Shown piece by piece: positions 1-28,840 of a stretch of DNA of 28,840 nt. Origin of the DNA: a virus; IMG/VR virus record IMGVR_UViG_3300007708_000021, positions 1 to 28,840 of that record, one strand, 5' to 3'. The notes below the pieces were generated by a model. The model was not told the DNA's origin, ran no database searches, and saw nothing but the letters and a program-made list of their open reading frames with translations. The translations under genes and the position numbers were made by a program. Positions within the stretch are counted from its first letter, which is position 1. Every line of letters starts with the position of its first letter.

Positions 1-1
1 A

Positions 2-370
2 GACCGCGTTGAAGATGCAATTTGCGCAACAAAAGCAGCGATCAAAGAAGGCATTGTGCCAGGCGGTGGAATTGCTTTAATGGACGCTGCGCAAGTAATA
101 GGAGCTGTTAGTCTTGGCGATTGGGTTTTAATTGATGCAATAAAAGCGCCGTTTAATAAAATACTAGATAACGCAGGTATTGTGCAAATGATTGATCAGG
201 ACCGGGATTTGGGGCATGGATTAAATGTTGTTACTGGGGAATATGTTAATATGATTGAATCCGGTATTATTGATCCATTACTTGTTACTAAGAGTGCATT
301 AAGAAATGCAGTGTCAGTTGCTACTACAATATTATCAACAGATTGTGTAATTAACAATTTGAGAGCATAA
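2..370 (+). CDS. groEL: GroEL-type chaperonin, C-terminal part (5' end outside window)
   Basis: This is the 3' end of a group I chaperonin (Hsp60) gene; the reading frame is already open at base 2 and the start lies upstream of the window. GroEL forms the ATP-driven folding cage that works with a GroES lid. The visible part begins at the hinge into the equatorial domain. It reads DRVEDAICATKAAIKEGIVP followed by GGG, matching E. coli [23 protein letters not shown], where the glycines contact nucleotide. Further on, GIIDPLLVTKSALRNAVSVA matches the E. coli segment [20 protein letters not shown], including the Asp that contacts ATP. The protein stops at TDCVINNLRA, so the Gly-Gly-Met repeat tail of bacterial GroEL is absent. 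The stop codon overlaps the start of the GroES gene by one base. The order groEL-groES is the reverse of the usual bacterial operon. Confidence 0.93.
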   Translation, partial: DRVEDAICATKAAIKEGIVPGGGIALMDAAQVIGAVSLGDWVLIDAIKAPFNKILDNAGIVQMIDQDRDLGHGLNVVTGEYVNMIESGIIDPLLVTKSALRNAVSVATTILSTDCVINNLRA

Positions 371-630
371 TGAAAGCGATTGGTAAAAATATAGTTATAC
401 TACCTAAAAAGTTAACCGCTGAAAAAACAAAAGGCGGTTTACTTTTGATGGAAAAAGATAAAGAGAATATAAGGTATAAAGAAGCCATAATTGTGGCAGT
501 GAGCGAAGATATTACTTTTCTTAAAGAAGGAATGGAAATATACTATGATAAGCACGCTGGGCATGGTATAGAATTTGAAGGAGAAAAGTATACTGTTATA
601 AAATTAGATGACGTTGTTATTGTATTATGA
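370..630 (+). CDS. groES: GroES-type co-chaperonin
   Basis: This 86-residue protein is a short GroES (Cpn10), the heptameric lid of the GroEL cage. Residues 17-26 (KTKGGLLLME) align with the GroES mobile loop, in which a hydrophobic tripeptide, here LLL rather than IVL, docks on GroEL. The C-terminal half, GMEIYYDKHAGHGIEFEGEK followed by YTVIKLDDVVIVL, has the strand order and spacing of GroES (GD-vvf--yag--v---geeyliv-e-DIlaiv). At 86 residues it is about ten shorter than bacterial GroES. The ATG shares its A with the stop codon of the groEL gene, so the two are very probably translationally coupled. Identification rests on the fold pattern and on the adjacent groEL. Confidence 0.88.
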   Translation: MKAIGKNIVILPKKLTAEKTKGGLLLMEKDKENIRYKEAIIVAVSEDITFLKEGMEIYYDKHAGHGIEFEGEKYTVIKLDDVVIVL

Positions 631-1073
631 GAAAATTAGAGGCTAGCGATCTTAAGGACATGGGTCTACTAAAGCACTACAGAATAGTTCGAAGATGGGC
701 TTGTAGAAATAATAACCTTAATGACGCAGATTTAGAATTACTAATTTTCTTTGATTGCTTGGATTTGTTTACAAAACATGATTATGAAATGGGTACGCAT
801 GCATATAGTTGGGACTCAAAGCGCTGGAACAATTTGTTGAAAGAAGGATGGATAGTGGTATGGCGAAAACGCAACCACACAACACAGAAATATCACATAT
901 ATAAAGTTTCATTTAAGTGCAGACAACTAATAGCAAGGATGTACCGTATAATGCTTGGCCAAGAAGATATACCGGCGAGCGAAAGAAGGAATAAGATTAT
1001 GCGAAGCAGCTCGTATTCTTCTAAAGTATTACAAACAGCAATACATAACGTTAATAACGATAAAACAAGATGA
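627..1073 (+). CDS. Small winged-helix DNA-binding protein
   Basis: This 148-residue basic protein begins 4 bases before the end of groES. The segment from about residue 32 to 108 has the order of a MarR-like winged helix: a helix LNDADLELLIFFDCLDL, a second helix around SWDSKRWNNLLKEGWIV, then two short strands (VVWRKRN and KYHIYKVS) that would form the wing, and a following helix CRQLIARMYRIMLG. Such a protein could be a transcription regulator, or it could recognise phage DNA for packaging, since the large terminase is about 3.4 kb downstream and no small subunit is otherwise obvious. I see no enzymatic motif. The fold is inferred from the pattern; the role is open. Confidence 0.65.
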   Translation: MRKLEASDLKDMGLLKHYRIVRRWACRNNNLNDADLELLIFFDCLDLFTKHDYEMGTHAYSWDSKRWNNLLKEGWIVVWRKRNHTTQKYHIYKVSFKCRQLIARMYRIMLGQEDIPASERRNKIMRSSSYSSKVLQTAIHNVNNDKTR

Positions 1074-1348
1074 TGAATTCTTACAATCAAAATGACAATT
1101 TAATGGGGCAACCGCCTATGGCTCCGGCTTTAAATACACCTGTTGATGCAATTCAACAAGCAACAACATTTAACCCCGGAATCAAAGCAACTGGCGCTCC
1201 AGTGTCATTCTCGCCAAGAGCGCAATCAACAATGACTGGAGTATTTGGTACCCCGATGGCTGGAAAATACGATAGAACAATGGGTACACCTCAACCGGTT
1301 CCAGCAGGTTTACAGACGCCAATTGTTCCTCCTTATGATTTATCTTAA
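1070..1348 (+). CDS. Hypothetical proline/threonine-rich small protein
   Basis: This 92-residue product is rich in Pro, Thr, Met, Gly and Ala, with segments such as GQPPMAPALNTPVDAIQQ and GTPQPVPAGLQTPIVPPYD. It is predicted to be largely unstructured, with no signal peptide or membrane segment. It starts on the first of two adjacent ATG codons and overlaps the preceding stop in an ATGA arrangement, indicating coupled translation. I do not recognise the family. Its position among small genes before the terminase suggests a minor virion-associated protein, but that is only context. Confidence 0.7.
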   Translation: MMNSYNQNDNLMGQPPMAPALNTPVDAIQQATTFNPGIKATGAPVSFSPRAQSTMTGVFGTPMAGKYDRTMGTPQPVPAGLQTPIVPPYDLS

Positions 1349-1366
1349 CAATTAATATATATAAAA

Positions 1367-1585
1367 ATGGATATAAAAGCAAAAAAACACCCAATGCACC
1401 CTCTAGATAGAGAAGCTAAAATGAGTGGCGTTGGTGCAAACGCGATTTGGGACGGACCATTAGACACAACTGGTTACCCAAAAATGCCAGGTTACAGCGC
1501 AGGAAAAGACGGGGTTAAACTCCGTTTTGACGATGCTAAATATGAAGCAGGCCCTATCACTCAAAAAGCAAAAATGAGACGATAA
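1367..1585 (+). CDS. Hypothetical small basic protein
   Basis: This 72-residue, Lys-rich protein contains Pro/Gly-rich stretches (GPLDTTGYPKMPGYSAGKDG) and ends in the basic sequence TQKAKMRR. No known domain is visible. The start codon follows an A-rich leader (atataaaaatg) without a Shine-Dalgarno motif. The stop codon shares one base with the ATG of the next gene, so the two are likely made together. Function unknown. Confidence 0.7.
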   Translation: MDIKAKKHPMHPLDREAKMSGVGANAIWDGPLDTTGYPKMPGYSAGKDGVKLRFDDAKYEAGPITQKAKMRR

Positions 1586-1857
1586 TGGCAAAGACCGCAG
1601 CATGGCAACGTAAAGAGGGCAAAGACCCTAAAGGCGGATTAAACGCTAAAGGGGTTGCAAGTTATAGAAAAGAAAATCCTGGGTCTAAATTGCAAACAGC
1701 GGTAACTAAAAAGCCGTCTGAATTAAAACCAGGAAGTAAAGATGCAAAGCGTAGAAAATCATTTTGCGCGAGAATGTCAGGAATGCCTGGGCCAATGAAA
1801 AAGCCTAATGGCGATCCTACAAGAAAAAAATTAGCATTAGACAAATGGAATTGTTAA
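1585..1857 (+). CDS. DUF6321-like small basic protein
   Basis: This 90-residue, strongly basic protein begins AKTAAWQRKEGKDPKGGLNA and later has KRRKSFCARMSGMPGPMKK, ending with a W-x-C terminus (LDKWNC). From memory, this pattern (WQRK-GK-P-GGLN-KG--SY, then KRRKSFCARM-GM, then K-W-C at the end) matches small proteins of aquatic phages grouped as DUF6321. Two cysteines (in SFCARM and at the C-terminus) could be paired or bind metal. The high Lys/Arg content suggests contact with nucleic acid. The molecular role is not known to me. It is coupled to the gene in front by a one-base overlap. Confidence 0.75.
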   Translation: MAKTAAWQRKEGKDPKGGLNAKGVASYRKENPGSKLQTAVTKKPSELKPGSKDAKRRKSFCARMSGMPGPMKKPNGDPTRKKLALDKWNC

Positions 1858-1896
1858 ACAAAAATAATAAATAACTAAATAACTAAACAAAAAACA

Positions 1897-2175
1897 ATGG
1901 CAAACTTTATTTCTTTACCTATTACAAGCGCAACTGCTCACGTTGCGGGGCAACGATTAATTGGTGTAAATTTCGTGGCAGGTATTCTAGCTACGGGTAC
2001 AGCAACTGTAGTAATTTATAATTTAAACAAAACAGTTACGATGACCACCACTGCTGCAAAAGCCGTTGAAGTGGTTAATGCAATCACAGCCGCTTTATCA
2101 CTTATGCCTGGGGCTAATATTGTAGAAGTGGATTTACCCGCTGGTGTACAAATTACAGCTGTATCAATCGCATAA
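1897..2175 (+). CDS. Hypothetical beta-rich small protein (possible virion decoration)
   Basis: This 92-residue protein is rich in Val, Thr, Ala and Ile in alternating patterns, for example GTATVVIYNLNKTVTMTTTA and VEVDLPAGVQITAVSIA. This suggests an all-beta domain with one central helix (AAKAVEVVNAITAALSL). It has almost no charged residues, which is common in small phage structural proteins. The start is preceded by an A-rich leader containing actaaacaaaa, which also occurs before the next small gene. I do not recognise a family; a decoration or adaptor role is speculation from composition and position. Confidence 0.65.
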   Translation: MANFISLPITSATAHVAGQRLIGVNFVAGILATGTATVVIYNLNKTVTMTTTAAKAVEVVNAITAALSLMPGANIVEVDLPAGVQITAVSIA

Positions 2176-2200
2176 TTATAACAATTTAAAACTAAACAAA

Positions 2201-2320
2201 ATGAAAAACGCAATGAAAAAACCAATGGCAAAAGATAAAGCAATCATGGGCAAAACAGCTAAACCAGCTGCTAAAGCCGTTGCTAAAAAACCAATGGGTA
2301 AAATGAAAAAAGCCTGTTAA
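2201..2320 (+). CDS. 39-residue Lys/Ala/Met-rich peptide
   Basis: A short frame from an ATG preceded by actaaacaaa to TAA encodes 39 residues. It starts MKNAMKKPMAKDKAIMGKTA and ends KPMGKMKKAC. Thirteen residues are lysine and only one is acidic, with alanine and methionine making up most of the rest; the repeated unit is roughly K-P-M-(A/G)-K. It fills an otherwise empty gap between two genes in the same direction and has the same type of leader as its neighbour. A nucleic-acid-binding or DNA-compacting role is plausible from charge alone. It is short enough to be missed by gene finders using a 60-residue cutoff. Confidence 0.6.
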   Translation: MKNAMKKPMAKDKAIMGKTAKPAAKAVAKKPMGKMKKAC

Positions 2321-2337
2321 TACGTAATATAAATATT

Positions 2338-2856
2338 ATGGCATATACACAATCACCAGGAAGGGGCAATGGTCCTAAAACCGGGAATGGATTACCAGAT
2401 ACGTTTAGACAGGATACAGATCCGCCGGCTAAAGTTGAATTAACTAAAAAGTTCACTGAAGGAGCTGAAACGTTAAAAAAGAATAGAGCAACTGATGCTA
2501 AAGCTACGCAGGGAGCAAATTCTCAAGGTATAACTATAAATCCTAGCACCGGGGAAGCTTCGGCAAAGCCGTATGAAAAAAAATTAATAAAAGGAGGCGC
2601 TGGAACAGGTCGTTCTTATTCCGAAATAGTAGGTGAAGACAATAAAGTTTCCGCTAAAGCATATTCACCTGTAAGAAACAATCCTGGCAGTAATGAAAAA
2701 CTTCAGTCACAGTATACAAAAGATAGTACATATACAATGAATCAACGTAATGCTAATGCTCATTTCCATAATCTAACAGCTGGTCTTATAGAAAACAGAA
2801 GTGAAGCGGATAATCAAACATTGATTAAACTAGGTAAAGCCGTAAGAACAAAATAA
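2338..2856 (+). CDS. Hypothetical polar low-complexity protein
   Basis: This 172-residue protein is dominated by Gly, Asn, Lys, Thr, Ser and Ala. It opens with AYTQSPGRGNGPKTGNGLPD and ends with a more helical, conserved-looking segment, NANAHFHNLTAGLIENRS, then a basic end (KLGKAVRTK). No hydrophobic core, membrane segment or enzymatic motif is visible, so most of it is probably disordered. It lies between two small putative virion genes, two bases before the next start. The family is unknown to me. Confidence 0.7.
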   Translation: MAYTQSPGRGNGPKTGNGLPDTFRQDTDPPAKVELTKKFTEGAETLKKNRATDAKATQGANSQGITINPSTGEASAKPYEKKLIKGGAGTGRSYSEIVGEDNKVSAKAYSPVRNNPGSNEKLQSQYTKDSTYTMNQRNANAHFHNLTAGLIENRSEADNQTLIKLGKAVRTK

Positions 2857-2857
2857 T

Positions 2858-3136
2858 ATGGGATCATTTACAAACCAACCAGATTTTGCTACAAGAGCAA
2901 TGGAAATAACTCCGTCTGACGATCTTACTCCAGACAACAATCTTGGTAAGGCCGCTTTATATATTAGCGATGCCGCAGCCGCTACTTGTACCGTAACTGT
3001 ACAAATGCCTGACAGGAATGGTGATTTAGCTCCGGTAACATTTAAAAATGTGCCTAGAGGAACTTTTCTACCTATTTGCGTGGACTATTTGCTAGCCGAA
3101 GGGACCACCGCTACTAGGATAATCGCATACTGGTAA
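2858..3136 (+). CDS. Spike-base-like small virion protein (RCAP_rcc01079-type)
   Basis: This 92-residue protein contains an ITPSDD segment near residue 17, then LGKAALYISDAAAATCTVTV, VTFKNVPRGTFLPICVDYLL and the end GTTATRIIAYW. From memory, this order (ITPSD, ALYVG-AG--TV, VTF--V--G-FLPI-V--V--TGTTAT-I-A-Y/W) is the signature of the spike base protein family first named from the gene transfer agent of Rhodobacter capsulatus (RCAP_rcc01079). Those proteins are small beta-barrels that anchor head spikes or fibres. The gene lies far upstream of the capsid gene, among small genes before the terminase. Family match is by motif; its place in this virion is inferred. Confidence 0.68.
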   Translation: MGSFTNQPDFATRAMEITPSDDLTPDNNLGKAALYISDAAAATCTVTVQMPDRNGDLAPVTFKNVPRGTFLPICVDYLLAEGTTATRIIAYW

Positions 3137-3170
3137 TATAAAATAATTATAATCAATTAAATTAAATAAA

Positions 3171-3416
3171 ATGGAAGTAGTAAAACAAGTAACTCAAGAA
3201 CAATTAGAAAAAATTCGTAACCAACAAAAAGATCTTAATTCTATATTAACCAACATTGGTGTATTAGAATCACAGAAGCATTCATTTTTGCATTCTTTGG
3301 CAGATCTAAATAAAGTTATTGAAGAAACTAAAATGGAACTTGAAAATCAGTATGGTGCTGTTAATATTAATTTAGAGACAGGTGATTGTACTCCTATCGA
3401 AAAAACCGAGGAGTAA
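3171..3416 (+). CDS. Small coiled-coil protein
   Basis: This 81-residue protein is almost entirely helical. Residues about 5-60 show heptad-like spacing of Leu/Ile (QLEKIRNQQKDLNSILTNIG; LADLNKVIEETKMELE), ending in the sequence YGAVNINLETGDCTPIEK. The segment (Q)YG-(V/S)-IN-ETG is familiar to me from small proteins in aquatic phage genomes with the same coiled-coil front, but no function is known. Coiled coils of this size are often assembly or scaffold helpers. The start follows a long A/T leader without Shine-Dalgarno. Its last codons contain the GAGGAG that serves the next gene. Confidence 0.72.
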   Translation: MEVVKQVTQEQLEKIRNQQKDLNSILTNIGVLESQKHSFLHSLADLNKVIEETKMELENQYGAVNINLETGDCTPIEKTEE

Positions 3417-3418
3417 TC

Positions 3419-3646
3419 ATGAGTTCCGTTATTAGAAAAATAAGCATTGGGGCCGATTATAAAAACGACGCAATGCACTATTCTATTTCACAAGTAGTAT
3501 ATGGGGGACACGAAATCTCCCATATACTATTTGATGAAGAAGATAGGTCTTATAATATCTATATCAAAAAAGAAGACGAAATAATGCCGTGGAAGAAATT
3601 TAATTTTAATATGGCAATCTCTGTTGAATATGATTTAGAATATTGA
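3419..3646 (+). CDS. Hypothetical small conserved protein (SSVIRKI-type)
   Basis: I place the start at ATG 3419, giving 75 residues, rather than at an alternative upstream codon at 3386. A clear GAGGAG lies 5 bases before this ATG, one of the few strong Shine-Dalgarno sites in the window, and the product then begins MSSVIRKISIGADYKNDAMH. The protein has alternating hydrophobic and acidic segments (HILFDEEDRSYNIYIKKEDE) and ends AISVEYDLEY. Similar small proteins with an N-terminal IIRKI-(I/V)G-DY and an internal YNIYI occur in aquatic phage genomes as far as I recall; function unknown. The stop codon overlaps the next ATG. Confidence 0.7.
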   Translation: MSSVIRKISIGADYKNDAMHYSISQVVYGGHEISHILFDEEDRSYNIYIKKEDEIMPWKKFNFNMAISVEYDLEY

Positions 3647-4251
3647 TGAAAAGTTTATTTAGTTTTATAGTTACACCTGTAGGACAAAGATACGATAATA
3701 GTATTGATGTAAACGGTAAAGAATTAATTATAAATACCAAAATAGAAACTTTTAAAGCAGTAAATAATTTAGCCGTAGTTGTATCAACACCGATGGCATT
3801 TGAAACTGATATAAAAGTTGGTGATACAGTTGTGATACATCACAATGTTTTCCGTAGATTCTATGGAACAAAAGGAGAACAAAAGAATAGTAGATCCTAC
3901 TTTACAGAGGATTTATATTTTTGTGATGTAGATCAAATATATTTATACAAAACAGATAAAGAATGGAAGACATTTGGTGATCGCTGTTTTGTTAAGCCAA
4001 TTAAAAATACAGACTATTTAAAGCTTGATAAAGAACAAAAGCATATTGGTATATTAAAATATGGAAATAGCTCCTTAGATGAGCTTAAAATCAATCCTGG
4101 AGACCTTGTAGGTTATAAACCATTTGGTGAATTCGAATTTATTATAGATGACCAGCGATTGTATTGTATGAAATCAAATGATATTGTAATTAAATATGAG
4201 TACAAAGGAAACGAAGTTGAGTATAATCCGAGCTGGGCGAAAAGCAGTTGA
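3646..4251 (+). CDS. Tandem GroES-like (double Cpn10-fold) protein
   Basis: This 201-residue protein reads as two GroES-like barrels. The first half (about 5-105) has FIVTPVGQRYDNSIDVNGKE, a loop containing LII, AVVVSTP, then DIKVGDTVVIHHNVFRRFYG and DLYFCDVDQIYLYK. The second (about 108-190) has FVKPIKNTD, KHIGILKYGN, NPGDLVGYKPFGEFEFIID and RLYCMKSNDIVIKYE. Both follow the GroES order: -xPl-dr-, -G-V--vg--, -vGD-V-y--y-g-e-, -l---DIl-i. The second half matches better, through the GD-V-(Y/F) strand, the -E-- turn and the SDI ending. It could be a partner for the phage GroEL, a lid variant, or a GroES-fold structural protein. The start is ATG 3646, overlapping the previous stop; the preceding TTG is less likely. 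The fold call is by pattern only. Confidence 0.6.
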   Translation: MKSLFSFIVTPVGQRYDNSIDVNGKELIINTKIETFKAVNNLAVVVSTPMAFETDIKVGDTVVIHHNVFRRFYGTKGEQKNSRSYFTEDLYFCDVDQIYLYKTDKEWKTFGDRCFVKPIKNTDYLKLDKEQKHIGILKYGNSSLDELKINPGDLVGYKPFGEFEFIIDDQRLYCMKSNDIVIKYEYKGNEVEYNPSWAKSS

Positions 4252-4477
4252 TGAATTAGTCAAAGTAGCGGAAGAGGCAATTATAGATAGCGGGGATGAT
4301 ATATCGGCAGATAGATTAAAAAATGCTGCAGCGACTAAGAAGCTAGCAATATTCGATGCGTTTGAAATATTAACACGCATTGAGCTGGAGGAAAAACTAA
4401 TCAATGACGAAGAACTTGCTAAAGCAGATACCACACAGAAAGTGTTCAAAGGTTTTGCAGAAGGGAGATCTAAATAA
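4196..4477 (+). CDS. Helical protein upstream of terminase (possible small terminase subunit)
   Basis: This 93-residue, mostly helical acidic protein starts at the only ATG in frame, which lies 56 bases inside the preceding gene in a different frame. After a short N-terminal tail it has KAVDELVKVAEEAI, then SADRLKNAAATKKLAIFDAF and EILTRIELEEKLINDEELAK, consistent with three helices. Its stop overlaps the terminase start by one base. Small terminase subunits are usually encoded directly before the large subunit and are often short helical oligomers, so that role is a reasonable guess. No helix-turn-helix is obvious, however, and the winged-helix protein at 627 is a rival candidate. Function therefore remains open. 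Confidence 0.7.
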   Translation: MSTKETKLSIIRAGRKAVDELVKVAEEAIIDSGDDISADRLKNAAATKKLAIFDAFEILTRIELEEKLINDEELAKADTTQKVFKGFAEGRSK

Positions 4478-6699
4478 TGTACGAACAAACTTTATATAAA
4501 ATATTACCGGATTATATAACCAAAAAAACATTAAATCTAGGTAATAGAAACAAAAAATGGAAATATGGTTACGATAAAGATAACGATATGGTTATCATTA
4601 GCAAAACCGGAAAGATCGGCGAAATATACGAAATACAAAACTTAAAGATTGCATTACCTCTAGAGGAGAATGTATATAAAAAATCAGAAGTAAAAGAAGA
4701 ACAATATTGGGAACAGTTTGCTTATCCAAAAGAACTGGATAAATTAAAAAGCGTTTTTGATTGGAATAAACAGCCAGATCACTTTAAAGAGAGATGGTAT
4801 GATTATATAGATAATGAGTTTAAATACAGAGATGAAGGTTTCTTTTATTATAGTAATGGTAAGCCAACATATATAACTGGAACTCATTATATGTACCTAC
4901 AGTGGAGTAAAATCGACGTAGGTGCACCTGACTTCAGGGAATCAAACAGATTGTTCTTTATATTTTGGGAGGCGTGTAAAGCTGATCCAAGATGTTACGG
5001 AATGTGTTATTTAAAAAATAGACGTTCCGGATTTTCTTTTATGTCATCTGCAGAGCTTGTAAATCAAGCAACCATGTCCAGTGACTCGCGTTTCGGGGTG
5101 TTGTCAAAGTCTGGAGCTGATGCTAAGAAAATGTTTACCGACAAAGTTGTACCAATTTCAGTCAACTATCCTTTCTTTTTCAAACCAATACAAGACGGTA
5201 TGGATAGGCCTAAAACAGAATTAGCTTATCGTGTACCCGCTTCAAAATTAACAAGAAGGAAATTAGACTCAAATGAACAGTTAGCAGAACTCGAAGGACT
5301 TGATACAACAATTGACTGGAAAAACACCGGGGACAATAGTTATGATGGTGAAAAGTTAAAACTATTAGTTCACGATGAAAGCGGTAAATGGGAGCGACCA
5401 GATAATATCTTAAACAACTGGCGTGTAACAAAAACAACATTAAGATTAGGTAGTAGGATTATTGGTAAATGTATGATGGGATCAACCTCAAATGCATTAG
5501 ACAAAGGAGGGGAAAACTTTAAAAGACTTTATCATGACTCGGATGTATCGAAAAGAAACCGCAATGGACAGACTAGTTCAGGATTATATAGTTTGTTCAT
5601 ACCTATGGAATGGTCGTACGAGGGATTCATTGATACTTATGGGTTACCTGTCTTCGACACTCCAGAAAAACCGGTAAAAGGTGTTGATGGAAATTGGATT
5701 GAATATGGTGTTATTGAACATTGGCAGAATGAAGTTGATGGTTTAAAGCAAGATGCAGACGGATTAAATGAATATTACCGTCAGTTTCCAAGAACAGAAC
5801 AACACGCGTTTAGGGACGAGACAAAACAGTCTTTGTTTAACCTTACAAAAATATACGAACAAATAGATTACAATGAAGATATACGGAACACAAGTGTAGT
5901 AACTCGTGGTAGTTTTCAATGGGAAGGCGGAGTGCTTGATACACGTGTTCAATTCTTTCCTCATAAAGATGGAAGGTTTTTAATTTCATGGGTTCCACCT
6001 AAATATCTTCAAAACCGAGTAATAATAAAGGATGGGCTAAAATATCCAGGCAATGAGCACTGCGGTGCATTTGGATGCGATAGTTACGATATATCAGGAA
6101 CAGTTAATTCAAGAGGATCAAATGGTGCATTGCACGGACTTACTAAATTTACTATGGAGGATATTCCTGCTAATCACTTTTTCCTCGAGTATATTGCCCG
6201 CCCTCAAACATCTGAAATATTTTTCGAGGATGTACTTATGGCTTGCGTTTTTTATGGTATGCCAATTTTGGCAGAAAACAATAAACCGCGTTTGTTATAT
6301 CATTTCAAAAGAAGAGGGTATCGCGGGTTCTCTATGAATAGACCGGATAAGATTTGGAATAAATTATCACCGTTCGAAAAAGAAGTTGGTGGTATACCAA
6401 ACTCCTCTCAAGATATTATGCAAGCACACGCCTCGGCTATTGAAACATATATAGAGGAGCACGTTGGTTTTAAGGGGGATGACCACGGCACAATGTATTT
6501 CCAAAAAACATTGGAAGACTGGGCAAAGTTTAATATAAATGCTAGAACAAATCATGATGCCTCCATCAGTTCAGGCCTAGCTATAATGGCGTGTAACAAA
6601 CACAGATACGTGCCAAACAATCCAATACAAAAAGAAAAAATCTCACTAGGTTTTAAAAAATACAATAACGAGGGTTATAATTCACAAATAATAAAATAA
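4477..6699 (+). CDS. terL: Terminase large subunit (DNA packaging ATPase and nuclease)
   Basis: This 740-residue protein is the packaging motor. The ATPase part has a deviant Walker A, K180-N-R-R-S-G-F-S187, which lines up with lambda gpA K76-SARVGYS, where the catalytic Lys sits at the front of the loop. The Walker B strand LKLLVHDE ends in D300-E301, and the coupling motif region is CMMGSTSNA at about 332-340. The C-terminal RNase H-like nuclease has FGCDSYD with D535 as first acidic ligand, strand HFFLEYIARP (568-576), ILAENN with E600 as second, and a candidate third acid at D646 (NSSQDIM). It cuts the concatemer and translocates DNA through the portal encoded next. The length is above the usual 450-650 residues because of an N-terminal region of about 150 residues. 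The start is coupled to the upstream gene. Confidence 0.93.
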   Translation: MYEQTLYKILPDYITKKTLNLGNRNKKWKYGYDKDNDMVIISKTGKIGEIYEIQNLKIALPLEENVYKKSEVKEEQYWEQFAYPKELDKLKSVFDWNKQPDHFKERWYDYIDNEFKYRDEGFFYYSNGKPTYITGTHYMYLQWSKIDVGAPDFRESNRLFFIFWEACKADPRCYGMCYLKNRRSGFSFMSSAELVNQATMSSDSRFGVLSKSGADAKKMFTDKVVPISVNYPFFFKPIQDGMDRPKTELAYRVPASKLTRRKLDSNEQLAELEGLDTTIDWKNTGDNSYDGEKLKLLVHDESGKWERPDNILNNWRVTKTTLRLGSRIIGKCMMGSTSNALDKGGENFKRLYHDSDVSKRNRNGQTSSGLYSLFIPMEWSYEGFIDTYGLPVFDTPEKPVKGVDGNWIEYGVIEHWQNEVDGLKQDADGLNEYYRQFPRTEQHAFRDETKQSLFNLTKIYEQIDYNEDIRNTSVVTRGSFQWEGGVLDTRVQFFPHKDGRFLISWVPPKYLQNRVIIKDGLKYPGNEHCGAFGCDSYDISGTVNSRGSNGALHGLTKFTMEDIPANHFFLEYIARPQTSEIFFEDVLMACVFYGMPILAENNKPRLLYHFKRRGYRGFSMNRPDKIWNKLSPFEKEVGGIPNSSQDIMQAHASAIETYIEEHVGFKGDDHGTMYFQKTLEDWAKFNINARTNHDASISSGLAIMACNKHRYVPNNPIQKEKISLGFKKYNNEGYNSQIIK

Positions 6700-9117
6700 A
6701 TGATTTATACTAATAGTAATAGTTCCTTTCCAAGTCAGGTGGTACCAGACGAGGTAAAACAAAGTTATGATTACGGTAAAGCCGTTGGTCGAGCCATTGA
6801 GAATGAATGGTTTAGAGGAGACAGGGTTGGCTGGGGAACCGGGAACCGTTGGGGATCAAATTGGCAAAGATTCCACAACTTAAGACTATATGCTAGAGGT
6901 GAACAATCTGTTCAAAAATATAAAGATGAATTATCAATTAACGGAGACTTATCTTATCTTAATTTAGATTGGAAACCAGTTCCCGTTATTCCTAAGTTTG
7001 TGGATATTGTAGTTAACGGTATATCTAGTAAAAACTATGATATTAAAGCTTACGCACAAGATCCAGAATCAATAAAAGAAAAAACAGAATATGCTAGAGC
7101 AATCATGGAAGACATGGCTGCAAAACAATTCTTGATGGAAATGCAACAAAAACTTGGTATAAATGGATTCTCACAGGATCCAGCTAAGTTGCCTGAAGAT
7201 CAAGAAGAGCTTGAAATTCATTTACAATTAAGTTACAAGCAAGGCGTTGAAATAGCAGAAGAGGAAGTTATCAATCAGGTACTTGCAACAAACAAATACG
7301 AGCTAATTAATAGGAGAATAAATTACGACCTAACAATATTAGGTATTGCAGCGGCAAAAACCAATTGGAACAAAGCAAATGGTATTGTATTAGAGTATGT
7401 CGATCCTGCTAATTTAGTTTACTCATATACAGAAGATCCAAACTTTGAAGACTTATGGTATGTTGGTGAAGTTAAATCTATTAGTTTAGAAGAACTTAAA
7501 AAAGAGTTTCCTGATTTAACCACAGACGACTTAAAAGAAATAGAAAAATTTCCAGGTGATAACAATTATACTCGTAACTATTACGGTCAAGACTATGATA
7601 ATTCCTCTGTACAAGTATTGTACTTTGAATATAAAACGTATTCGGAACAAGTATTTAAAATCAAACAAACAGAGTTTGGATTAGAAAAAGCATTAGAAAA
7701 ACCTGATACTTTTAATCCGCCTGCAAATGATAATTTCAGTAGAGTATCTAGAAGTATAGAGGTATTATACAGTGGCGCTAAGATATTAGGGTACGAAAAG
7801 ATGTTACGTTGGGAAATGTCAGAGAATATGACTAGACCAGCGGCTGACACAACAAAAGTAGAAATGAACTACACCATTTGTGCGCCAAGAATGTACAAAG
7901 GTAAGATAGAATCTTTAGTTAGTCGTATTACAGGGTTTGCGGATATGATCCAGCTTACGCATTTAAAACTACAACAAGTACTGTCAAGAATGGTGCCGGA
8001 TGGAGTTTTTGTCGATGTAGACGGGTTAGCGGAAGTTGACTTAGGTAATGGAACAAACTATAACCCCACCGAGGCATTAAACATGTATTTTCAAACGGGT
8101 AGTATTGTTGGTAGATCCCAAACACAAGACGGTACAGGTAATCCTGGTAAAATACCTATTCAAGAATTACAAACATCAAATGCAAATGGTAAGATACAGT
8201 CTTTAATTTCTACTTACCAATACTATTTGCAAATGATTAGAGATGTGACTGGATTGAATGAAGCAAGAGACGGTAGCACGCCGGATCCAAAAGCTTTAGT
8301 AGGTTTACAAAAAATGGCGGCAGCAAATTCAAACACGGCAACACGTCATATTACACAGTCAAGTTTATATTTAACTTTACGTTTATGTGAAAATATATCA
8401 TTGAGAGTGGCGGATTCATTAAAGTTTCCATTGACTGCACAATCATTACGTGAAAGTATATCAACATTTAATGTTAAGACACTTGAGGAATTAATGAATT
8501 TAAACTTGCATGACTTTGGTATATTCTTGGAATTAGAACCAGATGAAGAAGAGAAAGCACAGCTAGAACAAAATATACAAATAGCATTACAATCAGGTGG
8601 TATTGATCTTGAAGATGCAATTGATTTACGACAAATTAAAAATCTTAAGTTAGCTAATCAATCTTTAAAATATAAAAGAAAGAAGAAACAAGAAAGAGAT
8701 CAAGCAAACCAACAAGCAAACATACAAGCACAAGCGCAAGCAAATGCACAACTAGCGGAACAAACCGCTATGTCAGAAGTGCAGAAACAACAAGCATTAG
8801 CGCAAACAGAAATACAAATTGAGCAAGCAAAAGCGCAATTCGTAATACAAAGATTACAACAAGAGATGCAAATCAAGCAACAATTGATGGCGCAAGAATT
8901 CCAATATAATCAGCAACTAGCTCAAATGCAAGTAGATATGCAAAAGCAAAAGCTTAACAGTATGGAAGACCGCAAAGACAGTCGCGTTAAAATGCAAGCC
9001 ACTCAACAAAGCGAATTAATTGATCAAAGAAAAAATGATACATTACCAAAAAACTTTGAATCACAATTTGATAATGTTAAAAGCGGCTTTGGCTTGGGCA
9101 CTCTTGATCAAATGTAA
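6700..9117 (+). CDS. Portal protein
   Basis: This 805-residue protein directly follows the terminase stop. The N-terminal part contains RFHNLRLYARGEQSVQKYKD and NLDWKPVPVIPKFVDIVVNG, a pattern I associate with portals of Bacteroidota podoviruses and crAss-like phages. A helical stem/clip region follows, with YVDPANLVYSYTEDP and the conserved-looking IRDVTGLNEARDGSTPDPKA. The portal forms the dodecameric ring at one capsid vertex through which DNA enters and leaves. From about residue 660 the chain becomes a Gln/Ala/Lys-rich coiled coil (for example QANIQAQAQANAQLAEQ) running to about 785, which would form a long helical barrel inside the head. At DNA level this region is low complexity with many caa/gca codons. 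The neighbours, terminase and scaffold, support the call. Confidence 0.88.
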   Translation: MIYTNSNSSFPSQVVPDEVKQSYDYGKAVGRAIENEWFRGDRVGWGTGNRWGSNWQRFHNLRLYARGEQSVQKYKDELSINGDLSYLNLDWKPVPVIPKFVDIVVNGISSKNYDIKAYAQDPESIKEKTEYARAIMEDMAAKQFLMEMQQKLGINGFSQDPAKLPEDQEELEIHLQLSYKQGVEIAEEEVINQVLATNKYELINRRINYDLTILGIAAAKTNWNKANGIVLEYVDPANLVYSYTEDPNFEDLWYVGEVKSISLEELKKEFPDLTTDDLKEIEKFPGDNNYTRNYYGQDYDNSSVQVLYFEYKTYSEQVFKIKQTEFGLEKALEKPDTFNPPANDNFSRVSRSIEVLYSGAKILGYEKMLRWEMSENMTRPAADTTKVEMNYTICAPRMYKGKIESLVSRITGFADMIQLTHLKLQQVLSRMVPDGVFVDVDGLAEVDLGNGTNYNPTEALNMYFQTGSIVGRSQTQDGTGNPGKIPIQELQTSNANGKIQSLISTYQYYLQMIRDVTGLNEARDGSTPDPKALVGLQKMAAANSNTATRHITQSSLYLTLRLCENISLRVADSLKFPLTAQSLRESISTFNVKTLEELMNLNLHDFGIFLELEPDEEEKAQLEQNIQIALQSGGIDLEDAIDLRQIKNLKLANQSLKYKRKKKQERDQANQQANIQAQAQANAQLAEQTAMSEVQKQQALAQTEIQIEQAKAQFVIQRLQQEMQIKQQLMAQEFQYNQQLAQMQVDMQKQKLNSMEDRKDSRVKMQATQQSELIDQRKNDTLPKNFESQFDNVKSGFGLGTLDQM

Positions 9118-9146
9118 TTAATTAACCAATTTTATAATATTATATC

Positions 9147-10313
9147 ATGTCAGAACAAATTAAACAAGAGGGGGAATTCAAGATGCAAAAAAGAAAGCCC
9201 GCTATGAAAAAACTTGAAAAACCATCTCAAGTAACTAAAGTAGACTTAACACCTAAAAAAGAAGAAGAAGATGCCATTCAAGAGCAAACAGCAAATGAAA
9301 GCGTGTTACGCGCAGAACAGCCCGAAGTGGGATTGCAAGAAGTGGTCCAAGGAAACGAAGAGCATAAAGAGTCTACCGACCAAGATGAAAAAGAAGTAAT
9401 TGTAATCAATGCTCAAGAGGAACCCGCAGCGCAAGTTGTAGCGGAATTAGCAAAAGAGTTAGATGAAGCAATTGCGGAAAGCAAAAGTTCTGGTATGCAA
9501 TTACCGGAAAATGTTGAAAAGCTTGTTTCATTTATGCAAGAGACAGGTGGTACGGTAGAAGACTACGTGCGATTAAGTGCAGATTATTCTACAATCAGTA
9601 CAGAAGCATTATTAAAAGAGTACTATAAAAAATCAAGACCTCATTTAGATAGCGAAGAAATTGAATTCATGATGGAAGACAATTTCAGTTATGACGAGGA
9701 TGAAGATGATGAGCGAGACATCAGAAAAAAGAAACTCGCATTTAAAGAAGAAGTTGCAAAAGCACGAACCTTTTTGGACAACCTTAAAGACAAATATTAC
9801 GATGAGATCAAGTTGAAACCATCGGTAAGTAAGGAACAACAAAAAGCGCTTGACTTTTTTAACCGATACAATGAAGATCAAAAGGCTGCAGAGTCTAAGC
9901 ATTCAAAGTTCAAAGATGATACAAAAAACTTTTTTACACAAGATTTCAAAGGTTTTGATTTCAATTTAGGTGAAAAAACATTTAAGTATAATATCCCGAA
10001 CAGCGATGCAGTGGTTGATAAACAATCAAACATTACAAACCTAGTTAAGAAGTTCTTAAACAACAACGGTGAAGTTACAGATTTGAAAGGTTATCACAAG
10101 GCTATGTATGCCGCAGAAAACATCGACACAATTGCAAAACATTTTTACGAACAGGGTAAAGCCGATGCTGTAAGAGAGGTAGTTGCAAAATCCAACAACA
10201 TTACGACTGAGTCACGTAAGATGCCTACAGGTGATGTGTTTGTTAATGGATTAAAAGTTCGGGCGATTAACGGCGTTGATTCTTCAAAATTAAGAATACA
10301 AAAAAGAACTTAA
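9147..10313 (+). CDS. Capsid scaffolding-like protein
   Basis: This 388-residue, highly charged protein lies between portal and major capsid genes, where scaffolds are normally encoded. The first 120 residues are low-complexity Glu/Lys/Gln-rich and probably disordered. A conserved-looking segment then follows, NVEKLVSFMQETGGTVEDYV and LLKEYYKKSRPHLDSEEIEF, then an acidic patch (SYDEDEDDERD, near residues 181-191) and long helices (KKLAFKEEVAKARTFLDNLK). The C-terminus is basic (DSSKLRIQKRT), resembling the capsid-binding end of known scaffolds. Scaffolds guide capsid subunits into a shell of correct size and then leave or are degraded. No protease motif is visible in it. The call rests on position, composition and remembered similarity. 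Confidence 0.75.
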   Translation: MSEQIKQEGEFKMQKRKPAMKKLEKPSQVTKVDLTPKKEEEDAIQEQTANESVLRAEQPEVGLQEVVQGNEEHKESTDQDEKEVIVINAQEEPAAQVVAELAKELDEAIAESKSSGMQLPENVEKLVSFMQETGGTVEDYVRLSADYSTISTEALLKEYYKKSRPHLDSEEIEFMMEDNFSYDEDEDDERDIRKKKLAFKEEVAKARTFLDNLKDKYYDEIKLKPSVSKEQQKALDFFNRYNEDQKAAESKHSKFKDDTKNFFTQDFKGFDFNLGEKTFKYNIPNSDAVVDKQSNITNLVKKFLNNNGEVTDLKGYHKAMYAAENIDTIAKHFYEQGKADAVREVVAKSNNITTESRKMPTGDVFVNGLKVRAINGVDSSKLRIQKRT

Positions 10314-10332
10314 CAATTAAAAATTAGAAATT

Positions 10333-11799
10333 ATGGCAAATGTTACGCCTACCTTTGGGTCAATTACACCCTCACAGAAACAGCAAGCGCTGTCTACAAA
10401 TTATTTAAACTTTACCGATCCTAACAACGCGGATTTCTCATCTTTTGCGCAACAATATTTGCCAGAGATTTACGAAGCTGAAGTAGAACGTTACGGAAAC
10501 AGAACTCTTTCTGGATTCTTACGTATGGTTGGTGCTGAAATGCCAATGACTTCAGATCAAGTTATTTGGTCAGAGCAAAATCGTTTGCATGTAGCTTACA
10601 ATGATGTTACTATTACTGATGGTAATACCATTACGATCAACAATATTGATTTAACCCCAGCGATTCCTACTGATTACGTAGCTAACGTACTTTCAATCAA
10701 CCAAACAATTGTTATTATGAACCCTGTTTCAGGTGTTGAATTAAAAGCAATTGTAACAAGCAAACCAACCCCTGGAAGTGGCGTAGTTGATGTTGCTTCT
10801 TATACCACTGTAGATTTAGTTACTGGAACAGGTTCTTTTACCGCTGGCGACGATGTTAAAATCTTCGTTTTTGGTTCTGAGTATGCTAAAGGATCTACTT
10901 TAGTTGGAGACGATTATCAAAGCATCACTCCATCTTTTACTCAATATTCAAACTCCCCAATTATTATCCGTAACAAATATGCGGTTAATGGTTCTGACAC
11001 AGCTCAGATCGGATGGGTTGAAGTTGCTACAGAAGATGGAACAGGTGGTTACTACTGGTATTTGAAAGCTGAATCTGAAACTCGTTTGCGTTTTGAAGAT
11101 TACTTAGAAATGGCTTTGATTGAAGGCGAATTAGCTACACCCACTTCTGCTGCTGCTGGTTTGGGTACGCCTAAAAAAGGTACTCAAGGTTTATTCTCAG
11201 CTGTACAAGAAAGAGGTAATGTATTAAACAACTTCTCTGTAGCTGGTGGATTAACTGAATTTGATAGCATCCTTAAAAACTTAGATACTCAAGGGGCTAT
11301 TGAAGAAAACATGCTTTTCTTAAATCGTGCTACTTCACTTGACTTTGATGATATGCTTGGTTCATTATCTTCTGGAGCTAATGGTGGTGTTGCTTACGGA
11401 TTGTTTGAAAACTCTTCTGAGATGGCATTGAATTTAGGCTTCTCTGGTTTCCGTCGTGGATCTTACGATTTCTACAAAACTGACTGGAAATACTTAAACG
11501 ACGCTTCTACTCGTGGAGCCGTAGCAAACTCTGGAATTGATGGAGTTTTAATTCCTGCTGGAACATCTACAGTTTACGATCAAATCTTAGGAACTAACAT
11601 CCGTCGTCCTTTCTTACACGTTCGTTATAGAGCTTCGCAAGCTGATGACCGTCGTATGAAATCTTGGGTAACAGGATCTGTTGGTGGAGCATACACTTCT
11701 GACTTAGATGCAATGGAGGTACACTTCTTATCTGAAAGATGTTTATGTGTTCAAGGAGCTAACAACTTCGTATTGTTTACATCTGTAGACGCAGGTTAG
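10333..11799 (+). CDS. Major capsid protein
   Basis: This 488-residue protein is the likely HK97-fold shell subunit. The N-terminal segment FAQQYLPEIYEAEVERYGNR leads to SGFLRMVGAEMPMTSDQVIW, a pattern I associate with capsid proteins of Bacteroidota podoviruses and crAss-like phages. Residues about 95-175 are beta-rich and could be an inserted surface domain. The C-terminal part carries GTNIRRPFLHVRYRASQADD and ends FVLFTSVDAG. Arginine codons are unlike the neighbours: I count 15 CGT and 4 AGA among 19 Arg, against 1 CGT in 13 for the tail gene at 20173. This is typical of very highly expressed genes. The leader is A/T-rich with no Shine-Dalgarno. A strong hairpin follows 9 bases after the stop. 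Confidence 0.87.
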   Translation: MANVTPTFGSITPSQKQQALSTNYLNFTDPNNADFSSFAQQYLPEIYEAEVERYGNRTLSGFLRMVGAEMPMTSDQVIWSEQNRLHVAYNDVTITDGNTITINNIDLTPAIPTDYVANVLSINQTIVIMNPVSGVELKAIVTSKPTPGSGVVDVASYTTVDLVTGTGSFTAGDDVKIFVFGSEYAKGSTLVGDDYQSITPSFTQYSNSPIIIRNKYAVNGSDTAQIGWVEVATEDGTGGYYWYLKAESETRLRFEDYLEMALIEGELATPTSAAAGLGTPKKGTQGLFSAVQERGNVLNNFSVAGGLTEFDSILKNLDTQGAIEENMLFLNRATSLDFDDMLGSLSSGANGGVAYGLFENSSEMALNLGFSGFRRGSYDFYKTDWKYLNDASTRGAVANSGIDGVLIPAGTSTVYDQILGTNIRRPFLHVRYRASQADDRRMKSWVTGSVGGAYTSDLDAMEVHFLSERCLCVQGANNFVLFTSVDAG

Positions 11800-11808
11800 T
11801 AAAACAAA

Positions 11809-11849
11809 GGTAGATTGCCTCCGCTAATATAGTGGGGGCAAACCCTACC
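11809..11849 (+). terminator. Strong hairpin after the capsid gene (terminator or mRNA 3'-end stabiliser)
   Basis: The RNA can fold with outer arms GGTAG (11809-11813) and CTACC (11845-11849) and inner arms TTGCCTCCGC (11815-11824) and GTGGGGGCAA (11832-11841). Two inner pairs are G-U wobbles, and the loop is TAATATA. A small internal loop (A against ACC) separates the two stems. The hairpin is GC-rich in an AT-rich region and starts 9 bases after the capsid stop codon. It is followed by an A/T stretch (aattaataaattttt), not by an immediate T-run. It could be a partial terminator that raises capsid mRNA relative to downstream genes, or a stabilising or processing element. Confidence 0.65.
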
Positions 11850-11879
11850 AATTAATAAATTTTTAAATTATATTTTATC

Positions 11880-12650
11880 ATGGCAAAAGCTGCACAAACA
11901 ACAACAAACCCAGAACAATGGGAAATTAAAAGTAGAACTTACTTATTAAAAGGACCACATACTCCTTTAACTTATACAATTTCATCCAGACACTCAAGAA
12001 GATTTCCATTATTATGGTTCGACAGAGAGAATGGAGAACAAAAAGAATTAAGGTATGCAACTAATCAGTCATCTCCGTTTGTACAAGATCAAAAAGGGGA
12101 AGCGACTTTAGGACATATCACATTTAAAGACGGTGTATTAACCGTATCAGAAGAGAAACAAAATCTTCAAAAACTATTATCACTTTATCATCCGATGCTA
12201 AATAAAAAATACTACGAGTTTGACGCAGTAGTACAAGCAACAGATGAATTAGATGACTTAGAAATTCAATTAGATGCAATGAACGCTGCAAAAGTAATGG
12301 ATGTTGATCAAGCAGAAGCAATCTTGCGCACAGAGATGGGATCTAAGGTATCTAAGATGACTTCTAAGGAGATAAAAAGAGATTTACTAATATTCGCTAA
12401 GAGAAATCCTAAACTCTTCTTAAACTTAGCCGAAGACGAAAATATACAATTAAGAAACTTCGCTATTAAAGCATGTGAATTAAACATTATTAAATTGTCT
12501 CAAGACCAACGAGATTTTAAATGGGCAGCAAACGGTAAAAAATTAATGACCGTACCATTTGATGAAAATCCATATGGAGCATTTGCTTCATTCTTGAAGA
12601 CAGATGAGGGTGTTGAAATCTACAAATCAATAGAGAAAAAAATGGAATAA
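11880..12650 (+). CDS. Conserved head-associated protein of unknown function
   Basis: This 256-residue protein follows the capsid gene and sits alone between two hairpins. The N-terminal part is beta-rich (EIKSRTYLLKGPHTPLTYTI; SSRHSRRFPLLWFDRENGEQ). The middle has an acidic helical stretch (ATDELDDLEIQLDAMNAAKV) and a helix-turn arrangement MTSKEIKRDLLIFAKRNP, then LFLNLAEDENIQLRNFAIKA. The end reads NPYGAFASFLKTDEGVEIYK. I recall similar proteins next to capsid genes in aquatic Bacteroidota phages but know no assigned role. Auxiliary capsid, vertex or head-completion functions are possible. There is no enzyme motif, signal peptide or membrane segment. Its isolation between hairpins suggests that its dosage is set separately. 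Confidence 0.7.
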   Translation: MAKAAQTTTNPEQWEIKSRTYLLKGPHTPLTYTISSRHSRRFPLLWFDRENGEQKELRYATNQSSPFVQDQKGEATLGHITFKDGVLTVSEEKQNLQKLLSLYHPMLNKKYYEFDAVVQATDELDDLEIQLDAMNAAKVMDVDQAEAILRTEMGSKVSKMTSKEIKRDLLIFAKRNPKLFLNLAEDENIQLRNFAIKACELNIIKLSQDQRDFKWAANGKKLMTVPFDENPYGAFASFLKTDEGVEIYKSIEKKME

Positions 12651-12661
12651 CACGTAATACT

Positions 12662-12698
12662 AATATTAAGCGGTAGCTCAGGTTACCGCTTTAATATT
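12662..12698 (+). terminator. Near-perfect 16-bp hairpin between head and connector genes
   Basis: The left arm AATATTAAGCGGTAGC (12662-12677) pairs with the right arm GTTACCGCTTTAATATT (12682-12698) across a TCAG loop, with one G-U pair and one bulged T. The core GCGGTAGC/GTTACCGC is GC-rich, and the A-rich left arm opposite a T-rich right arm resembles a rho-independent, possibly bidirectional, terminator. It starts 12 bases after the stop of the 256-residue protein gene and ends 17 bases before the next ATG. No other function is evident in this 64-base gap. Confidence 0.7.
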
Positions 12699-12714
12699 AT
12701 AATAAATATAGACA

Positions 12715-13629
12715 ATGGCAATAAATGTAGATACAGTTTATAAGACTGTCTTATTAATACTTAATAAAGAACAACGGGGCTATATGACCCCAGACGAGTT
12801 TAACAGGACAGCGGCTCAGGTACAGCTTGAGATATTTGAAAGTTATTTTGATGATCTTAATCAACAATTAAGGGTGCCGGATAATGATAGCGAATATGCT
12901 GACCGACAAAAAAATCTACAAGAAAAATTAGCAGTGTTCCACACAATAGGTGAATGCGAGTATGTTGGGCCATACTTTAATGTTCCAGCTTCATCAAATT
13001 CATCGCTTGTTGCAACATTGACAACCGTATTGAATCAATCGCAATATACAATAACCTCACTAACCGCGGCTCAACTATCAGATGGCATAGTTACCGTTGC
13101 GTTCAATGGTGTATTACAACCATCTTCAGCTTGGAGTATAAATGGAAATATATTATCGTTGACGGCTTTACCTTTGGCTGGAATTGAAATCAATGTAACT
13201 TTAAAACCGTATGATTTTTACAAATTAGGCACGGTAATATATAAAGAAGAAAAAGAGATTCAATATGTTCAGCCTCATGAATTACTGGAATTAAATTTAT
13301 CACCGCTTACAAAGCCAACATTATACTATCCGGTATATAAATATAATAGTTATAGATTGTATGTTTATCCAACATCGATTGTAAGCGATGTAAGTGTAAC
13401 ATATTTACGCAAACCATTAAATCCTTCATGGAACTTTACCGCAACCGCTCCATACTATCAATATGTGTATAACCCTGGCTCTTCTGTTAATTTTGAATTA
13501 CACCCAACAGAGCAGATAAGTGTTATTACAAGGATATTACTTTATTCTGGGGTAGTTATAAAAGATCCGCAAATTATACAGGTAGCTGCACAGCAAATAC
13601 AAGCGGAAAATATAAATTCAAAAAGCTAA
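12715..13629 (+). CDS. Head-tail connector/ring protein with inserted beta module
   Basis: This 304-residue protein begins with a helical segment, NVDTVYKTVLLILNKEQRGY then MTPDEFNRTAAQVQLEIFES. I associate this start with a connector or ring protein of Bacteroidota podoviruses, sitting below the portal. Residues about 95-165 look like an inserted beta-sandwich module (IVTVAFNGVLQPSSAWSING, then NILSLTALPLAGIEINVTL), similar to modules common in phage fibres. The original chain seems to resume with IYKEEKEIQYVQPHELLELN and SYRLYVYPTSIVSDVSVTYL. The end is helical (IIQVAAQQIQAENINSKS). It starts after the second hairpin and is followed 6 bases later by another connector-type gene. The family is judged from memory and position; the exact ring layer is unknown. 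Confidence 0.68.
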   Translation: MAINVDTVYKTVLLILNKEQRGYMTPDEFNRTAAQVQLEIFESYFDDLNQQLRVPDNDSEYADRQKNLQEKLAVFHTIGECEYVGPYFNVPASSNSSLVATLTTVLNQSQYTITSLTAAQLSDGIVTVAFNGVLQPSSAWSINGNILSLTALPLAGIEINVTLKPYDFYKLGTVIYKEEKEIQYVQPHELLELNLSPLTKPTLYYPVYKYNSYRLYVYPTSIVSDVSVTYLRKPLNPSWNFTATAPYYQYVYNPGSSVNFELHPTEQISVITRILLYSGVVIKDPQIIQVAAQQIQAENINSKS

Positions 13630-13635
13630 TAAAAT

Positions 13636-14865
13636 ATGGCGTTTCCTAACGGCGGTTTAATAACCGAAACAAATAGACAGTATTACGAAGGAGCGCAAGG
13701 CTTTCAAGTAATAGACTTAGCGGGTCAAAATGCATTTACTTTTACCTTTGATACAGATATAATTTTTGGCAGTTGGGACCAAAATGATCCTGACTACGCT
13801 CTAAACAATTTTAAATTATATACAAGTCCAGACGGATTAAATTATTTTGAAGTTACAACTGAATACTATATTATAGATAATACAGTATTTTTTGGTACCC
13901 CAACAACGCCTGAATTTATTGATCAAGGCGATGTTGTTGTAATGCAATTAAAACGTGTTGATGGAGGAAACTATGGTGACCGAGACGCATATGGCAATAC
14001 CGTAGAAGAAAATTATGGAGGTTATTCATATATAACGTTAAATGATGTTATCAACAACTTTATGGTAGCTTATGTTGGTAATGGGAAACTTATTGGTGAT
14101 GCAAAAAGAACAGACGTTATCTTCCACGCAAAAAGAGCCTTACAAGAGTTTAGCTACGATACACTAAAAAGCATGAAGTCCCAGGAGTTAAGCGTCCCGG
14201 CAAATTTGTCAGTACCGTTACCTCAAGACTATGTTAATTATGTAAAATTATCCTGGGTTGATCAATCGGGTGTTAAACATATAATATACCCAACTACACT
14301 AACAAGTAACCCGACTGAATTGCCAATACAAGATTCACGCGGTGTTGCAATACAGAGTAGTTATGATGACAATATTCAATCAACTTCATTAACAGAAGAA
14401 AGATGGAACACAAATAATACCGGAGGAACAATTGCTCAATCAATGAACTTGTACTCCAATGGTTGGAGCGGATATAATTGGGGATACGGCGGTTTTTATG
14501 GGCAAGCTTATGGGCTTGATCCACAGTACGCCAACTACAATGGTACCTATACTATAAATGAGCGCGAAGGCAAAATAAACTTTTCAAGTGATCTTGTTGG
14601 TTTAGTTATTATATTTGAATACATATCTGACGGCTTAGCATATAATTTAGATTCAAGAATACCTAAACTTGCAGAGGAAGCAACATATGCTTATATCTTG
14701 CATGCCATTATATCAACCCGCGCAAATCAACCAGAATATCTTGTTAGAAGATTGCGAGATGAAAAAAGCGCAAAACTTAGAAACGCAAAAATAAGATTAT
14801 CTAATATTAAGTTAGAAGAAATCACTCAAGTAATGAGAGGAAAATCTAAATGGATTAAACACTAA
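13636..14865 (+). CDS. Head-tail connector/tail ring protein
   Basis: This 409-residue protein has a beta-rich N-terminal section (about 20-110: GFQVIDLAGQNAFTFTFDTD, then NNFKLYTSPDGLNYFEVTTE) that looks like an added sandwich domain. It is followed by the conserved-looking core SYITLNDVINNFMVAYVGNG, then KLIGDAKRTDVIFHAKRALQ and EFSYDTLKSMKSQELSVPAN. The middle contains an aromatic Gly/Tyr/Trp-rich stretch (NGWSGYNWGYGGFYGQAYG, about 276-294). The C-terminus is helical and basic (VRRLRDEKSAKLRNAKIRLS). The core pattern fits a tail adaptor or stabilising ring in crAss-like and related podoviruses. It sits between another ring-type gene and the large tail hub, with gaps of 6 and 2 bases. Precise stoichiometry and position cannot be read from sequence. 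Confidence 0.68.
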   Translation: MAFPNGGLITETNRQYYEGAQGFQVIDLAGQNAFTFTFDTDIIFGSWDQNDPDYALNNFKLYTSPDGLNYFEVTTEYYIIDNTVFFGTPTTPEFIDQGDVVVMQLKRVDGGNYGDRDAYGNTVEENYGGYSYITLNDVINNFMVAYVGNGKLIGDAKRTDVIFHAKRALQEFSYDTLKSMKSQELSVPANLSVPLPQDYVNYVKLSWVDQSGVKHIIYPTTLTSNPTELPIQDSRGVAIQSSYDDNIQSTSLTEERWNTNNTGGTIAQSMNLYSNGWSGYNWGYGGFYGQAYGLDPQYANYNGTYTINEREGKINFSSDLVGLVIIFEYISDGLAYNLDSRIPKLAEEATYAYILHAIISTRANQPEYLVRRLRDEKSAKLRNAKIRLSNIKLEEITQVMRGKSKWIKH

Positions 14866-14867
14866 TT

Positions 14868-17800
14868 ATGGCTGAAATTAAAAATACTTTCTTACAATCC
14901 AAGATGAACAAAGACTTGGATGATAGATTAATACCGAATGGTCAATATAGAGATGCTTTAAATATTCAAATAGGCAAATCAGAGCAAGATGATATTGGCG
15001 CATTACAAAGCGTGTTAGGCAATAGTAGTCTGCCCATACCCGCTGACGACTCTGATTTAATCTGTATAGGGTTTTTTATGGACAACCAGAACAACCGTAT
15101 ATATAGATTCTTAACAAATTACATAGACGCAAATCCAAATTCAATAAATTACCCCGACGCAGCGGATAAGATGAAAATATCGGTATACGATATTAATTCA
15201 CAGACCTATACTACATTAGTAAGCGGGATATTTTTAAATTTTTCAGCTAATAACTCTTCATATATAAACGGGGTTAATTTAATTGAAAATTTATTATTCT
15301 GGACAGACAATAGAAATCAACCTAGAAAAATAAATGTAAATACAGCTTTAGTAAACCCGGGATATTATACAACTGAAACTCAAATTTCCGTAGCAAAATA
15401 TGCTCCGGTAGAACCTATATCTTTAATAAAAAAATCCGTAACTACGGTAACAAATGTAATCTCACCAAACGAAATAGAAGTGGATGATGCTACAGGTATT
15501 GTTGTTGGAATGACAATAATATCGGGAGCTATTGATTCTACTGAATTTGTTACAGTATATGAAGTTGCTGGAAATAATATTACGCTTTACCAAGACACAA
15601 CCCTAATTAACATTGGGGATACATTAACATTTTTAATCTCTACTATGACGGATCAATCTGGCGATGAAAATTGGCCCGGGGATCCAGATTTTCTTGAAGA
15701 TAAATATGTTAGATTTAGTTATATATTTAGATATGATGATGGAGAGTATTCATTAATGGCTCCATTTACACAGATTGCATATATCCCAAGACAAAAAGGT
15801 TATTTTATAAACGGTGACGAAACTGCTGCATATAGAAGTACAATTGTAAGGTGGATGGAAAATAATGTTAATAACATTGAGTTGTTAATCCCATTGCCTG
15901 ATAAAGGTTCAAATATAGTTAACTCGTATAAAATAACAGAACTTGATATTCTATATAAGGAATCTAATTCAAATGCTGTTAAAGTAATAGAGACAGTAAC
16001 GACGCAAAGGATAGCATCAGAATCACCAAATATAAATGTTTTTGTACGACCATACCAATCGCAAAAACCATATAAAACACTAACAGAAGATCAAACAACT
16101 CGGGTTACTGATATTGTACCAGTAAGGGCGCTTGCCCAAGAAGTTACAGGCAATAGAGTTATGTATGGTAATTATTATTCTACATATACAGCGCCTAGTT
16201 CTATCAACTATAATGTTACCGTAAGCCCTAAAACTTTTTATTTTACAAGCTTTATAGAATACCCAAATCATACTTTAAAACAAAATAGAAATTATCAAGT
16301 TGGTTTTATATTATCAGACAAATTTGGTAGACAATCACCTGTTATATTATCAACAGTAGATTTAACTACAGTTTCTGGTGGAGCAGTACCGACTTTATAT
16401 GGCGGATCAACCGTGTATGCACCTTATGTTAGCAAAGAAGCAGGTTATCCCCCTACTAGAGATTGGAATGGTAATGCATTATTGGTATTATTAAATAGCG
16501 TCATTACATCCACACGTAATATACCAAATGGAACACCAGGGTTATATGCTGAAGCAATTGGCGGCGTTGGTGGTTTTACTGTAAATGGTTTTTCGGTGGT
16601 AAATGGTAATGATTACCAATTTGTAATAGATAGTTCTGTTAGCAATAGTCCACCAAAAAAAGGTGATTATTTAAGAGGTGAGTATACGGACTACGTAGAG
16701 ATCACTGAATTAGAAACTTTTGGAGATTTGTATATATTAACAACTGACGGCCAGGCAAATAATTTATATAATTTAGACCTAGCTAATGATCCTGATATTA
16801 AATACGCTTATAGGTTAAATCCAATTGGGTGGTACTCGTATAAAATTGTAGTAAGGCAACAAGAGCAGGATTATTACAATGTTTATTTACCCGGCATGTT
16901 AAATGCTTACCCACTGAATCAGACATATGGTTCGCAAGTGGTATATATAGGCGATCCAACAACGCCTACATTGCAAAACGGAATAAATACATCTGATTTT
17001 CCGACAAATGAATTTAATAAAACAGCACATATTGTATTAATCAACGATAATATAAACAAAGTGCCTCGTGATTTAACAGAAGTTGGACCTGACCAAAAAC
17101 AATATCGAAGTAGTGTTGAATTGTTTGGTAGAGTAGAAAATGACGTAACATTGTTAACGTTTGAGGTTGATCCCGTTGTAGATGACCCTTCTGCTTCACA
17201 ATTTATTTATGATTCCGTAATGCTCCCAAATATATTCCCGCAAATAAGCGTGGGTGATGCAATAAATTATGAGTCACCGGAGCCTTGGTATGCAAATACC
17301 GTTATTACAGAAATATTAGAAGACACACCAACTGTTGGTAAATGTACAATAAAATTTTCACCTGATAATATTACCGTTGAAGACTTTGACACAATAAGCA
17401 TATTGCTTGGTAAAAACAAACAATATTATCCAACAAGAAAACCAGATACAGTATCATCGATTGCTAATTCAAGAGACTTTGATTTTTTACCAAACTCGGT
17501 TGAAAATATTATAGGTACTGCTGGTTTAAATTTATATCAATTACAAACGAACCCAATGATTGGCCGCGTTTCCACAATATCAGGTATTGGTATTGAGGGA
17601 CAATATATGGTGCCTTATCTTGGTGTTTATGAAACGCGTCCTGATGAATCTTTATTAGATTTGTTTTGGGAAACCGCAACAACAGGTTTAATATCAGATT
17701 TGAATTGGGATGTTTTAACTGGCTCAGATGCGCCTGTTGCTCTGAATGATTTTGAATATTTATTTTTTGAAGATCAAGATAAAAATGGTTCCGAGAGCGG

Positions 17801-20132
17801 GACAGGTGATGCTGACTCTCCGTATATAACAGAGAATATATATGCAATTAATAATTCAGGAGCACCTATAATAGCGACAGATGCTCAGATAGTGTCTGTT
17901 TTTGATAATTCAATTCCAGCAAACTCATGTGCTAGTCGTTTTGCAATCGAGCCAAGTGGGTTGGGTCAATTTAAAATAAAGATAGCTGATAGTTTTGTTT
18001 TTAATCATAATGCACTTACCGCTGGGTTATTTAATTTTGAAATACAGCTGCAATATAATGGCGTATGGTATCCATTTTCATTCCAAATACCGTTAGGGAA
18101 CCGAGCTCCAAGATTTACAAACGAACCTTTCGATAACACTATAAATAGAACAACAACTATTATAGAAACATTAACGGCAGTAAATGGATCTTTTACAAAT
18201 GCTACCACTGATTTATATTGGGAAATAACAAGCGGTAATGACGAAGGTTATTTTGCTATAAATGATTATACAGGAGAATTTTCATTAATTCGTTCCGACA
18301 TACCAAATGGAATATATACTATTGGTGCGTCTGTAACGGATGCAGTTGATTTTACACAAGTTCCGCCATTAAAACTAAACGGGGTTGGAGCATTTCAAAG
18401 CCTAACTGATACCACAACTTTTACTATAGTTGTAGTTGGCGACCCATTAACTCCTTGCCTAAGAGATTTTGATTCAGATGTATTATGTTATCAAAATAGC
18501 CCTTATGGTAGGAGCAGTTCTTGGACGTACGATAATATTCCGAAAGGTTTTGGTGCTGTTTATGTTGGTAAAAAGGACATAATGCCATTAGCAGACGGTA
18601 TTACATGGCCCGATTTACCAAATTGTCCATTAAATGGTCAAAAATACCAGAACGCAATGAATGTTGCAAAAGCAAATGGGTGCACTACACTAACTGGGCT
18701 AACGCAGGGTACTATGCGCTGGGATGTTGAATATCAGGTTGGGATCAGCGATACCACACAGGGGCCTAATTGTATTGGTTCTATTAGATATGAAAGTATA
18801 TGGACGGGCGGCAGAGTTAGAACAATTTTATGGTATAGAGAAAATGAAAATGCAGTATGGCAAACAGCTACTGATGACAACGGATTTAACTGTTCTATAG
18901 AATCAGACCCGCCAATCTCAACGGGATTCAGCGGAGCTAAAAACATGTGGAGCTATAATACACCCATGCGATTAGAGCTTAGGCAAGCAATTCAGCCCCG
19001 AGATGACTTACGTCAACCAGGTGATATTTACACGGGAAGTATTATAGTAAGAAGTTTTTCTTTTTTTACTTCAGAACCCGGTGAGTATTGTTTATGCGTT
19101 TATGAGGAGGATATGAGTGGAGACTCCCTTGGCCAACTTGGAGCAGCATGCTATAGCCCGAATGGCATAGGGCCATTCGCACGAGTTAAAATTAGTGATG
19201 CAAATTTTACATATCCATTAGGGGTTCAAACTAGAACAGCCTATAAATATAATTTAAGATTATCAGAGCCATTTGATAATAATCCAACCGCTTTAGCTTC
19301 TAATCAACAAGTTTCAAATAAAGGCCAAATTGCTTGGGGAGGAGGGGCGCCCGACGCTGCTCCTTTGTATGAATTTGAACTTGAATTAACAGTTAAAGAA
19401 GATCAAGTAGAGCCAGATAAAGTAGTTGTCACACAAGCCAGTTTGGATGCAATACAACCCGCATTATTAGTGCCTGGAGTTAGATGTATAAACGATGACC
19501 ATATAAACCCGGGTACTGTAAGAAAAATAGCAAATATATCAGGCACAACTATAACATTTGATGGTAATACTGATTCTTATTTTTTAACCGGCGATATAAT
19601 TACTGCAACATATAATACGCTTGAAGTTGAGACCGAAGTTTGGTCTGATAGCGCAGACGGTATTAATGTAAAACAATTTTACACAGGTCCCGATATGCTT
19701 GTCTCATGGGAGCCACCTATGGCAGATAAATTTTACACCTTTAGGAAAATGGATCGTGATTACAATTTAGGAGACCATCCTAACGAATTTACGTATCAAA
19801 TGACCTCCACGCGCGTTTCATCATACGTAATGAGTAACCCTTTTTGGACAGCAAAATTTGATATAAACGGAAAAGTAATACCTATTTCCCAATCAAACCC
19901 TCCTAGGTATATCGGAGGTGGAACGGGTCTTGGTTCAATATCGGCAGGGGGTAATACCGTTAATATAGTAACTTGTTATCCTTTATCAAATTTTTACAGT
20001 CCAAATCGCCCAAATCCATCTCAAGCAAGATATGGCTATGATGCTCAAAATCTCACCGAAACATATACACAAACGGGTGGTTATTATGCGGCTAATTTAA
20101 CATTGGACTTAAATTATGTTCCGGCTCCATAG
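14868..20132 (+). CDS. Giant tail hub/tail stabilisation protein with cadherin-like repeat
   Basis: This 1754-residue protein starts KNTFLQSKMNKDLDDRLIPN then GQYRDALNIQIGKSEQDDIG. It resembles the front of P22 gp10-like tail stabilisation/hub proteins in crAss-like phages. Residues about 190-258 hold an inserted beta module (GIVVGMTIISGAIDS, VYEVAGNNITLY, GDTLTFL). Around 1085-1190 a cadherin-like repeat is visible: APRFTNEPF, then WEITSGNDEGYFAINDYTGE, then GIYTIGASVTD. A further module lies near 1524-1585 (ISGTTITFDGN, FLTGDIITATY). No signal peptide or transmembrane helix is seen. The size suggests the hub plus extended, possibly receptor-facing, arms. The next gene appears to encode the rest of the hub/nozzle. 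Hub assignment is by remembered family pattern; the cadherin-like call is from the motif. Confidence 0.75.
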   Translation: MAEIKNTFLQSKMNKDLDDRLIPNGQYRDALNIQIGKSEQDDIGALQSVLGNSSLPIPADDSDLICIGFFMDNQNNRIYRFLTNYIDANPNSINYPDAADKMKISVYDINSQTYTTLVSGIFLNFSANNSSYINGVNLIENLLFWTDNRNQPRKINVNTALVNPGYYTTETQISVAKYAPVEPISLIKKSVTTVTNVISPNEIEVDDATGIVVGMTIISGAIDSTEFVTVYEVAGNNITLYQDTTLINIGDTLTFLISTMTDQSGDENWPGDPDFLEDKYVRFSYIFRYDDGEYSLMAPFTQIAYIPRQKGYFINGDETAAYRSTIVRWMENNVNNIELLIPLPDKGSNIVNSYKITELDILYKESNSNAVKVIETVTTQRIASESPNINVFVRPYQSQKPYKTLTEDQTTRVTDIVPVRALAQEVTGNRVMYGNYYSTYTAPSSINYNVTVSPKTFYFTSFIEYPNHTLKQNRNYQVGFILSDKFGRQSPVILSTVDLTTVSGGAVPTLYGGSTVYAPYVSKEAGYPPTRDWNGNALLVLLNSVITSTRNIPNGTPGLYAEAIGGVGGFTVNGFSVVNGNDYQFVIDSSVSNSPPKKGDYLRGEYTDYVEITELETFGDLYILTTDGQANNLYNLDLANDPDIKYAYRLNPIGWYSYKIVVRQQEQDYYNVYLPGMLNAYPLNQTYGSQVVYIGDPTTPTLQNGINTSDFPTNEFNKTAHIVLINDNINKVPRDLTEVGPDQKQYRSSVELFGRVENDVTLLTFEVDPVVDDPSASQFIYDSVMLPNIFPQISVGDAINYESPEPWYANTVITEILEDTPTVGKCTIKFSPDNITVEDFDTISILLGKNKQYYPTRKPDTVSSIANSRDFDFLPNSVENIIGTAGLNLYQLQTNPMIGRVSTISGIGIEGQYMVPYLGVYETRPDESLLDLFWETATTGLISDLNWDVLTGSDAPVALNDFEYLFFEDQDKNGSESGTGDADSPYITENIYAINNSGAPIIATDAQIVSVFDNSIPANSCASRFAIEPSGLGQFKIKIADSFVFNHNALTAGLFNFEIQLQYNGVWYPFSFQIPLGNRAPRFTNEPFDNTINRTTTIIETLTAVNGSFTNATTDLYWEITSGNDEGYFAINDYTGEFSLIRSDIPNGIYTIGASVTDAVDFTQVPPLKLNGVGAFQSLTDTTTFTIVVVGDPLTPCLRDFDSDVLCYQNSPYGRSSSWTYDNIPKGFGAVYVGKKDIMPLADGITWPDLPNCPLNGQKYQNAMNVAKANGCTTLTGLTQGTMRWDVEYQVGISDTTQGPNCIGSIRYESIWTGGRVRTILWYRENENAVWQTATDDNGFNCSIESDPPISTGFSGAKNMWSYNTPMRLELRQAIQPRDDLRQPGDIYTGSIIVRSFSFFTSEPGEYCLCVYEEDMSGDSLGQLGAACYSPNGIGPFARVKISDANFTYPLGVQTRTAYKYNLRLSEPFDNNPTALASNQQVSNKGQIAWGGGAPDAAPLYEFELELTVKEDQVEPDKVVVTQASLDAIQPALLVPGVRCINDDHINPGTVRKIANISGTTITFDGNTDSYFLTGDIITATYNTLEVETEVWSDSADGINVKQFYTGPDMLVSWEPPMADKFYTFRKMDRDYNLGDHPNEFTYQMTSTRVSSYVMSNPFWTAKFDINGKVIPISQSNPPRYIGGGTGLGSISAGGNTVNIVTCYPLSNFYSPNRPNPSQARYGYDAQNLTETYTQTGGYYAANLTLDLNYVPAP

Positions 20133-20172
20133 TAATTTATTAAAAACAATTAAAAACAAGTAATTATAAAAT

Positions 20173-21747
20173 ATGGCCGCAGTATTAGAACTAAAATATT
20201 TTAACTCATTCTGGTTGAAGAAAATGCAATCCATTACCTACGTAAAAAATACTACGGGGGTATTGGATGGAGCTGTAACTACCGATACTTTGGTTTTAAC
20301 AGAAGCAAATGATTTTATAGGCGTTGGGCAACAAGTAACAGGTGATCCAACGAGTGGTATAACTACAAATCCATCTCCTGTTGTTGTATACGTAAATGGC
20401 GCAACTATTACGTTAGATACGCCTCAGTCTATTGCGGATGGAGAAGAATTAACATTTGGGCCTATAACTAACTTTGATCATATACCCGCGGCTTATGAAT
20501 CAACACTTCCGGAAGGAACAGATTGGTACATTGAAGAAGCAAGGATTAGAGGTGGGTATAACAATACTATTGTTGATTTAGGCGTAAAAGCTTATATAGT
20601 TGAAGACATCAATGGGCAGCAATACCGTGGAAGTTCAATTATATACTCTGGTATTTATAATTCCAGAACTGGTGTAAATAATACAAATCAATTTTCTACC
20701 GCGCAAGACATAACAAAAAGTGTTGATCCATCTAATGGAACAATTCAAAAATTATATTCAGAAAATACAAATTTAATTATATTCCAAGAATCAAAAGTAA
20801 ATCAGGCGTTGATTGATAAGAATGCAGTTTACTCTGCTGATGGGCAACCAATGACAACTTCTGGTGGATTAGTGATAGGGCAAATACAAGCATACGCTGG
20901 TAACTATGGAATATCAACTAACCCAGAAAGTTTTGCTGTTTACGGATATAGAAAATACTTTGTGGATAGAAATCAAAATGCAGTACTAAGATTATCACAA
21001 GATGGCATAACTGAAATATCTGCTTATGGTATGTTGGATTATTTTAGAGATAATTTGTCTGCAATTAGTAATAGCGGCCGAATAGTTGGAATGTGGGACA
21101 TGCATAATAAGCAATATTTACTATCAATGCAACCCCTTGAAAATACCTCCGGTCAAAAGCCTACTCCCGCCCAGTCTATAACAGTTGCTTTTGATGAAGA
21201 CATCAATGGTTGGACAAGTAGATTTTCATTTAAACCAGAACTTGGCGGAAGTTTAAGAAATAATTTTTACACTTTTAAATCTGGTGGTATATGGGAACAT
21301 TATTCAACCGCTGTTAATAAGGGTACATTTTATAATGTTACTACAAATTCAACAGTTACTCTTGTATTTAATGCTTCGGCTTCAGAGGTTAAGAATTTTA
21401 GTACATTAAATTATGAAGGCACGACTGGTTGGGAATTGATTTCTTTGGAAACAGACACAGACACATCTGTGCCCGTGCAACCGTTTTCTCAAACATACAA
21501 TTTAGCAAGCATAGAAAACCAATTGTTTTCAAATAACTTTAAACGAAAAGAAAACAAGTACTTTGCAAACATTATGAATAATTCACCAGCCGGTAGCGGA
21601 GATGTTGTTTGGGGCCAATCTATGACAGGAATAAAAGGTTTTTATGCAATAGCAAACCTACAAATAAATAACTCAACATATGGGTCGCCATCAAACAGGG
21701 CTGAGTTGTTTGCGGTATCAACTGAATATGTAAATTCATCATACTAA
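20173..21747 (+). CDS. Tail hub/nozzle protein
   Basis: This 524-residue beta-rich protein carries the pattern WYIEEARIRGGYNNTIVDLG, IIYSGIYNSRTGVNNTNQFS, KLYSENTNLIIFQESKVNQA and YGYRKYFVDRNQNAVLRLSQ. It continues with ISAYGMLDYFRDNLS, GRIVGMWDMHNKQYLLSMQ and TLNYEGTTGWELIS. I recognise this as the tail nozzle/hub (stabilisation) protein type of Bacteroidota podoviruses and crAss-like phages, a toroidal beta-propeller-like tube. Residues about 30-97 are an inserted module (VVVYVNGATITLDTPQSIAD, then GEELTFGP) like the one in the preceding giant protein. The last codons overlap the next ATG by one base. The short 40-base gap before it is A/T-only in character, with a repeated ttaaaaacaa. Confidence 0.78.
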   Translation: MAAVLELKYFNSFWLKKMQSITYVKNTTGVLDGAVTTDTLVLTEANDFIGVGQQVTGDPTSGITTNPSPVVVYVNGATITLDTPQSIADGEELTFGPITNFDHIPAAYESTLPEGTDWYIEEARIRGGYNNTIVDLGVKAYIVEDINGQQYRGSSIIYSGIYNSRTGVNNTNQFSTAQDITKSVDPSNGTIQKLYSENTNLIIFQESKVNQALIDKNAVYSADGQPMTTSGGLVIGQIQAYAGNYGISTNPESFAVYGYRKYFVDRNQNAVLRLSQDGITEISAYGMLDYFRDNLSAISNSGRIVGMWDMHNKQYLLSMQPLENTSGQKPTPAQSITVAFDEDINGWTSRFSFKPELGGSLRNNFYTFKSGGIWEHYSTAVNKGTFYNVTTNSTVTLVFNASASEVKNFSTLNYEGTTGWELISLETDTDTSVPVQPFSQTYNLASIENQLFSNNFKRKENKYFANIMNNSPAGSGDVVWGQSMTGIKGFYAIANLQINNSTYGSPSNRAELFAVSTEYVNSSY

Positions 21748-22220
21748 TGACAAATGAAATTCAATTAAATATAGAGAATAGAATAATAGACAAAGACTTT
21801 ATTAGCAAAGTCACTGCGCTTGAACAAGAAATGTTAAACAGCGATCTTCCTGGTATAGTTAAAGGGGACTCTGACAGTTTTCCATTAAAGCATTCTTTTG
21901 CGGACGGGATATATATTAGAGAACTTTTTGCTAGCAAAGGATCACTTGTTATTGGAAAAATACATAAGTTTAACCATACTTGGTTTTTGCTTAGTGGCGA
22001 ATTAGAAATAGCCACAGATCAAGGAATTAATCACTATATTGCGCCTTGTTACATTAATGCACCAGGTGGTACAAAAAGAGTAGTGCATGTAGTAGAGGAT
22101 TCTGTTTTTGTTAACGTTTATCCAAATCCTAATAATACAACTGATTTAATTGAACTGGAAGAAATGATTATTTCTCCGTCTTTTGAAGAATATGAAAAAT
22201 ATAAACTTTTAAAAAAATAA
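21747..22220 (+). CDS. Cupin-fold protein
   Basis: This 157-residue protein has a central cupin (double-stranded beta-helix) pattern. It reads FADGIYIRELFASKGSLVIG, then KIHKFNHTWFLLSGELEIAT, then IAPCYINAPGGTKRVVHVVE and DSVFVNVYPNPNN. Candidate metal ligands are H73 and H77 (an HxxxH rather than HxH arrangement), E85 and H114, equivalent to the two classical cupin motifs. Related proteins appear in tail regions of many tailed phages, from memory, but no reaction is established. It is translationally coupled to the tail nozzle gene and lies 3 bases before the internal virion gene, so it is probably made with the virion proteins. A structural adaptor role and an enzymatic role are both possible. 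Confidence 0.75.
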   Translation: MTNEIQLNIENRIIDKDFISKVTALEQEMLNSDLPGIVKGDSDSFPLKHSFADGIYIRELFASKGSLVIGKIHKFNHTWFLLSGELEIATDQGINHYIAPCYINAPGGTKRVVHVVEDSVFVNVYPNPNNTTDLIELEEMIISPSFEEYEKYKLLKK

Positions 22221-22223
22221 TAT

Positions 22224-23231
22224 ATGGCATGGGTAGGAACAGCAGTTGCAGCGGTTGGCGTTGTCGGAAGTGTCGTTAATGGCATAAATGCTCAAAATGC
22301 GGCTGATAGAATGGCTAACGCCTCTGCGGCGGAAAGAGCAAGATTAGAAGCGGAGATAGCTGCATTTGAAAAAAATAGACAGGCTATCATAAACCCGTAT
22401 GCTAGTTTTACTAATCTTAGTGGGTTGGCAAAAGATTTATCTGGAATGATTAGCAATCCATACGCAAATTTAGGTGTTGCAACTCAAGCCGCTAAATTTG
22501 AAGCAGAGGAAATTGATTTGTCATTAGCAAACACATTAGATACATTAAGGGAGACAGGATCAAGTGCTGGTGGAGCAACCGCATTAGCTATGGCGGCTTT
22601 AAAAAGCAAGCAAGGTATTTCAGCTAGTATTGAGCAACAAGAGGCTCAAAATGAAAAATTACGCGCACAAGGTCAACAGCAATTAGATCAAATGAAAATG
22701 GCTGAAGCGCAAAGAATACAAAACTTACAAATAACCGAGGCGCAAAGATTGCAACAGGCAGGAGCTGCTGGCAAACAATTCATGTGGGAAAGTCAAGAGG
22801 AAAGAGATAAGGTTAAGCTAGATAGATTATCGGGATTGTCTGACTTTGCTGCAAATCAAGAAGCGCAAGCTAATTCTGATAGCATGGCTGCAATGACTGG
22901 TATGATTGGCGGAATTACTAGTTCCTTAGCAGCTGGGGCATCAGCTTATGCAGCTGGCGGAAGCGGAGGGGGTGGTGATGATTCATGGGATGAATTTGCG
23001 ATGTATGAAGATTCAGATAGACGTCTTAAGAAAAATATAAAAAACATAGGTATTTCCCCAACGGGAATAAATATTTATTCTTTTGAATATAAAGACCAGA
23101 ATCTTGGTAAAGGCATTTTCCAAGGCGTTATGTCTGATGAAATCCCATTAAAAGCAATAATTAAAGGAGATAATGGATATGATAAAGTAAATTACTCTAT
23201 GCTTGACGTAGAATTTAAACAAATACAATAA
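22224..23231 (+). CDS. Probable internal virion protein with C-terminal S74-type domain
   Basis: This 335-residue protein opens with a small hydrophobic helix (VGTAVAAVGVVGSVVNGINA). A long Ala/Gln/Glu-rich helical region follows (about 25-215, e.g. EAQRIQNLQITEAQRLQQAG), then a Gly-rich linker (AAGGSGGGGDD, 243-253). Such small, Ala-rich helical proteins after tail genes are often ejection proteins. The last 72 residues form an S74-type intramolecular chaperone domain starting S264-D-R-R-L-K-K-N-I, then TGINIYSFEYKDQNLGKGIF, FQGVMSDEI and NGYDKVNYSMLDVEF. In known S74 domains the Ser of the SD pair is the self-cleavage point, and the domain usually trimerises fibre proteins. Here it is attached to a helical protein, which is odd. 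Cleavage after residue 263 is predicted, not shown. Confidence 0.75.
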   Translation: MAWVGTAVAAVGVVGSVVNGINAQNAADRMANASAAERARLEAEIAAFEKNRQAIINPYASFTNLSGLAKDLSGMISNPYANLGVATQAAKFEAEEIDLSLANTLDTLRETGSSAGGATALAMAALKSKQGISASIEQQEAQNEKLRAQGQQQLDQMKMAEAQRIQNLQITEAQRLQQAGAAGKQFMWESQEERDKVKLDRLSGLSDFAANQEAQANSDSMAAMTGMIGGITSSLAAGASAYAAGGSGGGGDDSWDEFAMYEDSDRRLKKNIKNIGISPTGINIYSFEYKDQNLGKGIFQGVMSDEIPLKAIIKGDNGYDKVNYSMLDVEFKQIQ

Positions 23232-23235
23232 TAAT

Positions 23236-24771
23236 ATGTCATACGCAAATCCACAAAGACAAGTTATATCAAATGCGCCGGCATTCCAAAATTTACAACA
23301 GGATATAACATCTGCTGTAAATACCGTAGCAAGTGCCGTGATTAAACGAGCAGACCAAGATCGAGAAGATCGAAAAAATAAAGAACTTCAAGAATTTAAA
23401 GAATACAAAGAACTATTTGCTGCAAGTACAGGTGCAAGTCAAAATTTCACAGACTCCACATTAAAAGTCCAGAATGAAAGCAAATATCGTGTTGACCTTA
23501 CTTCCGATGCAATCGCGGGTAAAGCATTAATTTTTGGGGAATCAATGAAAATTAAACCTTATGCTGATCCTAAAGAATTAGCTTTATCGCAGGAAGTTAT
23601 TGGGCAAGTAAATGCCTATCCTGGCGTTGTTGCAAAAGGACTTTCTCTTTTAGCTGGTAATATTGAAACAACGACTACCGGTATGAAAAATAATAGAATG
23701 TCGTCATTAATAACTGACAATCCTACCAATAATAATAAAGCTTTAATAATAGTTAGCACTGGAAATCCTGAAAGCGGAAATATTACCGTTGACAGAAGCA
23801 CCGGATGGAATAATCCAACATATGTGATTGACGCTGTGGATCCAATAACAAAAGAAAAAGTCCAAGGTAGATACCTTCATTCCGACTTAACAAAAGCAGA
23901 AACTTATGGAGGCATAATGCAATTAGTTCCCGATCCTAATATTAGTTTAGAATCCACTAAAAAAAGAATGCCTGGTGTATTTAAAGTAATTGAAACCGCT
24001 GGAAAAAATGGAGAGACAACAAAAGAAACAGATGGTTCTGTTTTACCACAATTTTTAGATTTAGCTAATGCTAAACCTGATCCAAGTAATCAAACCACTG
24101 TTGAGAGTTTAGACGGTAAAACATTATTGAAGAAAGGTATAATGGTTGCTACTGTTAATAAAGATGCAATTGCAAAAAGTTCAGACTTTATAGCCTCCAC
24201 TGACGCAACCGCGGAGGGTATACTAACTAATTTTAACGAAGCCTACTCTCTAAACAATGATATAATGTCAAAAGTCTTAGGTGATGGCGCAAAACTAACT
24301 AAACCGGCTGAGGGCATTACAGACGAATGGAAAGATAAATTTAAAGAAAACTGGAAAGCTTATGTTTTAAAAAATATTCCAGACACACAGCCAATTAAAA
24401 ATGAGGCTGGCGAATTTGTAACAGAAACAATTAAAGCTGAAAAAGCAAAAGGCGGCGGCGGTGCCGGGGGAGCTGGCGGTTCGGGTAAAACAAACACAAG
24501 GGAAGAACAAATAGCTGTAAATCTTTCAATAGCAAATAGTGGTACAGCAGGTGATATAATTAATCCATTGAATAAGAATCAAAAGTTTGCTAAGGATAAA
24601 GACGGCAAATGGGTTGAATATGTGAAAGAATCACCCGGGGCAGGGTTTGCTGCTGAATGGACTGAAAAAAGAGGCAAAGGAAGAGAGTGGGAAACCATTG
24701 ACGGTTTAAAACAAGCTCATCCAGAACTCTTTAGAAATTTAGCTAAACCAGGATTGCCAAGAAAAAAATAA
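23236..24771 (+). CDS. Probable internal virion (ejected cargo) protein
   Basis: This 511-residue protein has a helical N-terminus (NLQQDITSAVNTVASAVIKR, then ADQDREDRKNKELQEFKEYK) followed by a mixed alpha/beta region to about residue 400. A Gly/Ala linker (KGGGGAGGAGGSGK, about 405-418) connects to a small C-terminal domain with WVEYVKESPGAGFAAEW and KRGKGREWETIDGLKQAHPE. No enzyme signature, signal peptide or transmembrane segment is seen. It sits between the S74-bearing protein and the giant open frame at 24792, the usual location for proteins packed in the head or tail lumen and ejected with DNA. I do not recognise a named family, so the role is inferred from position and architecture only. 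Confidence 0.65.
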   Translation: MSYANPQRQVISNAPAFQNLQQDITSAVNTVASAVIKRADQDREDRKNKELQEFKEYKELFAASTGASQNFTDSTLKVQNESKYRVDLTSDAIAGKALIFGESMKIKPYADPKELALSQEVIGQVNAYPGVVAKGLSLLAGNIETTTTGMKNNRMSSLITDNPTNNNKALIIVSTGNPESGNITVDRSTGWNNPTYVIDAVDPITKEKVQGRYLHSDLTKAETYGGIMQLVPDPNISLESTKKRMPGVFKVIETAGKNGETTKETDGSVLPQFLDLANAKPDPSNQTTVESLDGKTLLKKGIMVATVNKDAIAKSSDFIASTDATAEGILTNFNEAYSLNNDIMSKVLGDGAKLTKPAEGITDEWKDKFKENWKAYVLKNIPDTQPIKNEAGEFVTETIKAEKAKGGGGAGGAGGSGKTNTREEQIAVNLSIANSGTAGDIINPLNKNQKFAKDKDGKWVEYVKESPGAGFAAEWTEKRGKGREWETIDGLKQAHPELFRNLAKPGLPRKK

Positions 24772-24791
24772 TGATAAACATAAATTAAGTT

Positions 24792-27700
24792 ATGAAGTTA
24801 TACAAAAGCACCGAAGGATACGAATATACAGAAGATGAAGTACTAACAGCGGCTAAAGAAAGCAACATGTCTATTGATGACTATATTGTTGAATTTGGAA
24901 TAACGCCATCTACTCAAGGTGAGCCGGGAAAGAAAAAACCTGTTGCGGAAAAGGGTGCACCTGCAACAGGGAAAGCAAAAAGTACGGCATCCAAGCCGGC
25001 ACCTACTTCTTCGGCTTCCAGAAAGAAACTATTTAAAGAAGAAGCTCAACCGCAAACGCAAGCTGATGGAACTTTTGTTGCAAAACCAAAAATACTAAAA
25101 CCCAAAGTAGCAAAAGAACCTACAATAAAGGAAAAAGTAGAAGAGGGTAAACAAATTTTGCAAGAAGCAAAAGAAATAAACAAACCAAAACGCGAATTAA
25201 AAGCTAAAATATCATTGCCTTCAGAAGAAGATATTTTAGATATATCAACAAATGTTCAGGGTGTTGAATATGATAAATTAGAACCTGAAGAAAAATTATA
25301 TGTAGACAATAAATCTGCAGACATATTGCAAAAAGCTTATGGTGAAGGCGCTGAATATGATTTATCGCCATCGGAGATAGAGTTAAAATCAAGAGAGATA
25401 TTATCCAAAGCAAAACAAACAAAGAAAACAATTGAAGATGAATCTTATACGAGTAAATTACTCAATGTAGATCTTCTAAAAGGTTTAAATTATTTAGGTG
25501 AAGCATTTGCTTCTGTACCTGAAACTATTTATAATGTTTTTTCTTTGCCTCAAAATGCCTATGCTGCCATATCTGGGAATAAAGACTGGGCAGAGAGCGC
25601 TAAACAATTTAAAAAAGAAAGAGGAATAGAAAATCCCATAATGGATAATTTTATTGCCGAACAGGAGCGTCTTGGCAAGATGCAAACTATATATAACAAT
25701 GCGAACTACGATTCAACTAGCATAACAGAAAATATCGGCGATGGTAATTATGTTGATGCTTTTAAATTAATGGGTAGTGGTTTAGCAGAAAGTGCCCCTA
25801 TGAGTATAGCCATGATGGCTGGTGGTGCAGAATTAAAATTAGCAGAATTAGCGGCAGGATCAACAGCATTACTAGCCGGTCCAAATATAAGACAACAAGA
25901 AGAGGAAAACCCAGAGCAATCAGAATTAGCTTCTGTTATTAAAGGATTTGGAATGGCTGGAGCAGAAAGTGTTTTTTCAGCAATTGGAGAAGGTAGTCTT
26001 GGTAAAGTATATAAGGATATAATCAAGAAGGAAGGGGCTGAAGTAGGTTCTAAAATATTTAAAGACGGATTAGTTACCATGTACCAATCCGCTCTTAAAA
26101 AGTTTGGCGCACCAGCTGCAATGCTTGGCGAGGGTATTGAGGAGGTAGCTACTACCATTACTCAAAACATGATTAACAACAAGAATCCTTTTGAAGGTGC
26201 CTTAGACTCTTTTGCTTTAGGCGTTGGTGGTGGTGGATTATATGGATCCCCACTAACTATAGCTAAAGGCATAAGTGGTTTTAAAGACGGTGTAACCGTA
26301 CATAAAATAAATAAACAGTTAAAAACTGAAAATATAAATAATTTAGTTACTGCATTTAAACCTGAATTTCAATCAAGTCCAGCTAAAATAAAGGCAGCAA
26401 TAATACCAGGTTCTATTAAAATACTTGATAATCAAGTTGACACATCCGTTAATAACGGGGATATGACCGTGGAAGAAGGCGATAAAATTAAATTAAATTT
26501 TAGACAAACCCAGGGCATAGTGAATGCTTTGCAACCACTAAAATTATCTGATGAAGATTTGCCGGCCGCGGTTGATTTAATAAAGGAAAAAAAGCAACTT
26601 GAAGAAGTTGTTAAGAAAGTTGGTGATCCAAATTTAACAGTAGAGCAAGGTAATAGAATAAAAGAAATAAATACCGCTTTAACAGGTATTGGCGAAAGCA
26701 ATACAAAGAAGAAATCAGCAGAGAATGTAGTTAAGCTAGAAGGTAACATAGCGGCATTAGAAGGTTTTGCTAATACCTTGGGACAAACAGAATTTGAAAA
26801 CGCTATTGGTGAAGGAAAAGGCGTTGAAGCCTTTAATACCGTGGAGGAATTTAAAGTTGCATTGGAAAGCGTTGGTCTTAAGGAAGACTTTATAGCCGAC
26901 GCAATGACTTCTGATGGTTTCATGCTACCCAATGGCCAAATTGTAATTAACAAGCAAATTGCCGCGCAGAGTAATCTGAACACAATGGGCCACGAGTTAT
27001 TACATAAAATTTTAAAGTCAGAATTTAGTGATCCAGTTAAAGGAGCAAAATTAAAAGATCAATTTTTAGAACAATTAACAACTGAAGAAAGATCACTATT
27101 AGATGAGCGTATACTTGCTGTTGATAAAAGCGGTAAAAGATTATACTCTGATGAAGATTTAATTGCTGCGCCGGATGAATACATTACACAATATTTTCAA
27201 ATTATAGCGGATAAAAAAATACCTTGGTCCGAAAAACTAGGGGATTCATTGGAAAGATTATGGAAGAACTTCCTTGGTAAATTTTTTAAAGACAAGGGAT
27301 ATAATAACCTTGAATTTGCAGATGGTAAAGATATTTATAGATTTATAAATGACTATGCCAAGTCTATTAAATCAGGTAAGCTATCACAGCGAGCCCAAGA
27401 TTTAACAAAAGCCGGAGTAAGCACTAAGAAAGCCACTGTTGCTTCTAAATCTATTCAGGAAAAGATGGATGCTCTTGATGAGCAATTAAATAATGATGAG
27501 ATCGATTACGATACTTACGAAGTACGAATGGATGCTCTTGTAAAAGAGGAAGAAAAAGTTTTAAAAGCGAACAAAGAAGGCGAGGTCGCAGAAGAGAAGC
27601 CAAAAGAAGCTAAAAAAGAAACGCCAGAAGATGAGGCAAAATCCGTTATTACAAACAATAAAGGATTGGTAGCTTCAGATAAAGTGCAAAAAATTTACGA

Positions 27701-28840
27701 TACTGAAGGCGTTAATGGTGCTCAAAAAATTATAGATTTATTTAGACCTATTACCTCTAAAATTGTTGACAAAAGAAGAGATGCCCCTGGGTTTGATAAA
27801 GAGTTGTTAACAGACGAAATTGAAACTGGAATTGGTGGTATATTAGACCTTATTCAAAAATACAAACCTGAATCTGGTATTCCTTTGGCTGCTTATATAA
27901 ATAAGTATTTACCTGTAAGAGCAATTGCTACTTCAAGAAGAATATTAGGTGAAACATTCAGCAAAGATATTGAAGACCAAAAAGGATTAATGGCAACTGA
28001 AACAGCTGATCAATTTACGGAGACAGCAATGCCCGATAAACCTAAATATAAAACAATACTTGAAAGCAATGTTTTTGATCAAGAGGTTATAAAATCGGTT
28101 ACAGATAAATTAAAAATAGTTTTACGTACATTAAAGAGTAAAATTAACGAACCTATTTCTAAAAATACAACGGTTACGCCCCTTGTAAATGAGATACGTA
28201 ATGAGATGGGTACACAAGCTGACATCGATATTAAAAGAGCTTTAGGCGGAAAAGAAGGTGGTGTATTAAAAAATAATTTAATAAGAAACAAAAGAGCCAT
28301 TCTTGAGAACATGACCACTACATGGTTAATGGGTAAAGATACTAAAGGCGGAGTGCAAGGGGGTGTTCCGTCTGCTATTCAGAAGCAAGTTAACGGTAGA
28401 TGGGTATCATATCCTGATTGGGTGGGTCAAAAAATAGACCGTGAGAAAACAACAACTAATCTTGCTGGTAAAACATCAGGAGCAGAGATCGTAAGAAGAC
28501 TCCCTAACGCAGCGAATAATATATCTAATGAGGAATTCTTAAGTTGGTTTTTGGAGCCGTCTGGCAACCCCATACGCGGCCGTAAAGAGTCTTTATCTAA
28601 AGCATTAGGTGAAGAATTATCTTTTGATATATTCAAAAAAGAATTAGAAGAGGGCGGTGAGATAGCTAAAGTATTTGAAAGAAATCAAGAACTTAAGGAT
28701 GTAGTATTATTAGATACTTATATCAATGAAGTTGCAAAACAAATTGATAGAGGTACCGTTAAGTTTTCTAAGTCAACAAAAGATGAGTTAGAATACAACA
28801 TGAAGATTGCGGATAGTCAAGGTGGTGCTTCATTAATGGA
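24792..28840 (+). CDS. Giant virion-associated polyvalent protein, 3' end outside window
   Basis: From ATG 24792 the frame stays open for 1349 codons to the window edge. An in-frame TAA at 24786 rules out an earlier start. The N-terminus is KLYKSTEGYEYTEDEVLTAA, then SIDDYIVEFGI, a short helical motif that recurs at the front of large phage virion proteins as far as I recall. A Lys/Pro/Ala-rich disordered stretch follows (about 38-130). Gly/Ala-rich, weakly hydrophobic helices lie near 335-365 and 475-500. A zinc metallopeptidase motif is at H734-E-L-L-H738 (GHELLHKIL), with a possible third ligand E796 in PDEYITQYF. Residues about 960-1065 are helical and sigma-factor-like (LDLIQKYKPESGIPLAAYIN, then KYLPVRAIATSRRILGE). 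This fits polyvalent proteins ejected into the host. Later domains cannot be seen. Confidence 0.8.
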   Translation, partial: MKLYKSTEGYEYTEDEVLTAAKESNMSIDDYIVEFGITPSTQGEPGKKKPVAEKGAPATGKAKSTASKPAPTSSASRKKLFKEEAQPQTQADGTFVAKPKILKPKVAKEPTIKEKVEEGKQILQEAKEINKPKRELKAKISLPSEEDILDISTNVQGVEYDKLEPEEKLYVDNKSADILQKAYGEGAEYDLSPSEIELKSREILSKAKQTKKTIEDESYTSKLLNVDLLKGLNYLGEAFASVPETIYNVFSLPQNAYAAISGNKDWAESAKQFKKERGIENPIMDNFIAEQERLGKMQTIYNNANYDSTSITENIGDGNYVDAFKLMGSGLAESAPMSIAMMAGGAELKLAELAAGSTALLAGPNIRQQEEENPEQSELASVIKGFGMAGAESVFSAIGEGSLGKVYKDIIKKEGAEVGSKIFKDGLVTMYQSALKKFGAPAAMLGEGIEEVATTITQNMINNKNPFEGALDSFALGVGGGGLYGSPLTIAKGISGFKDGVTVHKINKQLKTENINNLVTAFKPEFQSSPAKIKAAIIPGSIKILDNQVDTSVNNGDMTVEEGDKIKLNFRQTQGIVNALQPLKLSDEDLPAAVDLIKEKKQLEEVVKKVGDPNLTVEQGNRIKEINTALTGIGESNTKKKSAENVVKLEGNIAALEGFANTLGQTEFENAIGEGKGVEAFNTVEEFKVALESVGLKEDFIADAMTSDGFMLPNGQIVINKQIAAQSNLNTMGHELLHKILKSEFSDPVKGAKLKDQFLEQLTTEERSLLDERILAVDKSGKRLYSDEDLIAAPDEYITQYFQIIADKKIPWSEKLGDSLERLWKNFLGKFFKDKGYNNLEFADGKDIYRFINDYAKSIKSGKLSQRAQDLTKAGVSTKKATVASKSIQEKMDALDEQLNNDEIDYDTYEVRMDALVKEEEKVLKANKEGEVAEEKPKEAKKETPEDEAKSVITNNKGLVASDKVQKIYDTEGVNGAQKIIDLFRPITSKIVDKRRDAPGFDKELLTDEIETGIGGILDLIQKYKPESGIPLAAYINKYLPVRAIATSRRILGETFSKDIEDQKGLMATETADQFTETAMPDKPKYKTILESNVFDQEVIKSVTDKLKIVLRTLKSKINEPISKNTTVTPLVNEIRNEMGTQADIDIKRALGGKEGGVLKNNLIRNKRAILENMTTTWLMGKDTKGGVQGGVPSAIQKQVNGRWVSYPDWVGQKIDREKTTTNLAGKTSGAEIVRRLPNAANNISNEEFLSWFLEPSGNPIRGRKESLSKALGEELSFDIFKKELEEGGEIAKVFERNQELKDVVLLDTYINEVAKQIDRGTVKFSKSTKDELEYNMKIADSQGGASLM

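Follow-up and report, generated by a model that had tools for sequence, protein, structure and literature searches.

S74 domains are known from fibres, whose folding they assist before cutting themselves off. The motif SDxxxK stands at the domain start in endoNF, GA-1 gp12 (PDB 3GUD), Bdellovibrio Bd3182 and the S74/ICA domain of MyRF, and sections of PMC10769870 place the cut at the Ser of this motif. For MyRF, parts of PMC8326128 give S587 and K592 as the catalytic residues, attribute the ICA trimer mainly to a C-terminal helix, and state that cleavage needs the trimer.

A second group of described systems concerns ejection and cargo proteins. T7 gp14 and P22 gp7 are small proteins (about 200 aa), Ala/Gln-rich and with a hydrophobic N-terminus; in these respects they resemble, by analogy, the protein described below, but they are without S74. 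In phiCrAss001 gp44, which we take to be the muzzle protein (stabilization protein in the GenBank record), is followed by gp45 (C1) and gp46 (C2). According to parts of PMC10172136, mass spectrometry identifies C1 and C2 as cargo, C1 is resolved in head and tail, and a role of the two in building the ejection channel is expected. The gp45 protein is 842 aa long, and the article has 0 occurrences of S74.

The combination of the two is already known, in that two GenBank records note S74 on such proteins. Pseudoalteromonas phage H6/1 gp17 is named 'putative ejection protein' with pfam13884 in the record note, and Sulfitobacter phage phiGT1_17, also with S74 in its record note, directly precedes two putative injection proteins. 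Both have, like the protein studied here, a short C-terminal S74 on a putative ejection or structural protein located directly before further ejection proteins; unlike the phage studied here, H6/1 and phiGT1 are not crass-like. In the open-access literature on S74 or endosialidase chaperones together with ejection or internal virion proteins, the arrangement is absent among the matches listed, and for crass together with S74 all matches listed are off subject. The term 'S74' is also absent from the main text of an ejection-protein review (PMC8954989).

The window, i.e. the whole stretch of DNA that was analysed (28,840 nucleotides of IMG/VR record IMGVR_UViG_3300007708_000021), is a fragment of a crass-like phage; its terminase is 64.8% identical to that of MW202828 and 44.9% to those of the Flavobacterium elemo phages, and its portal and capsid match PHROGs. 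Its gene order, a 524-aa muzzle-domain protein followed by ORFs of 157, 335 and 511 aa, parallels that of gp44, gp45 and gp46 in phiCrAss001, with the 335-aa ORF at the position of gp45. The features are as follows.

20173..21747, plus strand: 524-aa protein with the crassvirus muzzle C-terminal domain (PF25729, 28.7 bits, cut-off 27; phrog_14478)
22224..23231, plus strand: 335-aa ORF, helical C1-position virion protein with a C-terminal S74 domain (from gene order relative to phiCrAss001 and body homology)
22224..22295, plus strand: N-terminal hydrophobic segment, residues 1-24 (Kyte-Doolittle windows up to 1.67; model confidence is low there)
22269..22928, plus strand: helical body with predicted helices at 16-50, 79-111 and 115-235 (AlphaFold2 model, DSSP)
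22884..22952, plus strand: Gly/Ala-rich segment, residues 221-243, weakly hydrophobic (one window of 1.21)
22959..23012, plus strand: linker, residues 246-263, with a Gly-rich start, not conserved (alignment with loci L001 and L002)
23013..23231, plus strand: short S74/ICA domain, residues 264-335, and the stop codon (profile, tblastn, model)
23013..23030, plus strand: SDRRLK, with predicted catalytic Ser264 and Lys269 and the expected cut directly before Ser264 (motif SDxxxK)
23236..24771, plus strand: 511-aa ORF at the C2 position

The 511-aa ORF has no match in Pfam or PHROG, and its C2 label is by position alone, because homologues of gp46 are missing in some crass groups (parts of PMC10172136).

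The initial annotation placed an S74 domain at 23013-23231, and this holds with exact coordinates: codon 264 (Ser) begins at 23013 and the stop codon finishes at 23231. Matches by family profile, tblastn and BFVD fold are beyond chance. The window's copy scores 15.7 bits (E 0.018, whole ORF) against Pfam PF13884 and 19.2 bits when the domain is used alone, in both cases under the curated cut-off of 22 bits; PF13884 is matched at E<=0.01 by 61 of the 70 members of a diverse domain alignment, at best with 8.8e-12. A tblastn search with the domain retrieves a phage 'putative ejection protein' (E=5e-7). An AlphaFold2 model of the domain alone has a mean pLDDT of 85.5 and matches predicted viral proteins in BFVD with a probability of 1.00; the top entry (TM 0.92) is unnamed, and those labelled 'Intramolecular chaperone auto-processing domain' match at TM 0.72-0.82. 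Among solved structures, a sequence search gives four matches, the best being a weak one to 3GUD (GA-1 neck appendage chaperone, E=0.07) and two of the remaining three unrelated decapping proteins, while the domain model retrieves no S74 chain with either Foldseek (best E 1.8, a kinase) or VIA-align (best Z 2.8). The lack of a match among the solved structures does not point to a new fold, as BFVD gave clear matches. Residues 264-335 are thus a short-form S74/ICA homologue on an Ala/Gln-rich helical protein.

In contrast to the fibre and MyRF ICA systems, the carrier in the window is helical and not a beta-helical fibre, the domain has 72 residues, and cleavage is here a prediction from sequence. 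In the model the domain finishes in a strand and has no C-terminal coiled-coil helix like that of the characterised ICA domains. The short form is general. We call a carrier helical type when the part upstream of the domain is 120 residues or longer and contains 20% or more Ala+Gln. Among 102 distinct helical-type sequences, the distance from Ser to the C-terminus is at most 95 residues in 101 (median 71). In the set used here, a match from position 1 was required of any domain detected by the full S74 profile alone, a rule that biases towards an intact Ser; the same set supplied the helical-type counts and the invariant positions given below. Characterised trimerising ICA/CIMCD domains have a triple coiled-coil helix and a beta-helical or fibrous stalk; judging from the model, the window protein appears to have neither. 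As the C-terminal helix is absent, we do not file the domain under these chaperones. The same absence tells against the initial annotation in its suggestion that the S74 domain itself may drive oligomerisation, the helix being what trimerises the ICA domain of MyRF. Trimerisation by the S74 domain itself is therefore doubtful.

Two further features had been pointed out in the domain and its surroundings. An MSDE core was regarded as unusual compared with MAQE; it turns out to be the norm of the family, as this column is Ser in 78 and Ala in 23 of 101 helical-type domains, and the following column is Asp in 95 of the 101. A Gly-rich linker is indeed present, but it is not conserved, and the relative L001 has PPPPPP there. 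Neither the linker nor the MSDE core distinguishes the window protein from its relatives.

The carrier was said to look like an ejection protein. This is in agreement with its predicted helices, its C1 position and a homologue known from MS/MS, while homology to T7 gp14 and P22 gp7 is not detected. The whole AlphaFold2 model of the 335-aa protein has a mean pLDDT of 73.9 and a pTM of 0.32; residues 1-20 and 229-262 are modelled with low confidence. A profile of the body matches a four-phage profile, built from the syntenic genes of Cellulophaga phi40:1 and phi13:2, Flavobacterium elemo and Tenacibaculum Gundel_1, with an hhalign probability of 96.7%. Against single sequences, phi40:1 gp099 reaches 90.0% and Gundel_1 83.8%, and the copies of elemo (1.3%) and phi13:2 (0.4%) alone are not detected. 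No homology is detected in the same comparison to phiCrAss001 gp45 (14.1%), T7 gp14 (0.2%) or P22 gp7 (3.0%), with shuffled controls at 0.0-0.6%, and the body of H6/1 gp17 (0.4%) has no detectable relation to that of the window. When the body profile is searched against eight named proteins, phi40:1 gp099 is the sole match. This protein is a structural protein by MS/MS (note in its record) and shares both gene position and a homologous body with the window's ORF; it differs in having 200 aa, compared with 335, and no S74.

The best PHROG match of the ORF is a head-and-packaging structural protein; its hits include PHROG 6121, a family of virion structural proteins (2.9e-6), and PHROG 1980, a tail-fibre family (6.6e-5). 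PHROG 6121 is also hit by 35 of 77 relatives; DNA-ejection families are hit by two of the 77 and tail-fibre families by five, and the five beside the two count against reading the protein as an ejection protein. Taken together, the ORF encodes the minor virion protein at the C1 position of a crass-like phage, and this protein is most likely helical with an ejection (cargo) role. The label 'ejection protein' is a fair inference, and a location of the body inside the particle is quite probable.

Next, we studied the catalytic motif. Relatives were scanned three times, using the best 80 of 164, of at least 275 and of at least 319. In the last scan the first eight residues of the domain were left out of the alignment, so that it was blind to the motif. 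Nevertheless, the S, D and K of SDxxxK are kept in 80 of these 80 loci, a conservation that speaks for the nearer relatives. The neighbouring positions vary: among the 67 distinct sequences from the 80 loci, R3 is found in 59, R4 in 57, L5 in 63, K7 in 52 and N8 in 61. The residue preceding Ser is free, with 16 kinds among 103 proteins. However, in 70 diverse domains, fibre types included, Y22, G38, E43 and Y61 are as invariant as S1, D2 and K6, so the conservation of the motif may be structural.

The lengths of the proteins are also informative. The stretch upstream of Ser is 251 residues long in the median (quartiles 238-266.5, n=41), and complete orthologues without S74 have a median length of 246 (quartiles 239-271, n=61; Mann-Whitney p=0.83). 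Further, the Gly/Ala-rich segment at residues 221-243 corresponds to the C-terminal end of many S74-less relatives. Cleavage would thus leave a protein of ordinary length. The match fits removal of the domain, and a plain add-on as well. Overall, we judge cleavage to be somewhat the likelier outcome.

The working that we infer, from internal location and oligomer to cleavage and its timing, would be as follows. The 335-aa protein would be made as a precursor, and its subunits would be brought together by the helical body and not by the S74 domain; should cleavage occur, the carrier would probably supply the oligomer, because the domain lacks a trimerising helix. The SDxxxK site would be activated in that oligomer and cut directly before Ser264, and the mature body would then end like the S74-less relatives. 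Until then, the attached domain may help the Gly/Ala-rich C-terminal segment stay in solution, or restrain assembly. The trimming of P22 gp7 at its N-terminus by a host protease (note in its record) offers a parallel case in which a first ejection protein is matured by proteolysis. We consider the chances of this whole chain, in which the domain is a removable assembly aid and cleaves in front of Ser264 after the carrier oligomerises, to be about even. The motif kept in 80 of 80 loci while positions 3, 4, 5, 7 and 8 vary is counted in its favour, as are the gene order shared with phiCrAss001, the body homology to gp099, the length match, the purifying selection on the domain and the free residue preceding Ser. 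Against cleavage we count that MyRF without its trimer-making helix stays uncut (parts of PMC8326128), and that the window's domain has no such helix.

The absence of this helix is also what gives weight to the most serious alternative, that S74 does not cut and is instead retained as a small beta domain by which the protein is docked within the particle, with the portal as one conceivable site. A compact domain of phiCrAss001 gp45 (residues 425-552) docks in this way, and S74 is optional, just as other C-terminal tails of the C1-position gene are. On the other hand, a pure docking domain would not need the Ser and Lys that are kept despite their variable neighbours, and we regard docking as rather unlikely.

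It is clear that the domain is not a fixed part of the protein. In a sample chosen regardless of S74 (the best 80 of 164 loci by muzzle similarity), the body profile detects a C1-position gene in 76 of 80 loci, and 72 of the genes are complete. S74 is carried by 8 of these 72 genes beside the muzzle, where L036 nearly duplicates L037, L056 nearly duplicates L057 and L013 is the contig of L001, and the other 64 are without it, which is counted against the removable aid. A muzzle tree with 100 rows (38 S74-bearing, 62 S74-less) needs at least 12 gains or losses of S74, of which 11 are forced by well supported branches; the tree was built by a quick method and has long branches, and as it mixes muzzle-found loci with S74-found ones (S74-enriched), its S74 share is no frequency.

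Close pairs show how the exchange looks. L002, which is 84% identical to the window protein over residues 1-232, has a short tail in place of S74, and its next gene begins 28 bases after the C1-position gene. L036 and L041 share 91% identity over 2,201 bases that reach about 700 bases into the gene, are then dissimilar until about 20 bases before the gene end, and from there on are 79% identical. The same two-sided pattern is seen for L036 and L038, and in a weaker form for L055 and L059, while for L030 and L038 as well as L017 and L020 similarity is absent downstream of the gene. The S74 domain therefore behaves as an optional cassette, and some close pairs represent a clean C-terminal swap.

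A second S74 on a fibre of the same genome was sought as a source of the domain in 30 records, some possibly fragments. The 18 records taken as S74-bearing (17 with a helical carrier and the fibre-like L199) give exactly one match each. Among the 12 records taken as S74-less, nine have no match, two have weak ones (E ~2e-6; reading frames 766 and 1242 aa long) and one is borderline (E 0.005). In L107 (4320-8067), the ORF that lies 17 bases past the muzzle ORF bears S74 and is low in Ala and fibre-like, and an S74-less, weakly C1-like ORF (23 bits) follows about 2 kb beyond. This arrangement is a possible route for domain transfer between fibre and C1 genes.

Such transfer, together with the patchy distribution on the muzzle tree, could also mean that S74 is a passenger, copied by recombination from a fibre gene and of little use to its carrier. 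In line with this, among S74-bearing rows the distances of S74 follow the muzzle distances less (r=0.37) than those of the body do (r=0.68). The constraint on the domain counts against this reading. Between the window and L001, dN/dS is 0.22 for the domain (dN 0.149, dS 0.68) and 0.066 for the body (dN 0.084, dS 1.28), i.e. the domain evolves faster in this close pair; over all S74-bearing rows the domain diverges less (median 0.32) than the body (median 0.51). Among the pairs listed, dN/dS of S74 is below 1, the highest being 0.605 at dS 0.05. The domain thus appears to be under purifying selection, and with SDxxxK retained in all 80 loci as well, a passenger is improbable.

In general, the S74 plan is found on more than one type of protein. 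The fetched loci contain 126 distinct S74-bearing sequences, of which 102 are helical type, 19 fibre-like and 5 too short upstream. Compared with the body profile, 41 of the 102 score at least 100 bits, 19 score 20-100 and 42 score below 20, so many S74 carriers are other proteins. The same plan also recurs beyond the crass-like phages: besides H6/1 gp17 and phiGT1_17, it is seen in Salmonella SeKF_80, a 'DNA ejection protein', and in Sulfitobacter, Rhizobium and Pseudomonas phages. That the C1-position protein is instead external, protruding from the tail and served by S74 as fibres are, is very improbable, since the body is predicted to be helical without a beta stalk, the gene order agrees with the cargo genes of phiCrAss001 and the top PHROG match is to head and packaging, even if the same S74 subtype occurs on the 19 low-Ala, fibre-like proteins, the tail-fibre PHROG matches weakly and the hypervariable C-terminus resembles fibre tips.

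A different placement of the domain is seen in L011 (4173-7730, MW202675.1), the only record of 27 that covers most of the junction. Here a 1185-aa 'internal virion protein D' has an internal S74 domain (SDRRLKHD), about 276 residues from the start and about 840 before the end; cutting would split the protein in two.

If the short, motif-conserved S74 acts on probable ejection-machinery proteins as a removable assembly aid, the same device would control a different kind of assembly, and it would do so without the helix thought necessary for cutting. Going one step further, the minimal S74, having no trimerising helix itself, might be an assembly timer that senses the carrier oligomer, cuts itself off during assembly and frees a membrane-active C-terminal segment, so that the channel protein inserts only after ejection, with the cassette gained and lost; this extension is speculative and rather unlikely. 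As cultured phages with the arrangement exist (H6/1 and phiGT1), the question is directly testable.

A few minor observations concern the surroundings of the gene. The 157-aa ORF between the muzzle and the C1-position gene (21747-22220) is cupin-like by eye and matches no Pfam family at E<=0.1. Some relatives have the C1-position gene directly after the muzzle. The muzzle domain is on a separate ORF of 524 aa after one of 1754 aa (14868-21747), where phi40:1 and phiCrAss001 have one long ORF, and the window matches PHROG 14478 (1474 positions) only at 927-1257. MW202828 and phi13:2 have separate ORFs of 267 and 241 aa that by eye are similar to such a split muzzle. Downstream, an ORF of at least 1349 aa (24792-28838), open at the window's end, contains a GHELLH motif and is metallopeptidase-like by eye, with no Pfam family above its cut-off. 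At the other end (2-630), the end of GroEL and a GroES-like ORF are recognised by eye, and MW202828 and the elemo phages have annotated GroEL/GroES near the corresponding structural module.
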